A DNA stretch of 64,000 nt. It comes from Candidatus Brocadia sinica JPN1. GTDB lineage: Bacteria > Planctomycetota > Brocadiia > Brocadiales > Brocadiaceae. Position 1 is the stretch's first letter. Each line of letters opens with the position of its first letter. The notes under the pieces are model-generated. The model ran no database searches and was not told the DNA's origin. It saw nothing but the letters and a program-made list of their open reading frames with translations. Location of the stretch: NCBI RefSeq assembly GCF_000949635.1, contig NZ_BAFN01000001.1, positions 992,001 to 1,056,000 on the forward strand, given 5' to 3'. The translations under genes and the position numbers were made by a program. Below are positions 1 to 64,000 of this stretch, one piece after another.

Positions 1-1
1 G

Positions 2-328
2 AGGCCATTTCCGGAGGCAGATATAAAGGAGGTGCTGAAAGGAAAGAAAGTCGTGGCTATCTTAGACCAGAATATCAGTGTAGGGAAGGGAGGTATTTTG
101 TATTCGGAGATTGCCGGTGCACTGTTTAATGAAAAAGAAATGCCTCTTTTACTATCTTTTATTGGCGGACTTGGGGGGAAAAACATAAGCCCCCAGGAGT
201 TTGAATTTATCTTCGATAGCATGATTAAGGCAGGAGGGACAAGAAAAGTTGAGGCGCCCCGGCTCCTTTATACAGAGGGGGAATGGAAGGATATGGAGAG
301 ATTAAAAACTATGGCTGGAAAGAAGTAA
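2..328 (+). CDS. 2-oxoacid (pyruvate):ferredoxin oxidoreductase alpha subunit, C-terminal part
   Basis: The reading frame is open from the window edge, so the gene starts upstream. The visible roughly 108 residues begin with FRPFP-like text (RPFPEADIKEVLKGKK) and continue with VVAILDQNISVGKGG and LYSEIAGALF. This matches the C-terminal domain of PorA-type alpha subunits, which follow the thiamine-pyrophosphate-dependent core. The family catalyses reversible oxidative decarboxylation of pyruvate with ferredoxin, used for CO2 fixation at acetyl-CoA in anaerobes, including acetyl-CoA-pathway organisms. The frame stops at 326-328 and the sequence then turns into mobile-element remnants, so no partner subunit (PorB) is seen downstream. 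Substrate specificity cannot be read from this fragment. Confidence 0.75.
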   Translation, partial: RPFPEADIKEVLKGKKVVAILDQNISVGKGGILYSEIAGALFNEKEMPLLLSFIGGLGGKNISPQEFEFIFDSMIKAGGTRKVEAPRLLYTEGEWKDMERLKTMAGKK

Positions 329-399
329 GAATTGTAAATTGAAGAAGTCGACTTATCACAATTGACAAAAGTTAAAATAAATGAGGAATAATCTTTGCA

Positions 400-608
400 T
401 TTTTATATGTATTTTCACTAGTGAGCGAGGATAAAACCAATCTCACGAACTTCAAACAAGGCTTCAGGTTTCTCGGATACGATTTTTCTGGCAAATACAA
501 GGGTATAAGCACGAAATCATTGGACAAACTCAAGAGCCTGTCCTGATGAAAAATCAGGAACACCATCAGAGACATCACCAGACGCACACAAGGCGTCAAC
601 CTGCAAGC
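400..608 (+). pseudogene. Group II intron reverse transcriptase/maturase remnant, upstream part (host of the nested intron)
   Basis: In the plus frame through 421 the text reads VSEDKTNLTNF, FRFLGYDFSGKYKGIS and ITRRTQGVNLQA. This is the end of the RT thumb and the start of the maturase (X) domain of bacterial group II intron proteins. Two adjacent in-frame TGA codons (about 543-548) and the loss of the catalytic RT domain upstream show that it is dead. The text stops at the GCA codon near 608 and resumes in the same frame at 2614 (LIDRLNPVIRG), so the minus-strand intron at 609-2613 was inserted into it. Confidence 0.7.
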
Positions 609-730
609 CGGTAGAGTAAAACACTGGCGTAGTAGCTACAGGCTGAAGTTAGTGTTCCCCGTTTCTCTCCGTTTCCTTTGAGAGTGTCACAATATCTCAA
701 CCATACCCTATTTCCAGCATCTTCTCGTCA

Positions 731-763
731 AACCGTACGTGAGGTTTTCCCTCATACGGCTTT
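731..763 (-). other. Group II intron domain V-like hairpin
   Basis: Read on the minus strand, an AGCCGTATGAGG arm pairs with CCTCACGTACGGTT around a GAAAA-type loop. The AGC at the stem base and the short GNRA-like loop are the hallmarks of catalytic domain V, which lies just before the intron 3' end. It sits about 30 nt beyond the stop codon of the intron-encoded RT, the usual place. Confidence 0.65.
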
Positions 764-794
764 CCTGTTCCCTTCTCAGCAAGGCATTATACAC

Positions 795-2156
795 CTATCG
801 ACATGAAGCTGTTTTCGGGTGTAAGTATTGTATTCGATAATCATTATACAATCCCCATTCCTGATATATTACCTCCCTACTCCACCGCTTCCAGCCGAAG
901 CCTTTGCGTTTCTTCCTCTTCGTGACAAACCGTCTCACCTTCTTCTCAGTATAATTCCTCACTTTACAGAAAGTACTGTTGCTATTGCCTATCCGAAAGT
1001 AATTCACCCAACCTCGTATTACTGCATTTACTGCCTGAATTACTTCTTTTAAAGGCTTGTTCCAGTTTGCCTTGAGCACTGCTCTTATTCTCTTGCCGAT
1101 TTCAATGCACTTCTTCTTCCGCGGCGTCTTGCTGACATAGATCTTGCTTTTCCAATTGCGGTTCAGGCGTATATCAAATCCCAAAAAGCTGAAACTACCT
1201 CCCTTTTTGAGGTCTACTACCTTCGTCTTCTCCAGATTCATTTCAACCTCTAAGTTGTCCAGCTCTTCCTTGAGTCGTTTCTGTACTTTCTGGAGCAACC
1301 AGTCCTCTTTCGGATGCCCGTGCACGAGTATGACCATATCGTCCGCACTCCGTATAAAGCCAAGGTTATCATATCCTTTACGTCGGGTTACTTCCCGTGC
1401 CCGTTCCATCATCTCATCCACTTCGTTCAGGTAGATGTTCGATAGTAGCGGAGATATCACTCCACCCTGCGGCACTCCCTTCCGCCCGTTCGCATTGAGG
1501 ATGAGTTTTAAAAGATGCAGAATGTCATCATCCTGCACCCTCCTGGCTATTTTTTCCAACAGTTTGTGATGCCTTATGTTGTCAAAATATCCGCTCAAGT
1601 CTACATCCACTACTCTGGTCAATCCGTGGAGTATGCCTTTTGTCACCCGATCTATCGCCTGATGTGCATGACGCTTCGGTCTGTACCCATAGGAACAGTC
1701 CTTGAAATCTGCCTCAAATATCGGCTCAAGTATGAGCTTCAGTGCCCCTTGGACTACCCGATCTCTTATCGTCGGTATTCCAAGGGTTCGGGTCTTGCCG
1801 TTGCCTTTCGGTATCTCTACCCGTCTGTTGGGCAACGGCCGGTACGTCCGTTCGAGGAGTTCCTGCCTTATCCCTTCCAGAAATCCTTCCAGTCCTTCCC
1901 TCTCGATGTCCTCAAAGTCCTTCCCATCGATTCCAGGTACTCCATCGTTGGCCTTTGCCAGTCGATAGGCTTCTCTCAGAAGTTCATCCTTGCTGATATG
2001 ACAGTATAATCCCCAAAACCTCCCGTGCTTGTCGGTCTTCGCCTTGATGTATATCTTCCTCTCAGTTCCTGCAGACTTATGGAAGCATTTGTCATTCTTC
2101 CCTGCCTCACCTCTAAAGAAAGATTTAGATACAGCAGAGCCCCTTCGCTCCGGCAA
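795..2156 (-). CDS. ltrA: Group II intron-encoded reverse transcriptase/maturase with altered catalytic motif
   Basis: A 453-residue protein with the full family order. There is an N-terminal lead-in (KAKTDKHGRFWGLY), the RT0-RT2 region (NDGVPGIDG, VEIPKGNGKTRTLGIPT, SYGYRPKR), RT3 (VVDVDLSGYFDNI), RT4 (GVPQGGVISPLLSNIYLNE), RT5, the RT6-7 thumb (SFLGFDIRL) and a maturase domain (NAVIRGWVNYFRIGN). The RT5 motif, normally YADD, reads SADD within FIRSADDMVIL. Both metal-binding aspartates remain, but the tyrosine that contacts the incoming nucleotide and primer is a serine. Length is near the family norm. The N-terminal residues before about 35 may be untranslated, since no clear ribosome-binding site fixes the start. 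It would promote splicing and retrohoming of its own intron; reverse transcription may be weakened. Confidence 0.85.
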   Translation of the reverse strand: MPERRGSAVSKSFFRGEAGKNDKCFHKSAGTERKIYIKAKTDKHGRFWGLYCHISKDELLREAYRLAKANDGVPGIDGKDFEDIEREGLEGFLEGIRQELLERTYRPLPNRRVEIPKGNGKTRTLGIPTIRDRVVQGALKLILEPIFEADFKDCSYGYRPKRHAHQAIDRVTKGILHGLTRVVDVDLSGYFDNIRHHKLLEKIARRVQDDDILHLLKLILNANGRKGVPQGGVISPLLSNIYLNEVDEMMERAREVTRRKGYDNLGFIRSADDMVILVHGHPKEDWLLQKVQKRLKEELDNLEVEMNLEKTKVVDLKKGGSFSFLGFDIRLNRNWKSKIYVSKTPRKKKCIEIGKRIRAVLKANWNKPLKEVIQAVNAVIRGWVNYFRIGNSNSTFCKVRNYTEKKVRRFVTKRKKRKGFGWKRWSREVIYQEWGLYNDYRIQYLHPKTASCR

Positions 2157-2613
2157 GGTTATGCTGTCCTTGCCATCTTCACTACTACGGACTCATCCGC
2201 CACCCTCTTGTCTTTCTGCCCACTTCGCCTTTTAACTTATAAGGCATACATTTGCTCCTTACGTTTCCGCAAGGGACAAGGAGGGTTTCCCCAGTTGATA
2301 GCTCCTCTTTCCATCCGTGTCGCCGCTGCTACCCCGCCACCGCCTTTGTATCGTCACGCCAGTATCAATACATCGGTTCTGCCTTCACCTAAATTGAAGA
2401 GGTTCGGCCAGTGGATATCAATCTTTACGAGGCTACTTCTACGTTCACTCTCGTTACAACCCGGATAGTTGCTCATGCCGCCTTGCGACACTTTGTCGAT
2501 GGGCTTCAAAAGGTAACGTTTCCATCACCCCATGCCATCCAAGCTACATGGCTTCCGGCTTTTGCCATGACGGGACTTGCACCCGTTAGTAGGCACTACC
2601 CTTCGTTGGGCAC

Positions 2614-2845
2614 GCTCATTGATAGATTAAACCCTGTGATACGGGGACATGTCAATTACTTTCGGCTGGGCGATGTGAAGAAACTTGATCGCTCATTAGA
2701 CTGTTGGGTACGAATGAGGCTTCGATGCTTCAAGTTCTCAAGAAAGTGGAGAACAGACAATAAACGTTTCCCTACTCACCGTTTCTTCAAATTGGGGTTA
2801 CTCTCATTTGAACGAGAATTTCTTAAGGTATGTGCTAAATCATGA
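2614..2845 (+). pseudogene. Group II intron RT/maturase remnant, downstream part
   Basis: Continues the plus-strand frame that stops at 608. It contains LIDRLNPVIRGHVNYFRLG, the maturase X-domain signature, then a basic stretch (RMRLRCFKFSRKWR) and the usual C-terminal RFFKLGLLSFEREFL. It ends with TGA at 2843-2845. Together with 400-608 it is the end of a maturase gene split by the minus-strand intron. Confidence 0.7.
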
Positions 2846-2982
2846 TAGGGTACTTTTCTCTATTCGAGAGCAACGCTGTGGGGTCGCTAACTACGAGAAA
2901 GACGTATGGTTAAAAGGGAGCACTGCACGTTGTCCAGTGCTTCCGGCGACGATTGTGGGCTGGAGGCTAGCGCCTCCAGTCT

Positions 2983-3089
2983 ACCAGCTTAAGGAAACGC
3001 TACAGTTGTTGTTGGAATACGGAGTAGATTGCGCCCAAGGATACCATATTGGCCTGCCGAGTGCAGTATCTGAAATACAGATAACGTGA
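2983..3089 (+). pseudogene. EAL-domain (cyclic-di-GMP phosphodiesterase) C-terminal scrap
   Basis: The frame reads KETLQLLLEYGVDCAQGYHIGLP. That is the last helix and strand of EAL domains, which usually read LLKELGVDYAQGYHIGRP. No upstream EAL text is left, and the preceding residues of the same open frame do not look like this family. It is a small gene remnant with no expected function. Confidence 0.5.
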
Positions 3090-3107
3090 AACAAGGTTGC
3101 CTTTGCG

Positions 3108-3175
3108 AAAACAGGAATCCATGATTTCCACTTACTTCCTGGATTCCCATTTTCGTGGGAATAACATTCAAATGG
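3108..3175. repeat. Palindromic intergenic repeat
   Basis: It contains the hairpin TTCCCA (3144-3149) - TTTTCG - TGGGAA (3156-3161). Flanking this is a longer imperfect inverted repeat around GGAATCCATGATTTCC. Repeats whose translation gives DSHFRGN-like text are common dispersed elements in many environmental genomes. Only this one clear copy is seen in the window. Confidence 0.5.
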
Positions 3176-3214
3176 TAGAATGTCAATTTACTTGCGAAAT
3201 TTACTATAGTTCTG

Positions 3215-5170
3215 TCATTCGCCACAATTATCGCTTACAGATTCTAATTCCGTGCGGGCTATCTCCCATCTGCTATAAAGGGTGTTCAATTCCTGAATAA
3301 TCGTTCTGTGCTGCTTGTTAATTTCGACAGACTTTTCTTTGTTATTATAAAGTGTGGGATCTAAAAAAATATGGTCCAGTTCCTTCTTTTGTGTTTCCAA
3401 TAAGGCAATCTTTGCCTCAATATTTTGAACTTCTTTTGCGAGTTTCCGTTTCCTGGCATTGTGCTCTTTTTTTAGCAAGTACTGTTTTTTTTGTGAACCG
3501 CTTTCTTCCACTTTCGACGGAGATGATGCCTTTGTCTTGACTTCTCCAGTTTCTCTATGTAAATCAGACGTCTTCTTTTCGAGAAAATCTTTAAAACTTC
3601 CCAGGTGGACGTGGATATTGCCATTTCTCAGTTCATAAACTTTGGAGACCAGACCATCCAGAAAATCTCTATCATGAGATACGATCAACAGACTTCCTGC
3701 ATATTCCAATAAGGCATTCTTGAGAATCCTCTTGGTGGTAATATCAATATGGTTTGTGGGTTCGTCAAGGATTAAAAAATTCGTGGGCTTTAAAAGCATT
3801 TTGGCAAGGGACAGGCGAGACTTTTCTCCACCGCTCAGGACGCTGACGGTCTTGAAGACATCATCGCCGGAAAACAGGAAGGCCCCTAATATGTGTCTGA
3901 CCTGAGGAATCATGGAAAATGGAGCGACCGATTCGACTTCCTGCAGCAACGTATTGCCACTATTTAATTTTTCAGCATGCTCCTGGGCAAAATAATCAAA
4001 GAGGACGTTATGCCCCATCTTGATAGTGCCTGAATGCGGCTGTTCCAGACCGGCAATGATACGCGACAGCGTGGACTTTCCCGACCCGTTTTGTCCTACG
4101 AGTGCCACTCTTTCCCCCCGTTCTATCGAAAGGCAAATATCGTGGAAGATCAACCGTCCGCCGTATTCATGAGAAACATCTTTTACATCAAGTACGGTTA
4201 CGCCACTTTGTTTTGATGTGCGGAATTTAAATTTTACCTGTTCTGTGGTATTTTCAGGCAATTCCTCCTTTTCCATCTTTTCGAGCATAAGGATTCGGCT
4301 CTGCACCTGTGATGCCTTCGTATTCTTTGCCCGAAATCGTTCTATAAAGCGTTCCACTTCTTTAATTTTTTTCTGCTGGTTGACGTAGCGTGCCGTTTGC
4401 ATTTCTGCCCGCTTTTCTTTTTCGGCCTCATAAAAGGAATAATTGCCATGGTATTCATAAATCTTTCCCTTTTCCAGTTCCCAGACCTTGGTAATGTTCC
4501 GGTCGAGAAATGTCCGATCGTGTGAGATGATAATCAATCCGCCTTTATACTCTTTGAGATACTCTTCCAACCAGAGTATTGAATCAATATCCAGATGATT
4601 TGTTGGCTCGTCTAAAAGGAGCAGATTGGGTTCCTGGAGCAACAACCTGGAAAGGGCCACCCGCATTTGCCACCCACCGCTAAATGTGCCTATGCTCTTT
4701 TCGAAATCTGATTCTTTAAACCCCATTCCTTTCAAAACCTTGCTTGTTTCTGCATCAACTTTAGCGCCGTTAATAACCTCCAACTGATGTTGCAGGTGCG
4801 CATACTGATCTAGGAGCAATTGATGGTCCTCGCCTCGTATGGAGAGATCGTCCAACCGGGTGTGAATCGTATCAATCTGACTTCTTAAGTGAAGAATGTC
4901 TTCAAATGCTGAACTGGCCTCTTCGAAGACGGTCTTTTTCTTGAAGACAAAACCTTCCTGAGGAAGATAGCCGATATTTGTATCTTTTGCACAAACAAGA
5001 TCGCCTGCACTGGGTTCAATAAACTTACAAATGAGTTTGAATAGTGTGGATTTGCCTGTACCATTGGGACCGATCAAACCGATCCGGTCGTTTCTCCGTA
5101 TGTGGAGAGAAATATTATCGAAAATCGCCTTGCTACCGAAGGCCAGACTAACATCATTCAAACGAATCAT
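3215..5170 (-). CDS. ABC-F family ATPase (ribosome-associated type)
   Basis: About 651 residues from the chosen ATG (MIRLNDVSLAFG). It has two ABC ATPase domains: Walker A GPNGTGKST with signature FSGGWQMR and LLLLDEPTNHLD, then GQNGSGKST with LSGGEKSR and LILDEPTNHID. The linker is rich in charged residues and a coiled-coil tail follows. There are no membrane segments. This is the ABC-F plan (Uup, EttA, YheS), proteins that act at the ribosome in translation or antibiotic protection. The start overlaps the stop of the upstream methyltransferase in an ATGA, so the two are likely coupled. A longer open frame extends to 5215 but would overlap the neighbour by 16 codons. The subfamily cannot be assigned by eye. 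Confidence 0.85.
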   Translation of the reverse strand: MIRLNDVSLAFGSKAIFDNISLHIRRNDRIGLIGPNGTGKSTLFKLICKFIEPSAGDLVCAKDTNIGYLPQEGFVFKKKTVFEEASSAFEDILHLRSQIDTIHTRLDDLSIRGEDHQLLLDQYAHLQHQLEVINGAKVDAETSKVLKGMGFKESDFEKSIGTFSGGWQMRVALSRLLLQEPNLLLLDEPTNHLDIDSILWLEEYLKEYKGGLIIISHDRTFLDRNITKVWELEKGKIYEYHGNYSFYEAEKEKRAEMQTARYVNQQKKIKEVERFIERFRAKNTKASQVQSRILMLEKMEKEELPENTTEQVKFKFRTSKQSGVTVLDVKDVSHEYGGRLIFHDICLSIERGERVALVGQNGSGKSTLSRIIAGLEQPHSGTIKMGHNVLFDYFAQEHAEKLNSGNTLLQEVESVAPFSMIPQVRHILGAFLFSGDDVFKTVSVLSGGEKSRLSLAKMLLKPTNFLILDEPTNHIDITTKRILKNALLEYAGSLLIVSHDRDFLDGLVSKVYELRNGNIHVHLGSFKDFLEKKTSDLHRETGEVKTKASSPSKVEESGSQKKQYLLKKEHNARKRKLAKEVQNIEAKIALLETQKKELDHIFLDPTLYNNKEKSVEINKQHRTIIQELNTLYSRWEIARTELESVSDNCGE

Positions 5171-5928
5171 TTTATCCCGCCGTACACTGCTTCCCGATAT
5201 TCCTTCCAAAAACACTCCGCAGTGCGGAATCCCGACTCTGCAAGGAGCTGAAGATCGTCCGCAAGGAATAAAAGATGATCGCCGTCCTTTTTCTCCTTAT
5301 CTGTCAATTCTGATGAGATTTGGTCGAGGGTCTTCTCCTGGCGCTTGATCTTTCGCGTCCTCTCTTGTATCCCCTGATGATGTAAACGCCTGAACCTGGC
5401 CTCAAGCACGGCATCAGCAGTCTTAAAAACATCACAATTTACAAACCAACCGTGTGGCTTTAATTTTGAATGAATATACTGGAAAAGCCTGAGCTTTTCT
5501 TCTCTATACAAATGGTGGATGGCAAACGAAGAGACTACTGCATCCAAACCAGAAATAGTATTTATTTTATCAGGTAATTCCTGGAAAGTAGAGATTTGAA
5601 ATGTGACTTGTCCGAGGCGGTCTTTGAGCCTTAATTTAGCCTTGTCCATCATGAGTTCGGCAGCATCCACGGCTACAATTTTTGCATGGGGAAACATTTC
5701 AATGATCTTCTGTGAGAGGTAACCGGTACCAACACCCAGGTCTAATATGCTTAATTTTTCTGCCCTATCAAACGGCAATACCTCACACACAATGGATGCC
5801 ATTTTGACGCGGTTCGGATGCCAGACATCCATGTCTATGTCATAGGTCGCAACAGTATCCGTATTATTAAAGGCATAGACTGTCTCTCTCAGAGTATCTT
5901 TTTTCATATCAGCCACCGTACCGCTCAT
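5167..5928 (-). CDS. SAM-dependent class I methyltransferase
   Basis: 253 residues. Motif I is LDLGVGTGYLSQKI, followed by the acidic end of strand 2 (IVAVDAAELMMDKAK), motif II-like region GLDAVVSSFAIHHL and KLKPHGWFVNCDVF. This is the methyltransferase-type-11/12 pattern. The substrate is unknown. An AAGGAT sits upstream of the ATG. The stop overlaps the ABC-F start, so the two probably share a transcript. There is no signal peptide, so it should be cytoplasmic. Confidence 0.75.
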   Translation of the reverse strand: MSGTVADMKKDTLRETVYAFNNTDTVATYDIDMDVWHPNRVKMASIVCEVLPFDRAEKLSILDLGVGTGYLSQKIIEMFPHAKIVAVDAAELMMDKAKLRLKDRLGQVTFQISTFQELPDKINTISGLDAVVSSFAIHHLYREEKLRLFQYIHSKLKPHGWFVNCDVFKTADAVLEARFRRLHHQGIQERTRKIKRQEKTLDQISSELTDKEKKDGDHLLFLADDLQLLAESGFRTAECFWKEYREAVYGGIK

Positions 5929-6022
5929 ATGGTATCCTTAACATTAAATCAGGCTGCCTTCGGCAGCATTTTTCGCGTGTCATTGCTAGTTCCCAATCTC
6001 CGGATATGATTTTAAAAAACAA

Positions 6023-6655
6023 CTAGATTTTTTGAACCAGGGGTCGTATTCGTTCCTTGAATTGCTTCAGGGCATTGGCACGATGGCTGATTCTGTTCTT
6101 AATTGAAGGTACTAATTCTGCAAAGGTTTGATGATACTCAGGTACAGAAAAAACAGGATCGTATCCAAAACCGCCTTTTCCACGGGGACCCTCGGTAATA
6201 AATCCTTCACAACGACCCTCGACAATAAAAAACAGTCCATAAGGATCAGCCAGGGCGATACTACAGATAAACCGGGCAGTGCGCCTTTCCTTCGGAACAC
6301 CTTTTAGTTCTGACAATACTTTTTCTATATTTTTTTCATCAGTTGCATTCGGACCTGCATACCTGCATGAATAGATGCCAGGACGTCCATTCAGGGCATC
6401 GATTTCAAGCCCCGAATCATCTGCCATTGCCCATGTATTGCAGGCCTTAGCCAGAACGGTTGCCTTTTTTATAGCATTTTCCTGATAGGTATTTCCGTCT
6501 TCTTCCACCTCTGGTAGAAAAGGAAAATCATCAGGACCCCGAAGCAGGATCCCTGGCATATCCGCAAGGATTTCTTTTATTTCTGCCCTCTTTTTTTCAT
6601 TTTGCGTAGCTACTAAAATGGTCTTTGCATGAATTGTATTTACGAATGAAGTCAT
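6023..6655 (-). CDS. rdgB: dITP/XTP pyrophosphatase (non-canonical purine NTPase)
   Basis: About 210 residues from the ATG at 6655, which has a strong GAGGAG ribosome-binding site seven bases upstream. The open frame runs 25 codons further but lacks such a site. Family motifs are ILVATQNEKKRAEIKEI, NTYQENAIKKA, WAMADDSGLEIDAL, PGIYSCRYAG, GFGYDPVF and SHRANAL. The enzyme removes ITP, dITP and XTP by hydrolysis to the monophosphate plus pyrophosphate, which keeps deaminated purines out of DNA and RNA. It follows rph on the same strand, a common pairing in bacteria. Confidence 0.92.
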   Translation of the reverse strand: MTSFVNTIHAKTILVATQNEKKRAEIKEILADMPGILLRGPDDFPFLPEVEEDGNTYQENAIKKATVLAKACNTWAMADDSGLEIDALNGRPGIYSCRYAGPNATDEKNIEKVLSELKGVPKERRTARFICSIALADPYGLFFIVEGRCEGFITEGPRGKGGFGYDPVFSVPEYHQTFAELVPSIKNRISHRANALKQFKERIRPLVQKI

Positions 6656-6797
6656 ATTTACTCTCCTCTTGTTTCTCGAAATATGAGCCGGCATAAGATC
6701 AGATTGTATTATCTCTTTGATATTTATCACTATGTCTTTTTAGCCACGGGGATATGGCCTCCGTCTCGGAATTTCATTGTATAGGAATTACATTTAT

Positions 6798-7517
6798 TTA
6801 TACAATTCCCAATGCCTTTTTTTGAATTTCAATAATCTCACGAATGCCTTTTTTTGCCACCTTCAACATCTCCGTTAATTGTTCGTCATCAAAAGTATAT
6901 TCTTCCCCCGTACCTTGTAATTCAATAAATTTACCATCCCCGGTCATTACTATATTCATATCTACCTGTGCAGCTGCATCTTCTGCATAGCAGAGGTCTA
7001 GCAAAACAACACCATTCACAATCCCGGCACTTACGGCTGCAATACTATTAAGGACAGGGTTTTCTTTGATCATATCTTTATTCCTGAGCCATTGGATAGC
7101 ATCCATCAATGCCACGTAACTACCTGTAATAGCGGCAGTGCGTGTACCGCCATCAGCCTGGATAACATCACAGTCAATCCAGATAGTCCGCTCCTTCAAT
7201 AAGGAAAGATCAACAATGGAACGCAAGGAACGGCCAATGAGCCTCTGTATTTCGTGGGTTCTGCCTCCTACTTTCCCCCTGGTAGATTCTCTTGGAGCCC
7301 TCACAGGGGTGGAACTTGGCAGGAGAGAATATTCTGCCGTAATCCAACCTTCGCCGGTATTTTTGATATGAGGAGGAACACTTTCTTCTACCGAAGCGGT
7401 ACAAATGACCTTGGTATTCCCGGTCTCAATAAGCACAGAGCCCGGGGCATATCTGGTAAAATGCCTTGTAATGATTAAAGGACGCAGCTCATCGTATGCG
7501 CGATCATCGACTCTCAT
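6798..7517 (-). CDS. rph: Ribonuclease PH
   Basis: 239 residues, the usual length. It contains [69 protein letters not shown] and [16 protein letters not shown]. The enzyme trims tRNA 3' ends by phosphate-dependent exonucleolysis. It starts four bases after the argF stop, so it is likely cotranscribed with argF and with rdgB downstream. Confidence 0.95.
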
Positions 7518-7521
7518 AGTT

Positions 7522-8451
7522 TTATTTTCGTAATAAAAGTTTCAAAAGTGCTTTTTCTACATGGAGTCTATTTTCAGCCTGATCATATACGATAGAATGT
7601 GGACCATCAATAACTTCATCTGTGATTTCTTCTCCGCGATGAGCTGGGAGGCAGTGCATTACCTTTACATCATCCTTTGCTAATTTCAAAATATCGTTAT
7701 TGATTTGAAACCCTGCGAAAGCTTGTTGGCGCACCTCTTTCTCTGCCTCCTGTCCCATGCTGACCCATGTGTCTGTATAAATAACCTGCGCATTTTCAGC
7801 TGCTTTTTTTGGGTCTTGATACAAATGTATTACCTCATTTCCATCTGTCATTTGTTTGGTCCTAGAAATAAAATCCGGTGTGAGTTCATAACCTTTTGGC
7901 GAAGCAATGTGGAAATGGACGTCCAGTTTTGCACAGATCTGAGCTAAAGACCGTGCAACATTATTTCCATCCCCTATAAAGACTATTTTTGCCTGCGTAT
8001 AAGTGCCAAATTTTTCCTTAATGGTATACATATCGGTGAGCGCCTGGCAAGGATGAAGATAATCTGACAAGGCATTAATAACTGGCACAGTCGCATATCG
8101 GGACAGTTCCTGGATAGTCTCCTGGCCAAATGTGCGGATTACGATCCCGTCCACATAGCGTGACAGCACCCTGGCGCCGTCTTTTACCGCCTCTCTTTTG
8201 CCAAGGTTGATATCACTTTGGGTCAGGTAGATGGCGTGACCACCCATTTGTATCATTGCCACTTCGAAGGAAACTCGTGTGCGCATAGAACTCTTCTCGA
8301 AAATCATCCCCAGGATTTTCCCATTAAGACACTTTTCATCATATCCCTTGTTGTGCCATTCCTTGAGTTCTGTTGTAGCATGAAATATTTCCTCAATGTC
8401 AGCTTTCGAAAGATCTGCAATTGAAAGTAAATCTTTGCATTTCATAGGCAT
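7522..8451 (-). CDS. argF: Ornithine carbamoyltransferase
   Basis: 309 residues. Carbamoyl-phosphate site [24 protein letters not shown], and the ornithine loop [15 protein letters not shown] are present. It joins ornithine and carbamoyl phosphate to give citrulline in arginine synthesis. Start could be the ATG at 8451 or the one at 8445 (MPM start); the GAGAG upstream favours the second slightly. It is 12 bases from argD and 4 from rph, with argB further upstream, so this is an arginine locus. Confidence 0.95.
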
Positions 8452-8463
8452 TCTCTCACAAAT

Positions 8464-9645
8464 TTAAGGTTTAGAAAGGATGGATGTTAAAATATTCAGT
8501 CCTTCATCGATATGTTCTTTCTTAACATTAAGAGGGGGCATAAACCGAATAACTGTATCATGGGTACAATTGAGGAAAAGCCCTGCCCTGATGCAATTTT
8601 TGATGATTTCAGCCCCATTTACATTGAGTTCAATCCCGACCATGAGACCAACGCCACGCACCGCTTTTATAATTTTATGTGTTTTTTGGAGCAGTTTCAA
8701 TTGCTCTATGGAATAACTACCCATTTTTTTAACATTATCCAGCAGACCTTCTTTTTCAATCGTTTCAAACACGGCTACTCCAGCAGCGCATGCTAAAGGA
8801 TTTCCACCAAAAGTAGATGCATGGCTTCCGGGAATAAGGCTTTTTGCAATTTCTTTTTTTGCCGTCATAGCGCCAATGGCTACACCACCACCGAGGGCCT
8901 TTGCCAATGTCATAATATCAGGTTCTATATCATAGTGCTGATAAGCAAAATATTTTCCAGACCTCCCCATGCCACATTGAACCTCGTCCAGGATCATCAA
9001 TAATCCTTTCTCATCGCATAGTCTTCTTATACCTTGCATGAATTCTCTGGAGGCAATATTAATACCACCTTCTCCCTGAATAGGTTCGAGCATGATGGCA
9101 CAGGTCTTATCGTCTATCGATTTTTCTAACGCTTCCAGATCATTAAATGGAACATAGGAAAATCCTTCAACAAGCGGCGCAAATCCCTTGTGATATTTTG
9201 GTTGTGCAGTTGCAGTAACTGTGGCAATAGTCCGGCCATGGAACGAGTCGGAAAAAGTAATTATCTTGTATTTTCCGGTGTTTGAGTTATGGATACGGGC
9301 AAGTTTGATCGCTGCTTCATTGGCTTCAGCGCCGCTGTTACAAAAAAAACACTGCCCACCAAATGATTTTTCAGAGATATGTTTCGCCAGCAATCCTTGT
9401 GGTTCCGTAAAATAAATATTCGGTGCATGCTGAAGTTTCGCGGCCTGGCTTTGGATGGCGGCAACGACATTGGGATGGCAGTGTCCCAACAGGCTTACCG
9501 CCCAGCCAGAAAAGAGATCAAGGTATCGCTTTCCCTCAGCATCCCACACATCCACACCACTGCCTTTGACCAGTAAAATAGGATTCCGAATATAATTAGG
9601 GATAACATAGCGATCATAAATTTCTTTAATCTCTTTCGTATTCAT
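8464..9645 (-). CDS. argD: Acetylornithine aminotransferase
   Basis: 393 residues, class III PLP aminotransferase. Seen are LFSGWAVSLLGHCHP, FFCNSGAEANEAAIKLAR, FHGRTIATVTAT, EPIQGEGGI, LDEVQCGMGRSG and the PLP lysine in TLAKALGGGVAIGAM. It transfers an amino group from glutamate to N-acetylglutamate semialdehyde. GAGGAACC precedes the ATG by nine bases. An intrinsic terminator lies between it and argB, so read-through or a separate promoter must supply it. Confidence 0.93.
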   Translation of the reverse strand: MNTKEIKEIYDRYVIPNYIRNPILLVKGSGVDVWDAEGKRYLDLFSGWAVSLLGHCHPNVVAAIQSQAAKLQHAPNIYFTEPQGLLAKHISEKSFGGQCFFCNSGAEANEAAIKLARIHNSNTGKYKIITFSDSFHGRTIATVTATAQPKYHKGFAPLVEGFSYVPFNDLEALEKSIDDKTCAIMLEPIQGEGGINIASREFMQGIRRLCDEKGLLMILDEVQCGMGRSGKYFAYQHYDIEPDIMTLAKALGGGVAIGAMTAKKEIAKSLIPGSHASTFGGNPLACAAGVAVFETIEKEGLLDNVKKMGSYSIEQLKLLQKTHKIIKAVRGVGLMVGIELNVNGAEIIKNCIRAGLFLNCTHDTVIRFMPPLNVKKEHIDEGLNILTSILSKP

Positions 9646-9673
9646 GATTTTTGGTTCCTCAAAAATGAAAAAA

Positions 9674-9704
9674 GGGATTGAAATAACAAACCGATTTCAA
9701 TCCC
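9674..9704 (-). terminator. Intrinsic terminator-like hairpin between argB and argD
   Basis: Perfect 11-bp inverted repeat GGGATTGAAAT / ATTTCAATCCC with a 9-nt loop. On the minus strand it is followed at once by six T and more T-rich sequence. This is a classic Rho-independent form, placed after argB and before the argD ribosome-binding site. Confidence 0.7.
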
Positions 9705-9742
9705 TGGATTATACAATATTCATTACCAGATACAATGATCTT

Positions 9743-10630
9743 CTACACGATAATCTGCGTTCCCACGCCTTTATCAGTAAAAATTTCCAATAAAAGTGCG
9801 TGAGGAATCAAGCCATTAATGATATGCGCCTTTTTCACCCCGGCTTTAACCGCAGTAATACATGCTAATGCCTTAGGAAGCATTCCCTCTCTGATTATCT
9901 TTTTATCGATGAGCGCATGAACCTCATCTTCATGCAACGTAGAGGCAAAAGATGTTTCGTCGTTTGGTTTCGTCATGATGCCGTGTGTGTTTGAAAGAAA
10001 AACGAGCTTCTCTGCGCCAAGTGACGTTGCAATAAATGCCGCAACATTATCCGCATTGACATTGTAGATATCTCCATTCGTGCCTTTTGCAATAGGAGGC
10101 ACAATAGGGATTGTACAGGAAGTACACAATTTCAAAAACCTATCCCGATCAATAGAAGTAACTTTACCTACAAAACCAATGTCTAGTTTTTTTAACTCAC
10201 CATAATCTGTCTTCGTTTCGACATAGTGTTTTTCTGCCTTTAATGGACAGTATCCATTTTCCCAAATGCAGGCCGCTTCATTACCCAACTCGGAAATTTT
10301 CTTTACTATAGAGGCACTGATTTGATTGATCAGGACATCTTTTGCTATCTCCAGAGTCTCACGGTCGGTAATTCTATGTCCCTCCACAAATCTCGGATCC
10401 AAGCCCCTCCTTGCCATCTCCTGGCTGATGTGAGGGCCTCCCCCGTGCACCAGGATGGGCATAATACCAACAGTCTTCATAAAAACAATATCCTGAAGCA
10501 CACTTGTCAACACTTCATCGTTTGACATGGCCCCTCCGCCAAACTTGATTACAACCACCTTATTTCTAAATGATCGTATATAGGGAAGGGCTTCTATAAG
10601 GACGCTTGCCTTACGTATGGCATTTTCCAT
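9743..10630 (-). CDS. argB: N-acetylglutamate kinase
   Basis: 295 residues, amino-acid kinase fold. Visible are VVIKFGGGAMSN, PILVHGGGPHISQEM, FVEGHRITDRETLEIA, NVNADNVAAFIATSL and GMLPKALACITAVKAG. It phosphorylates N-acetylglutamate, the controlled second step of arginine synthesis. A near-consensus promoter is just upstream. The family's long form with an N-terminal helix is typical of arginine-inhibited enzymes; the N-terminal MENAIRKASVLIEALPYI could be that helix, but this is inference. Confidence 0.95.
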   Translation of the reverse strand: MENAIRKASVLIEALPYIRSFRNKVVVIKFGGGAMSNDEVLTSVLQDIVFMKTVGIMPILVHGGGPHISQEMARRGLDPRFVEGHRITDRETLEIAKDVLINQISASIVKKISELGNEAACIWENGYCPLKAEKHYVETKTDYGELKKLDIGFVGKVTSIDRDRFLKLCTSCTIPIVPPIAKGTNGDIYNVNADNVAAFIATSLGAEKLVFLSNTHGIMTKPNDETSFASTLHEDEVHALIDKKIIREGMLPKALACITAVKAGVKKAHIINGLIPHALLLEIFTDKGVGTQIIV

Positions 10631-10690
10631 AAACTTAATTATGTATCTGTTCTATTACCGAAAATCATGATAAGAATAAAAGAAGTCAGA

Positions 10691-10718
10691 ATTATAACAA
10701 AAGAGGTTCTTGTGTCAA
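10691..10718 (-). promoter_or_regulatory. Sigma70-like promoter for argB
   Basis: On the minus strand TTGACA (10718-10713), a 16-bp spacer and TATAAT (10696-10691): both hexamers match consensus. The ATG of argB lies about 60 bases downstream. No arginine-repressor box was identified. Confidence 0.7.
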
Positions 10719-10845
10719 GAGTAAACATGGTCTGGCAATCTAAAATCCAATGTGTAGTACCGTCGAACAAAAAGAATACTGAAAAGGGCTTAAGGAAAAT
10801 AATCACATCTCCTGATTGAATAAATTTATGAATATTTGGAAAGCT

Positions 10846-12795
10846 TTACTCTGCTAAATTGTTATGAATTTTATAGGTTTCTATCTTCTCGTATAATACC
10901 TTCCTACTGATTCCGAGCAGTTCTGCAGCCTTGGATTTATTGCCTCCCGAGGATTTAAGCGCCTCCAGGAGCATCTCGATCTCCAATTGCTTTTGAGCCT
11001 CATAAAGAGTTCCTGTGGATTTATACTTTTGCAGCCGTACGGCAGATTTATTACAAACCTCCTGCGGCAGCATCTCCACCCCGACTATGCTATCATCCGG
11101 AACGAGGGTGACAATCCTTTCAATAACATTTCTTAACTCCCGCACATTGCCAGGCCACGCATAATTCGAAAGAAATGTCAATGCCTCTGGAGTAAAACCT
11201 TTGACACGCTTACCAACATCGGCACAGCTCAATGCCAGAAAATGTGCTATAAACAGGGGGATGTCTTCCTTACGCTCACGTAATGGCGGAATATGGATAG
11301 GTACAACATTTAACCTGTAAAACAGGTCTTCCCGAAATTCCCCGCTACTCATAGCAGCCTTCAAATCTTTATTGGTCGCAGCAAGAATACGCACATCGAC
11401 CTTAATTACCCTGGTTCCTCCTATTCGCTGGAATTCCTTTTCTTGTAAAACACGCAGAACTTTTGCCTGGGTATAAACATGCATTTCCCCAATTTCATCA
11501 AGGAAAATAGTGCCGTTGTTTGCCACCTCAAAAAGTCCTAGCTTGGTTTCCATCGCACCAGTGAATGCCCCTTTTTCATAACCAAAGAGTTCGCTTTCGA
11601 GCAAATCTCGTGGAATTGCAGCACAATTTAAAACAACAAAAGGCTGCTCGGACCTCGATCCATTGTAGTGAATGGCTCTGGTGATTAATTCTTTTCCTGT
11701 GCCGCTTTCACCCGTAATAAGGACGCTGTAAGGAGCGTTACTGACTTTTTTCACTAATTCCAATGTTTCTTTGATTTTTACACTTGTACCAACAATATTA
11801 CTGAAAGAGGAGTGTATCTTTTGCTGTCTTTTGAGGTTTTTATTTTCAAATTCAATACGTTCCTTCGCCTTCTTGAGATCGTCAAGAAGTTCGGCATTAT
11901 AAATTAATAATGCCACCTGAGACGCGATGCCGGTAACAAGATCCAGGTCTGCCTTGGAAAACTCGTAGTTTTTGCTCTTGCTTTCTATTTGTAATATACC
12001 TAAAGTTCTTTTCGGACAGAGAAGGGGAGCACATAGGATGGAATTAGCGCCAATTATCTTTATACTCATACTGACCCTGGAATCCATTTGTGTATCCATA
12101 ATAAGCAACGATTTTCGTTCTTTGATGGCACGCTGAGCAAGTGTTTGGCTCAGGAGATTCTCTTCCCCTGCCAGCGCAGGGTCTTTTGTTTGAATCGTTC
12201 TAATTGTCAATTTAGCCTCCCCATGATCTTGTAAGGCCACAAAGCATCGTCCGGCATGGGGAAACACGGTAAAAAGAATCTGTATAATCTCTTTCAGTAA
12301 TGCATTAATATCAAAAATATTATCGATAGCCCTTGCAATTTCCTGGAAGACTTTTAAGTTTTTTTGTAATTTCTCAAATTCCTCTTTGCCAGCGGTCTCA
12401 TGGTAAATTTTCTCATCAAGAGTTCCAACTGGTAACTGATCTTTTGTAGCAACAATAAGCTGTGTGTACTCATTGTGTGAGTATTCGGCGGGACATGAAT
12501 GTATTGACTCGGTATTCCTGAAGATTAACATATGCGGGCCGATACAGATCTTGCATCCATCAGTTAATGGATGGGGAGAAGTTATGCGTTCGCCATTCAG
12601 AAAAACACCATTCCGGCTGCACAAATCTTCAATAAAATATCCCTCGTTCGATTTGCTAATCCTTGCATGATGTCGTGAAACCATGAGGTCTTCAAGTTGG
12701 ATATCGGTAGTGGATGCCCTGCCAATAATGGCAATATCTTTTAGCGAATAACTTATGTTCTGCCCCGGAGTGGTGATATCAATTAGTTCAGTCAT
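10846..12795 (-). CDS. FHA-GAF sigma54-dependent transcriptional activator
   Basis: 649 residues. Domains in order: FHA at about 1-95 (IIGRASTTDIQL, SRHHARI, DLCSRNGVFLNGE); GAF at about 165-310; AAA+ sigma54 activator at about 335-575 with Walker A GESGTGKE, loop GAFTGA and Walker B NGTIFLDEIGE; Fis-type helix-turn-helix at the end (SKAAELLGISRKVLYEKI). The GAFTGA loop contacts sigma54, so it should drive open-complex formation at sigma54 promoters. FHA input suggests control by a phosphothreonine partner and GAF by a small ligand. Targets are unknown. It follows the four-PDZ protease by about 31 bases. Confidence 0.9.
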   Translation of the reverse strand: MTELIDITTPGQNISYSLKDIAIIGRASTTDIQLEDLMVSRHHARISKSNEGYFIEDLCSRNGVFLNGERITSPHPLTDGCKICIGPHMLIFRNTESIHSCPAEYSHNEYTQLIVATKDQLPVGTLDEKIYHETAGKEEFEKLQKNLKVFQEIARAIDNIFDINALLKEIIQILFTVFPHAGRCFVALQDHGEAKLTIRTIQTKDPALAGEENLLSQTLAQRAIKERKSLLIMDTQMDSRVSMSIKIIGANSILCAPLLCPKRTLGILQIESKSKNYEFSKADLDLVTGIASQVALLIYNAELLDDLKKAKERIEFENKNLKRQQKIHSSFSNIVGTSVKIKETLELVKKVSNAPYSVLITGESGTGKELITRAIHYNGSRSEQPFVVLNCAAIPRDLLESELFGYEKGAFTGAMETKLGLFEVANNGTIFLDEIGEMHVYTQAKVLRVLQEKEFQRIGGTRVIKVDVRILAATNKDLKAAMSSGEFREDLFYRLNVVPIHIPPLRERKEDIPLFIAHFLALSCADVGKRVKGFTPEALTFLSNYAWPGNVRELRNVIERIVTLVPDDSIVGVEMLPQEVCNKSAVRLQKYKSTGTLYEAQKQLEIEMLLEALKSSGGNKSKAAELLGISRKVLYEKIETYKIHNNLAE

Positions 12796-12826
12796 ATTAA
12801 AAAGGACAGATTTTGGTGGTTATTTT

Positions 12827-14638
12827 CTAAAGCGTCAGCAACCGCATGATGTCGTTACGTGTGGCGTAAATGACCAAAGTAATAATAAGACCAAAACCTA
12901 TATATTGAGCTATGGAGAGTGTTCTTTGACTCACAGGGGAACCTTTGATCCGTTCAATAGCTAAAAACAATAAATGGCCTCCGTCCAATACGGGGACGGG
13001 TAAAATATTCAAAAGCGCGAGCTGGAGGCTCAATATACCGAGAAAATATACCAGTTTACCGAAACCCACCTTTGCCGATTCGTAAGATGCCTGGGCAATA
13101 AGGATAAATCCCCCGACATTCTTTGTCGAAAGCCTTTGAGAGAAAAACCCCTTTATCGTAAGATACAGTCTCTGCACATTAACTATTGCCTTTTTTGTGC
13201 CTACAACGCACGAACCAAGCAGACCATATTGCTTTATTACCGTTTTTTCCCTGAATTTTACCCCGATACTGCCAATTGCATTCTTTTCGTCCTTTTGGGC
13301 CTCAATGGTAGATACAAACCGCTCATCACCGCGCACCCATTCAATTACCATCGGTTTTCCCTGGCTCATCATCACCATCTGCAGGAGGGCATTCCAGTCT
13401 TTTAGCTCCTTCTCGTCAAGTGAGATAATCTTGTCGCCTGGTTTTAGTCCAATTTTTTCTGCAGGAAACCCTTTAACAAGCGAATCCACCTTCAGTCCAT
13501 AGAAAGGGGTAAGCCCACTCAGAAATTCCTCCTTCGTCTTTTCGTCATCAAGCGGGACAGAAACGAGGGTTACCGTGTCATTCCTTTTAACGGTGAAGAT
13601 GCACGTTTTTTCTTCGGCATCAATAACCAGATTCCTGATATTAGTAAAACCTGTTACAGGTATTGAATTAACTTCGATGATCTCATCCCCTTTCTGGAAA
13701 CCTGCATTGCTTGCAAGACTATTATTTTTTACACCATCAAGGATTGCAGTTGCGCAGGAAAGACCAAACATCCACCTGGCAGGCTTAAACGGAGTAACTT
13801 TAAGCTCCATTTCTTTATTATCTCGCAGTACCGTAAGTACAATCTCTTTTCCGGGACTTATACCCTCAATCTCACGGAACTCATCCTCTGTGGAAATCCG
13901 CTTACCGTTTACGGCAACTATGGTGTCTTTGACCAGGATACCTGCATCTCTGGCAGGGGAATAATTATTTTCAAAGGCAAATATCTTATCAATTTCCAGG
14001 CTAGTAGCCGGCATAATTCCTATGCGCTGGATACCATGCTCAGTATCGTACTTAGGCGTGACATTTACATCAAAAGTCTTATTATCTCGTTCTACTTTAA
14101 GAGTTACGCCGGCGGACGGATTACTCAGGGCAACAATCGTAAAAAGGTCTTCAAAATCAAGGTCTTTGCTTCCATCAATCTCAACGATCTTGTCCCCCCG
14201 CTGAATTCCCGCATCCCAGGCTGGCCAACCCGGTGCAACCTGCCCTACCTCAGGAGCAATAAAAGGCACACCGATCTGGAAGGCAACAATAAAGGCAATA
14301 AAGGCTAAAACAGCGTTTAATGCTACTCCCGCCACAAGCACAGAAGCGCGTTGCCCTGCGCTCTTGGAAGAAAACTCCCATGAGGAACCAGTCTTTTCTT
14401 CTTCCGGACCTTCACCAGCCAGCTTGACATAGCCACCCAGCGGAAAGAGGGAAAGTCGATACTCAGTTTCTCCCCACTGCTTTTTCAATATTGCTGGCCC
14501 AAAACCCAGCGAAAATGCCAGTACCCGGACTCCTATCTTTTTGGCCATAAGAAAGTGACCAAGTTCATGGATAAAGATAAGCAAACCGATACCGACAATT
14601 ACAAGAATGACATTGGCTGATACATTTACATAAGGCAT
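12827..14638 (-). CDS. rseP: Site-2 (M50) membrane zinc protease with four PDZ domains
   Basis: 603 residues from MPYVNVSANV, preceded by ACAGGAG. The open frame extends 18 codons further into dxr, but without support. Zinc site FIHELGHF lies in the first membrane segment, and the second motif PVLDGGHLLF is near the C-terminus with further membrane segments. Between them four PDZ-like units are visible, at roughly 125-200, 220-290, 300-370 and 390-460 (for example AGILVKDTIVAVNG, AGFQKGDEIIEVN, IGLKPGDKIISLDE). Most RseP proteins have one or two. It cleaves membrane-bound anti-sigma factors or signal-peptide remnants. It overlaps the end of dxr by 13 bases. Confidence 0.9.
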   Translation of the reverse strand: MPYVNVSANVILVIVGIGLLIFIHELGHFLMAKKIGVRVLAFSLGFGPAILKKQWGETEYRLSLFPLGGYVKLAGEGPEEEKTGSSWEFSSKSAGQRASVLVAGVALNAVLAFIAFIVAFQIGVPFIAPEVGQVAPGWPAWDAGIQRGDKIVEIDGSKDLDFEDLFTIVALSNPSAGVTLKVERDNKTFDVNVTPKYDTEHGIQRIGIMPATSLEIDKIFAFENNYSPARDAGILVKDTIVAVNGKRISTEDEFREIEGISPGKEIVLTVLRDNKEMELKVTPFKPARWMFGLSCATAILDGVKNNSLASNAGFQKGDEIIEVNSIPVTGFTNIRNLVIDAEEKTCIFTVKRNDTVTLVSVPLDDEKTKEEFLSGLTPFYGLKVDSLVKGFPAEKIGLKPGDKIISLDEKELKDWNALLQMVMMSQGKPMVIEWVRGDERFVSTIEAQKDEKNAIGSIGVKFREKTVIKQYGLLGSCVVGTKKAIVNVQRLYLTIKGFFSQRLSTKNVGGFILIAQASYESAKVGFGKLVYFLGILSLQLALLNILPVPVLDGGHLLFLAIERIKGSPVSQRTLSIAQYIGFGLIITLVIYATRNDIMRLLTL

Positions 14639-15768
14639 TTTTTTATCTCCTGTCTTGCCCAGACGTCTGCCGCAAGGATATCCTCCAGGCAAGGATTTTT
14701 AATAAAGTGGTGATTATTTATCACCTTTTCTACATATGACGTAATTTCTGTAAATTGAATTTGACCGTTCAGGAATGCTTGTACTGCCACCTCATTGGCA
14801 GCGTTGAGCGTCGCCCCCATCGTACCTCCTTCCCGGGCTGCCTGATAACCCAGCCTCAGAGCGGGGAATTTTTCCATATCGGGTTTTTTGAAAGTAAGAC
14901 TTCCTATACTTGACAAATCCAACGGCCGAACACAGAGAGGACTTCTTTCCGGATATGTTAAGGCATATTGGATTGGCACCTTCATGTCCGGCATTCCCAT
15001 CTGAGCAATAACCGACCCATCACAAAATTCAACCATAGAATGGATAATCGATTGTGGATGTATAACAACGTCTATTTGTTCAACCTTCAGATCAAAAAGC
15101 CATTTAGCCTCAATAATCTCCAGCGCCTTATTCATCAAAGTGGCTGAATCTATGGTAATTTTTTGTCCCATCTGCCACGTAGGATGCTTTAGGGCCTGTG
15201 CAGGCTTTACATCGGAAAGTTTATCTGCAGGGTAGTCATAAAAAGGACCACCTGACGCGGTAATAATAACCCGCTTAACCTCAGCTGGCTTACCGGAATG
15301 AAGGGACTGAAATATTGCGCTATGTTCACTATCTACAGGTAATATCTGATCTTTTCTGGCCAGTGACATCACAATATGGCCAGCCATAACCAGTGATTCC
15401 TTATTGGCCAGAGCAAGGGTCTTTCCCTGCTCTATTGTCGCAATAGCAGCGGGTAAGCCCACCGCCCCCACTACGGCTGAAACTACAATATCCACTTCAG
15501 GGTGCAGAACAATTTCTTTAAGACAATTGCCTCCCATTAGTATTTTCAGTTGATTGTTCTGAAAGCGGTATTTCAACTTTTCAGCGAATTGACAATCATT
15601 TAAGGCAACATATCTGGGTTTGAATTCCTCGACCTGGTCTGCCAGTAATTCCCAGCGTGAGTTTGAAGACAAACCAATCACCCGAAACTTATCCTTTAAA
15701 TTTCGAGCGACTTCCAGGGTATTTTTACCGATAGAGCCTGTGGAACCGAGGACGACAATATTTTTCAT
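14626..15768 (-). CDS. dxr: 1-deoxy-D-xylulose 5-phosphate reductoisomerase
   Basis: 380 residues. NADPH site LGSTGSIGKNTLE, LALANKESLV, PVDSEHSAIFQ, ITASGGPF and GQKITIDSATLMNKALE are present. It makes 2-C-methyl-D-erythritol 4-phosphate, the committed step of the MEP isoprenoid pathway. It sits directly after ispG (3-base gap) and overlaps the M50 protease gene, so three genes appear cotranscribed. Isoprenoids feed menaquinone and hopanoids in this lineage (family knowledge). Confidence 0.95.
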   Translation of the reverse strand: MKNIVVLGSTGSIGKNTLEVARNLKDKFRVIGLSSNSRWELLADQVEEFKPRYVALNDCQFAEKLKYRFQNNQLKILMGGNCLKEIVLHPEVDIVVSAVVGAVGLPAAIATIEQGKTLALANKESLVMAGHIVMSLARKDQILPVDSEHSAIFQSLHSGKPAEVKRVIITASGGPFYDYPADKLSDVKPAQALKHPTWQMGQKITIDSATLMNKALEIIEAKWLFDLKVEQIDVVIHPQSIIHSMVEFCDGSVIAQMGMPDMKVPIQYALTYPERSPLCVRPLDLSSIGSLTFKKPDMEKFPALRLGYQAAREGGTMGATLNAANEVAVQAFLNGQIQFTEITSYVEKVINNHHFIKNPCLEDILAADVWARQEIKKCLM

Positions 15769-15771
15769 TAT

Positions 15772-16824
15772 TTACGCCATGTGGGCAATTTCTTCTAAAA
15801 GTTCATCTACCATGCGGTCTTCCGGTATCTTTCGTACCTTTTCGCCTTTCTTGAAAAGAAATCCAAACCCCTTGCCACCAGCAATACCGATATCAACTTC
15901 CCGAGCCTCTCCAGGACCATTTACCACACATCCCATGATAGCAATTTGCAGGTGCTTCTTATCTCCTGGCAAACGTTGTCTAACCTGTTCTACAATGCGC
16001 ACCAAATCGATTTCACACCGTCCACACGTAGGACAGGAAATGAGTTCAGCCCCCTTGCGCTTGTAAAGACCGAGTGCTTCAAGGATATCATATCCAGCCT
16101 TGACCTCCAATTCAGAGGCACCCGTGTAAGAAACCCGCAAGGTATCGCCAATACCTTCGGAAAGCAAACCTCCGATACCAATAGCGGACTTGATCGTCGC
16201 CAGGCTCGGTGGTCCCGCCGCTGTAACACCTAAATGCAACGGGTAGTCACACTGGGTTGCTATCGATCTATAAGCATCCAGGGTTGAAGGAACGTCTGAT
16301 GCCTTAAGCGACAACACAATGTCTCGAAACCCCAGTGATTCAAAGTGCTCACAATATTTTAAGACGGTTTTTACCATCAGTGTGGTTAGCACTTCGTGTT
16401 CGTCTCCTTCGCCACGCACAGAGCCAGAATTAACTCCGATACGAATAGGAATCCCCTTATTTTTAGCCGCAATTACCACCTCTTCCAGCTTTTTCTTGTC
16501 CTTCATGTTTCCCGGGTTGATTCGTATCTTATCGGCCTCCTGGGCGATAGCCTCCAGAGCAAGGTGATGCCCAAAGTGTATATCAGCCACAAGCGGAATG
16601 CCTATCTGCCTCTTAATGGCACCGAGACACCTGGCAGTAACAATCGTCGGCACTGCTACCCGAACTATATGACATCCGATCGCCTCAAGTTCTTTGATCT
16701 GCTGCACTGTGGCATCGATGTCCTCGGTATGGGTCTTTGTCATGGTCTGCACAGAAATGGGATTATCTCCCCCAATCAGTACACCACCAACATTAACCAC
16801 CCGTGTTTTACGTCGTTGAATCAT
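15772..16824 (-). CDS. ispG: 4-hydroxy-3-methylbut-2-en-1-yl diphosphate synthase
   Basis: About 350 residues from MIQRRKTRVVNVGGV. The frame is open 30 codons upstream, but that part is hydrophobic and unlike the family. Motifs are ISVQTMTKTHTEDI, PLVADIHFGHHLALEA, IRINPGNM, LHLGVTAAG, and the cluster cysteines in CPTCGRCEIDLV and IMGCVVNGPGEA. It is an iron-sulfur enzyme of the MEP pathway and precedes dxr. No good ribosome-binding site is seen at either start, so the N-terminus is uncertain. Confidence 0.93.
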   Translation of the reverse strand: MIQRRKTRVVNVGGVLIGGDNPISVQTMTKTHTEDIDATVQQIKELEAIGCHIVRVAVPTIVTARCLGAIKRQIGIPLVADIHFGHHLALEAIAQEADKIRINPGNMKDKKKLEEVVIAAKNKGIPIRIGVNSGSVRGEGDEHEVLTTLMVKTVLKYCEHFESLGFRDIVLSLKASDVPSTLDAYRSIATQCDYPLHLGVTAAGPPSLATIKSAIGIGGLLSEGIGDTLRVSYTGASELEVKAGYDILEALGLYKRKGAELISCPTCGRCEIDLVRIVEQVRQRLPGDKKHLQIAIMGCVVNGPGEAREVDIGIAGGKGFGFLFKKGEKVRKIPEDRMVDELLEEIAHMA

Positions 16825-17064
16825 TAATTTGGTAATAAGTTTAACAAAAACCGATACATTGAGAAACGCGGCATCATTCGAATACAGAAAAAGGATTGAC
16901 ACTTCAAAGCTCACAGTATCAGCCCGGAGTCTCTCACCTTTCCAAAAAATAAATTATATTGGTATCCAGCTAATTTTTCAAATGTTAATTTCAAGGCAAA
17001 CGTGCTGCCCTCATGACTATTGCTGTTGAAATAGTATTATCCTATCAGTTTTTCAGCACAAAAA

Positions 17065-17100
17065 AAATTCCAGTGAGATACCAACATCTCACTGGAATTT
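17065..17100 (-). terminator. Rho-independent terminator closing the nitrite-oxidation module
   Basis: Perfect 15-bp stem AAATTCCAGTGAGAT / ATCTCACTGGAATTT with a 6-nt loop. On the minus strand it runs into a row of T. It lies about 50 bases after the stop codon of the cupredoxin gene at 17150, and the gene beyond (ispG) starts about 240 bases away. The remaining gap shows nothing else. Confidence 0.85.
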
Positions 17101-17149
17101 TAAAACATACTATTTACCCTATAAAGACAGTATATCTTTAAAGTTACGC

Positions 17150-17878
17150 CTATCTTCTTCTTTTCAGATCAAAATTTGCAGTAGCAGCCTTCCCTGCCTC
17201 TACCGTAACTTCCTGTGATAGTTCCTTCAGTTTTTCGTGCCATGTTTTTACTACATACTTGCCGGGAGGAACCCCTTCGATGGTATAGTTTCCATCCTTA
17301 TCAGTCATTGCAAAATAAGGATTTTCAAAGGAAACTGCAAAACCAGCCATTTCACTATGAACATTGCAAAGGAGCGGAGTCTCACCAACAACATCAAAAA
17401 GCACTTCTTTTACAACACCTGTCGGATACGTCCCCAAATTAAATTGCAAGGCTGCGGTAGGAGGTGAAAACACATTGTGTCGCACTGCATCGCTGTTTGG
17501 GAAATCTACGGTAGTACCTTTCTGCATAGCAACAACGCGAGGCACATACGTAAGATTAAGCTGATCAACAATCGCATGCTCTGACGGAGGATCGAACTTA
17601 TTATCCCCTACTTTTTCTATAAATACAATAGCATCGGCATTATTCCTCATCTTTTGACAAGTGACAACGCCGGTAATAGAACCCGCATTATCCACTTTTG
17701 GCAAGTTTCTGATTACCCTTTTTAACTTTTGCTGTGCATCTTCTAATTTTTTCATCGCTTCGGCAGCTTCTTCAGCCGTTAACGCCTTCTTTTCCTCCGC
17801 TTGAGCCCATACAAGCGAATTGGAAGAAAACGCTACGCACGAAATAGCAAGTATACCTGTAATAAGATATTTTTTCAT
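17150..17878 (-). CDS. Secreted cupredoxin with carboxypeptidase-regulatory-like domain
   Basis: About 242 residues from MKKYLITGIL, preceded by GGGAGGAG. The open frame has seven extra codons upstream. A signal peptide (cut after about WAQA) is followed by an alanine/lysine-rich helix. Next comes a blue-copper domain with ligands in AVRHNVFSPP and LLCNVHSEMAG (His, Cys-x2-His-x2-Met). The last part is a carboxypeptidase-regulatory-like beta sandwich (AMTDKDGNYTIEGVPPGKY). It should carry single electrons outside the cytoplasm, in anammox bacteria probably in the anammoxosome lumen. It shares its whole plan with the protein at 35257-36006, at the other end of the cluster. Confidence 0.8.
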   Translation of the reverse strand: MKKYLITGILAISCVAFSSNSLVWAQAEEKKALTAEEAAEAMKKLEDAQQKLKRVIRNLPKVDNAGSITGVVTCQKMRNNADAIVFIEKVGDNKFDPPSEHAIVDQLNLTYVPRVVAMQKGTTVDFPNSDAVRHNVFSPPTAALQFNLGTYPTGVVKEVLFDVVGETPLLCNVHSEMAGFAVSFENPYFAMTDKDGNYTIEGVPPGKYVVKTWHEKLKELSQEVTVEAGKAATANFDLKRRR

Positions 17879-17926
17879 AAATCCTTTATCTCCTCCCATC
17901 CTAAATAAAAATTTCTAAAAACAAGC

Positions 17927-17961
17927 GAGCTAACAAATGGTTTCCATCCATCTGTTAGCTC
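17927..17961 (-). terminator. Hairpin between nxrA and the downstream cupredoxin gene
   Basis: Arms GAGCTAACAAATGG (17927-17940) and CCATCTGTTAGCTC (17948-17961) pair over 14 bp with one non-Watson-Crick position, leaving a 7-nt loop. On the minus strand a T-run follows after four bases. It could end part of the nxr transcripts, or protect the 3' end of the nxrA message. Confidence 0.6.
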
Positions 17962-17977
17962 ACTTTTATTACACGTC

Positions 17978-20900
17978 TTAAGCCTTTTCCACTTTTATCA
18001 ACTCACCATTAAGATACTTCGTCATGAAGTCGTTTTCATTTCCGGTTGTATATCCGGTTTTTGCAGGATCCCATAATCCTTTACCGCCAATACCACCATC
18101 CTCTGCCTTGGTAATCTTAACCAAAGTCTCCTTGGGAACCGTATTGATTCCATGGTTATCGGCCTCAAAACCGAATACAAACTTCATACCAATCTTGGCT
18201 TTATGGAACAGGCTATCAAGTTGATGCATTGGCATTGACCAGTCTCTGGTAATGCTTTGCTGGGAACCATAACGGAAACTGGATTGGTACCCGGTTCCGG
18301 CTGACAATGCCCTACCGTCCGGCCTTGTTTCATGAGCCTTTACAGACCTTTCCGTTGCAATCCATGAAGAGTGTTTAATCATCGTTACCCCGTAAGGATA
18401 GGATGAATTATACTTCGCTCTTAGCATAAGCCTTGAAACCTTATAGAAAGGATCACTTGGCTTCCACCCTTCATAAGGTCTATCTGCTGGGTTAGCATCG
18501 ACGTAAACATAATCGCCGTCGTTAATGCCCAAATCTTTCGCCGCCTGCGGGTTTATATTAATTTGATGTTCACCAACACCGGGCATTCTTTTATCCATTC
18601 TGTATGGATCACCGAAGTTGTTATTCCAGATAAAGTTCCAGTCAGTCACGGCCCATTGAGAATGTACCGTATGTCTTGATTTTGGCGTTACACAAAAGAA
18701 CTTATACCCTTTCTCCCACAGAAAATTCTTTGTTTGTTTTGTCTCAGCCCATGATTTCTTAATATTCCTTACCGTTCTCTCGTCCCAGTGCTCTGCGCTC
18801 TCTGGAATTCCATAATCATCAGGACGGATATACGGATTGGTGCTTACAATTACGTTTGGTAAGTACTGCGTTGCCTCAGGACCTTCACGATGCACAATAA
18901 AATTTTCACCATACTCAATGATCTCTGATTCATCATTGTATGCTTGCAGTCTTCCTGTTGGTGTATAGAAAGGAAGACTTTCGTGCACCTGTTCCCAGAA
19001 TGGCTGCCTTGGATAAGTCCTGTAATTTAACAAGGCCACACCAGGCTCACCATATTTACCAGCTACTATATCATCAAAAGTGTACCCCTTTGAGGTCGTA
19101 CTGCCATCCAACAACCTCTGGATATAGACTTCAGGTCTTCCCTCCAAAGCAAATTTCCAGAAGTCCCTAAATCTCATATCCCTGAGCAATTCTCCCAGTT
19201 TAGCCGCCATACCGGCAAGGATCATCACATCATCCTTGGAGTCGTTCACTGGCCTTATGCCACCCTTCCAAATCTGAAAGAACGGATTTGAGCATGAACT
19301 GGTAATCTCATGTGTCTCAAACTCCATCCAGCTATTTGCCGGGAATGCAAAATCTGCATACTCGATAGAACCTGTCATTTCTATATCATTAGACATAATC
19401 TGCTCGATATTGGGGTTGACATTCTTCAGCATCTGGTACACATGCTTTGCATTATTTACCAGGTTTACGTTGGTAAACCACATGATTTTTGTCGGTGTTG
19501 GCATGTGTGTCTTGCCTGTGAAACATTTACGTCCGTACTTAGGCGTATTCACAATCAAAGGCCTGTCATTATGATTCCAGTATGCAACTTCTTCATCGTA
19601 GGCACGACCTTTTATCTTTAAATCCATTGCAGGCGCATCTGGATCCAAGTTTGGATTGAATACATCCTCAGCCACCCATCCATAAAATCCAGGACCACAC
19701 CATTTTGCTGACTGGAAATTACCAGCCTTGTAATTTCCTGCCCAAGTATGTGAACCTGAACCCATATAGCCGACATTACCCGTCAACATTAAAGGTAAGT
19801 ATGTCGACCTATTCATTAGTGTTGCATGGAAATAGTGATTAATACCTTCCCCATAATGAATTGCAACGGGTTTTATGGTCGCAATGTCGTGCGCTAACCG
19901 TATAATTAACTCTTTTGGAGAATTGGTCATTTCAACTACGCTGTCAATGTCGTAATCTTTTAGGTGTATTTTATACATCTCAAAGAGAGGCATGACCTCG
20001 ACCTCTTTACCATCAACAGTTTTTACCTTGAATGTACCATCGAGTACAGGGTCAATCCCTTTCGCCACCAGTTTATCACCAACATCATCTCTGGTAATCG
20101 GTTTTGGACCATTCGTCTTTGCATCCCAAACGACAAAGTCCCCTATGATTTCTCTCTGGTCATCGTGTAAACCATGAAGTTTATAACTAGCTCCATGCGA
20201 AATATCTTCTAATTTGTAATCAGGAAATATATCCTTGGCCTGCAATCTTTTCAAGGTATCTGTCCTAACGAGCAAGGGGAAATCGGTAAACTTCTTCACA
20301 TAATCTGCATCATACAGCTTCTCGTCCATCAATATTTTAGTCAAACCCAAGAAAAGTGCTGTGTCGGTATTACACTTTATCGGTATCCAGTAATCGGCCT
20401 TTTGAGCAGATGGACTATATTCAGGTGTAATAACAACGAGTTTTCCACCTCTCTCCATAACCTGGGTAAGCCAGTGCGCCTCAGGCATCTTATTTTCAAT
20501 CAGATTTTTCCCCGTTTGGATAACCAGTTTCGAAAACCGAATATCATTCATATCGACATCAGAGGTCTGCAGACCATGAGAGAAAGGATGACCAGGGGCC
20601 TGATCACCGTGCCATGTGTAGTTCGACCAGTTCCTTCCACCAAGCGCCTTATCTGGCCCTACCCCTCTATTATGGCTATCAACCAAGGAAAGCATATTGT
20701 TAAATCTGTACATGCCATACTTCCCTATGACGCCAAGGAGGCCCATACCGCCACGACCCTTAAAGGTTCGTGTGCCTGCACCCTTCATGGCATCCACCAT
20801 CTCTTTCGGATATCCCTGCTCTATCAATTTTTTTGCACCTTCTTCACCGCTGTATTTCTTAGTAATGTGGAGAATCCCCTTTGCAGCATATGTCCACGCA

Positions 20901-21427
20901 TCGTCCCATGAAGCCTTCAATAGTTCATCCTGGCCTCTGGCATCAAACATATACTTTGATTTATTTTCCGGTGTCAATTCCGGGAACCCATCATCTGCCC
21001 ATTGCTTCCAACCTTTTCTGATAAGCGGATATCTTAACCTATACGGACCATAAACCCTGCGGTGGAATGTATAGCCTTTTAAGCACATCCTGGGATTCCA
21101 GTTCCTCGTCGCCTTATTTCCGTACAGGTCCGAGTAATTCTGATGGTCATAATTCTGTTCCACCCTCATAACCACTTCGTTTCTTACAAACGCCCTTACC
21201 CTACAAGCATGGGTGTCATTCGGCGAGCAAGTAAAGGTAAATGTCCGATCATACCTATACTGGTCGCGATATACACTTTCCCATGCACGATCAGGATAGG
21301 CATCCAATGGATTTCCTACCTCAACAGCAGGTTTTAAGAGCCTGAACGCCATTGCTTTATTGGCAAGGGTAAAGGTCGCTCCCGTTGCACCCGCCACTTG
21401 TAGGAAAGTCCTTCTTGTAAGCTTCAT
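17978..21427 (-). CDS. nxrA: Nitrite oxidoreductase alpha subunit (molybdopterin catalytic subunit)
   Basis: 1149 residues, DMSO-reductase family type II. The N-terminal Tat signal TRRTFLQVAGATGATFT directs folded export with its cofactor. The proximal iron-sulfur motif is Cys67-x3-Asp71-x3-Cys75 with Cys115 downstream (CSPNDTHAC, RMCLKG), rather than the His/Cys-x3-Cys-x3-Cys of NarG. Further markers are WHGDQAPGHPFSHGLQTSD, LVIQTGKNLIE and WIPIKCNTDTALFLGL. It oxidises nitrite to nitrate with water as oxygen source at Mo-bis-MGD and can run in reverse (family knowledge). A GGAG lies upstream of the ATG. It is the last gene before the inter-cistronic hairpin. The gene order nxrC-nxrB-torD-x-nxrA supports the call strongly. 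Confidence 0.95.
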   Translation of the reverse strand: MKLTRRTFLQVAGATGATFTLANKAMAFRLLKPAVEVGNPLDAYPDRAWESVYRDQYRYDRTFTFTCSPNDTHACRVRAFVRNEVVMRVEQNYDHQNYSDLYGNKATRNWNPRMCLKGYTFHRRVYGPYRLRYPLIRKGWKQWADDGFPELTPENKSKYMFDARGQDELLKASWDDAWTYAAKGILHITKKYSGEEGAKKLIEQGYPKEMVDAMKGAGTRTFKGRGGMGLLGVIGKYGMYRFNNMLSLVDSHNRGVGPDKALGGRNWSNYTWHGDQAPGHPFSHGLQTSDVDMNDIRFSKLVIQTGKNLIENKMPEAHWLTQVMERGGKLVVITPEYSPSAQKADYWIPIKCNTDTALFLGLTKILMDEKLYDADYVKKFTDFPLLVRTDTLKRLQAKDIFPDYKLEDISHGASYKLHGLHDDQREIIGDFVVWDAKTNGPKPITRDDVGDKLVAKGIDPVLDGTFKVKTVDGKEVEVMPLFEMYKIHLKDYDIDSVVEMTNSPKELIIRLAHDIATIKPVAIHYGEGINHYFHATLMNRSTYLPLMLTGNVGYMGSGSHTWAGNYKAGNFQSAKWCGPGFYGWVAEDVFNPNLDPDAPAMDLKIKGRAYDEEVAYWNHNDRPLIVNTPKYGRKCFTGKTHMPTPTKIMWFTNVNLVNNAKHVYQMLKNVNPNIEQIMSNDIEMTGSIEYADFAFPANSWMEFETHEITSSCSNPFFQIWKGGIRPVNDSKDDVMILAGMAAKLGELLRDMRFRDFWKFALEGRPEVYIQRLLDGSTTSKGYTFDDIVAGKYGEPGVALLNYRTYPRQPFWEQVHESLPFYTPTGRLQAYNDESEIIEYGENFIVHREGPEATQYLPNVIVSTNPYIRPDDYGIPESAEHWDERTVRNIKKSWAETKQTKNFLWEKGYKFFCVTPKSRHTVHSQWAVTDWNFIWNNNFGDPYRMDKRMPGVGEHQININPQAAKDLGINDGDYVYVDANPADRPYEGWKPSDPFYKVSRLMLRAKYNSSYPYGVTMIKHSSWIATERSVKAHETRPDGRALSAGTGYQSSFRYGSQQSITRDWSMPMHQLDSLFHKAKIGMKFVFGFEADNHGINTVPKETLVKITKAEDGGIGGKGLWDPAKTGYTTGNENDFMTKYLNGELIKVEKA

Positions 21428-21493
21428 ATTTCCTACTCCTTTCTCAATGTAAAACCATTTATATAAAAAGTTTTGCCTAATTATTATAGAATA

Positions 21494-22447
21494 TTAACAA
21501 ACAATTTTCCTGACTTTGTAAGCCTCTATGCATTGCCCACACACGCCATCTTCCGGTTCCCATTCGGGAAAATCCCTTTTTATTGCATCCACAAGATAGG
21601 CATCTTGTTCAATATTTTCTATCCAATGATACGTACGAAATTGGCATAAAGGACATTGAGCGCCAGGTAAGATGGTTTTTTTCTTCTTAAGGGTATGTTT
21701 TATGGGCAACCCCTCAGAGATTTTTATTAATTCATTCACATCTTTTGCCAGCCTCAGTATCTTATCATGCGTTAAATTCTCATCTTGCCACAGGATATCA
21801 AAAATAGCGATTTTCACTTCATCAGGTATCTTTTTATAAAGAGCTTCAAATTCCTTATATCTTCCCTCTTTATCAGAAAGCGTTTCTTTCCCTTTCCTGA
21901 TTAATCTGCTATCAACATAAATATCCCAAAAAGCACAATACCGTTCCTTAACGATACTTTCTTCCATAGGATTGCCACCGAGGCGTTCATCACGATAGCC
22001 GTACGTTTCGCTGAGCATATCAGAGGCATGCATCAATTCATGCCTGACTAACTTTCTTAGGTACGGAATTTCCCGGAAACGGTCTGGCAGTAATTTAACA
22101 ACAATCTTCTTTTGACCAGACTCCTGGTTCATCCCTTTTGTGAGATAGGCACCTTCATCAAAATTATTCGCTGCCTTTGCAATCACGCCTCCGCAAGCAT
22201 TTTCTTCCAGATCAGGAAATTCATCAAAAATCTCTTTTATTAACTTCGGAAGCTCAAGTTTTTTAAAGAAGTCCCACTCAATCTTTTTAAACTGCAAAGG
22301 TCTTTCATCTAAGGGAAAATTTTCGTAAACCGGATCAATACAAGAATGATATTCGAGAGTAAAAGAAAAATCACCCTTTTCCTCCCTCGCCTTTAACTCT
22401 CCAAATATTACTTCCTCAATCAAACCTGGATCAAATTCCAACTTCAT
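21494..22447 (-). CDS. Putative nxr-associated HELMH zinc protein (metallopeptidase-like), function unknown
   Basis: About 317 residues; the ATG at 22447 is chosen because AGGA lies six bases upstream, while the ATG at 22453 overlaps the TorD-like stop. I do not recognise a named family. Visible are VRHELMHASDM near 138-148, an HExxH zinc-metallopeptidase signature, followed by EESIVKERYCAFWDIYVDSRL, which could supply a third ligand. Two Cys-x2-Cys pairs near the end (CPLCQF, CGQC) could form a second zinc knuckle. There is no signal peptide. It lies between the TorD-like chaperone and nxrA in a tight operon, so a part in NXR maturation or quality control is likely but inferred. Confidence 0.6.
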   Translation of the reverse strand: MKLEFDPGLIEEVIFGELKAREEKGDFSFTLEYHSCIDPVYENFPLDERPLQFKKIEWDFFKKLELPKLIKEIFDEFPDLEENACGGVIAKAANNFDEGAYLTKGMNQESGQKKIVVKLLPDRFREIPYLRKLVRHELMHASDMLSETYGYRDERLGGNPMEESIVKERYCAFWDIYVDSRLIRKGKETLSDKEGRYKEFEALYKKIPDEVKIAIFDILWQDENLTHDKILRLAKDVNELIKISEGLPIKHTLKKKKTILPGAQCPLCQFRTYHWIENIEQDAYLVDAIKRDFPEWEPEDGVCGQCIEAYKVRKIVC

Positions 22448-22449
22448 AA

Positions 22450-23241
22450 TCATTCCTCACTGAAATCTTCAGAAGATGCGCAGGACAAACATTCATCTGA
22501 AGCTCCGGCCACCGCCTCTTGATTGAGATCAGATTCCTTATACATTTCTGTTTTAACATCCATGAGTTTCATTTCCAATCGCAAAAACTCTTTTGTCAAA
22601 GCAGATACGGCACAATAAAAGCCTTCTCCAGCTTTCCTGCCAAAGAGAACTGAAAAAAGGGGTACCCATTTCCCCAGATGCTCTTTCAAGAATTTCTTCT
22701 GCGCATCCACGCATATCTGCGATTTTTCATCTCCATGGTTTTCCAGGGCGTAGGCTTGCTTGTATAACAAAAAATGCATAAACTCAAACTCTACACTAAT
22801 GTGGTCGCATCGTTCCTTTTCTATGTCGGAAACATCAAGCCCAAAAGCTTTATAAAAGCCTTGAATATCACCTAACTCATGCACTTGCTGATACACATGC
22901 GCCGCGCCATATTGAGTCTCATACAAAGGACATTCTTTCGACATGGTATGCCCGACAACGCACTGATATACTCCCTGCAAGCTTTCAATGTTTGTAATTC
23001 TAGACAACTCCCGAACCTCATTCAAACATCTTCTCAACTCTGCACCATCGTCTACACCTTCGTAACAGGGTATCAACTCTTTCTCGTGTTCCTGAAAATC
23101 AGGACTTCTCAATATTGACAAATTTTTCTCTGCCGGATAAAGAAAACAGGCAGACAAAATCTGGTACATTGCACTTCGCGCAAGCAAGTCATCCACTCTG
23201 GATGCAACTCGTTGATCTAAAAGACTACTGTCTACTTCCAT
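22450..23241 (-). CDS. TorD/NarJ-type molybdoenzyme chaperone
   Basis: About 263 residues from MEVDSSLLDQRV, preceded by GAGG at six bases; a TTG-initiated extension of four codons is open. The all-helical TorD pattern is seen: SAMYQILSACFLYPAE, CPLYETQYGAAHVYQQ, LGDIQGFYKAFGLDV, ISVEFEFMHFLLYKQAYA. Proteins of this family bind the Tat peptide of the catalytic subunit and hold it for molybdenum cofactor insertion before export. Its place between nxrB and nxrA points to NxrA as client. The last 30 residues are acidic and cysteine-containing (ECLSCASSEDF). Confidence 0.85.
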   Translation of the reverse strand: MEVDSSLLDQRVASRVDDLLARSAMYQILSACFLYPAEKNLSILRSPDFQEHEKELIPCYEGVDDGAELRRCLNEVRELSRITNIESLQGVYQCVVGHTMSKECPLYETQYGAAHVYQQVHELGDIQGFYKAFGLDVSDIEKERCDHISVEFEFMHFLLYKQAYALENHGDEKSQICVDAQKKFLKEHLGKWVPLFSVLFGRKAGEGFYCAVSALTKEFLRLEMKLMDVKTEMYKESDLNQEAVAGASDECLSCASSEDFSEE

Positions 23242-23255
23242 AATAAACCTCAATT

Positions 23256-24467
23256 CTAAATTGAATTGTAATGTTTTGGGTCTCTGATATGAACAGGCTC
23301 TTCTATCGTTGTTCTTACAATTTCTTGCCCATCTTCACCATACCCAATAACGGTGTCATTGTACAACTCAAACTTCTTACCGTGAATCATCGTCTCAAAT
23401 ACCTTTGGCCCTTCCTCAATCTTGTACTCAAATATAATGGATTGAGTCATCCTGAACAACGACATCACCGCCAATCTTTCTCTGGAAGGTACCATAAATT
23501 TATCAATCGCCTCATCAACACCTGGACCAAACATCTGTCTCAGGTAAGACCTTGGTGCCCACCTCGGTGGTATATAGTATATGTTAGGCTCTGTTCCAAA
23601 CTGGGGGTAAAGAGGCAATGCTAATTTGTCATGCCTAATTAACCACGTGACCGGATTCTTCGGATTATCATCCAGAAATCCCTGCAAACGAATCTGTCCT
23701 ACACACGCAGCCATACACCTCGTTTCCATCGGACGCCCCTTCGTTAATGGATCTTTCCCCTCAATTCTGGGGTAACAGGCGATGCACTTTTCACTTACCC
23801 TCGTTAAACCCCGGTACATGGGTTTTTTGTACGGGCATTGCTCTACACACTTCCTGTATCCCCTACACCTCTTCTGGTCGATAAGAACTATTCCGTCTTC
23901 TTTTCTCTTATAAATAGCCTTTCTTGGACAGGCAGCCAGACAACCCGGATACGTACAATGGTTACAAAGTCTTTGGATATAAAAGAACCAACGACTATGT
24001 TCCGGCAACGATGAATATTCGTCAGGTTTATTACTTTTTGCTACGTCTTCACCAAAATTTGGCGCCCGCCATTCCTTATCCTCTGGAATGTACCCTACCG
24101 CCCACTGATTAATATTCTTCTTCGCGGCCGCTTCAAATATCGTGTCACCCTCGTATACCCCATAAGGAGATAATTTCTCGTCCTTTTCATCGGTATACCA
24201 GGTATTTTCACCATTATCAATCAACTTTAACGTTTTAACGTCCCAAGATTGCGGATACCCACCATACGGTTTTGTTTCCACATTGTTCCACCACATGTGC
24301 TCCTGTCCTTTGTTATAAGTCCATGCACTCTTACAGGCCATGGTACACGTCTGACAGGCGATACACCGATTGATGTTAAAAATAGCCGCAAATTGGCGCT
24401 TCGGTCTGGATTCAAAATAGGGATACTCCATACGTCTCCCTAAATGCCAGTTATGTACTAATGTCAT
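23256..24467 (-). CDS. nxrB: Nitrite oxidoreductase beta subunit (iron-sulfur)
   Basis: 403 residues, NarH-like. There are four cysteine clusters: CIACQTCTMAC near 35, CNHCTYPGCLAAC near 168, CRGYRKCVEQC near 198, and CIACYPRIEG paired with RCMAAC further on. These bind a chain of four clusters that takes electrons from NxrA to NxrC. It has no signal peptide and is expected to be exported together with NxrA. Start ATG has GGAGG eight bases upstream. C-terminal text FRMTQSIIFEYKI and HIRDPKHYNSI is typical of anammox/Nitrospira-type NxrB rather than NarH, as I judge it from memory. Confidence 0.95.
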   Translation of the reverse strand: MTLVHNWHLGRRMEYPYFESRPKRQFAAIFNINRCIACQTCTMACKSAWTYNKGQEHMWWNNVETKPYGGYPQSWDVKTLKLIDNGENTWYTDEKDEKLSPYGVYEGDTIFEAAAKKNINQWAVGYIPEDKEWRAPNFGEDVAKSNKPDEYSSLPEHSRWFFYIQRLCNHCTYPGCLAACPRKAIYKRKEDGIVLIDQKRCRGYRKCVEQCPYKKPMYRGLTRVSEKCIACYPRIEGKDPLTKGRPMETRCMAACVGQIRLQGFLDDNPKNPVTWLIRHDKLALPLYPQFGTEPNIYYIPPRWAPRSYLRQMFGPGVDEAIDKFMVPSRERLAVMSLFRMTQSIIFEYKIEEGPKVFETMIHGKKFELYNDTVIGYGEDGQEIVRTTIEEPVHIRDPKHYNSI

Positions 24468-24506
24468 TTTTTAATCCTCCTTAAACTTTATATCCTACAG
24501 AGTAAA

Positions 24507-25481
24507 TTATTGCCAAGCAACTCTTTCCAGCGTCGCGGGATGCCATTGAGTAGATATATTTTTTTGCCCGTTCCTATCTTTTTCATTACCATTCCATACC
24601 GCCATGTTGAAATACGTAGTTCCGCCGGGAACAAATTGTACATCATGAGGATCTTCCGTAATTAGCGAACGATAGATAATTACCGTCCACACCCCATCCT
24701 CATACTTGCTGCACCCGTTCACATCCTGGTGGGCTTGCGTAGTCAGGGTACCAAAACCCTCTGCATTTAAATCTTCTACCGTTCTCCCTCTTCCTGGCTG
24801 AGACAACAAGTTATTTGCAGCCCTTCCACCCGATAAAACCTCCACACTGGTTATCAGTTCCCGATGATAATATGCGCTGTAAGGATTTAAATTAAAATCA
24901 TCATGCATATTTGGATATTGCGCCTCTACGTCTTCCAACTCACCTTTAACGAGCAAATCTGCCTCCCAGTCTGCCTTCCAATGCCAGAGATTTGTTGGTT
25001 TTTCTCTATCCCCCATCCTCGGGCTAAAATGCTCCGCTGGTGTTATCTCAACTGCGCCTAACGGAAACATTAAAGCCACCGCATCCCTAAACTCCTGAAC
25101 TGCAATTGCCCTGGCATTCTTTGTAGGGTCACTCCATGATATCTTGAAATAGATTGCAAGACCATCATGAATACCCTTTACTTCCGCATTCTTCACCGAT
25201 CCACCACCATTGGGAAATGCCTTATCCTGCATTTGGAGCGGAACAGTAACTGCCTGCGCGTCTTTAAAAAAACCTTGCAATGATTCCACATCCATATGAT
25301 ACGGCTTACCCACTTCCACGTATTTTACCGCCAACACCTCTTTGGCTGGAGTAAATTCCTCTTCAGACACCCCTTTAACCCCCTGCGCCGTCTCTTCAGC
25401 AGCAAATAATGTAGCGCTAAGAAACGCACAACTCAAGAGGGCTATACCATACCTTTTAAACAACACATACACTTTCATCAT
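24507..25481 (-). CDS. nxrC: Nitrite oxidoreductase gamma subunit (haem b, ethylbenzene-dehydrogenase-gamma-like)
   Basis: About 324 residues from the ATG at 25481, preceded by AAGGAGGAGG; the frame is open 13 codons upstream. A Sec signal (LLSCAFLSATLFAAEE) is followed by one beta-sandwich haem-binding domain of the type-II molybdoenzyme gamma family: FPNGGGSVKNAEVKGI, YFKISWSDPTKNA, FRDAVALMFPLG, NLWHWKADWEADL. The domain passes electrons from NxrB to an outside acceptor. It is the first nxr gene after the promoter at 25.56 kb. Confidence 0.9.
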   Translation of the reverse strand: MMKVYVLFKRYGIALLSCAFLSATLFAAEETAQGVKGVSEEEFTPAKEVLAVKYVEVGKPYHMDVESLQGFFKDAQAVTVPLQMQDKAFPNGGGSVKNAEVKGIHDGLAIYFKISWSDPTKNARAIAVQEFRDAVALMFPLGAVEITPAEHFSPRMGDREKPTNLWHWKADWEADLLVKGELEDVEAQYPNMHDDFNLNPYSAYYHRELITSVEVLSGGRAANNLLSQPGRGRTVEDLNAEGFGTLTTQAHQDVNGCSKYEDGVWTVIIYRSLITEDPHDVQFVPGGTTYFNMAVWNGNEKDRNGQKNISTQWHPATLERVAWQ

Positions 25482-25543
25482 TCCCCCCTCCTCCTTATTT
25501 GTAATGATCATACCATACACAATAATAGATTCACGATAGCTAA

Positions 25544-25573
25544 ATTATATCAGAAATAAGACATCAACAGCAA
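25544..25573 (-). promoter_or_regulatory. Sigma70-like promoter upstream of nxrC
   Basis: On the minus strand TTGCTG (25573-25568), an 18-bp spacer and TATAAT (25549-25544). The start would be about 55 bases before the nxrC ATG. It lies at the near end of a 500-bp gap. Confidence 0.5.
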
Positions 25574-25581
25574 CAAATTAA

Positions 25582-25981
25582 CAGCCTTCCACCAGTCATT
25601 CATAAACACCCATTCCAAATTCACAAACTATTCACACACCACAAACCACCCCTCTTGTCACAATAGTCAATGATTTAGCAAATCACATTCCATCCACAAA
25701 AACTACTCACTATAAAAACAAACATAACGTAGTTTTTTTATTTACATTACATTACAAACTTCAGTCTCCATATTTACCATTAATATTAAACAACGAAGGT
25801 ATTTCTTGTTTGAAATGAGCAGTTCGCAGATGAAATGGGCATTAAAATGTCGACACAAAAACAGAAATGAGTACTTAATATTTCTTAAGATAGAGAACGA
25901 CTGGACAGTAAGGCTTTCTACACCATTCACAAGTTTTAATACTTTTTTTATTTGAGCAAATAGCAGTCTGTTTGTCAAATC
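25582..25981. other. AT-rich gap upstream of nxrC, no gene seen
   Basis: About 400 bases of low-GC sequence. The only open frame (25742-25978, minus) would start with TTG, has no ribosome-binding site and resembles nothing, so it is not called. Regulatory sites for the nxrC promoter could lie here; no clear inverted repeat or sigma54 box was recognised. Confidence 0.5.
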
Positions 25982-27310
25982 TTAGTGAAACGAACCATCA
26001 TTCATAAACGCGGTCCTTGCTTCATTGACTATCTGTGTGGTTATTTCTCTACAGCCCTTCTCATATGCATACTCCTCAATTTTTTTTCTAACCATATCTC
26101 TAACAAAAGAAGGAATACGCTCTGTTTGCGTTTGCGCTTCCTGCGTCCAAGCGGGGATTTGCGCTCGTATGAGCGGTTTTTCAGAAGCCTTTTGGTCACC
26201 CTTGACAGTTCTCAAAAAACTATCTTCCATATGCGATTGATCGTGTGCGCTCCTAGCTACTTCTTTTTCTTTCCCGGACACCTTCGAAAATTCCTGACAA
26301 TCTACCAAAGCATCAAGCCTTGCCTCCTTGTTTCCCCCTGTAAGCAACACATTGCAAGATGCCAGCCTCAACAAATTTTCTGTTGTACTGCCAAGATCTA
26401 ACCCATTGGTGTTATGCACTCCCGTGCGCCCCAAGATTACCGTTGTGGGTTTTTCGTGCAGTATGTATTTTAATATTTTATCATACGGTTTGCCGTCCAT
26501 CAGAACAATATCTGTTTTCACCCCGGCGTCTGCTGCCATTCGATTTACCCGATCCAAATGTCCCTGATATATCTTTGCAAGGCCTTTATCAATAATCTCC
26601 TCATGAAGCGTTTCTTGTTCCTTAAACCTGAAAACCTGCCCTGCCTCCTTAGAAAGTACATTTGCGATGCTTTCAAAGGCAACACGATGATAATGTGGAT
26701 CAAATACAGATACCGCAGTAAGTTTTAAGTTAAACAATTTAGCGAAAGAAATAGCTGATTTGACTCCGGCAAAAGATTGCGCGCTTCCATCTACTGCTAT
26801 TACCATCTTTCCCTCTAAACGCATATTTTTTACCACGAGGACATCTGTCTTGATGCGCCTGACCACACGCTCACAAACACTCCCTATTACATTCTCATCC
26901 ACAGATGCCAACCCACGCGCCCCCAGAATCACAAGATCATATTGATTCCCCTGCACCTCTTTAATAATTTCATAATAGTTTTTACCTTCCAGCAGAAGGC
27001 ACTCGTGAGGTACAGATGCTTCCCCGCACTTATTTTTAAACACGTCCAAATAAGATTCTGAAATCAACTTAAGACCGAGATTGATCAATGAACTATGGAG
27101 GTCACGCTGCCTTTGGAGTACGCTTTCATCCTGATATTGTGGCGGCAACCCCTTTTCCATGTCTCGAAACCGTCTCTGATGCAATGCGGCATCATAGACA
27201 TGACATCCCACCAATAGTGAACCAAACTTTTGCGCAAGATCAATACCAAGATCAATGCAAAAATTAGAGTGCCACGAGTTATCAATTCCAATTAATATTT
27301 TTTTATACAT
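25982..27310 (-). CDS. Tandem universal-stress-protein domains fused to a PCP_red-like domain
   Basis: 442 residues. The first USP domain spans about 1-160 (KKILIGIDNSWHS, YDLVILGARGLASVDEN, IGSVCERVVRRIKTDVLVV). The second spans about 167-325 (MVIAVDGSAQSFAGVKSA, TTVILGRTGVHNT, STTENLLRLASCNVLLTGG). A charged linker follows, then residues 385-440 (IPAWTQEAQTQTERIPSFV, KIEEYAYEKG, REITTQIVNEAR). The tail matches the small domain found at the end of the light-independent protochlorophyllide reductase B subunit and in many nonphototrophs. The G-x2-G-x9-G ATP pattern is partly present. It lies just upstream of nxrC in the cytochrome run, so a regulatory or structural link with NXR is possible but unproven. 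Confidence 0.75.
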   Translation of the reverse strand: MYKKILIGIDNSWHSNFCIDLGIDLAQKFGSLLVGCHVYDAALHQRRFRDMEKGLPPQYQDESVLQRQRDLHSSLINLGLKLISESYLDVFKNKCGEASVPHECLLLEGKNYYEIIKEVQGNQYDLVILGARGLASVDENVIGSVCERVVRRIKTDVLVVKNMRLEGKMVIAVDGSAQSFAGVKSAISFAKLFNLKLTAVSVFDPHYHRVAFESIANVLSKEAGQVFRFKEQETLHEEIIDKGLAKIYQGHLDRVNRMAADAGVKTDIVLMDGKPYDKILKYILHEKPTTVILGRTGVHNTNGLDLGSTTENLLRLASCNVLLTGGNKEARLDALVDCQEFSKVSGKEKEVARSAHDQSHMEDSFLRTVKGDQKASEKPLIRAQIPAWTQEAQTQTERIPSFVRDMVRKKIEEYAYEKGCREITTQIVNEARTAFMNDGSFH

Positions 27311-27331
27311 AGGAACGTTTATAATTAACCT

Positions 27332-27901
27332 CTAACACCGAGACGATTCATTCCTGAGTTTCTTCCACTCAGTAATAGCTCCTCCAGCCAACGCCAGAGT
27401 AATCACACCGATAAATAACCATCTTACCGACGATTTGAAGACACCGTCTTTTTTTTCTTCAACGATAGCCTCTTTTGCAGCAACTACAGGCTTTTCTGTT
27501 TCCTGTGCAGAAAAGCTTCGTATGTAGACAACCAGTTCCTTGATTCTTTTCTCAGTAAGCGTCTTTCCCCAGGGAGGGCAAAGATTAGATTTTTCTACTG
27601 CCTTAGAACCTTCGGTAATAGACTTGATGAGCTGATCATCTGTCCTCTTTTTCATGTATTCTACATCGGTAAAATTTCGAGGCTTCGGTTTTAAATCAAT
27701 GGTGAAGAACGTACCGTCTCCCTTCCCTTTTATCCCATGACACGGTGAACAATAATATTCAAAGGTCTTCTTAGGTGACAGCAAAAAAACTTGATCCCGA
27801 GGAGAAACGTCTAACGCCTGTGCCGCTGAATAGACACCAAAGACACCCAGCACAACAAATGTGCATATCAGTAATTTTTTCCCAGATAAAAAATATCCCA
27901 T
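27332..27901 (-). CDS. Membrane-anchored monohaem c-type cytochrome
   Basis: 189 residues. An N-terminal signal or anchor (LLICTFVVLGVFGVYSA) precedes one haem site, CSPCH at 51-55, with GIKGKGDG and PKPRNFTD after it. A C-terminal membrane helix is at about 158-176. The class I cytochrome c fold with low molecular weight suggests an electron shuttle held at the membrane. Its ATG overlaps the stop of the tetrahaem gene by one base (TAATG), so translation is coupled. The same PKPRNFT motif occurs in the dihaem protein at 29407-31002. Confidence 0.8.
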   Translation of the reverse strand: MGYFLSGKKLLICTFVVLGVFGVYSAAQALDVSPRDQVFLLSPKKTFEYYCSPCHGIKGKGDGTFFTIDLKPKPRNFTDVEYMKKRTDDQLIKSITEGSKAVEKSNLCPPWGKTLTEKRIKELVVYIRSFSAQETEKPVVAAKEAIVEEKKDGVFKSSVRWLFIGVITLALAGGAITEWKKLRNESSRC

Positions 27902-29382
27902 TATTTACCCTCTTTCTTCACATGGTCTACCAAGAAACCTACCAGTTGCTTCAACTCATCTTCCGACAAACCAAAGTTTGGCTCAACACCCTGCGGGTTA
28001 ACTTGCTGCGGATTTTTCAAATGATAGAGAATATATGCTGGTTGCAACCTTTCCCCCACAGTTGCAAGGTTAGGACCAACGACACCACCACCTTTTGCAA
28101 TACTTTCAGAATGACAGGTATTACAACCCTTTTCATAAAACACCTTTTCCCCGGCAGCAACTACTTCAGCAGAGGGCATCCCATCCTTATAGATATCCGG
28201 AAGAGCTTCTTTGGTAATAAGATTTTTTTCAATATATTCAGTGGCTGCCTTTGCTTCCTCCCCAGTCAAATTAAACTTTGGCATCTGCTGACTAAGGGGA
28301 CGGATAATATCAGGCGTCTGTAAAAACTCGTGCTCCCACTTCATTTTTATTTTACTACCTGCGATTGTCAGATTGGGCGCGTAGGTACCGCCTTTGTCCT
28401 GTATCCGATGACAAGTCAAACAGCGTATCTCGTATAAAAGCCTTTCAAATCCAGATGTTCCCTCACGTTTTTTCTCCACTACCGGCATTAAATCAGGAAT
28501 TCCTTTTATATCGTGGCAAACAAAGCATCTTGCTTTTTCAACGATATCCCTTCCTTTTTCAATAAGGGCGCTATCCTTTCTTATACTGCCAAATTCTTTT
28601 TCTGTTAACACCTTAACTTCTGGTTTTGCGGGTTTAGCCTCCCCCTCTTCCTCTTCTTTCTCTTCGGGTATGAACTGCGTATCCCGTAAAATAAACTCTA
28701 CAATTCCCCTCACATCCGCGTCATTAAACCGGTACTGAGCCATCATCGTATCAGGAAAATGACTCTTCGTGTTGCTCAGCCAGTCATATAACCAATTCCT
28801 GTTTACTTTTGTTGTAATCTCGCCGAGATCTGGCCCAACTCCCACATTGCCGCCGACCCCTTTTATCGGATGGCAAATTGTACAGCGGGCACGCCCCCAT
28901 ACGCCTTTCCCGTTATTATAAACCTTATCCATCTTATCATACTCATCCTCAGAAAGCTCCTCCTCTTTCTTTAATAAGAAGGCGTCCCATGAAACCTGTG
29001 GCACTTCTTTTTCGGCAATACTGCCAAGATAGGCAATAATAGCCTTGATCTCCTCAAATTCCAAGCCGAGATTAGGCATCTTCGCGTTTGGTACTACCGC
29101 TCTTGGATTAGCGACCCATCGGGAAAGCCATTCTACCTTTGCCTTATGGATAATATTAACCAAAGGAGGCCCATTTTTGATTCTCTTATATGGATCTTCG
29201 AGCTCAAATGGGAGTACAGTCCATTGTTCTGGAATCCGATACTTTTTATCCAATTCCAAATAAAGGGCATCTATTTTTCTCTCCTGTCCGGAAGAAATCT
29301 TTCCAATCACCAGTAGAGATAAGCCCACCATAGCCATTACAAATGTTACTTTCTGCAAGCTAACCATAAACCTTAACCTCAT
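27901..29382 (-). CDS. Tetrahaem c-type cytochrome
   Basis: 493 residues. A signal segment (FVMAMVGLSLLVIGKI) is followed by four CxxCH sites: CTICH at 167-171, CFVCH at 286-290, CLTCH at 321-325 and CNTCH at 420-424. A haemless N-terminal unit (about 80-125, WVANPRAVVPNAKMPNLG) has the same helix pattern as the later haem domains, as if its CxxCH had been lost. An acidic linker sits at 238-252. It most likely carries electrons between NXR or hydrazine metabolism and the membrane complexes; the exact partner is not known. AAGGAG lies six bases before the ATG. Confidence 0.8.
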   Translation of the reverse strand: MRLRFMVSLQKVTFVMAMVGLSLLVIGKISSGQERKIDALYLELDKKYRIPEQWTVLPFELEDPYKRIKNGPPLVNIIHKAKVEWLSRWVANPRAVVPNAKMPNLGLEFEEIKAIIAYLGSIAEKEVPQVSWDAFLLKKEEELSEDEYDKMDKVYNNGKGVWGRARCTICHPIKGVGGNVGVGPDLGEITTKVNRNWLYDWLSNTKSHFPDTMMAQYRFNDADVRGIVEFILRDTQFIPEEKEEEEGEAKPAKPEVKVLTEKEFGSIRKDSALIEKGRDIVEKARCFVCHDIKGIPDLMPVVEKKREGTSGFERLLYEIRCLTCHRIQDKGGTYAPNLTIAGSKIKMKWEHEFLQTPDIIRPLSQQMPKFNLTGEEAKAATEYIEKNLITKEALPDIYKDGMPSAEVVAAGEKVFYEKGCNTCHSESIAKGGGVVGPNLATVGERLQPAYILYHLKNPQQVNPQGVEPNFGLSEDELKQLVGFLVDHVKKEGK

Positions 29383-29406
29383 TAAAGACTCCTTAACAAG
29401 ATATTG

Positions 29407-31002
29407 TTATTGTTGTTCTTCTTCTAACTTAGGTGGAAATCTGCGCAGCCTGGCAATAAACCACAATTCAACACTCGCGCCCATAACGATAGCGATCAAC
29501 ACATACGCAAAAACTGTCTTAGGAACGGGTTTTTCCAGCATAATGTAATACCAAACCGATATCGATTTCTGACCAGCGACATCACTATTCGAACCATCCC
29601 ATACAGCAAAAGCTGCAGGGATAAGCTTACCGATTTCAAATTGCAGGTCTTTGGCATCTTCGGTTTTCAGAGTTCTTTTCAATAATACCTTCCATCTTCC
29701 ATTCTGGTACACACCTTTTCCCGTAACATTTTGACTTTCGGGCGGCTGCATTGTAACATTCTTAAATCCCTTAGCGTTCATTTCACACACCATACCCGCC
29801 TCAGTTTCTGGGGCTTCCGTTATCTGTCCAAAACCTTCCTGCCAATGTGCCTTCCAACTCCAAAGATTAACAGCCCCACTAGAGTCTCCCATTGCAAAAT
29901 ATGGTTTCTTTAGTGATTCTGGAATTTTTGTCGGAAACTGTATGGAAACGGCGTCTCTGAATATTTCTTCTTGTTTATTAGTAGAATCATCCCATTCCAA
30001 TAAAAATACAATTTCCTCCTCATTGTACATTGCCCTGATCATAATCGCATCTATGGAGGGAGTCCAGTGTCGTGGACTTGCAATAATTTGACCTGCCAGC
30101 GGAATTTCCACCGGAGCAGCCTTGCTCCAGCTCTCATCAAGAGGCTCAGACGGTAGCCGACCATCTTCAAGCAACTTTACCTTTACTACGACGTCAGACG
30201 CCATGTCCTTTGCCAGACTTTTCACAAAATGAGCGACATGCCACCGATCTTCGTCTGAAAGCTTTTCTAAGTATGATCCCATAGGGGTCTCATTGAAACC
30301 CGTTGAAATAGTACGATAAATATCCTCTATCGCATTGCCACCCTTAAAGTTCCACCCCTTTGTCAAATCCCTGGCCCGATAAGGCATATTCCACTCAGTT
30401 TGCAAAGCAACAGTCAAAGGCCCATTTCCCCTGCCGTCATCCCCGTGGCACTCGAAACATTTCGTTTCCTGAAATAATTCCTCACCCCTCTGCACACTTT
30501 CCGGTGATGAGGCTACATTTCCCACAGGAACCACTTTAGGCGCAGCATCTTTTTTAAACTGTTCGTTAAAGGTCTTAAGATAATAAAGCACCTGCCACCG
30601 TTCTGTCTCGCTGATTGTGCTCCAGAAAGGCATGGCCGTCCCTTCTATGCCGCTGGTGATTATTCGAAACAAATCTTCATCCGTAGGAACTGATCCAAAC
30701 GCAGTAGAACGAACCTTATATTCATTCCTGGTAAAATTCCTTGGCTTGGGGAACATCGTGATAGAGGCGGGACCATCACCCTTTCCCTCAATTCCATGAC
30801 AGTACCAACACCTTTTTTCGTAAACTTTTTTTCCTTCCGCAACAGCTTCTGTCGTTTCTGGCAGCTTCTGAGGTACTTCATGTTTATACGTTCTAAACAA
30901 ATGAGATGCTTGCGCGGATACATCCTCACATACCCAAGAAACACCGCCAAACACAACGATTAATCCACAACCAATCAGTCCTTTTTTTAACGCTTTTATC
31001 AT
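29407..31002 (-). CDS. Dihaem cytochrome c fused to an NxrC-like haem b domain, membrane anchored
   Basis: 531 residues. A signal segment is followed by two cytochrome c domains with CWYCH at 65-69 and CFECH at 182-186. From about 270 to 490 comes a domain like NxrC and ethylbenzene dehydrogenase gamma (VEIPLAGQIIASPRHW, VFLLEWDDSTNKQEEIFRD, VSIQFPTKIP, NLWSWKAHWQEG, WKVLLKRTL, FAVWDGSNSDVAGQKSIS). A single membrane helix lies near 497-517, with a basic then acidic tail. Compare FRDAVALMFPLG and NLWHWKADWEADL in NxrC. It could accept electrons from NXR or act as an alternative gamma. A haem-containing extra subunit (NXR-T) is reported for Kuenenia NXR; whether this is its homologue is not decided here. 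Confidence 0.75.
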   Translation of the reverse strand: MIKALKKGLIGCGLIVVFGGVSWVCEDVSAQASHLFRTYKHEVPQKLPETTEAVAEGKKVYEKRCWYCHGIEGKGDGPASITMFPKPRNFTRNEYKVRSTAFGSVPTDEDLFRIITSGIEGTAMPFWSTISETERWQVLYYLKTFNEQFKKDAAPKVVPVGNVASSPESVQRGEELFQETKCFECHGDDGRGNGPLTVALQTEWNMPYRARDLTKGWNFKGGNAIEDIYRTISTGFNETPMGSYLEKLSDEDRWHVAHFVKSLAKDMASDVVVKVKLLEDGRLPSEPLDESWSKAAPVEIPLAGQIIASPRHWTPSIDAIMIRAMYNEEEIVFLLEWDDSTNKQEEIFRDAVSIQFPTKIPESLKKPYFAMGDSSGAVNLWSWKAHWQEGFGQITEAPETEAGMVCEMNAKGFKNVTMQPPESQNVTGKGVYQNGRWKVLLKRTLKTEDAKDLQFEIGKLIPAAFAVWDGSNSDVAGQKSISVWYYIMLEKPVPKTVFAYVLIAIVMGASVELWFIARLRRFPPKLEEEQQ

Positions 31003-31087
31003 AGTATTACTTGCTCTTTTTCCTTGCTGTTTATAAATTAATCATCGAAAACAGTGAAGACTAATCCTGTTTTACATAAACATACCA

Positions 31088-31858
31088 CTACTCAAGCTTT
31101 TCTCTTTGCCTAGGCATAACGCCGGCCGTGTCATACTCACCCATGATAATCTTCCAGATTTCGTCATCCTTTAAATCGTCTTTCCACGAAGGCATCGCTG
31201 AATCCCATGGTGTAGACTCTGAAGGCAGACCAGGCCCTCCGTCTTTAATTCTCCAAAAGAGATAATTATCTACCACCGTTGCAATTGTCCCCGGATCCTG
31301 AAAGTTAATCGGTCGCAGGCGGAACGAATTCGCAAACGGGCCGTTACCATCTGCCTTCGAACCATGACAGGGACGACAGTAGGTTTGGAAAAGTATCTTT
31401 CCCTCCTCTATGCTTTTCCGCTGGACATCTGCATCTGCCTGTCTGAAAGGATTTTCAAGTTTTTCAAAGTCTTGCGGTAATGTTGGATGCTGAATCCTCA
31501 GCTCGACAGGTGAAGCAGCGCCAGGAATCGACCATGTATACACGAACCACCCTACAAGGACAGGAAAACCAACGAATAGCGTCTTTTGTAGAAAAAACTT
31601 TATCATCGGCCCCTGATCCGGAAGCAGAAAACTTAAAAAATCTGCAAACTTCTTGTTGCTGGTAGTCGCATAAACCAGACCAGCCAATATCCCCATAATC
31701 ATATACCACATCATTAAGGTACTCGGCGTGGGCATGGGGTGACCTTTTCCCATTAACATCTGAAAGATCTTTGGCGAAGCATATTTAAGAAACAGAAATA
31801 AACAGACAACGGCTGTTAGTATCCAGATAAACAAAAATGTCTTGCGTTTATTAGCCAT
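31088..31858 (-). CDS. Membrane-bound monohaem c-type cytochrome
   Basis: 256 residues. Three hydrophobic segments (about 9-27, 48-64 and 92-110) precede an exported cytochrome c domain with CRPCH at 161-165 and LRPINFQDP, a lipophilic class I pattern. A methionine ligand is likely in AMPSWKDDL. GGAG lies eight bases before the ATG. It is in the middle of the cytochrome run and probably belongs with the bd-like protein as a membrane electron-entry subunit; this is inferred from order. Confidence 0.75.
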   Translation of the reverse strand: MANKRKTFLFIWILTAVVCLFLFLKYASPKIFQMLMGKGHPMPTPSTLMMWYMIMGILAGLVYATTSNKKFADFLSFLLPDQGPMIKFFLQKTLFVGFPVLVGWFVYTWSIPGAASPVELRIQHPTLPQDFEKLENPFRQADADVQRKSIEEGKILFQTYCRPCHGSKADGNGPFANSFRLRPINFQDPGTIATVVDNYLFWRIKDGGPGLPSESTPWDSAMPSWKDDLKDDEIWKIIMGEYDTAGVMPRQREKLE

Positions 31859-31903
31859 TCATAACACTCCTAACAATTATTCAATCGCTATGCATCACGT
31901 AAT

Positions 31904-32854
31904 CTATTTCAAACTTTGCAAAAAGGAGACAATCCCGTAAAAGTCCTTTACACTCAGAAGTTCACCAATATTTCCAGGCATAATGGATACCTCCTGCTTT
32001 TTCATTTCAGCTACATCTGATTTTGGAATAACGACCTCTTCGACCTCACCGCTTTCTTCCAAGAACAACACCAGCTCTTCATCGGTCTCACTTTTGATCA
32101 ATCCGTTGTAAGGTATGCCATCAGAAGTTATTACATACATCGTTTCGTAACCTTTCACTATTTTTGCGCTGGGTTTAAGGATAGACTCCACAAAATATTC
32201 AGGCGTCTGGATTGCGCCAATCCCGGTAAGCTCAGGCCCAACCTTTTTCCCTCTCCCATTCACAATGTGACATTTTCCGCAGGTAACCGGACGTGTTTCA
32301 TCAAAAAACACCTTTTCCCCCTCCTTCGCATCAACCACCACAGGAGGCACCCACGGCTTCACTTTCTTCTTAGATGCCTCGGGTATCTTATCCTTATATT
32401 TCATTAGGGCGCCAATATCAGATTCCCCACCCAACGTCTGGAGATAGGCCAAAACAGCCAGTATCTTTTCACGCGACAGCATAATAGGAGGGTCATATAC
32501 CCTAGGCATAATTTTATCATAACCTTTCACAATATATTTTTCCGGCTCTACGATGGATTCTACAAGATAATCGAGCCCGTTTGGCATACCCAACTCTTTT
32601 GCTCGTTCCTCCGCCCGACTTGCCAACCCTTCCTGGTCAGGACCCCTCGTAGCACTCCCGCTTGTCCCTATCTTATGACAGGTACCACACTGTCCATCCC
32701 CCCAGAATACCTTTTCACCAGCCTCCGGGCTGACTCCTCCGGCAGACTCGCCCCCACCCGTGCCAGAAAGCCCCGCCACATATATTGTGATATAGATATA
32801 AAATCCTATAACTGCAATTCCAAAAGCTGTAATTTTTAGCATGCTCTTATTCAT
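31904..32854 (-). CDS. Dihaem c-type cytochrome with N-terminal anchor
   Basis: 316 residues. One membrane segment (about 8-28) and a glycine-rich linker are followed by two related cytochrome c domains: CGTCH at 56-60 and CGKCH at 192-196. Each is followed by a matching motif (PEKYIVKGYDKIMP and SAKIVKGYETMY) whose methionine is the probable sixth haem ligand. The internal repeat points to a duplicated domain. It is transcribed with the bd-like gene upstream and the monohaem gene downstream. Confidence 0.8.
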   Translation of the reverse strand: MNKSMLKITAFGIAVIGFYIYITIYVAGLSGTGGGESAGGVSPEAGEKVFWGDGQCGTCHKIGTSGSATRGPDQEGLASRAEERAKELGMPNGLDYLVESIVEPEKYIVKGYDKIMPRVYDPPIMLSREKILAVLAYLQTLGGESDIGALMKYKDKIPEASKKKVKPWVPPVVVDAKEGEKVFFDETRPVTCGKCHIVNGRGKKVGPELTGIGAIQTPEYFVESILKPSAKIVKGYETMYVITSDGIPYNGLIKSETDEELVLFLEESGEVEEVVIPKSDVAEMKKQEVSIMPGNIGELLSVKDFYGIVSFLQSLK

Positions 32855-33032
32855 AAGTTTTTCCAGGCCTTCATTTTACCATAGTAAAATTCAATCATAT
32901 TAATTACTCCGCTAACTTACTTCAAATTCACGAACCACTCATCACGGTTTTCACAACACCTTTAACCCCTCAGCCTTTTACCTATCATTAATTCGAGTAC
33001 TGTTTTGGTATCAAGTCTTGTTTTCAAGAATA

Positions 33033-35198
33033 CTACGTATAATGCTCCGGATGAGGCTCTGTTAACTCAAACTCTTCTTTCAAAACACCTTTCTCCTTTT
33101 TTTCTCCCAGGTTAGCCAACCAAAATACGAATGCAACCAAACCCAGGAAGAGCGCTACGATCAAACCAACAACCCTTCCCATAAACGATAATGTTGGCGT
33201 GTATGCCCACTGCGAGGTATCCTGCAACACACCATAGATGTGCCAATCCATTCTCAGACCAGAACGTATAAAGCCCATAAGCCCCATCAGTATAACAATA
33301 ACCACACACAGGAGAATCAACGCATACTGGGATCTCACCGGCATCTTTCCCCACACGATACCACCCACAATTTTAGCTTTACGAAACATAAAGATATCTA
33401 TAACAGCATTCATGATCAGACAACTCATCACAACCGAAACCTGAGTTACAGACAAGTACCTCAGCACCAGGTTGGCCTTCTGCATGACTTCAAAACCATA
33501 ATACCAGAAATAGAGCACAGCAATACATGCCGTGACCGCAAACAACAGAGACTGCGCCAGCTTCCCTTTATTTTTAAACGTCAGGAATACCGCCAGACAG
33601 ACAACGAATGACTGGATATAAAGCGCGCGTATGAGCGGTTTCACGAAAACCTTTATATTCGCTTCCAATTCCACAAAATTGAGCGAAATCGCATAAGAAA
33701 CCAGCATCAATAAACAAAATATCAGGGCAGAAAATATCCCTATCTTGCCGACACGCCCCTGTTCAGAAAATGGCACCATCTCCCCCTTATTGCTCCGCCT
33801 GTAAATCAAAAAGGAGAAAAAGGTCGCTAAAATGATCAGATTCACCACGGCATTTTTCGCCGCCATAACTCCGAAATATTTAGAGAAAGGATGGTACTGC
33901 TCACCAATCATAGCCCTTTCTTCTCCACTTAGCGGCAGATTATGAGGGGTAAGCCACACTGCGAAACACATAAAGATAACAAAAATAAGATATTTAATGA
34001 ACTTTGTGTAGCGTTCAGACCCTTTAATCCTTCCCATTCCAAGCCACAGGTAGTAATTAGCACCAATAAAGAGCATGCCAATCAGGATTGCCTGAATAAT
34101 AAATGTCCAAGAGAATGCCCCCCCCATCATGATATTACCCATCACAGGACTGGCGCTATATACTTCTCGTCCCAGCCAATAACCAGCAAAGGGAAGAGGA
34201 ATCAATGCCCCTACTCCTATAAAGTTTCCGACATAACCCATCCAATCATAATGTGCCTTTTCTTCTTCTGTCTTTGCACCCAGAAATTTGACCGCAGCGT
34301 AGGCTCCCACCACAAAACCGCCAAAACACACATTAGCAATCAACCGATGAATGTTTACAGGCATCCAAAGCGGATTATATATGGCATGATACAAGCTAAG
34401 AACCTTTCCCGTCGCCGGCACAATCCCTGCCGGGCTCATCATGTACGTAGCCCAAGAGTTGGTCAAAAACATAAGCCCTGTACCAAAGAGATTGAGGAGA
34501 ACACCCAGAGTGATGTGGAACCACTTCTTCGCCGCTGTCCCTTTTAGGAGTTCCCACGAATAATAGTACCCATACAAGGTAAATGCCTCACCGAAGAACA
34601 TCAGCGCATAAACATACATGGTCGGCGCAAAGACGTTCGTCATGTGGCCCATAAATTCGGGATACAAACCGAACAAGCAAAACCCAAGCAAACCACCCAA
34701 TGACGCAGTCGTGGCAAAGGCCGCAGAAAGTAACTTGGTAAACTCCTTTGCCATTTTATCATATTTGATGTCACCACCTTTAAAACCCACAATCTCCACA
34801 ATCACCGCAAAGATGGGAACACCAAGCACAAAGGCAGCAAACATAAGGTGCAACTCAGACACGACCCAGACAATCGTTCGGGGGTCCATACCAAAAAATG
34901 TCCGGTATTGAACCGGGGCCATTTCCTCTTCTTCTATCGCCGCAGTAACGGTTCCTGCACCCTCCACAGGTTGCCCCTCAGGCAATTGAGATGATGCCGA
35001 TGGCTGACTCGCCTCAAATTGAGGCAATTCTACGCCAGTTGCCGGAACCTCACCTTCTTTTGTCGCTTGCGCTGGCACATCAGCCGCAACCACCCTTTGA
35101 GAAGAAGAAAAAAACGAAACAAGAGAGAGAAAAATTAATAAAAAAACAACAAAAGCACTTCTTTTTGCAAATCCCAACAATATCTTCAAATTATTCAT
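33033..35198 (-). CDS. Cytochrome bd-like membrane oxidase subunit I, extended
   Basis: 721 residues with about 14-16 membrane segments. A signal-like N-terminus and a Pro/Ala/Glu-rich stretch (about 40-95) precede a CydA-like core: SELHLMFAAFVLGVPIF and VNIHRLIANVCFGGFVVGAY hold histidines where bd oxidases bind haem. A second half of extra helices (about 420-700) has no CydA counterpart. The quinol-loop signature GRQPW of true CydA is not seen. Such bd-like proteins occur beside nxr in Nitrospira and anammox bacteria (recalled, not searched). In an anaerobe it may pass nitrite-derived electrons into the membrane pool rather than reduce oxygen. The ribosome-binding site is weak. Confidence 0.7.
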   Translation of the reverse strand: MNNLKILLGFAKRSAFVVFLLIFLSLVSFFSSSQRVVAADVPAQATKEGEVPATGVELPQFEASQPSASSQLPEGQPVEGAGTVTAAIEEEEMAPVQYRTFFGMDPRTIVWVVSELHLMFAAFVLGVPIFAVIVEIVGFKGGDIKYDKMAKEFTKLLSAAFATTASLGGLLGFCLFGLYPEFMGHMTNVFAPTMYVYALMFFGEAFTLYGYYYSWELLKGTAAKKWFHITLGVLLNLFGTGLMFLTNSWATYMMSPAGIVPATGKVLSLYHAIYNPLWMPVNIHRLIANVCFGGFVVGAYAAVKFLGAKTEEEKAHYDWMGYVGNFIGVGALIPLPFAGYWLGREVYSASPVMGNIMMGGAFSWTFIIQAILIGMLFIGANYYLWLGMGRIKGSERYTKFIKYLIFVIFMCFAVWLTPHNLPLSGEERAMIGEQYHPFSKYFGVMAAKNAVVNLIILATFFSFLIYRRSNKGEMVPFSEQGRVGKIGIFSALIFCLLMLVSYAISLNFVELEANIKVFVKPLIRALYIQSFVVCLAVFLTFKNKGKLAQSLLFAVTACIAVLYFWYYGFEVMQKANLVLRYLSVTQVSVVMSCLIMNAVIDIFMFRKAKIVGGIVWGKMPVRSQYALILLCVVIVILMGLMGFIRSGLRMDWHIYGVLQDTSQWAYTPTLSFMGRVVGLIVALFLGLVAFVFWLANLGEKKEKGVLKEEFELTEPHPEHYT

Positions 35199-35256
35199 TA
35201 GTGGTGCGCCTTTTTATTCGAGTAAGTTACACATTTCGATAAAAGTATAATCACAG

Positions 35257-36006
35257 TTATTTTTTTGCATAGACAAAGTCTACCGTAGTTTCTTCTTTAG
35301 GCTTTACAGCCACATCGCTTGTCTTTTTTCCAAGCTTTTCCTGCCAGGCTTCAATCTTATACGAACCTGACGGCACATTCTCTATCTTAAAACGCCCATT
35401 CTCATCCGTAACAGCGAAATAGGGGTTGGCCTTCACTACTATAAATGAACTCATCCATTTGTGAACATCGCACGTTATCTTAACTACTTCAGCGATATCA
35501 AATTTCTTCGTCAGTTTTCCACCGCCGGATACCCCCTCATTAAAGCCTGGATTTTTTATTGACCAGGAATGGAGATTGTGCATCACATTGTCACTATTCA
35601 GCAGATCAACGCTGGCACCGGCAGATACAGCAAGCACGTGGGGAGTAAACAGACATTCTTTCTGATCCAACACAGCAGCGGCTGTTGCCTCCGCCTTCTT
35701 ACCCGCAGCAATATCGACTAAGGAAACTACAACGTTTTTGATACCCCTGGACTCTCCATTTATCACCAATTCCTCTGATTGTTTATTTTCATGACCACAG
35801 GTCTGCTCATCTTTATCAACCTTTAATACTTTCACAGCTGGAACATCACCATCATATTTAACTATCCCAGTAATCGTTCCACCATCCTTCACATCGATCT
35901 CTTTGTAAGCCTCTGCCTTTGCCGTATGACCTACCCATACCACATTGGCCATTACGCCAAATACCAAACCACCAACAATAGATACGTATCGCAAATTTTT
36001 CACCAT
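35257..36006 (-). CDS. Secreted cupredoxin with carboxypeptidase-regulatory-like domain, second copy
   Basis: About 249 residues from the ATG at 36006, chosen because GGGAGG lies five bases upstream; the frame is open 26 codons more. A signal peptide is followed by a GGTITGIVKYDGDVP strand and a blue-copper site (NVMHNLHSW and ITCDVHKWMSS, giving His, Cys-x2-His-x2-Met). The end is a regulatory-like sandwich (AVTDENGRFKIENVPSGSY). It begins the cytochrome operon, downstream of a near-perfect promoter. It is a likely mobile electron carrier for the module. Identity to the copy at 17150-17878 is moderate by eye. Confidence 0.8.
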   Translation of the reverse strand: MVKNLRYVSIVGGLVFGVMANVVWVGHTAKAEAYKEIDVKDGGTITGIVKYDGDVPAVKVLKVDKDEQTCGHENKQSEELVINGESRGIKNVVVSLVDIAAGKKAEATAAAVLDQKECLFTPHVLAVSAGASVDLLNSDNVMHNLHSWSIKNPGFNEGVSGGGKLTKKFDIAEVVKITCDVHKWMSSFIVVKANPYFAVTDENGRFKIENVPSGSYKIEAWQEKLGKKTSDVAVKPKEETTVDFVYAKK

Positions 36007-36075
36007 CATTACCTCCCTATTCATCTTTTTTAAAACACGAGAACTTTGCTTAGTATAACCAACACAAAGACGCGC

Positions 36076-36104
36076 ATAATACATTTACGAAGAGAATTTG
36101 TCAA
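36076..36104 (-). promoter_or_regulatory. Strong sigma70-like promoter for the cytochrome/nxr module
   Basis: On the minus strand TTGACA (36104-36099), exactly 17 bp, then TATTAT (36081-36076). The start would be near 36069, about 60 bases before the cupredoxin ATG at 36006. This supports the short start of that gene. Confidence 0.7.
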
Positions 36105-36426
36105 CCGCAAATTTAGTCACAGCACAAACAGAAACTAGGAATTCTGTGCTTTTTGAAAAAACTTGGCAATTGGGAAACTAGCAATAACAATATTTATTCC
36201 TTTTTGGAAAAAAACAAGAAAAAACAAAAAAATTACATAACTAATTAAATTTCAAATTGTTAGTTTTTGATATCACTGGATAAAAAAAGTACTCTCCAAT
36301 TTTAGCAGTTAAGACCTAATTTCAACAATGCAACAATGGTTTCAATAAAGTATTCCAAAATTATTTATATTCACTAAAATATCTTTATTTTCCCTTTGCG
36401 ATAAAATCCAAAGCCATCAATTCACA
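36105..36426. other. AT-rich gap, no gene seen
   Basis: About 320 bases rich in A runs between the promoter at 36.1 kb and the end of the next gene at 36427. No open frame, RNA gene or clear terminator hairpin was recognised. Confidence 0.5.
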
Positions 36427-37080
36427 TTAATTTAATGTCCTCTTCAACGTTTCAATCTCTTTAGGATTTGTAAGCCTGCCGGATTCCACTATCACATCTG
36501 GCTCCATCTTGAACCGCCTGACCCACGTAGCCTCTGACGGATGTTTCCAATACAGCTTGTACAGTCCAGGCGACACATTCATAAAATGATATACACCATC
36601 ATTATCTGTTATAGCCTCAAGTTCAATGGCCCCTTCCACGGGGCGGTACCCTTTGGTTAACACCCCTCCCTTTTCTAACATTTGCAACTTTACCTGACAA
36701 TCTGGAAGAGGTTTTCCACTGTGCAATATTCTCCCTTCAACCTTGCCAAGATTTGGGTCCTGAACAACAGGTTTTTCTTTCTCCAGACCTTCTTCAACAG
36801 TATCTGCACTTCCCTTATTCAATGATTCACTTGTCGGTTTTTGTTTCAGTTCAGACGTTTCGGTATCGGGTCCATGTATTTTTTCCTCTGCAACAGACTC
36901 ATCTTCATCTACACCCGTTGTCACACTTTCTACTTCCATCTTCGGCAGACCGCTTTCCACCGACGCCCTTTCCACTTTCTTCTTTTTAGTCTTTAGCCGA
37001 TAGTATTTTCCCCCGATTGCCTTTTCGGCAGGAGACGTCCTTATCTCATCTGCAATCCTACTTTCCCCGCTATTTTCCAC
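36427..37080 (-). CDS. Carboxypeptidase-regulatory-like domain protein (possibly second half of a split gene)
   Basis: 217 residues if the GTG at 37080 is used. The first 100 residues are low-complexity, Lys/Glu/Ser-rich. The rest (about 112-200) is a regulatory-like beta sandwich: LGKVEGRILHSGKPLPDCQV, ITDNDGVYHFMNVSPGLY. It has no signal peptide and no ribosome-binding site at GTG. It overlaps the upstream gene by 40 bases in another frame. The open frame continues upstream of GTG through a run of A, into sensible text (TDGRISVSTVENSGES), so the true N-terminus may lie in the upstream gene. Similar sandwich domains end both cupredoxins of the cluster. Confidence 0.6.
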   Translation of the reverse strand: MENSGESRIADEIRTSPAEKAIGGKYYRLKTKKKKVERASVESGLPKMEVESVTTGVDEDESVAEEKIHGPDTETSELKQKPTSESLNKGSADTVEEGLEKEKPVVQDPNLGKVEGRILHSGKPLPDCQVKLQMLEKGGVLTKGYRPVEGAIELEAITDNDGVYHFMNVSPGLYKLYWKHPSEATWVRRFKMEPDVIVESGRLTNPKEIETLKRTLN

Positions 37081-37532
37081 TGTAGAGACAGAAATCCGCC
37101 CGTCGGTTTGTTCCTTTTTTCTTTTTTCACATCCACATCCATTGCCTTTGGTTTGCTTTCGACCTCATCGGGAACCGCCTTTACCTGCTTCTCCCCAGGC
37201 AACAAAGACATCTTAAGCGAAGAAATCACAGAGGTGGGGATGAGTACCTGGATGGCATCTTCTGTAATCTCTTTGATCTTGCATTCTATGGCCATATCCG
37301 TGCCATTAAGAGAAATTACATCAGGGTAATTTTTGGTATCCAGAAACTGCATCTGCAAAAATTTTAGATCTTTTTTTACTATTATGGCACTGATATGTTC
37401 CTCCTTAACATCTGTTACCCTGAGATCGACATCCTTACCATCATTCTTTAACGTTATTGTATCCCCATTCACAATGATGGAGAAACCCGCGAACATGCAC
37501 AATACAATAGTCACGAATTTTGTCATCAACAA
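37041..37532 (-). CDS. Secreted hypothetical protein (possibly first half of a split gene)
   Basis: 163 residues. A signal peptide (MLMTKFVTIVLCMFAGFSI) is followed by two beta-rich units: TITLKNDGKDVDLRVTDV and ISLNGTDMAIECKIKEITED. The end is a basic linker with two six-A runs. I do not recognise the family; the pattern resembles small barrel domains that bind at membranes or RNA, but this is weak. A one-base change in the A runs near 37109-37122 would join it to the regulatory-like gene after it, giving one secreted protein of about 370 residues. Confidence 0.55.
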   Translation of the reverse strand: MLMTKFVTIVLCMFAGFSIIVNGDTITLKNDGKDVDLRVTDVKEEHISAIIVKKDLKFLQMQFLDTKNYPDVISLNGTDMAIECKIKEITEDAIQVLIPTSVISSLKMSLLPGEKQVKAVPDEVESKPKAMDVDVKKEKRNKPTGGFLSLQWKIAGKVGLQMR

Positions 37533-37774
37533 CTATTCCTGCGATAAACCTATATTAAATTATTAAAATCAATTAACCTTATCTGCTTACAGGATCTGGG
37601 TTATTTCATGTCGGAAATTCACAGTATACCGAGAACGTCCTGATCAAGACCGATTCCTAAATAATTGCAATAGTTTAACATCCGCTGGTCTCCTATCAAC
37701 TAAAAAAGAAAGGATACCTCGCCTTTGGACGCGGCCCCCCTGCTTTTAAAAAATTCTCCAACTGCTAATGCTGT

Positions 37775-38215
37775 TACCTTACAACCTTTACCTTTGCTGT
37801 AATTATCTCACCTTCTTCTGGTGGACGACAGCCTTCAGCAGGTATCAGGGTTACCACTATTCCAGCACTTTTCTCCCTCCCGAGTCCTTCTCATCCAAAG
37901 AAGCAGACGGCGTTGGCGTTGGTACAACCTGACTTATATCTCTCGTCGTTGTGTAAATATAATCACCCTTATTTGTAAAGTTTCCGTTCGCCTCATTTCC
38001 CGCTGTATAGAAAGCAATTGGGCATGGAACTTCAGAAGAGGGGCACAGTCCATGTTACATTCCAGGAGGCATTTCCGGATTGATTGCTGCCGGCTGAGGT
38101 GTGTTTTATGTAATTTCCTTTTCCGTCATCAGTTTGAATCTTGTTATCAACACTGCTGGATACACCAGCATAGTTATCGTCCGCATTAAGCGCCGACGGT
38201 AATAGCTATTGTTTT
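37775..38215 (-). pseudogene. Decayed Reeler-like (choice-of-anchor V type) secreted protein
   Basis: Minus-strand frames in sequence give KIQTDDGKGNYIK, SGNASWNVTWTVP, then after a shift AFYTAGNEANGNFTNKG and DYIYTTTRDISQVV, and after another VTLIPAEGCRPPEEGEI and TAKVKVVR. The middle text is the typical core of Reeler-like surface domains (FYxAGNxANG, GDYIYTTT). At least two frameshifts and an in-frame stop break it, and no start or signal peptide is left. The plus-strand open frame on top of it is a shadow. Confidence 0.55.
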
Positions 38216-38273
38216 GAAATCACTCTTTTGTCGCTGATTGAGTCTTTTGTATACATCCCTATGTTAGCAAATG

Positions 38274-38498
38274 TCATCGCTTGAGAGCACATGGCGATAA
38301 GCAATCCATGCAGATACCCTCTTCCCATTCTTCCTGAACAAATTCTATCCAATCTTCAGGGGCATTACGGCAGGATAAACATATTCCGAGATCACAAAGT
38401 CCTCCGGTTGTATTGTCTGAATCCTTTATTGCTGCGCCACAACAAGCACATTGCCACGTAATCATGTCGCTACTTATATGACCACCAACATCACACAT
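38274..38498 (-). CDS. Small cysteine-rich zinc-ribbon-like protein
   Basis: 74 residues with AAGGAG seven bases before the ATG. Nine cysteines are seen, including the pairs CACC (WQCACCGAA), CLSC and CMDC. These are likely two zinc or iron sites. No known name. It sits directly downstream of the CBS protein on the same strand, so they may share a transcript. Confidence 0.6.
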   Translation of the reverse strand: MCDVGGHISSDMITWQCACCGAAIKDSDNTTGGLCDLGICLSCRNAPEDWIEFVQEEWEEGICMDCLSPCALKR

Positions 38499-38523
38499 GG
38501 GATTCTCCTTTTTACTTTAAACC

Positions 38524-38940
38524 TCATTTCTTCTTTCCGCTCTCATCCACAAAATATTGCAATACGTCAGTCTCAGTAATCATACCAAGTAACTTGTTCT
38601 TGTCTTTTACCACGGGTAGCCCCCCCACCTTCTTGTCGATCATAATCTGGGCTGCTTCCTCAATTGTTGCATCGGGGGCAATGGTAATCACATTTTTCGT
38701 CATTACATCTGAAACCTTGATGGAATCCAGAAATTCCTTATTTTCCTTCCAGTTCGTAAGGATAGACGTCAATGATGCACGATAGAGGTCTCTTTGTGTC
38801 AAGATGCCAACCACATTCTCTCCTTTCACAACAGGTAAATGCCGTATCCTCCCCAAATACATGATGTCGTTTGCAAAACCAAGCTTTGAATCAGCATTCA
38901 AGGTTACCAGTTGCGTTTTCATCACATCTTTTACAAGCAT
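38524..38940 (-). CDS. CBS-domain-pair protein
   Basis: 138 residues, two CBS motifs (VKDVMKTQLVTLN with GILTQRDLYRAS, then VSDVMTKNVITIAPDATIEE with GMITETDVLQYF). Stand-alone CBS pairs bind adenosine nucleotides and regulate partners. GGAGG with a six-base gap supports this start even though it lies 50 bases inside the upstream YkgJ-like gene. The partner is not known. Confidence 0.9.
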   Translation of the reverse strand: MLVKDVMKTQLVTLNADSKLGFANDIMYLGRIRHLPVVKGENVVGILTQRDLYRASLTSILTNWKENKEFLDSIKVSDVMTKNVITIAPDATIEEAAQIMIDKKVGGLPVVKDKNKLLGMITETDVLQYFVDESGKKK

Positions 38941-39706
38941 CTTTTTCCTCCATTTCTATGGCGTTTTTAAGTTTCTCTTCCCACTCCGGTCCATAATGAT
39001 TTTCAAGATTTTTTTGTATCTTCTCTTGCCATTTACGATACGCCTGCTTTATCGTATTAATAGGTTGATGCTTTTCCGACAAATACAGGATATTGCACGT
39101 TTGTCTGGGTACAGGTATCAAAATATAGTCCGATGCTTCCGTACCATCTGCCGATAACGTCACAAGGCGAACATCCTTTGTTTTTAATATTTTTTCTCTC
39201 GCAACGGACACATCACCATTGTTAACAAATATATTCCGGATCGCTTCCCCATCGTCTCTAATTGCAAAAAAGGCTTGCCACTCCCTCTTGTAAACAAGCT
39301 TCTTATATGAACTGGCTGCAGTGTATTCATTAAATATACACGGGCCGCTCATTTTCTCATACAATGATTCACCTGCCTCATCAGGATATCCCATACATTG
39401 CCTGGGACGATGTTTATAAATGCTGCAGCGCAAGTCCATCTTCAGAGAGGCATCTGTAGTACCCGCAAAAATAGTGAAATCCAAAAACTTACAAGAATCG
39501 TACAATTCGTTATTGTATCCTTCACTAGCCACCAATAACTTAACATAAGGATAACCGGTACCTTTTTTCCACAGGGACTTAAAAAAACCAAGATGTCCGT
39601 TGTTCGACGGGATGACGCAGGTAAAACAGCACATCCCATCCGAACATTCATTTTCCGCAAAGGTTATATTGCTGTAATTTTTATGTACCGGGCAAATGAT
39701 ACTCAT
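38891..39706 (-). CDS. YkgJ-like cysteine-cluster protein
   Basis: 271 residues. It shows DGMCCFTCVIPSN, CKFLD, CSIYKHRPRQCMGYP and GPCIFNE, the order of the CxIYxxRPxxC family thought to chelate zinc or iron-sulfur. The C-terminal half (about 150-271) is helical and charged and carries CKRCDENATG. The end overlaps the CBS gene by 50 bases in another frame, which is real since both frames hold family motifs or good start signals. It follows carbonic anhydrase by six bases. Confidence 0.75.
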   Translation of the reverse strand: MSIICPVHKNYSNITFAENECSDGMCCFTCVIPSNNGHLGFFKSLWKKGTGYPYVKLLVASEGYNNELYDSCKFLDFTIFAGTTDASLKMDLRCSIYKHRPRQCMGYPDEAGESLYEKMSGPCIFNEYTAASSYKKLVYKREWQAFFAIRDDGEAIRNIFVNNGDVSVAREKILKTKDVRLVTLSADGTEASDYILIPVPRQTCNILYLSEKHQPINTIKQAYRKWQEKIQKNLENHYGPEWEEKLKNAIEMEEKDACKRCDENATGNLEC

Positions 39707-39712
39707 AAAGTT

Positions 39713-40504
39713 CTATACCGTTATCCGGGTTACCTTTTCGTCAATTAATCCGCTAACAACCTTATATCCCTCACTCTTCTCATCATAATTCGGCATTCTC
39801 TTTATAATGTTTCTTGCATTATTCTGAAGATCTATAGGATTAATGATACCGTTAATATTAGTAATCAAAACTCTGCCCAGTTGTTTCGAATACGCACCAA
39901 CAAAGTCATAAACCCCGCCAATAATTGTCAATTTATTTTCTTTTACCCTGTCACCGTAATATTTTAATGTCTTTTCTATCTGGTAGTCCACGTTGATTTG
40001 ACTCAGATAAGCCAGTTCCTTCATTTCATTTTGAATTTTTCTTAAATCAGATATCCCCCGCTCAATGGGTATAGTTAAAGGAAGCATCTCGGACTTTATC
40101 TCGTGAGTAAGCAATGAATAATCCGTCTTCATCAGCTTATCAAAGGACTTTGCCAGATTCATAATCTCTTTGGACTGCGTTATACAGGCATGGGTAGCAA
40201 ATTTTACTGCCCCACAATCGGTATGCCCTAGTACAAGCATGACAGGGGTATTAAGGACAAAGAGTGAATATTCGATGGAACCTCTATTTACAGCAAACTG
40301 GTTACCGGCATTCCGAATAATAAATACCTTGTTAAAGATGTCCCTTCCCAGGATTTCACCCTGAACCCTGGAATCGGCACACGTAAGGAGAGTAATGTAG
40401 GGATTCTGGTGTGTGGCATATGCCAGAAACTTCGTCTCTTCTGTATTTTTTACAAACGCCTCATTATGTACGAGCAGATGACGAAAAATATTTCCAACTT
40501 CCAT
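39713..40504 (-). CDS. Beta-class carbonic anhydrase
   Basis: 263 residues, longer than the usual 200-220. Zinc and active-site motifs are LLTCADSRVQGEI (Cys, Asp-Arg pair) and LVLGHTDCGAVKFA (His, Cys). IRNAGNQF and SIEYSLFVLNTP also fit. The C-terminal 50 residues add an extension after GAYSKQLGRVLI. It interconverts CO2 and bicarbonate in the cytoplasm, useful for an autotroph. AGGAGG lies at a good distance before the ATG. Confidence 0.9.
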   Translation of the reverse strand: MEVGNIFRHLLVHNEAFVKNTEETKFLAYATHQNPYITLLTCADSRVQGEILGRDIFNKVFIIRNAGNQFAVNRGSIEYSLFVLNTPVMLVLGHTDCGAVKFATHACITQSKEIMNLAKSFDKLMKTDYSLLTHEIKSEMLPLTIPIERGISDLRKIQNEMKELAYLSQINVDYQIEKTLKYYGDRVKENKLTIIGGVYDFVGAYSKQLGRVLITNINGIINPIDLQNNARNIIKRMPNYDEKSEGYKVVSGLIDEKVTRITV

Positions 40505-40666
40505 AATATCCTCCTTAACAAAATTAAACTATTCATATATATTAAAGTTTTATTCATTCTCACTGTACTGAGACTCTATTGTTCTCAATGTAATAAGCTG
40601 TTCTCAAAGATACGGTATCTGAAGTTTAAAAAACGTACAACTTTAATATATTATATTTTAATTCTG

Positions 40667-42013
40667 TTATGTCGTCTCGAAATATTTTTTATGTTCCCAC
40701 TCGGTTACCTGTATCCTGTATTCATCCCATTCAGCCACTTTTGCATGGATATACACCTGGTAAGTATGAGAACCTAATGCAGCTTCCATCAGTTTGCTTT
40801 TCTTTAATTCCTCGATTGCTTCACCTAAGGAGCCTGGAAGGGTGGCGATATTGCGGTATGCCAATTCATCCTTATCAAACTCGTAGACATTCTCTTCAAC
40901 GGGATTAGGAGGCGTAACGCCTCTTCTAATACCATCAAGCCCTGCTTCCAGCATTACTGCAAGGGCAAGGTACGGATTATTACTGGGGTCCGGGCATCTC
41001 AACTCTGCCCTCGTTGCTTGTTCCCTCCCCAGAGAGAATCTTGGAATTCGTATCAGGGCAGAGCGATTCTTTTGCCCCCAGCAGATATACACCGGCGCCT
41101 CATACCCAGGCACCAGTCTCTTGTAGGAATTTACTGTTGGAGATAAAATAGCGCTCATCGCACGGACATGCTGAAGTTGCCCCGCAACAAACTGTTTTGC
41201 CACCTTGCTGAGCTTATATTCATCCTTTTCATCGAAAAATAGATTCTTTCGTGTCCTGATATCGAAAAAACTCTGATGACAGTGCATCCCGCTGCCACAT
41301 ATCCCAAAGATGGGTTTTGGCATAAAAGTGGCATATAAATCGTGTTGATGCGCAATGGACTTTACTACCTGTTTAAAAGTCAAGGCATTTTCAGCCGTCT
41401 TCAATGCCTCGGCATATCTGAAGTCAATCTCATGCTGCCCGGGGGCCACTTCGTGGTGGCTCATCTCAACGTTAAGGCCCATTTTCTCCAGAGTAAAAAT
41501 AATATCCCTTCTTACGTTTCCTGCAAGGTCTCTCGGCGAAAAGTCAAAATAACTCCCCACGTCGTGTGGTGTGGGTTCCACCTGGCCATCGCTCTTGGGC
41601 TTGAACAAGAAAAATTCCAACTCGGGTCCCACATTATATTCAAAGTTCATTTCCCGTGCATTTTTAATTGCCCTTTTCAAAATATATCGGGGGTCTCCTT
41701 CGAAAGGAGAACCATCGGGCATATAGACGTCACAAAAGAGCCTGGCCGTGGTCTCTTCTGTCTCCCAGGGAAGCAAGGCATACGTGCTCGTATCAGGCTT
41801 CAGATACATATCGCTTTCACAAATTCTTGTAAAACCCTCGATTGAAGAGCCATCAAACCAGATCCCCTTTTCGATGGACTCCGGAAATCTCTCCATAGGT
41901 ATCGTAACGGCCTTGATATTTCCGTTTATATCAGTAAATTGCAGCTGGACAAGTTTTACATTGTCTTCTTTTGCCCGATTGATAACTGCCAAATCTGTAT
42001 GCTCACTGGTCAT
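40667..42013 (-). CDS. glnA: Glutamine synthetase, type I
   Basis: About 448 residues from the ATG at 42013 (MTSEHTDLAVI). A GTG four codons upstream is also open. Motifs are WFDGSSIEGF, NVGPELEFFLF, HHEVAPGQHEID, GSGMHCHQSF, NSYKRLVPGYEAPVYICWG and ELRCPDPSNNPYLAL. The length and end (TEWEHKKYFETT) fit the GSI-alpha type, which lacks the adenylylation loop, so control is probably by feedback or protein partners. It assimilates ammonium into glutamine. Confidence 0.95.
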   Translation of the reverse strand: MTSEHTDLAVINRAKEDNVKLVQLQFTDINGNIKAVTIPMERFPESIEKGIWFDGSSIEGFTRICESDMYLKPDTSTYALLPWETEETTARLFCDVYMPDGSPFEGDPRYILKRAIKNAREMNFEYNVGPELEFFLFKPKSDGQVEPTPHDVGSYFDFSPRDLAGNVRRDIIFTLEKMGLNVEMSHHEVAPGQHEIDFRYAEALKTAENALTFKQVVKSIAHQHDLYATFMPKPIFGICGSGMHCHQSFFDIRTRKNLFFDEKDEYKLSKVAKQFVAGQLQHVRAMSAILSPTVNSYKRLVPGYEAPVYICWGQKNRSALIRIPRFSLGREQATRAELRCPDPSNNPYLALAVMLEAGLDGIRRGVTPPNPVEENVYEFDKDELAYRNIATLPGSLGEAIEELKKSKLMEAALGSHTYQVYIHAKVAEWDEYRIQVTEWEHKKYFETT

Positions 42014-42323
42014 GAAAATTTTCACCTTTCTATAACATTTCGGAAGACAGAAAATCTGGTGTGGTTTTACCGCACTTTGGCTCCAACAAACACAGACTGT
42101 TTATCTACAACAAGACGATTAATTCTAATCATATTGTTGTAAAAAAACAAGTAATTTATAACCAGGCCAGTACATGGTTCGTACTTGACACCACAAATAC
42201 GTCATGCTAAACTTCACCTTGAACTATAAAATTTTGAAACGTTCTCTTTTCTCTTAGATTTGCGTTCCGTGTTCGGATAAGAATGCTGGATAATTCTTAA
42301 AATAACCTCTTATGGAGACTATT
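42014..42323. other. Divergent gap between glnA and the MOSC gene
   Basis: About 310 bases between two divergent genes, so both promoters must lie here. No clear -35/-10 pair, sigma54 box or riboswitch was recognised. Confidence 0.5.
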
Positions 42324-42779
42324 ATGGGAAAGGTTGTTGCCGTCTGCATAAGCGAAAGAAAGGGCACCCAAAAACGGGATGTCGGTACGTGCAAGTTAAT
42401 CGAGCATTTTGGCCTGGAAGGGGACGCTCATGCCGGAAAATGGCATCGTCAGGTCAGCCTGCTGGCCAGAGAAAGTGCAGATATCATGCGTAAAAAGGGA
42501 TTAAACATCAAGGACGGCGATTTTGGGGAAAATATTGTAACGGAGGGCATTGAACTAAAATCCCTCCCCATCGGAACCGTTTTTAAAATTGGCGATGAAG
42601 TCACTATTCGGGTAACCCAAATCGGCAAGCTCTGTCATGACCGTTGCGCTATTTATTATAAAGCAGGCGATTGTATTATGCCAAGGGAAGGTATCTTTGC
42701 CGAAATTCTTACCGGTGGCACCGTTAAAGTAGGGGATGAAATTACGATGCTTGAAAAGGGTGCAGAAGTCACGGTATGA
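42324..42779 (+). CDS. MOSC-domain protein
   Basis: About 151 residues from MGKVVAVCISE, preceded by GGAG at six bases. Sequence features are LEGDAHAGKWHRQVSLL, GDFGENIVTEGIEL and the cysteine motif IGKLCHDRCAIYY. MOSC domains bind molybdenum cofactor or relay sulfur. It overlaps the MogA/MoaB gene by four bases (ATGA), so the two are translated together. A role in cofactor delivery to NXR or formate dehydrogenase is possible but inferred. Confidence 0.85.
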   Translation: MGKVVAVCISERKGTQKRDVGTCKLIEHFGLEGDAHAGKWHRQVSLLARESADIMRKKGLNIKDGDFGENIVTEGIELKSLPIGTVFKIGDEVTIRVTQIGKLCHDRCAIYYKAGDCIMPREGIFAEILTGGTVKVGDEITMLEKGAEVTV

Positions 42780-43276
42780 TACGAGCAGCCATCTTAACGC
42801 TAAGCGACAAAGGCTCAAGGGGGGAGCGGGAGGATAAGAGCGGAGAGGTCATCCGCAACATGCTTCTGGGCATTGATGCCACCATCACGGCCTATGAAGT
42901 CATCCCTGATGAAAAGGAACTTATCACAAAAAAACTCTTTGAATTCGCCGAAAAAGCCGATCTCATTGTTACCACGGGCGGAACAGGTGTAGGTCCCAGG
43001 GATGTAACCCCTGAGGCGACACGAGCAGTTATAGAAAAGGAATTACCCGGTTTTGGAGAGGCCATGCGCATGGAGGGGCTCAAACATACCTCCAGGGCTA
43101 TGGGCTCAAGGGCTATCGCCGGAATTTACAAACAAACACTCATCATCAACCTTCCTGGCAGCCCAAAAGGTGTTGCAGAAAACCTGGCCGTTGTCCTCCC
43201 TGTCATTCCCCATACCGTTGGCCTCATCAAGGGCACAGTCACTGAATGTGCAAAAGATCGTGAAAAGCACGCTTAG
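42776..43276 (+). CDS. mog: MogA/MoaB-type molybdopterin adenylyltransferase
   Basis: 166 residues. Signatures are ILTLSDKGSRGEREDKSG, DLIVTTGGTGVGPRDVTPEA and LIINLPGSPKGVAENL. It adenylates molybdopterin before molybdate insertion. The pairing with a MOSC gene is common. No other cofactor genes are seen in the window. Confidence 0.9.
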   Translation: MIRAAILTLSDKGSRGEREDKSGEVIRNMLLGIDATITAYEVIPDEKELITKKLFEFAEKADLIVTTGGTGVGPRDVTPEATRAVIEKELPGFGEAMRMEGLKHTSRAMGSRAIAGIYKQTLIINLPGSPKGVAENLAVVLPVIPHTVGLIKGTVTECAKDREKHA

Positions 43277-43320
43277 TCAGTTGAATCGGATGTTCACTCC
43301 AAGGTGAAAAATAAAAAGGT

Positions 43321-43351
43321 CGTAAAAGCCTTATATTTATTGGCTTTTACG
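43321..43351. terminator. Hairpin between convergent MogA gene and transposase remnant
   Basis: Perfect 10-bp arms CGTAAAAGCC and GGCTTTTACG with an 11-nt loop. T-rich sequence follows on the minus strand side; none of note on the plus side. Confidence 0.45.
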
Positions 43352-43560
43352 GCGAACAGGAAGTTTTTTTCTCGTGACTACTCGTATCTTCCGGCATGGC
43401 AATGCCTCCGGCAGCTTTATCTGCAATGCCTCTAATAATTCACGTGATTGTTGTCGTGGGCGTGGTATCTTCTGGCAATGCGCATTTTGGCCTTTAACAG
43501 TCACTTCCATTGAACAAATAGTTGCCAAGGCAATTCTGGGATAATTCCTATCAGGGGTTT
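43337..43560 (-). pseudogene. Transposase C-terminal remnant (IS1634-like)
   Basis: The minus frame reads NYPRIALATICSMEVTV, then RELLEALQIKLPEALPC and RKIRVVTRKKLPVRRK. This is typical of the last 60-70 residues of IS1634/IS4-type transposases. The catalytic domain is absent. No inverted repeat could be tied to it. Confidence 0.5.
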
Positions 43561-43676
43561 CTGAAATTCATGGAACGGCTTAAATTTAGCCATGTGATTG
43601 ATTCTCCTCGGTTTTTTAGTTTTAATTTTCCCGCCGAGAAGTTCCCTTCCCTGAGCAAAGCAAGGATTGTGGCAGT

Positions 43677-43838
43677 TTACACATCTTCATTTAAAAACAT
43701 CCTGTCAATTTCATCGTCCGAAAGATTCAAGTTTGATTTTTTAAAATCTTTTTCCATTTTATCGGTACCTTCAACAATTTTTCTTCCTCCAAGAAAACCA
43801 ACAACGAAACTAGCAATGCCAGCAATAATTGGTAGCAT
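43677..43838 (-). CDS. Small membrane-associated protein, 53 residues
   Basis: The ATG at 43838 has a perfect GGAGG with a ten-base gap. The protein starts MLPIIAGIASFVVGFLGG, one membrane helix with a GxxxG-type face, then a charged helix (DKMEKDFKKSNLNLSDDEID) and ends FLNEDV. No family is recognised. It follows the frameshifted gene at 43842 by three bases. Small, but its signals are strong. Confidence 0.6.
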   Translation of the reverse strand: MLPIIAGIASFVVGFLGGRKIVEGTDKMEKDFKKSNLNLSDDEIDRMFLNEDV

Positions 43839-43841
43839 TTT

Positions 43842-44429
43842 TTAAATACCTCCTTCCCCTGGTAATTCTTTAATACTTCTTAACGATTTCCCGGTTTTTT
43901 GTAATTCACTAATTTCTAACAGGTAACCATTTAGATAAATTGCAAAATTTGACAGTATATCTGTTTCCTTATATGGAAGTTCCCCCCCCAGGACCAAGTT
44001 TTTTAGGAATCAACGCATTCCTTGAATCTATCCGCCACTTGGTGTAGTCTCTATAAGTTTTATATGCATCGCTTATAAATAGTTGCAAATCCCATATGTC
44101 CTGGCGCGCCCGTAAATACTCGCCATTCCAGAGATTAATTCTGGGCATCCAACTTTGTGTTTATATCTTCGAACTGCTTTTTTATATTTTTCAAAATTTG
44201 CATACATGTATGCAAAGTCAGCAGCGGCAAGCGTTGCCCTTCCAAGCGACGACAATGTGACAATTATTTTATGTCCTTTTGTTATAGTTTTTCCTTCTCT
44301 TAACCAATGAACTACATTCTTGCTGGCAGTTTCTCTTATTACCCCGCCTACTCTTTCGTACACACCACTATCCAGTCCTTGTTTTACAAGTTCCGGAATA
44401 ATAAACGACACATCAATTAAATCAAACAT
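43842..44429 (-). pseudogene. Hypothetical protein gene with two apparent frameshifts
   Basis: Three consecutive minus frames each read as sensible protein. The first, 44429 to about 44170, carries MFDLIDVSFIIPELVKQG and TLSSLGRATLAAADFAY. The second carries SWMPRINLWNGEYLRARQD, IWDLQLFISDAYKTY and NALIPKKLGPGG. The third carries ELPYKETDILSNFAIYLNG and ends KELPGEGGI at 43842. The second switch falls on a run of eight G (43982-43989). Joined, they give about 195 residues of unknown family. Sequencing error in homopolymers is an alternative to true decay. Confidence 0.5.
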
Positions 44430-44469
44430 ATTAATTGCTTGCAGAGAGTTCCTGTTTGCAAAAAAAATG

Positions 44470-44824
44470 AACTAAATAAATATAAGGAATGGGAATGGAT
44501 CGATTCTAACCCTACTAGAAAAGCGGGAACAGGTTCGATCCGGACAACCTGCCGAGGTCTTTTCGTGCCCTGAGTAAAAAGGCGGGCATTGAAAAGTTCA
44601 GGTTCCATAATTTAAGGCATACCTTTGCAACAAGGCTCATTCAGTGTGGGATTGATGTTTATACCGTTCAGAGGCTTGGCAGATGGAAGAGCATACAGAT
44701 GGTCCTGCGATATGCACATCACCATGCAGAAAGTTTACGAAGCGGAATAGCAGTGTTGGGCAGGGCAACGGAGAAAATTAGCACAAATTTAGCACAATCA
44801 CATGAAGAGCGGGCTACGGCATAA
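44470..44824 (+). pseudogene. Tyrosine recombinase (phage-type integrase) C-terminal remnant
   Basis: Plus-strand text KEWEWIDSNPTRKAG is followed, after a frameshift near 44520, by FHNLRHTFATRLIQCG, VYTVQRLGRWKSIQMVLRY and AHHHAESLRSGIAVLG. The His-x2-Arg and final tyrosine (RYAHH) of the catalytic box are kept, but the N-terminal core-binding part is gone. It lies 20 bases from a tRNA gene, the usual target of such integrases. Confidence 0.65.
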
Positions 44825-44844
44825 CCGCAAACCCTTGATTTTAT

Positions 44845-44921
<77 letters not shown>

Positions 44922-45133
44922 TTATTGTGCAAATATTTACCTGCCTGTATATTCCGCATATCGATAAGTAATCTTTTATCAGTATATCAGTCTGCACTGA
45001 ACTGTCAAGGATAAAAAAACTTTCCTTTTTTCCCGTCTGTTCTGTTACAATAGTCGTGTTTCTTCAAATCACAAAAAAAGAGAACGGGATATTCCTATTT
45101 AACCATTCCTCAAAAATTAAGGCAGAAAACCAA

Positions 45134-46414
45134 ATGAAAATATTGATTATTGGAAGCGGAGGACGAGAACACGCACTTGCATGGAAAATTGCACAATCAC
45201 CACTGGTAAAACAAATTTTCTGCGCACCGGGAAATCCAGGAATTGCAGAAGTTGCTGAATGCATCGATATTGAGGCAGAAAATATTGATGGTCTTTACAA
45301 TTTTGCCGTAAAACAAAAAATAGATCTGACCGTTGTTGGTCCGGAAGATACCTTGATGGCCGGCATCGTTGACAGATTCAGGGACGAACATCTGAATATA
45401 TTCGGACCCACCAAAAGGGCATCGTTCCTTGAGGGAAGCAAGGTCTTTGCAAAAACACTTATGAGAAAACACGGCATCCCTACCGCAGATTTTAAGGTCT
45501 TTGAAGATGTAAAACAGGCAAAAAAACATCTGTCGACGTGCGAATTCCCTTTGGTTATTAAAGCCGATGGTTTGGCTAAGGGAAAAGGTGTGTTTATCTG
45601 TAAGACATTGGAAGAGGCCAGCAAACACATAGATGATATCATGAAGGAAAAAATCTTTGGACGCGCGGGTGACAAGGTCGTCATCGAAGAGTTTCTTTCA
45701 GGAGAAGAGGTCTCCATGCTTGCAATTACCGATGGAAATACCATTTTACCCCTTCCATCTGTGCAAGATCACAAAGCCATTTATGATGGCGACAAGGGAC
45801 CCAATACCGGCGGTATGGGAGCATACACACCTGTGCCATCGATTACAGAAGATATGCAGCTTTCCATAGAGGAAAATATCTTGGTGCCCATCATTCATGC
45901 CATGAAGAGAGAAAACCGACCTTATAGTGGCGTCATTTATGCAGGATTGATAATCACAAGCACCGGCCCAAAAGTGCTTGAATTTAATGCCCGATTTGGT
46001 GATCCGGAGACTCAGGTACTTCTCATGAGAATGAAGAGTGATTTGGTTCCACTCCTTTTATCAACAGGAAAGAATACTTTAGAGGATACTGAAATTGAAT
46101 GGGATAACGGCGCCTCCCTATGCGTAGTTATGGCCTCCAAGGGCTATCCCGATAAATATGAAAAGGGGTTTCCCATTTCAGGACTGGAAACCATAAGAGG
46201 ACTGGATAATATCCAGGTCTTTCATGCCGGGACCTCCATGAAAGATGGCAAAGTTGTAACTAATGGCGGGCGGGTGCTGGCGGTCACCGCATTGGGGAAA
46301 AATGCACCAGAGGCGCAGAAGGCCGTTTACGGTGCAATTCAAAAATTATCTTTCGAGGGAGCGCATTATCGGAGAGATATTGGTGCAAAGGCTATTTATC
46401 GAAAGACTTCGTAA
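45134..46414 (+). CDS. purD: Phosphoribosylamine-glycine ligase
   Basis: About 426 residues from MKILIIGSGGREHALAWKI; the frame is open 26 codons upstream, without family support. ATP-grasp fold: LVIKADGLAKGKGVFI, EEFLSGEEVSMLAI, GGMGAYTPVP, YAGLIITSTGPKVLEFNARFGDP is split here as YAGLI and EFNARFGDPETQVLL. It joins phosphoribosylamine and glycine in purine synthesis. A methyltransferase gene begins one base after its stop. Confidence 0.95.
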   Translation: MKILIIGSGGREHALAWKIAQSPLVKQIFCAPGNPGIAEVAECIDIEAENIDGLYNFAVKQKIDLTVVGPEDTLMAGIVDRFRDEHLNIFGPTKRASFLEGSKVFAKTLMRKHGIPTADFKVFEDVKQAKKHLSTCEFPLVIKADGLAKGKGVFICKTLEEASKHIDDIMKEKIFGRAGDKVVIEEFLSGEEVSMLAITDGNTILPLPSVQDHKAIYDGDKGPNTGGMGAYTPVPSITEDMQLSIEENILVPIIHAMKRENRPYSGVIYAGLIITSTGPKVLEFNARFGDPETQVLLMRMKSDLVPLLLSTGKNTLEDTEIEWDNGASLCVVMASKGYPDKYEKGFPISGLETIRGLDNIQVFHAGTSMKDGKVVTNGGRVLAVTALGKNAPEAQKAVYGAIQKLSFEGAHYRRDIGAKAIYRKTS

Positions 46415-46415
46415 A

Positions 46416-47084
46416 ATGAAAATAATTATGAAAAAATCTATTCCTTCTTCCCCTGTTTTTTTGTATATAATAACAGTTTTCTGCATTCTTATCAGTAGCA
46501 TTTTACCATCGTTGTTTGCAAATAATCAGGATAAACAGTTTTGGGATAAGAAATACGAAACGGAGGCCTATATCTTTGGTAAAGAACCGGTTGAATTCCT
46601 GAAGGAACATATTGATATACTGCCCAGGGGAAAGGCTCTGGATATTGCCATGGGTGAGGGACGTAATGCCGTGTTCCTGGCAGAAAACGGGTTTGCGGTG
46701 GATGGTTGTGATATCTCAGAAATAGCTGTTAAAAAAGCAAAAGAACTGGCAAAGGAACATAATGTTGCGATCCATGCCTTCGTTGCTGATTTAGAGACTT
46801 CCAAACTGCCCAAAGATACCTACGATGTGATAGCATGTTTTTATTATCTGCAACGCGACCTTATTCCTCAGATGAAAGAGGCGTTAAAACCGGGAGGGAT
46901 GATTATTTACGAGACCTATACCATAGAAAACCGTGAACGCGGGTTCGAAGGACCTAAAAACAAGGATTATTTATTAAAACCGAATGAACTTTTAGACCTT
47001 TTCAAAGATCTGAAAATTATTTATTACCGGGAACTGGTTTTAAACAACAAAAAGGCCATTGCGAGCCTGATTGCAAAGAAATGA
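46416..47084 (+). CDS. Class I methyltransferase with N-terminal signal or anchor
   Basis: About 222 residues from ATG 46416 (a second ATG at 46428 is possible). Residues about 10-35 are hydrophobic (VFLYIITVFCILISSILPS). Then comes a TehB-like SAM domain: FWDKKYETEAYIFG, ALDIAMGEGRNAVFLAENG, VDGCDISEIAVKKA, YDVIACFYYLQRDL, LKPGGMIIYETYT. Most relatives are cytoplasmic, so the added segment is odd. It starts one base after purD. Substrate unknown. Confidence 0.75.
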   Translation: MKIIMKKSIPSSPVFLYIITVFCILISSILPSLFANNQDKQFWDKKYETEAYIFGKEPVEFLKEHIDILPRGKALDIAMGEGRNAVFLAENGFAVDGCDISEIAVKKAKELAKEHNVAIHAFVADLETSKLPKDTYDVIACFYYLQRDLIPQMKEALKPGGMIIYETYTIENRERGFEGPKNKDYLLKPNELLDLFKDLKIIYYRELVLNNKKAIASLIAKK

Positions 47085-47136
47085 GGAAATAGTTCACCAC
47101 GGATTTCACGGAATTCTCCGAGAGAATAAATAGACC

Positions 47137-47295
47137 GCTCCTAAGGAGCTAATTATCCGTGCGAGATATAATCTATTTACTACAAACAGTATACTCCTGA
47201 CGGAGCTGAAAGGATAATTCTTTTGTAAAAGTTCCGTAGGAACGACCTGTTTGTAGAAATGGAATGTAATGAATCAAATAAAGCTCCCTAGGAGC
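47137..47295. repeat. Cluster of four small palindromes (CTCC/GGAG type)
   Basis: Between the methyltransferase and the helicase gene lie GCTCCTAAGGAGCT (47137-47150), CTCCTGACGGAG (47194-47205), GTTCCGTAGGAAC (47231-47243) and GCTCCCTAGGAGC (47283-47295). Two of them are followed by CGAC and a TGTTTGTAG/GCTGGTAG tail. They look like degenerate copies of one roughly 50-bp unit. No coding sense is seen. Confidence 0.65.
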
Positions 47296-47345
47296 GACAT
47301 GCTGGTAGTAGAATTAGTTTTTAACAAAGGAATGTCAATAATATT

Positions 47346-49574
47346 ATGTCGTTATTACAGGACGTTACAGACAAGCAACGCGAAGCTATTACCCACATCG
47401 AAGGCCCTCTTTTAGTGGTAGCAGGCGCCGGCAGCGGAAAAACACGTGTAATTACACGCCGCATCGGTTATCTGATGTCGCAGGGCGTAAAGCCTTACAA
47501 CATTCTCGCCATTACCTTTACCAACAAGGCTTCGGACGAAATGTGTGAACGGGTAAAACAATTTTCAACACACAAAGGACTCTGGGTCTCCACATTTCAT
47601 AAAATGTGTTCACGGATCCTGAGAAGCAACATCGACCGGCTTGGATATTCAAGGGACTTTAGCATTTATGACACAACCGATCAACTGAGCCGGGTGAAGT
47701 CCATTATGGCCGAGCTTCAGCTAGATACCGCACAGTGGAAACCTCGCACTATTGTAAGCTCCATTAGCAATGCCAAAAATAAACTCATTGACCCCGAAAC
47801 CTTTGCCACAACTACTTCAGGCTATTATAATCGCAACGTTGCCCAGATTTATAAAAAATACCAGGCCCTTCTGAAAGCCAACAATGCCCTGGATTTTGAT
47901 GATCTCCTGATAAAAACCATAGAACTATTTAAGACACATCCCGATATTTTAGAGATGTATCAGGACAAATTCAGGTTTATCCTCATCGATGAATATCAGG
48001 ACACCAATTACTCCCAGTATACCATTACACGACTCCTGGCAAACAGATACAGAAACATCTGTGTGACGGGGGATCCGGATCAGTCTATCTATGGCTGGCG
48101 AGGGGCGGATATCCGAAACATTATGGATTTTGAGAAGGATTATCCTGATGCCAGGGTAGTGCTGTTGGAACAAAACTACCGTTCTACAAAACATATCCTC
48201 CATGCAGCTTCCAGCATAATTCAACAAAACAAATACCGAAAACAGAAGAGCCTGTGGACGGAAAATGTCCTGGGAGAAAAGATCAGGGTTGTTTCCTGTG
48301 AAAATGAGCACGGTGAAGCAGATGAAATCGCAAGGTTAATCAAAGGACTGAACGTCCAGGGTACTCAATATTCTGATATTGCATTATTTTACCGTACCAA
48401 TGCTCAATCTCGTGTGCTGGAAATCTCTTTAAGAAATGCCGGAATTCCTTACACCATTGTTGGGGGTGTTGAATTTTATCAAAGGAAGGAAATAAAAGAT
48501 ATCCTCTCCTATTTGAGATTGTGTGTCAATCCGCATGACGAAGTTGCGCTGGAACGTGCCATCAATACCCCCACACGGGGTATAGGAAATACCACCGTTA
48601 AAAAACTGGAAGGCTGGGCAACTGCACATGGCACAACTCTTTTTGATGCCATACAACAGGTTGACTTAATATCCGAAATTACCGGCAAATCAGCCTTGTC
48701 AATAAAAAGGTTTTCTGAACTCATCTTGAATTTACAGCAATTGCCAAGATCGCCTGTAGAAAACACTATCAAACAAGTAATTGAAAAAACAAACTATTTC
48801 GCATTTCTCCGGGAATCCGGAGAAATGGAATCGAATGATCGCGTTGCCAACGTGGAAGAATTGGTCAATGCTGCTCATGAATATGACATAAACTATGGAG
48901 AGGGTACCTTACAGGGATTTTTAGAGGAAGTGGCGCTTGTCTCTGCCGTGGATGAATTGGAAGATACTGCTGAAGCTGTAACCCTCATGACACTCCACAC
49001 GGCCAAGGGATTGGAATTCCCCGTTGTCTTTCTTACTGGCATGGAAGATGGGTTATTGCCCCACTCAGAATCAAACGACTCGGACGAAGAGATCGAAGAG
49101 GAAAGAAGGCTTTGTTACGTGGGCATCACACGGGCAATGAAGGAACTCTTCCTTACCCATGCCAAACGCAGGATGCGGTACGGGCAGATGGACCTCTGCA
49201 GACCATCCAGGTTTTTGGATGAGATACCAGATGAAATTTTAGATAAAATCGACAGAACAAATCGTGATTATTCTTATAACACGTATCGCGCAAAAAACCT
49301 GCCACAATCAATGAACAACAGGGCGCAGACATCTTTTCAAACACCTTCCAATTTTGATTTCTATAGTGATGCCACTGATTCTGCAAGTATTGCCGCCGGA
49401 GAAAATCCCTTTTCGTTTTCAAGTGGAGAAGTGGTCAGACACCCCCTTTTTGGCATTGGAAGGATACTGGAAGTCTCTGGCAGCAATGAAAAGGCAAGCG
49501 TCAAGGTGAGTTTTAATGTTGGTGGGACAAAGCATCTCATGCTGGCATATGCAAAATTAGAGCGGGTAAAATAA
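47346..49574 (+). CDS. pcrA: UvrD/PcrA-type superfamily 1A DNA helicase
   Basis: 742 residues. Motifs: QREAITHIEGPLLVVAGAG with Walker A AGAGSGKTR, AITFTNKASDEM, ILIDEYQDTNYSQY, TGDPDQSIYGWRGA, LEQNYRSTKHIL, TLMTLHTAKGLEF (read as VTLMTLHTAKGLEF) and YVGITRAMKELFLTHA. The C-terminal VVRHPLFGIGRILEVSG is the Tudor-like RNA-polymerase-binding part of PcrA and UvrD. It unwinds DNA 3'-5' in repair and replication. The start has no clear ribosome-binding site. Confidence 0.93.
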   Translation: MSLLQDVTDKQREAITHIEGPLLVVAGAGSGKTRVITRRIGYLMSQGVKPYNILAITFTNKASDEMCERVKQFSTHKGLWVSTFHKMCSRILRSNIDRLGYSRDFSIYDTTDQLSRVKSIMAELQLDTAQWKPRTIVSSISNAKNKLIDPETFATTTSGYYNRNVAQIYKKYQALLKANNALDFDDLLIKTIELFKTHPDILEMYQDKFRFILIDEYQDTNYSQYTITRLLANRYRNICVTGDPDQSIYGWRGADIRNIMDFEKDYPDARVVLLEQNYRSTKHILHAASSIIQQNKYRKQKSLWTENVLGEKIRVVSCENEHGEADEIARLIKGLNVQGTQYSDIALFYRTNAQSRVLEISLRNAGIPYTIVGGVEFYQRKEIKDILSYLRLCVNPHDEVALERAINTPTRGIGNTTVKKLEGWATAHGTTLFDAIQQVDLISEITGKSALSIKRFSELILNLQQLPRSPVENTIKQVIEKTNYFAFLRESGEMESNDRVANVEELVNAAHEYDINYGEGTLQGFLEEVALVSAVDELEDTAEAVTLMTLHTAKGLEFPVVFLTGMEDGLLPHSESNDSDEEIEEERRLCYVGITRAMKELFLTHAKRRMRYGQMDLCRPSRFLDEIPDEILDKIDRTNRDYSYNTYRAKNLPQSMNNRAQTSFQTPSNFDFYSDATDSASIAAGENPFSFSSGEVVRHPLFGIGRILEVSGSNEKASVKVSFNVGGTKHLMLAYAKLERVK

Positions 49575-49712
49575 AAACCAATGATAAAATTTCGTCAAGT
49601 GGGCATTGCTATATATAAGGCCTGATGCTGAAATAAATTCAGTAGTTACCTGCAATCACCGGCAGCTTTTCAGTTCTTCATAGCACCACCAAAAACTCCC
49701 TACACTCCTAAT

Positions 49713-49882
49713 TTAAATCTTAATCTGATTCCGACGATCCTTTCTTCCTTTGAAGTTCTTCCCAGTGTTGTAAGGGGGATATGCAAATATAAGATTGATA
49801 GAGCCGTCAGGAACGTACTGCGAAGAGACTCTAACGCATCGTCCCATATCACTATATGACCTTCTTTTTCAAAAACTTTCAT
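49713..49882 (-). pseudogene. DNA methyltransferase N-terminal fragment
   Basis: The minus frame from ATG 49882 reads VIWDDALESLRS. After a frameshift the text goes on YVPDGSINLIFAYPPYNTG and KNFKGRKDRR before a stop. N6/N4 DNA methyltransferases have GDALEVLKxLPDxSIDLIxxDPPY here, with the catalytic DPPY; in this copy it is YPPY. Only about 50 residues remain. Confidence 0.55.
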
Positions 49883-49896
49883 AGGTGTATGATCAT

Positions 49897-49950
49897 GAAA
49901 TTACGAAAAAATTCTCCATCACACAATAATTTATAACCTGAATCTTACAC
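49897..49950 (+). repeat. Direct repeat, left copy (island boundary)
   Basis: It contains AATTACGAAAAAATTCT and CACAATAATTTAT in the same order and orientation as 55295-55345. Alignment by eye gives roughly 80 percent identity over 50 bases. Confidence 0.55.
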
Positions 49951-49984
49951 AAATACACGATAGAAAAGGATGAAATCATGAGGA

Positions 49985-50290
49985 TTACCTCATTATAACA
50001 GGGAAGTGATCGATAACCATGCCTACTTTCAAATCGTAATGCTTTCCTACAATATCTGGAAGTCGTTTAAGATGCTTGCGGGACATAGCCAGTTGGAGCC
50101 GGAGCGACAAGAAGGAAGTAAAGCGAAGCCAAAATGTGCAGCAAGAGAAGTGTTTGACAATACCATACGGATTGCCTGTTTAAAGCTTTTGTTCATAGCA
50201 GCCAAGATTGCCGGGCAGCGAATACCCAAGAAGTGAAATATTCACAGTATGATAGCAGGGCGCGGGTCTCTTTTAGTTCATGAGGTATCT
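49985..50290 (+). pseudogene. Transposase C-terminal remnant (IS1380/IS4-like DDE)
   Basis: Plus-strand text NHAYFQIVMLSYNIWKSFK is followed by TIRIACLKLLFIAAKIAGQR and, after a frameshift, KYSQYDSRARVSF. This is the end of IS1380-type DDE transposases (xNxAYFxxxxLxYNLxxxF, TxRxKLLxIAGKI). The catalytic core is gone. Confidence 0.5.
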
Positions 50291-50387
50291 TGATGAACAT
50301 ATCCAGCAGATAAGACCCCTGGCTTGACGGTAGGAGATGGCTTTCAAGACACCTTTCAATGCGGGGAATACAGCAAATTGTTTTCCA

Positions 50388-50897
50388 TTAAGGGACAGTA
50401 AGGCGTTTGCCTTGAAAGCTGCCACGAAACTCTTTGATAACTGGCGCATCGCCTGGATCTGCCACGTTCACATCAGGGACGTAACACTTGCCGGATACCG
50501 TTAAATTGATTTCTTGAAAATTGTTAGAAAATGTTATTAGATGATCGGCGATACAGTTACTCACCACTTCTCCGGGGGATGATTCCGTTGGAGGTAAAAC
50601 TGATATAGAGAATGTTTTCGCTAAAATCTCATTTTTACCAGTTTTTTTCCATGTGCCTACATCGTTAGTAAATACAACTCCGGCTAACGTAGTATTCTGT
50701 ATTCCAGACACCGTAGTATACGTACCATCTTTCCCGATTTGAACAATCACTGGGGTAGGTATTCCGTCTTCATCACCTATCGTAAAGTATGTACCAACAA
50801 ATCTGTCTTTCCCTGCTTCCGACTGGCCCGACATACCCGTCAGAATTATTGCCATGCTAAAAAACATAAATAACAATGATAACCTTCTCCCCGTCAT
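50388..50897 (-). CDS. Secreted hypothetical protein
   Basis: 169 residues with AAGGAG seven bases before the ATG. A signal peptide (LSLLFMFFSMAIILTG) is followed by a compact beta-rich body: GTYFTIGDEDGIPTPVIVQI, DGTYTTVSGIQNT, GTWKKTGKNEILAKTF. The pattern of GTW and IxAxxF strands is like a small lipocalin-type or META-type barrel; no family is recognised. Two cysteines could form a disulfide. Intact despite decayed neighbours. Confidence 0.6.
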   Translation of the reverse strand: MTGRRLSLLFMFFSMAIILTGMSGQSEAGKDRFVGTYFTIGDEDGIPTPVIVQIGKDGTYTTVSGIQNTTLAGVVFTNDVGTWKKTGKNEILAKTFSISVLPPTESSPGEVVSNCIADHLITFSNNFQEINLTVSGKCYVPDVNVADPGDAPVIKEFRGSFQGKRLTVP

Positions 50898-51009
50898 AAC
50901 AAATCTCCTTTTTTTATTTTTCTGCTTTCAGATTGGGAGGAGCTTCACGATTCTCTTCCTCTAAAATTACCGTACATAAAGAGGGCTTATTGGGCGGCCA
51001 TTACCCCTT

Positions 51010-51166
51010 CTTCTTAAAACGTATTGCAGTTGCTTTGGGAAAACGCCTGAAAGTTAGCATTGCTTAATGAAATCCAATGGCTGTTTGTTCGATCACCCCT
51101 TTATTATAAAACAGCAAATAGCAAGATTTGATCCCGATCGATTTTTCAACGTTTGGTTAAGCGACG
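51010..51166. other. attC-like inverted structure after the broken gene (weak)
   Basis: The plus strand ends with GGTTAAGCGACG at 51150-51163, which holds GTTRRRY (GTTAAGC). Read on the minus strand it gives GCTTAAC just after the stop of the gene at 51167. The left side near 51014 has CTTAAAACGT, weakly complementary to CTTAACCAAACGT. A central stem is not obvious. Confidence 0.2.
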
Positions 51167-51960
51167 TCATTCTACACGGCCGAATAGGTATAAGCGTGGA
51201 TCGTTAATGTTTAGATCAGGATCAATAACGCTAAAAAGGAAGAATTTTTCAATTATTTCAATCTGTTTTTGACTAAATGTATCAAATACGCTTGATGCCA
51301 TGACAAAGTTTTCACATTTCTTGAGGATTAACTTTGACAGGGAATTTGGTAACATTTTTAAATCAAAAAAATTGTTTTTCTTTAAGTATTTTACAATTTC
51401 ATTTCTGTGGGTTTTTAAGCACGAAAAAATAACTCGAGTTTTTTGATTAAGAGGGAAGACATTTAAGATTATATACGCCAATCCATTAGTTTTTGTTGAA
51501 AACATGTCAGTTGAAAATACTGAGCTAACTGCCAAGGTGGGGCTCTCAATATTAATTTCAAAAAGATAATGAACTATATTGCCCCATGACTTCATTAAAA
51601 ATATTTGGTCGAATTTAATTTTATATAAATGAAATTGATATGCTGCAATTATTTAATTTCACTGTCGTCGATTGGCTTGAAAAGTTGATTGTCGTGCTCC
51701 CCGCATAAGCCAGTAAAAGTAGTAGCCTTATTTCTCCCTACATCTTTAAATTCTGCCTTTGGGCCTTCATCAAAATTGATTTTAGGCTGTAGCATTACCA
51801 CATGGCCATTTTGTTCAATAGCCTGTAATACCCTGCTATTTTGAATCGAATGTGCACGGATTGCTTCTTTTTTGCACTCTTCAAAGGGCCAAAAGCACCG
51901 ACAAAATTTTTTGTTGATTTGCTTTGCAATAAACCCTTTAAATTCACTGTCGATAGTCAT
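51167..51960 (-). pseudogene. Conserved hypothetical gene, frameshifted or with internal deletion
   Basis: The first frame (51960-51649) has CRCFWPFEECKKEAIRAHS, QAIEQNGHVVMLQ and KATTFTGLCGEHDNQLF. The second (open from about 51650, ATG at 51595) has SWGNIVHYLFEINIESPTLA, LNVFPLNQKTRVIFS and LILKKCENFVMASSVF. As I recall the family, both pieces belong to one protein of about 300 residues of unknown function, with AIRAHSIQNS and a Cys-rich start resembling an HNH-type pattern. Here they are in different frames and the middle is short, so the gene is broken. If not, they are two small genes. Confidence 0.5.
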
Positions 51961-52110
51961 TTTTTAATTCTTTGTCGCTTGACGCAAAGCTGAGTGGCGA
52001 GTGCCACTGAATGATAACAACATGCTTGAAACTAATTTGCTCGCCTTAAACCAATACAACCTAAAAAAGCTCATTGTGGCACTCGTTCAACTCCAGCGAC
52101 TCGTTAAATG
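51961..52110. other. attC-like palindrome between two minus-strand genes
   Basis: Plus strand: a left arm with TTTAATTC, GTCGCTTGA and CGAGTGCCAC (51998-52007), and a right arm with GTGGCACTCG (52076-52085), TCCAGCGAC and GTTAAAT (52103-52109). Each block pairs with its partner in mirror order, with unpaired bases between, as in integron attC sites. GTTAAAT fits the GTTRRRY core. On the minus strand the stop codon of the cyclase-like gene lies inside the complementary ATTTAAC, as is usual for cassettes. The other core is degenerate. Confidence 0.4.
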
Positions 52111-52302
52111 GCATTTCCCGTTAATTGATAATTCATAAAATCTACTGTGTTTTTGTACTTGCCTTGTATGTTAACTGGTAATTTCTCGAAAGAACCGAAA
52201 AGTCTTTCAAATGGAGCGTAAAAATCTTCTTTAGATACAGGAAGAGCTACAGTAGGTTTAACTGAAGCTGGCCAGTTCAAAACAGACTTGATTTCTTTTT
52301 TT
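52104..52302 (-). pseudogene. Nucleotidyl-cyclase-like gene, 3' part cut off by the IS66 element
   Basis: The minus frame reads EIKSVLNWPASVKPTVALP, KEDFYAPFERLFGSF, LPVNIQGKYKNTVDF and MNYQLTGNAI before TAA at 52104-52106. It continues exactly from the part at 54716-55262 once the element and one copy of the 8-bp duplication are removed. Confidence 0.7.
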
Positions 52303-52371
52303 GTAACACTTTAGTTCTTTGAAAAATTAACAAGCGATTTTATAGGCCAACCCAGAAGGCGTTTTTACCGT
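52303..52371 (+). repeat. Left terminal inverted repeat of the IS66-type element
   Basis: 69 bases identical to the reverse complement of 54647-54715. It lies outside the genes. Confidence 0.92.
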
Positions 52372-52452
52372 AAGAGCGTTAAAACGCAAAAAAACGCTGG
52401 CGTCAGTTTGCCATTTGTGGTATAAAGGGCTTCAGAGAAAAGGAATCTGATT

Positions 52453-53334
52453 ATGAAGCCTATCCTATTCCACTACCGTTCACGAGAACTGCATGCAGAC
52501 GATATAGCCTTTATCAAGGCTCTCACTGAGCGTCATTTTCTCAGAGGGCGAAGTTATATTTCCCGTGAACTCTGCAAGAGCTGGAACTGGATGCAGCCCA
52601 ATGGCAAGTTGAAAGAATACGCAGCACGAGACCTCCTTCTGAGATTGGAAGAGCAGGGATTGGTTTCGCTTCCGCCACGCATACGGCCAAAAAACAATCT
52701 CAAACCTAAGGTCTTTGATCAGATACCCCTTTTCGTCAAAAGAACACTGGAAGGTGCCATCACCGAGTATGAAACCCCGACGATCCAGGTGGTAAGAGAT
52801 CATCAAGAGAGGTACCTCTGGGGTTATCTCCTTTATCACTACCACTACCTCGGATGTCCCCGGCTTGTTGGCGAACACATCAGGCACATCGTACATATCG
52901 GCAACCAGGTCGTTGCCTGTCTTGGATGGGCAAGTGCCGCATGGAAGGTCAAAGACCGTGATCGTTTCATCGGATGGGATGAGTCTACCAAACGGACACA
53001 CTTGCATTTGATTGCAAGTAACGTGCGATTTCTCATTCCACCCTGGGTTATGATCAAACACCTTGCATCCAAGGTATTATCCCTCGCCCTGAGGCGTTTG
53101 TCACATGACTGGAAATCCGTCTATGGCCATCCCGTGTATTTGGCTGAAACCTTTGTTGATACCGCACGGTTTCAAGGCACCTGCTACCAGGCAGCCAATT
53201 GGATTCGTGTTGGGAAAACCCAAGGGAATGCAAAACGGGGCAATCGCTATCAGTATCATGGACAGCCTAAGGAACTCTACCTCTATCCTCTTGAGAGAAA
53301 CTTCCGGAGGTTTCTTGCTCATGACCAGGGATGA
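52453..53334 (+). CDS. DUF4338/DruA-like protein encoded in an IS66-type element
   Basis: 293 residues. Seen are ELCKSWNWMQPNGKLKEYAA near 36-55 (winged-helix-like region with RDLLLRLEEQGLVSLPPR), then YHYLGCPRLVGEHIRHIV, ACLGWASAAWKVKDRDRFI, GWDESTKRTHLHLIASNVRF, LASKVLSLALRRLSHDW, ETFVDTARFQGTCYQAANWI and GKTQGNAKRGN. This is the DUF4338 family, which includes DruA of the Druantia phage-defence system. Many members lie in transposable elements. There are no other Druantia genes here. It starts the element and overlaps tnpC by 14 bases, so the two are made together. A role in transposition or target choice is more likely than defence, but is unproven. Confidence 0.85.
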   Translation: MKPILFHYRSRELHADDIAFIKALTERHFLRGRSYISRELCKSWNWMQPNGKLKEYAARDLLLRLEEQGLVSLPPRIRPKNNLKPKVFDQIPLFVKRTLEGAITEYETPTIQVVRDHQERYLWGYLLYHYHYLGCPRLVGEHIRHIVHIGNQVVACLGWASAAWKVKDRDRFIGWDESTKRTHLHLIASNVRFLIPPWVMIKHLASKVLSLALRRLSHDWKSVYGHPVYLAETFVDTARFQGTCYQAANWIRVGKTQGNAKRGNRYQYHGQPKELYLYPLERNFRRFLAHDQG

Positions 53335-54691
53335 AGCCATAGCCATTTTAGAGATGGACAGAGAGGATGCGATTCAGGCCATCCTGATACTGGCCGAGAA
53401 AGCAGAGAACTATGACAGACTCTGCGATAAACCGAGTCCAACCACCCCGTCCGGCATGACACCCCCTTATCTCAAGCCCGCAGGCAAAAGGAAAAGACGG
53501 CCTTGTGGCAGGAAACACGGACATAAGGGGATTTCCCGGAAACGGCCGGAAAAAATAACTGCCTATCAGACACATACCCTCAAGAGTTGTCCTGATTGCC
53601 ACCAGCCACTGCAAAATCCGGTAAGAACGTATAAGCGATACATCGAAGATATCCCACAGATTGATCCGGTCGTGACTGAACATACGGTTCATGGTTCCTG
53701 GTGTTCTTGTTGTAGAAAGATTGTCCAGCCTACGGTCACAGACGCGTTGCCAAATGCCCGACTCGGATTGCGCCTCGTTGTCTTTACCGCCTGGCTTCAT
53801 TACTTAGTCGGCATAAGTATAAACAATATCGTAAAGATGGTTTCCGTATTTTTCAACTTTCACATAAGCGCCGGTGGTTTAACCCAGGCTTGGAAGTCCC
53901 TTGCAACACTCCTGGAATCACGGTATAACGATATTGGACAAAAAGTCTCCGCAAGTGCCGTTTTACACGCAGATGAAACAGGGTGGCGGTTGAACGGGAA
54001 AACCCATTGGTTGTGGTGTTTTACCACCAAAACCCTCTGCTACTACCTCATAACACGCAATCGGGGATCGCCTGTCATAAAAAAGTTCTTAGGCAGACTA
54101 TTCAAGGGCATCCTGATTTGTGACTTCTGGGGCGCTTATAACAAGATAAACGCACTGGCAAAGCAGCGGTGTTTCTATCATCTGTTCACGGAACTGGTAA
54201 AAGTCGACACATACAATCGGTCAATTCCATGGAAAGCTTTCCGGAAAAAACTCTCTCGTGTGCTCAAAGACGCATTGCGGTTATCGGAGGAAAAGAACCA
54301 TTTGAGTCCAGAATGCTTTCTTCGGTTGAAAAAGAGATTACATTATCGGCTTGAACAGTTTTTGATAACACCCTATCAGGATAAAGACGCACAAAGACTG
54401 ATCAAACGTCTGAATCGCCATAAAGAGGAACTCTTTACGTTCCTGGAACATGAGGGCGTGAGTCCCTATAATAACCATGCTGAGCAACAGATGCGAAAGC
54501 CGGTATTGACTCGAAAGATCTCACAACAAAATCGTTCTGCTCAAGGTGCGAATACCCAGGCTATCCTTATGACATTGCTTCGCTCTGCGGAATTACAAGG
54601 TGCTAATCCCGTTGAAAACCTTCTGGCAATTGCCAAAAACGCCCTGACGGTAAAAACGCCTTCTGGGTTGGCCTATAAAATCGCTTGTTAA
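53321..54691 (+). CDS. tnpC: IS66 family transposase (TnpC)
   Basis: 456 residues from MTRDEAIAILEMDREDAI; GGAGG lies ten bases upstream, and the frame is open 72 codons further into the DruA-like gene. Domains in order: an N-terminal helix, a basic linker, a zinc-finger-like CPDCHQPLQ/WCSCCRKIV pair, then the DDE core with LHADETGWRLNG, ICDFWGAYNK and NNHAEQQMRKPVL (D, D and E). The C-terminal helix and last 15 codons lie inside the terminal repeat. All catalytic residues are present. Confidence 0.92.
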   Translation: MTRDEAIAILEMDREDAIQAILILAEKAENYDRLCDKPSPTTPSGMTPPYLKPAGKRKRRPCGRKHGHKGISRKRPEKITAYQTHTLKSCPDCHQPLQNPVRTYKRYIEDIPQIDPVVTEHTVHGSWCSCCRKIVQPTVTDALPNARLGLRLVVFTAWLHYLVGISINNIVKMVSVFFNFHISAGGLTQAWKSLATLLESRYNDIGQKVSASAVLHADETGWRLNGKTHWLWCFTTKTLCYYLITRNRGSPVIKKFLGRLFKGILICDFWGAYNKINALAKQRCFYHLFTELVKVDTYNRSIPWKAFRKKLSRVLKDALRLSEEKNHLSPECFLRLKKRLHYRLEQFLITPYQDKDAQRLIKRLNRHKEELFTFLEHEGVSPYNNHAEQQMRKPVLTRKISQQNRSAQGANTQAILMTLLRSAELQGANPVENLLAIAKNALTVKTPSGLAYKIAC

Positions 54692-54715
54692 TTTTTCAAA
54701 GAACTAAAGTGTTAC
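54647..54715 (-). repeat. Right terminal inverted repeat of the IS66-type element
   Basis: Reverse complement of 52303-52371 with no mismatch over 69 bases. It includes the end of the tnpC coding sequence. Confidence 0.92.
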
Positions 54716-55262
54716 CTTTTTTTATTTCTTTATCGCTCTTTATTGGTAAATCCCATTTGACCACGAAGGGTTGATTTTGATGGTCAGGAATTAGATTACG
54801 TTTCTGATATATTGCATCATCAATTACAACACCTAACCATTGTGCTGTTTCCCCTAAATCGTGAGCATCTATCAAAGCTTTCCCGAGGAACATATCTAAA
54901 TCAAAATTTATAAAGAACTCTCCATATGCAATACCACCTCTCAATGGAACACATTTTTTTAGTGACTCGCAAAACAACAAAGCTGATTTGAACAGAATCG
55001 CGTATAAATCTTCAATTTGGTCATCAAGGGTGAAAAGAATTATAGTGTCAGAAAATCTCTTATAGTATGCACGATTGTCTACAAATGTATCTGAATTAGG
55101 CAACTTTATTCTGTATCTGTTGACTACATTCTTTTCAGATTGGCGCAAGTCACTTAGTGCACCCCAAGCCTCATCTGTATTTCTTTGGATAGCAGAGGTC
55201 ATTCCAAGCATATCAAAATGTGCAACATACCTATTGCTCTTTTTCATTGACGCCATTAACAT
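54716..55262 (-). pseudogene. Nucleotidyl-cyclase-like gene, 5' part cut off by the IS66 element
   Basis: The minus frame starts with ATG at 55262 or 55247 and reads YVAHFDMLGMTSAIQ, YKRFSDTIILFTL, VPLRGGIAYGEFFIN, FLGKALIDAHDLGETAQW and VIDDAIYQKRN. The order Asp in FDMLG, FSDT, then RGGIAYGE is like the fold of class III cyclases and GGDEF-type domains. Fit to any named family is uncertain. Joined with 52104-52302 the protein would be about 240 residues. Confidence 0.65.
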
Positions 55263-55294
55263 TAAGTATACAGAAACAATTCCTCAATAATTGT

Positions 55295-55345
55295 GGAATT
55301 ACGAAAAAATTCTATATCTCACAATAATTTATTCCTGCACTTTAC
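55295..55345 (+). repeat. Direct repeat, right copy (island boundary)
   Basis: Shares AATTACGAAAAAATTCT and CACAATAATTTAT with 49897-49950, in the same direction, 5.4 kb away. Confidence 0.55.
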
Positions 55346-55438
55346 TGAAATTTTTTGCATTGTATCAAATGCAATCTTGGAAGCAATGGTAAAAGATGAA
55401 TTAAAAACCTTCGGAAACTTTTCGGTCTAATAAATCGC

Positions 55439-55468
55439 TTGACACTTTTATTCCAGATTCGTTATGAT
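55439..55468 (+). promoter_or_regulatory. Sigma70-like promoter for gltX
   Basis: TTGACA (55439-55444), 18-bp spacer, TATGAT (55463-55468). The start would be about 40 bases before the TTG start codon of gltX. Confidence 0.6.
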
Positions 55469-55514
55469 AATGTTATATGAATTTCATTGAATTTTATAGT
55501 TAAGGAAGAAGGTT

Positions 55515-56852
55515 TTGAGTTCTAACGTTAAAGTTCGTTTTGCGCCGAGCCCTACGGGTTATCTCCATATCGGCGGGGCACGGACGGCGCTTTTTAACTG
55601 GCTTTTTGCACGGCATAATAAGGGTGTTTTTTTATTACGCATAGAAGATACCGATCAGCAGCGTTCTACCGAAGAGGCCACACAGGCCATCCTCGATAGC
55701 ATGAAATGGCTGGGGTTAGATTGGGATGAGGGTCCATACTTCCAAAGCCAACGATTACCCGTTTATAAGCAACATGCAGAGAAACTGGTAGAACAAGGGA
55801 AGGCATTTTACGATACTGATGCCGAGGGACGTAAGGCGATACGTTTTACGATGCAGGATGGGGTGACAGAAATCAACGACCTTATCCACGGCACCATCAC
55901 CTTTGATACATCCCTTATTGAGGATTTCGTCATACTGAAGGCCGACGGCTTCCCCACCTATAATTTTGCCTGTGTTGTTGATGATGCTGAAATGGGGATT
56001 ACCCATATTATCCGTGGAGATGACCACATATCGAACACCCCAAAACAGATCGCCCTTTACAAGGCCTTTGGATTTAAAATGCCTGAATTTGCCCATATCC
56101 CGATGATCCTTGGGGAAGATGGGTCGAGGTTGAGCAAGCGTCATGGGGCAACCTCTGTCACTGAATATCGGGACAAGGGCTATTTGCCTCACGCCCTGGT
56201 AAATTTTCTCGCCCTGCTGGGATGGTCGCCTGGGAACGACCAGGAGATCATATCGATCCCGGAAATGATTGAGAAGTTTACCTTAAAACGCGCAAACAAA
56301 ACGAGCGCCCAATTCAACAACGTAAAACTGGACTGGATGAACGGTCAATATATCAAAAATACCCCCGTTGAACAATTAATCCCAGAAGTGAAGGAATTTT
56401 TTGAGAAATCGGGCGTTGATATGACAAAGATCGCTGAAAGGTGGTTGTTCAATTTGGTGGAATTGCATCACGAACGGTTCAGGACCTTTCAGGATTTGCT
56501 TAACCAGACGCGGTTCTTCTTTGCCGATACGATTGAGTACGATCAAACAGCTGTAGGCAAATTCCTCAAAAAGGAAGGGGTTGGTGAATTGTTGAAAGAG
56601 GTGCACTCGGCTATTTCACAGGTAGACAATTTTGACAAGAAAAATCTGGAAGACTCCCTGCGGGCCTTGACCGAAAAGCTGGGCATTGGATTTTCCAAGC
56701 TTGCACAGCCGATGCGTGTGGCCATTACGGGCAGGAGTGTAAGCGCCGGTATTTTTGAAACGATGGAGCTATTGGGAAAGGAAAAAACCATAAAAAGGCT
56801 CAACTACGCCATAAAAAATCAGTGTGAAACACCAGAAGCAATGAGGTTTTGA
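55515..56852 (+). CDS. gltX: Glutamyl-tRNA synthetase
   Basis: 445 residues. Class I motifs are RFAPSPTGYLHIGGARTALF and the KMSKS-type SRLSKRHGATSV. Also seen are RIEDTDQQRS and IRGDDHISNTPKQI. The start codon is TTG, with GGAAGAAGG ending two bases before it; there is no ATG in frame near the family start. It charges tRNA-Glu (or in some bacteria tRNA-Gln too). Confidence 0.95.
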   Translation: MSSNVKVRFAPSPTGYLHIGGARTALFNWLFARHNKGVFLLRIEDTDQQRSTEEATQAILDSMKWLGLDWDEGPYFQSQRLPVYKQHAEKLVEQGKAFYDTDAEGRKAIRFTMQDGVTEINDLIHGTITFDTSLIEDFVILKADGFPTYNFACVVDDAEMGITHIIRGDDHISNTPKQIALYKAFGFKMPEFAHIPMILGEDGSRLSKRHGATSVTEYRDKGYLPHALVNFLALLGWSPGNDQEIISIPEMIEKFTLKRANKTSAQFNNVKLDWMNGQYIKNTPVEQLIPEVKEFFEKSGVDMTKIAERWLFNLVELHHERFRTFQDLLNQTRFFFADTIEYDQTAVGKFLKKEGVGELLKEVHSAISQVDNFDKKNLEDSLRALTEKLGIGFSKLAQPMRVAITGRSVSAGIFETMELLGKEKTIKRLNYAIKNQCETPEAMRF

Positions 56853-56862
56853 TTTTAAAAGC

Positions 56863-56932
56863 AACCACAGATTATGCAGATCCACAGATTTTTTATATAC
56901 TATTCTCTGTGTTGTCTGTGCAATCTGTGGTT
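56863..56932 (+). terminator. Inverted repeat with T-run after gltX
   Basis: Arms AACCACAGATT (56863-56873) and AATCTGTGGTT (56922-56932) lie 48 bases apart, with internal CACAGA/TCTGTG pairs, and TTTATTTTTTT follows. It may act as a terminator. The CACAGATT form also resembles a common dispersed repeat. Confidence 0.6.
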
Positions 56933-56965
56933 TTATTTTTTTAAGTTACCAGGGTTGTTTATCGT

Positions 56966-57529
56966 ATGAACGTAAGGCTTTTTGTTGCAATTGAAATTAC
57001 CGGGGAAATCAGAAAAAAATTAGCGGAATTTCAGGATGAGCTGAAAAGGGTGGATGCGGACGTCGGTTGGGTAGCCCCGGAAAATATCCATATTACGTTG
57101 AAGTTTATTGGCGCTATGGACGAAGAAAAAATTGAGGCAGTTGTTACGATAATAAAAGATTCTGTGATCCATATAAAGCCATTTGATCTTGATTATAGAG
57201 GAGTAGGTGCTCTTCCAACGGAGAAGAATCCACGGGTTGTTTTTGCCCATGTGATAGATACGGGCGGAGTCTTAACAAGGATCCATGAAAGACTGGATAA
57301 TCAATTGGTAGCGCTGGGTGTGGAACATGAGGATCGTAAATTCGCAGCCCACCTGACGGTGGGACGTATAAAAACGCGCAGGAATGTAAGAAAGCTTATC
57401 GAGAATCTGAATTCGTACAATGGGTTTGATTTTGGTTCAGAACATGTGGCGCAGGTGGTTTTAATGAAGAGCGACCTTTCGCCGGAGGGACCCATATATA
57501 CGAAGTTACATAGTGTTGATTTAATTTAA
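56966..57529 (+). CDS. thpR: RNA 2',3'-cyclic phosphodiesterase (2H family)
   Basis: 187 residues. Two HxTx motifs are ENIHITLKFIGAMDEE (about 42-46) and AAHLTVGRIKTRRN (about 126-130). FVAIEITGEIRKKL opens the protein in the usual way. It hydrolyses 2',3'-cyclic ends of RNA; it was earlier called 2'-5' RNA ligase. It precedes recA by 28 bases, a common neighbour pair. Confidence 0.9.
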   Translation: MNVRLFVAIEITGEIRKKLAEFQDELKRVDADVGWVAPENIHITLKFIGAMDEEKIEAVVTIIKDSVIHIKPFDLDYRGVGALPTEKNPRVVFAHVIDTGGVLTRIHERLDNQLVALGVEHEDRKFAAHLTVGRIKTRRNVRKLIENLNSYNGFDFGSEHVAQVVLMKSDLSPEGPIYTKLHSVDLI

Positions 57530-57557
57530 TAGGTGTGACTTTTCGTATGGGTGAATT

Positions 57558-58649
57558 ATGATATCGAAACCAGAGGATGCAGAAAAGGAAAAACGACAGC
57601 AAGCTTTAGAAAGAGCGATTTCACAGATCGAGAAACAGTACGGGAGAGGAACGATCATGAAGCTGGGGGGCGAGACGAGGGTGGACGTCCCTACCATCTC
57701 AACCGGGGCACTATCTCTCGACATTGCGCTCGGTGTGGGAGGAATCCCGCGCGGAAGGATCGTTGAAATATTTGGTCCGGAATCTTCGGGGAAAACCACC
57801 CTGACCCTTCACATTATCGCTAACGCCCAGAAGGGGGGTGGCGCTGCAGCCTTTATTGACGCCGAACATGCGCTTGACCCCGACTATGCCAGGAAATTGG
57901 GGGTAGATTTAAACAATCTCATGGTTAATCAGCCAGATACCGGGGAGCAGGCACTGGAGATTGCGGAATTGCTGGTGAGGAGCAATGCGGTAGATATCGT
58001 CGCGATTGATTCTGTGGCGGCCCTTGTTCCCCGCGCAGAGATTGAAGGGGAAATGGGTGATGCACACGTGGGGTTGCAAGCCAGGTTGATGTCGCAGGCA
58101 TTGCGCAAGTTGACGGGTTGTATTTCAAAATCTCAGACCTGTGTTATTTTCATTAACCAGATTCGGGAGAAGATCGGCGTTATGTACGGGGGAAACCCGG
58201 AGACAACCCCGGGCGGCAGGGCGTTGAAGTTTTACTCCTCCGTGCGTATCGATATCCGGAGAATCGGGAGCATAAAAGACGGTGAAGTGACCATCGGGAA
58301 TAGGGTTCGTGCCACTATCGCTAAAAATAAGGTCGCGGCACCATTTAAGAAGGCGGAGTTTGATATCCTGTATAATACGGGCATATCACGTGCTGGTGAT
58401 ATTATTGACCTTGGGGTCGAACATCAAATCATTGACAAGTCTGGCACCTGGTTTTCCTATGGTGAAATTCGGTTGGGACAGGGCAGGGAAAATTCCAGGC
58501 AGTTTGTCGAAGGAAAGCCCGAATTGATGAAGGAAATAGAACAATCTATCCTGAAAAAGATAAAACCGGAATTGGTTACAGAAAAAGCCCCTGAGAAAGC
58601 TTCCGAAAAGACAAAGGCAGAATCGGCCTCAAAAAAGGGTGAAAAATAA
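57558..58649 (+). CDS. recA: Recombinase A
   Basis: 363 residues. Walker A is [14 protein letters not shown]; further markers are [26 protein letters not shown]-type [54 protein letters not shown] and [15 protein letters not shown]. The C-terminal tail is Lys/Glu-rich. It drives strand exchange and the SOS response. No LexA box was recognised upstream; the gene may depend on read-through from thpR. It stops just before alaS. Confidence 0.97.
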
Positions 58650-58656
58650 TTGTTTT

Positions 58657-61317
58657 ATGAAGACAAATGATATCCGCAGTAAATTTCTGAAATTTTTTGA
58701 AAAAAAGTCTCACGTAATCTGGCCCAGCGACTCATTGGTTCCGCAGAATGACCCCACCCTTCTCTTTACCGGTGCGGGAATGAATCAGTTTAAAGACATG
58801 TTTCTGGGCAAAGGGAATTTAGCCTTTAAAAAGGCAACCACCTGCCAGAAATGCCTCCGTACGGGTGATATTGATAATGTGGGCAAGACGGCCTCCCATC
58901 ATACATTTTTCGAAATGCTGGGGAATTTTTCCTTCGGGGATTATTTTAAGAAAGAGACGATTGGATGGGCATGGGAATTCCTGGTTCAGGAGTTGAAAAT
59001 CCCGGAGGGTCGTTTGAGTGTAAGTGTTTATAGAGACGATCACGAGTCATACGAAATCTGGGAAAAACACGTTGGTGTTCCCAGGTCAAAGATTTATCGG
59101 TATGGTGAAAAGGACAACTTTTGGCCCGCGGACGCGCCGCTATTGGGTCCTAATGGCCCCTGCGGACCTTGTTCTGAGATATTTTTCGATCAGGGAGAAA
59201 AAGTTGGCTGCGGGCGAAAGGAATGTGAGCCTGCTTGTGATTGCGACCGGTTTGTAGAAATATGGAATCTCGTATTCACACAATACAACCGCACAGAAGG
59301 AGGCAAGCTGGTACCGTTACCAAATAGAAACGTAGATACGGGGATGGGGCTGGAAAGAATGGCACGTGTCATGCAAGGGGTGCAAACTAACTTTGACATT
59401 GATATCTTCAGTCCTATTATTAAATCCCTGGAAGAAATTGCGCAGTTGAAATATAGCGGACAAGGAGAGCATGCCGTACTCATGCGCCGGATTGCAGATC
59501 ATGTGAAGGCGTGTGTGTTTTGTATTTCTGACGGCGTCTTACCCAGCAACGAAGGGCGTGGATATGTCGAAAGGCGGTTGTTGCGGCGCGCTATACGGGA
59601 TGGTACACAACTGGGTATAAAAGATTGCTTTTTATACAAACTGGTACCAGTTGTAAGCAATGTGATGCAGGAATATTATCCCGATATTAAGCAGCGCAGA
59701 GAGAATATTGCCCGGATTGTGAAAAGTGAAGAGGAGAAATTTCACGAGACCCTGGAACTGGGAACGACCAAACTGAAAGAACTCATGGACACTTTGCAAA
59801 GGAACAACCAAAAAATTCTTTCTGGTCAGGAAGCCTTTAAATTGTACGACACGTATGGTTTCCCTTTAGATATGACTGAATCGATTCTCAGTGAGAAAGG
59901 ATTCACAGTGGATAAGGATGGCTTTGAGAACGAACTCAAAAGGCAGCGGTTGCAGGCAAGGACATCGTCTCAAATGACCGGCCAGGTCTTCGATACAGGC
60001 CCTCTGAGTAAAATTAAAGACATTTCGAAAGGTACAGAATTTCTTGGCTATGAGAAGTATGAATGTGAAGGAAGGGTAGTTGCCATTATCCGGGGCGACC
60101 AGCTTGTTGGTGTGGCTACGGCGGGAAATGAAGTTACAGTGATATTAGACCGAACACCTTTTTACGGTGAATCGGGTGGACAAATTGGTGATACGGGTGT
60201 TTTGGAAGGAGAAGGGAATCATGTCCGTATTGCCGATACGAAAAAGAATAATGATTTTATTTTGCACATAGGAAAGGTGGCAAAGGGGGAGCTGAGGACG
60301 GGTAGTTTGGTTCATGCCAGAATTGACGTCCAGCGAAGGAACTCCATTCGGAGGAACCACTCGGCAACGCATATACTCCATTATGTCTTGCGAAAAGTGA
60401 TCGGCCAGCATGCAGAACAGTCTGGTTCCCTGGTAACCCCTGACCGCTTGCGCTTTGATTTTCATCATTTTTCCGGGTTGACAAAAGAAGAAATAGCGCG
60501 GATTGAAGATATGGTTAATGAGAAAATTTTAGAAAATGTACTTGTATCGGTAAAAGAATTACCTATCCAGGAGGCAAGGAATGCTGGTGCTATGGCCCTG
60601 TTTGGGGAAAAATATGGAGAACTTGTCAGGATGGCTTCTGTTGGCGATTTCAGCAAAGAGTTGTGTGGTGGAACACATGTTGATTACTCGGGGGAAATCG
60701 GATTGTTTCGAATTGTTGGTGAATCCTCCGTTGCGGCAGGAATCAGGCGTATTGAAGCAATGACAGGCATGGCGGCATTACACAGGGGTAGAGAAAAAGA
60801 AAGAGTTATCCTGGAAATGTGTAACGTCCTGAATGCCAACGAAGATAAGTTGATTACAAAAACTCAGGAATTATTACACGAATTAAAGAATCTCCAAAAA
60901 GAGGCACACAAGGTCAAACAAAAAGAAATACATGGTAAGGTTGATTCTTTTTTCGAAAACGCCAAAGAAGTTTCTGGGGTAAAGATTATTACAAGGAAAA
61001 TAGAGGATGCGGCTGCAGACGATTTGAGAAAAACGGTAGATGTATTAATGAAATCTGCCAAAGAGATGGCTATCGTATTGGGTACCGCACAAAATGGACG
61101 TGTTACGATAGTTGCCGCTGTGAGTCCTCATTTGGTCAGGTGCGGTTTACATGCAGGGAACATCTCGAAGGAGGTGGCAAAGATAGTTGGCGGTGGAGGC
61201 GGAGGCAGGCCCGATATGGCTCAGGCAGGAGGGCAATATGTGGAAAAATTAGATGAAGCGCTGAGCTTCGCTGCAGAGTTGTTAAGCAAAAAAATACTCG
61301 AAGACGTTGACGCGTAG
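58657..61317 (+). CDS. alaS: Alanyl-tRNA synthetase
   Basis: About 886 residues from MKTNDIRSKFLKFFE; an upstream GTG at 58639 would overlap recA. Aminoacylation domain: SLVPQNDPTLLFTGAGMNQF, HHTFFEMLGNFSFGDYF, GPNGPCGPCSEIFFDQ. Editing domain: NHSATHILHYVLRKVIG and ELCGGTHVDYSGEIGLF. C-terminal domain: GGGGGGRPDMAQAGG. All four zinc/editing residues appear kept. It charges tRNA-Ala and clears Ser/Gly errors. Confidence 0.96.
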   Translation: MKTNDIRSKFLKFFEKKSHVIWPSDSLVPQNDPTLLFTGAGMNQFKDMFLGKGNLAFKKATTCQKCLRTGDIDNVGKTASHHTFFEMLGNFSFGDYFKKETIGWAWEFLVQELKIPEGRLSVSVYRDDHESYEIWEKHVGVPRSKIYRYGEKDNFWPADAPLLGPNGPCGPCSEIFFDQGEKVGCGRKECEPACDCDRFVEIWNLVFTQYNRTEGGKLVPLPNRNVDTGMGLERMARVMQGVQTNFDIDIFSPIIKSLEEIAQLKYSGQGEHAVLMRRIADHVKACVFCISDGVLPSNEGRGYVERRLLRRAIRDGTQLGIKDCFLYKLVPVVSNVMQEYYPDIKQRRENIARIVKSEEEKFHETLELGTTKLKELMDTLQRNNQKILSGQEAFKLYDTYGFPLDMTESILSEKGFTVDKDGFENELKRQRLQARTSSQMTGQVFDTGPLSKIKDISKGTEFLGYEKYECEGRVVAIIRGDQLVGVATAGNEVTVILDRTPFYGESGGQIGDTGVLEGEGNHVRIADTKKNNDFILHIGKVAKGELRTGSLVHARIDVQRRNSIRRNHSATHILHYVLRKVIGQHAEQSGSLVTPDRLRFDFHHFSGLTKEEIARIEDMVNEKILENVLVSVKELPIQEARNAGAMALFGEKYGELVRMASVGDFSKELCGGTHVDYSGEIGLFRIVGESSVAAGIRRIEAMTGMAALHRGREKERVILEMCNVLNANEDKLITKTQELLHELKNLQKEAHKVKQKEIHGKVDSFFENAKEVSGVKIITRKIEDAAADDLRKTVDVLMKSAKEMAIVLGTAQNGRVTIVAAVSPHLVRCGLHAGNISKEVAKIVGGGGGGRPDMAQAGGQYVEKLDEALSFAAELLSKKILEDVDA

Positions 61318-61388
61318 GTGTGTAAGAGCACAAAAGGTATTGACGGGATAAGTATGAATGCTTATACGCTTCACCTCTAAGTTTTCGC

Positions 61389-61417
61389 TTGACAATAAAA
61401 GTGTCTGTGTATAAAAT
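61389..61417 (+). promoter_or_regulatory. Sigma70-like promoter for rpmF-plsX-fabH
   Basis: TTGACA (61389-61394), 17-bp spacer, TAAAAT (61412-61417). The transcript would begin near 61424, leaving about 190 bases of leader before rpmF. The rest of the 61318-61612 gap shows nothing else. Confidence 0.6.
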
Positions 61418-61612
61418 TTTCGGTTTGAAAGTGATGTGTATATAACATATTATAGAGTATTTAAGGAAGCAAAATGCTATATTCACATCAGAGAGAAGAA
61501 GAAGCTTATGCATAGAATACCGAGATGCCAGTCTTGAAAAATGCCTCTGATGTTTTGTATTTTCGGTACGCCTTTTTGTGAAATTTATATGGAATTTTTA
61601 TAGAGGTGATAA

Positions 61613-61840
61613 ATGCCTAATCCAAAGAGAAGGTTTTCGAATTCAAGAACTCGCAAAAGACGAACGCACGACAAATTAACCCCCCCTGTTATTCCACTTG
61701 CTGAAAACATGGGGAAAGGTACAGGTGCGCGCTCAAAGCGTTATATTTGCTCACATTGTAAACAGGTAAATCAACCGCACACGGTTTGTCACAACTGCGG
61801 GTATTACCGGGGTAAACAGGTTATTTCTGTTGGAAAGTAG
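61613..61840 (+). CDS. rpmF: Ribosomal protein bL32
   Basis: 75 residues, longer than the usual 56-60. MPNPKRRFSNSRTRKRRTHD opens it; ICSHCKQVNQPHTVCHNCGYY holds the four-cysteine zinc site. The extra 15 residues (VIPLAENMGKGTGARSKR) sit between the basic start and the zinc ribbon. GAGGTGATAA lies before the ATG. The rpmF-plsX-fabH-fabD order is widely conserved. Confidence 0.95.
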   Translation: MPNPKRRFSNSRTRKRRTHDKLTPPVIPLAENMGKGTGARSKRYICSHCKQVNQPHTVCHNCGYYRGKQVISVGK

Positions 61841-61844
61841 GTCT

Positions 61845-62861
61845 ATGAGAGTTGTGGTTGATGCAATGGGTGGGGATAAAGCTCCACGCGAAGTTGTTAT
61901 GGGATCTGTCAGGGCGGCGCAGCAATTTCCGGATGACGGGATTTTGCTGGTTGGTGATGAAAAAGTAATAGAACGTGAACTGGCCGCTTGCGGAACAACC
62001 CCGAGAAATATTACCATTTATCATGCATCTCAGGTAGTCGGTATGGACGACCCTGCGACGTTTTCCATACGTCAGAAAACTAATTCATCAATCACACGAA
62101 GTGTCGAGCTTGTGGCAAGTGGTGAGGCTGTCGCCGTAGTGAGCGCAGGACATACAGGTGCAACGGTCGCTGCATCAACATTGCATTTGCGAACCCTTAA
62201 GGGGGTACGTCGTCCAGGTATTGCGGCTCCCATTCCGACCCGGCTCGGTACCTGTCTGGTTATTGACGTAGGAGCAAACATCGCCTGCAAACCGCTACAT
62301 CTTCTCCAATATGGTGTGATGGCAACAATATACAGCAAATATATCTTCGGTATCAAAAATCCGCGGGTAGGACTTCTGAATATTGGTGAAGAGGATGCTA
62401 AGGGAAATGATCTTGCGAAAGAAACGTTTTCTCTTCTCTCCAATTCATCTTTAAATTTTGTGGGAAATGTAGAAGGTCGTGAAATATTTGATAGTAAAGC
62501 CGACATTGTTGTTTGCGAAGGTTTTGTGGGAAATGTCCTGTTGAAATTCGGGGAAGGGCTTTCCATGAGCCTTCTATCAACGATTAAAGCAGAAGCAATG
62601 AAGAGCTTCTGGACGAAGCTGGGTCTGTTTTTGTGCAAATCAGCCTTTGGTCCACTAAGGGCTAAAATGGACTTTACTGAATACGGCGGTGTTCCTTTGT
62701 TAGGTGTTAATGGCGTTTGTATTATATGTCATGGCAGGTCTGATTCCAAGGCTATACAAAATGCCGTAAGAGTTGCATTGCAGTTATCAAAAAACAAAGT
62801 CAACGAGCATATTGTTTCCGAACTGGAAAAGGCCAATGTACCTGCGGCAAATGTTACGTAA
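61845..62861 (+). CDS. plsX: Phosphate acyltransferase
   Basis: About 338 residues from MRVVVDAMGGDKAPREVVMG; a TTG five codons earlier is open. Also seen are AVVSAGHTGATVAAS, RPGIAAPIPTRLGTCLVIDV, VGLLNIGEEDAKGND and VCEGFVGNVLLKFGEGLS. It makes acyl phosphate from acyl-ACP for phospholipid synthesis. It starts four bases after rpmF. Confidence 0.95.
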   Translation: MRVVVDAMGGDKAPREVVMGSVRAAQQFPDDGILLVGDEKVIERELAACGTTPRNITIYHASQVVGMDDPATFSIRQKTNSSITRSVELVASGEAVAVVSAGHTGATVAASTLHLRTLKGVRRPGIAAPIPTRLGTCLVIDVGANIACKPLHLLQYGVMATIYSKYIFGIKNPRVGLLNIGEEDAKGNDLAKETFSLLSNSSLNFVGNVEGREIFDSKADIVVCEGFVGNVLLKFGEGLSMSLLSTIKAEAMKSFWTKLGLFLCKSAFGPLRAKMDFTEYGGVPLLGVNGVCIICHGRSDSKAIQNAVRVALQLSKNKVNEHIVSELEKANVPAANVT

Positions 62862-62906
62862 CCAATTGGCCTCCAATTAATCTCCTCTGGGTAATTAAGA
62901 ATTCAC

Positions 62907-63896
62907 ATGCAACAGAATCAAAGGGCATCTATTACAGGTATAGGATCCTATGTGCCGGGTAAGGTGTTGACAAATTATGATTTAGAAAAGATGGTTGATA
63001 CCAGCGATGACTGGATTATCCAACGAACAGGTATTAGAGAACGCCGTATCGTTGAAAATGGTCAAATAACGTCTGACCTTGCTACCCAGGCATCCCTGCG
63101 GGCAATGGAAGATGCCGGAGTTTCCCCCAAAGATTTAGACATGATTATTACATCGACAATTACCCCCGACCATATCTTTCCTTCGACATCGTGTTATATA
63201 CAGCAGAAAATAGGGGCAAGCAGGGCGAGCGCTTTTGATATATTGGCGGCATGCGCTGGATTTATTTATGCAATGTCTATTGGACAAAGCTTTGTAAATT
63301 CAGGGGCAATGGAAACCGTCCTCGTGGTAGGAGCGGAGTGCTTGTCAAAGATTACAGACTATACTGATCGTTCAACGTGCGTGTTGTTTGGAGATGGCGC
63401 TGGTGCCGTTATTATACAAAAAAGCAGCACAAAACACGAAATTCTTTCTACGAGCTTAGCTGCAGACGGATCGCAGGCAGACATACTGATCATGCCCGGA
63501 GGAGGGGCAAAAAATCCTGCATCTTTAGCATCGGTTCAACAAAGGAACCATTATATTCAATTTAAAGGTAAAGAAGTATTCAAACTGGCAATTAATAATA
63601 TAACGAACCTGATTATAGAAACGGTAACCAAGAATGGGCTCGGCCTTGAGGATATCGACTTAATTATTCCCCATCAGAGCAATCTGAGAATCATTGAAGC
63701 GACTATGGAAAAACTCGGGTTGCCCATGGAAAAGGCGTTTGTAAACATTGATAAATACGGAAACACATCCTCGGCCTCCATTCCCATTGCAATTGATGAG
63801 GCCAGAAAGGAAGGCCGCCTCTCCAAAGGCGATATTGTTATGCTGGTGGCTTTTGGGGGAGGGTTAACGTGGGGATCTTCGGTCATTCGGTGGTAG
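62907..63896 (+). CDS. fabH: 3-oxoacyl-ACP synthase III
   Basis: 329 residues. Catalytic Cys is in ILAACAGFIYAM, His in LIIPHQSNLRIIE and Asn in DKYGNTSSASIPIA. SYVPGKVLTNYDLEKMVDTS and GIRERRI open the protein. It starts fatty-acid chains by joining acetyl-CoA and malonyl-ACP. It could also be a paralogue for special lipids, but its place between plsX and fabD favours the ordinary enzyme. Confidence 0.93.
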   Translation: MQQNQRASITGIGSYVPGKVLTNYDLEKMVDTSDDWIIQRTGIRERRIVENGQITSDLATQASLRAMEDAGVSPKDLDMIITSTITPDHIFPSTSCYIQQKIGASRASAFDILAACAGFIYAMSIGQSFVNSGAMETVLVVGAECLSKITDYTDRSTCVLFGDGAGAVIIQKSSTKHEILSTSLAADGSQADILIMPGGGAKNPASLASVQQRNHYIQFKGKEVFKLAINNITNLIIETVTKNGLGLEDIDLIIPHQSNLRIIEATMEKLGLPMEKAFVNIDKYGNTSSASIPIAIDEARKEGRLSKGDIVMLVAFGGGLTWGSSVIRW

Positions 63897-63901
63897 AAAG
63901 C

Positions 63902-64000
63902 ATGCGAAAGATAGTATTACTTTTCCCTGGCCAGGGCACTCAATATGTGGGAATGGGTAAGGATTTTTATACACAGTTCAAAGAGGCGCAAGAGATATTC
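63902..64000 (+). CDS. fabD: Malonyl-CoA:ACP transacylase, N-terminal part
   Basis: The ATG lies five bases after the fabH stop. The 33 visible codons read MRKIVLLFPGQGTQYVGMGK then DFYTQFKEAQEIF, the universal FPGQGxQ start of FabD. The gene runs off the window. It loads malonyl groups onto acyl carrier protein. Confidence 0.9.
   Translation, partial: MRKIVLLFPGQGTQYVGMGKDFYTQFKEAQEIF

Follow-up and report, generated by a model that had tools for sequence, protein, structure and literature searches.

How do electrons from nitrite leave NXR, the nitrite-oxidising enzyme of anammox bacteria? Beyond the haem b of its gamma subunit, NXR-C, they go no further through the enzyme and need a partner (2021, PMC8387239). 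In the window, the 64,000-nucleotide stretch of the Candidatus Brocadia sinica JPN1 genome analysed here, a gene at 29407..31002 (-) encodes a 531-residue protein with a signal peptide, 2 c-type haem domains, an NxrC-like gamma domain, and a transmembrane helix. This protein, which we assign below to the alternative NxrCs, bears on the question as a candidate partner of the NXR-C haem b.

The matches of the protein to known domains, sequences, and folds are above chance level. Two stretches each matched the Pfam families Cytochrom_C (2.1e-23) and Cytochrome_CBB3 (4.4e-22), and residues 291-480 matched EB_dh (PF09459; 6.1e-31, 108.7 bits against a cut-off of 33.3), so that the protein passes the gathering score of the type II DMSO-reductase gamma family. 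With the NCBIfam model TIGR03477 (DMSO_red_II_gam) it scored 125.4 bits, under the cut-off of 169.85; because the NxrC of the same window (123.3 bits) likewise falls short, this cut-off does not discriminate and the model is too narrow for the anammox gamma subunits. Among solved structures, the N-terminal half matched Kustc0457 (6h5l_B; 2.5e-53), and the C-terminal half matched NXR-C (7b04_C; 5.8e-23) and the ethylbenzene dehydrogenase gamma subunit EbdC (5.9e-8). The alignment with 7b04_C pairs up the FRD, NLWSWKAHW, and AVWDG motifs already named in the sequence-only reading (at residues 348, 379, and 466); MGD and GQK lie at residues 371 and 477-479. An AlphaFold2 model built from a 66-row alignment (pLDDT 82.2, pTM 0.78) superposes through residues 44-265 on 6h5l_B (Z 27.1, 1.9 Å over 215 residues) and through residues 270-495 on both 7b04_C (Z 24.6, 2.7 Å over 215) and EbdC 2ivf_C (Z 24.6, 2.2 Å over 198). 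Sequence match to the PDB, superposition, and Pfam together place the gamma domain at residues 270-491 (29530..30195 (-)).

The predicted signal peptide (approximately residues 1-31; 30910..31002 (-)) ends in AQA at its putative cleavage site and includes the first of 2 hydrophobic segments (residues 8-26). The second (residues 493-511) belongs to the C-terminal transmembrane helix (residues 495-521; 29440..29520 (-)), which ends in RLRR (positive inside). Pfam, motifs, and predicted fold agree on the architecture that had been proposed from the sequence, namely 2 CxxCH domains, a gamma-type domain, and one membrane helix, and the comparison of the gamma region with its family bore this out for both EB_dh and 7b04_C. 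The architecture is kept throughout the Brocadiaceae at 72-89% identity.

Haem c site 1 (CWYCH, residues 65-69; 30796..30810 (-)) and haem c site 2 (CFECH, residues 182-186; 30445..30459 (-)) are accompanied by the invariant methionines M124 and M241, respectively, as candidate distal ligands. In the gamma domain, M371 (codon 29890..29892 (-)) and K479 (codon 29566..29568 (-)) align with Met155 and Lys305, the haem-b ligands of NXR-C (Chicano et al., PMC8387239). The alignment therefore places the Met/Lys ligand pair of the NXR gamma subunits in the window protein, which likely carries a haem b.

The genes around it lie on the same (-) strand. On one side are those of NxrA (17978..21427), a TorD-like NXR chaperone (22450..23253), NxrB (23256..24467), and NxrC proper, the NXR gamma subunit (24507..25520), which has no haem c and no transmembrane helix, and then those of a UspA-like protein (25982..27310), a monohaem cytochrome with a C-terminal transmembrane helix (27332..27901), and a tetrahaem cytochrome (27901..29382), which are orthologues of Kustd1706, Kustd1707, and Kustd1708, respectively; the last begins 24 bp downstream of the gene studied here. 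On the other side are 2 members of what we refer to as the cassette, a monohaem cytochrome with N-terminal membrane segments (31088..31858; Kustd1710 orthologue) and a dihaem cytochrome (31904..32854; Kustd1711 orthologue, solved homologue 7zs0), followed by a cytochrome bd subunit I-like (CydA-like) membrane protein (33033..35198; Kustd1712 orthologue). This CydA-like protein is the sole PF01654 protein of the genome and retains the haem-ligand histidines of bd subunit I. The first gene on the cassette side (35257..36084) is the Kustd1713 orthologue, cupredoxin-like by literature (PMC3578206). A scan of the region for sigma-70 promoters gave 22 matches against 23.2 in shuffled sequences, that is, no excess; the best of them (36076-36104 (-), 11/12) lies just ahead of the Kustd1713 orthologue. 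Elsewhere in the genome, a published primer for the hydrazine synthase beta gene hzsB has 3 identical sites (G000:C1:677348, 872942, and 2798882), which suggests 3 hzs copies.

The Kuenenia nxr cluster, kustd1699-1713, has a published gene list (PMC6423088), through which we assigned locus L061 to Kuenenia by gene order. Both read nxrA, 1702, chaperone, nxrB, nxrC (followed in Kuenenia by 1705, the gene of NXR-T), uspA 1706, monohaem 1707, tetrahaem 1708, dihaem 1709, monohaem 1710, dihaem 1711, cydA-like 1712, and 1713. The matching order identifies the window gene as the Kustd1709 orthologue. The L061 copy is 72% identical to the window protein and has the same domains and the same ligands, so that the 2 proteins differ by sequence divergence only. 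Kustd1709 is annotated as a "hypothetical (diheme) protein", being catalogued in the literature and without characterisation in the papers found.

Similar proteins have been described in nitrite oxidisers. Luecker et al. (2013, PMC3578206) described an "alternative NxrC" of Nitrospina in which transmembrane helices accompany a haem-b-type domain and 2 sites for haem c. In Nitrospira moscoviensis, alt_NxrC_2 (NITMOv2_3640) has a signal peptide, one transmembrane helix, and 2 haems in 66.8 kDa (Mundinger et al. 2019, PMC6606698); its gene adjoins bd-like_3 and membrane cytochromes, its expression is 2.5- to 4-fold under that of the NXR subunits, and a role as membrane anchor was proposed (PMC6606698). 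As judged by their published descriptions only, alt_NxrC of Nitrospina gracilis and alt_NxrC_2 share with the window protein the signal peptide, the 2 haem c sites, the gamma domain, and the membrane helix, and also the clustering with a bd-like protein and c-type cytochromes, whereas in Nitrospira nxrAB lie at separate loci. The window protein has the described features of the dihaem type of alt_NxrC, namely a signal peptide, 2 CxxCH motifs, an EB_dh-type domain, and a C-terminal transmembrane helix, and a bd-like protein and membrane and soluble c-type cytochromes are encoded beside its gene. Matched by description, it belongs to this already described kind, and we refer to it as alt-NxrC.

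A scan of the genome collection with alignment A3 returned 334 relatives, and 80 loci were kept, which include SAR324, Myxococcota and other Deltaproteobacteria, Alpha-, Beta-, and Gammaproteobacteria, Acidobacteriota, a Dehalococcoidia MAG, and Nitrospinota. For the 78 members with enough upstream contig, the cassette was scored as present if a CydA-like gene lay within 7 kb together with one for a cytochrome of the 1711 or 1710 type. It was present in 72 of them (20/20 in Brocadiaceae, 13/16 in other Brocadiales, and 39/42 in other phyla), often in tandem pairs, whereas nxrB or nxrC lay within 7 kb only in Brocadiaceae, where the alt-NxrC gene belongs to the same cluster as nxrABC. An NxrA-like protein (E <1e-30) was called in 3 of the 34 cassette-bearing genomes outside Brocadiales, in one of them (G078) weakly, leaving 31/34 without NxrA. 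What accompanies the family is therefore the CydA-like protein, not NXR. In Scalindua and Anammoxibacter, moreover, the cassette is placed away from nxrABC, so that a link to NXR is not required. Of 24 Nitrospinota genomes, 21 gave a match, most of these being full length and next to 1710- and 1711-type genes, and relatives with the architecture of the window protein occur in most of the genomes. A hydrophobic segment is present at the C terminus of every full-length cassette relative that was checked. In the CydA-like partner, H117 and H284, the equivalents of His21 and His186 of cytochrome bd (5doq_A), are kept in 76/79 and 79/79 proteins, respectively; its assignment to the OR-N type, with the Q-loop absent, comes from literature on related proteins (PMC3578206).

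Several loci have further features. Upstream of many proteobacterial and SAR324 cassettes lie genes for a HEAT-repeat protein and for an AioA-like molybdoenzyme that scores above the TIGR02693 cut-off; in these groups and in others, such AioA-like genes lie directly upstream at L108:1205-3871, L111:4431-7196, L117:234-2906, L119:74-2773, and L139:511-3273. In genome G061 (family f5), the cassette adjoins a pair composed of a Kustc0458-like octahaem reductase (3.2e-240) and a Kustc0457-like dihaem protein (L052:1842-4410). An octahaem protein of approximately 950 residues is encoded beside Scalindua cassettes (L047:9337-12210, L057:583-3444, and L046:5263-8151); no HAO similarity was recognised in it, and a cytochrome c555 construct was its sole PDB match, with weak similarity. 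In the Scalindua orthologues of the window protein, the WHWRA motif of the gamma domain is followed by an acidic insert of approximately 50-60 residues (L047:2589-4349 and L057:8479-10185). The Acidobacteria MAG of L112 (G080, contig C137) has 2 NxrA copies 69% identical to the window NxrA, which represent horizontal transfer or mis-binning.

The haem-b ligands vary across the family. In the wide alignment, Met/Lys is found in every anammox NXR-operon gamma, whereas L110_cas1, a long-branch gamma of a Deltaproteobacteria MAG, has Lys/Lys. Met/Lys is also found in the Brocadiaceae and Scalindua orthologues of the window protein, and is not kept in most relatives outside these 2 groups; in the remaining cassette members the pair is Met/His, Met/Met, Arg/Met, His/His, or Ala/Tyr, among others. 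Because the pair varies among cassette members, haem b is not a fixed property of the alt-NxrC family. Met/Lys was also considered as a marker of NXR-containing organisms and dropped: the Nitrospinota cassette members are mostly His/His, and Anammoxibacter, which has NXR, carries Met/His in its cassette protein.

Trees of the gamma domain and of the dihaem half were built without an outgroup and contain some long branches, so that joins of long branches are to be read with caution. In the gamma-domain tree, all NXR-operon gammas, free and fused, lie on one side of a branch and the window protein on the other (support 95/94 in the thinned set and 93/83 in the full set). A clade of Brocadiaceae alt-NxrC and free NxrC was rejected (AU p 0.0017), and a recent duplication of nxrC as the origin of the window gamma domain was rejected with it. 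In the dihaem tree, a branch with support of 96/82 likewise sets off the NXR fusions; the window protein joins its Scalindua orthologues (97/90), separate from the Kustc0457-like proteins.

These NXR fusions are dihaem-gamma proteins of 520-539 residues without a transmembrane helix, encoded directly upstream of nxrA-nxrB-chaperone in 2 Anammoxibacter genomes (G001 and G002) and 5 genomes of family f3. The loci of the 2 families with such a fusion are L146:9847-11451, L147:9405-11024, L053:8791-10353, L054:9198-10760, L154, L155, and L159. An EB_dh census of these genomes found no free nxrC for that operon; families f1, f4, and f5 have a free nxrC. Genome G005 of f3 has a second, divergent nxrA-nxrB-gamma operon with a free gamma (L152:4308-9961; 43-48% identity). 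A CydA-like protein was found in 0/8 f3 genomes sampled. Family f3 is probably Bathyanammoxibiaceae, on a basis that includes its low NxrA identity (PMC9723696, PMC10467342).

Comparison with the known proteins places alt-NxrC between several systems. It shares with NXR-C (Kustd1704, 7b04_C) the gamma fold, the Met/Lys ligands, and the FRD, NLWxWKA, and AVWxG motifs, whereas NXR-C has no haem c domains and no transmembrane helix, has an insert of approximately 50 residues, and lies on the other branch of the gamma tree. EbdC has the same fold and motif positions, but is a soluble single-domain subunit of another enzyme of the type II DMSO-reductase family. The dihaem half is 41% identical to Kustc0457, which is, by contrast, a stand-alone partner of the HAO-like Kustc0458 without a gamma domain and on a separate branch of the dihaem tree.

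The role that we consider reasonably probable for alt-NxrC is that of a subunit in a membrane electron-transfer complex around the CydA-like protein, with electrons passing through it between this complex and the soluble NXR system. The protein would be exported to the anammoxosome-lumen (periplasm-equivalent) side and held there by its single C-terminal helix. Its cofactors would be 2 haems c, joined in this lineage by a probable Met/Lys-ligated haem b, and its partners in the complex would be the CydA-like protein (33033-35198) and the products of the neighbouring genes for small c-type cytochromes. Electrons from nitrite would reach the NXR-C haem b and then the partner, the 3 haems of alt-NxrC forming a relay between soluble NXR and the CydA-like membrane complex, with alt-NxrC docking to NXR or to its carriers. 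The direction of flow may be that of the published guess, reverse electron transport towards quinone. The potentials of Kustd1711, near +350 mV (PMC11791136), suit the relay step. In fractionation, 84-99.5% of the Kustd1705-1712 proteins was found in the membrane fraction (PMC11897245). An NXR-C-like domain, 2 haems c, and an anchor in one protein, with its gene in the nxr cluster, make alt-NxrC a concrete candidate for the NXR partner; it is probably a link from nitrite oxidation to the membrane and not a core subunit of NXR itself.

Three other roles have to be weighed against this one. Purified Kuenenia NXR consists of Kustd1700, 1703, and 1704, and its tubules contain Kustd1705 in addition; Kustd1709 was not reported in either (PMC8387239). 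The sequence-only reading had proposed a homologue or relative of NXR-T, the tubule-inducing protein, and the window protein indeed has haem c and is encoded within the nxr cluster, as Kustd1705 is in Kuenenia. However, Kustd1705, the gene product known as NXR-T, folds as a monohaem four-helix bundle (PMC8387239), whereas the window protein combines class I cytochrome c folds with a beta-sandwich gamma domain, and the 2 sequences have no similarity beyond a CxxCH. NXR-T also has its own gene in L061 (8107-8667), distinct from the counterpart of the window gene. Its homologues sit off the cluster in other genera (PMC8387239), that of the window genome lying approximately 1.16 Mb away (C1:2188424-2188918; 47% identity). 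We therefore reject the NXR-T identity, to which we give practically no chance. A different possibility is that the gamma domain takes the place of NxrC on NxrAB in a second, membrane-anchored form of NXR. Its fold and haem-b ligands match those of NXR-C, and the fusions directly upstream of nxrA in Anammoxibacter and f3, with no free nxrC detected, suggest that such a fusion can serve NXR. Yet these fusions lack the transmembrane helix, the gamma tree separates the window protein from the NXR gammas, the AU test rejects its union with the free NxrCs, and purified NXR is as described above. By label-free intensity, moreover, Kustd1709 (426,010) is approximately tenfold less abundant than NXR-C (4,152,800) (PMC6423088), and so is unable to serve each NXR one to one; a membrane acceptor fits this abundance better than a stoichiometric NXR subunit. 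We regard this true alternative gamma subunit as improbable.

The third possibility, which we consider unlikely but of more weight, keeps alt-NxrC as an integral subunit of the CydA-like complex and makes its partner not NXR but other high-potential proteins, the gamma domain being a docking or structural module. Candidates for such partners in anammox bacteria are small cytochromes and Kustc0458, the HAO-like nitrite reductase. The dihaem half most resembles, in sequence as well as in fold, Kustc0457, with which Kustc0458 is paired, and the G061 cassette is directly beside such a pair; most cassette genomes outside Brocadiales have no NxrA, several have an AioA-like molybdoenzyme upstream, and many relatives do not keep the haem-b ligands. 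Against it, the dihaem tree parts the window protein from the Kustc0457-like proteins, the neighbourhood with the Kustc0458 pair occurs in one genome only, and the Brocadiaceae gene lies within the nxr cluster and keeps the exact Met/Lys pair of the NXR gammas.

The relay between NXR and the CydA-like complex thus remains our preferred role for alt-NxrC. It gives form to another suggestion of the sequence-only reading, a replacement of NxrC in a second complex: given the constant CydA-like neighbour and the alt_NxrC literature, the protein is best read as an alternative NxrC belonging to such a complex. The further suggestion of that reading, that the protein could tie NXR to the membrane, is plausible. 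New here are the partnership with the CydA-like protein across phyla, the finding that the gamma domain is not a recent copy of NxrC, and the fused gamma in 2 anammox families. The census shifts the meaning of "alternative NxrC": in several phyla it consistently accompanies a cytochrome bd-like protein, usually without NXR. More tentatively, and with somewhat less confidence than we place in the relay, the dihaem-gamma fusion may be an old feature of NXR, and the anchored alt-NxrC of Brocadiaceae may have the same origin and have moved into the CydA-like complex. If so, anammox lineages would differ in how electrons exit NXR, some through fused haems c and others from an open haem b, which would hand its electrons to a separate tri-haem membrane relay. 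The fused dihaem gamma of 2 anammox families provides a natural comparison and makes the exit route testable.
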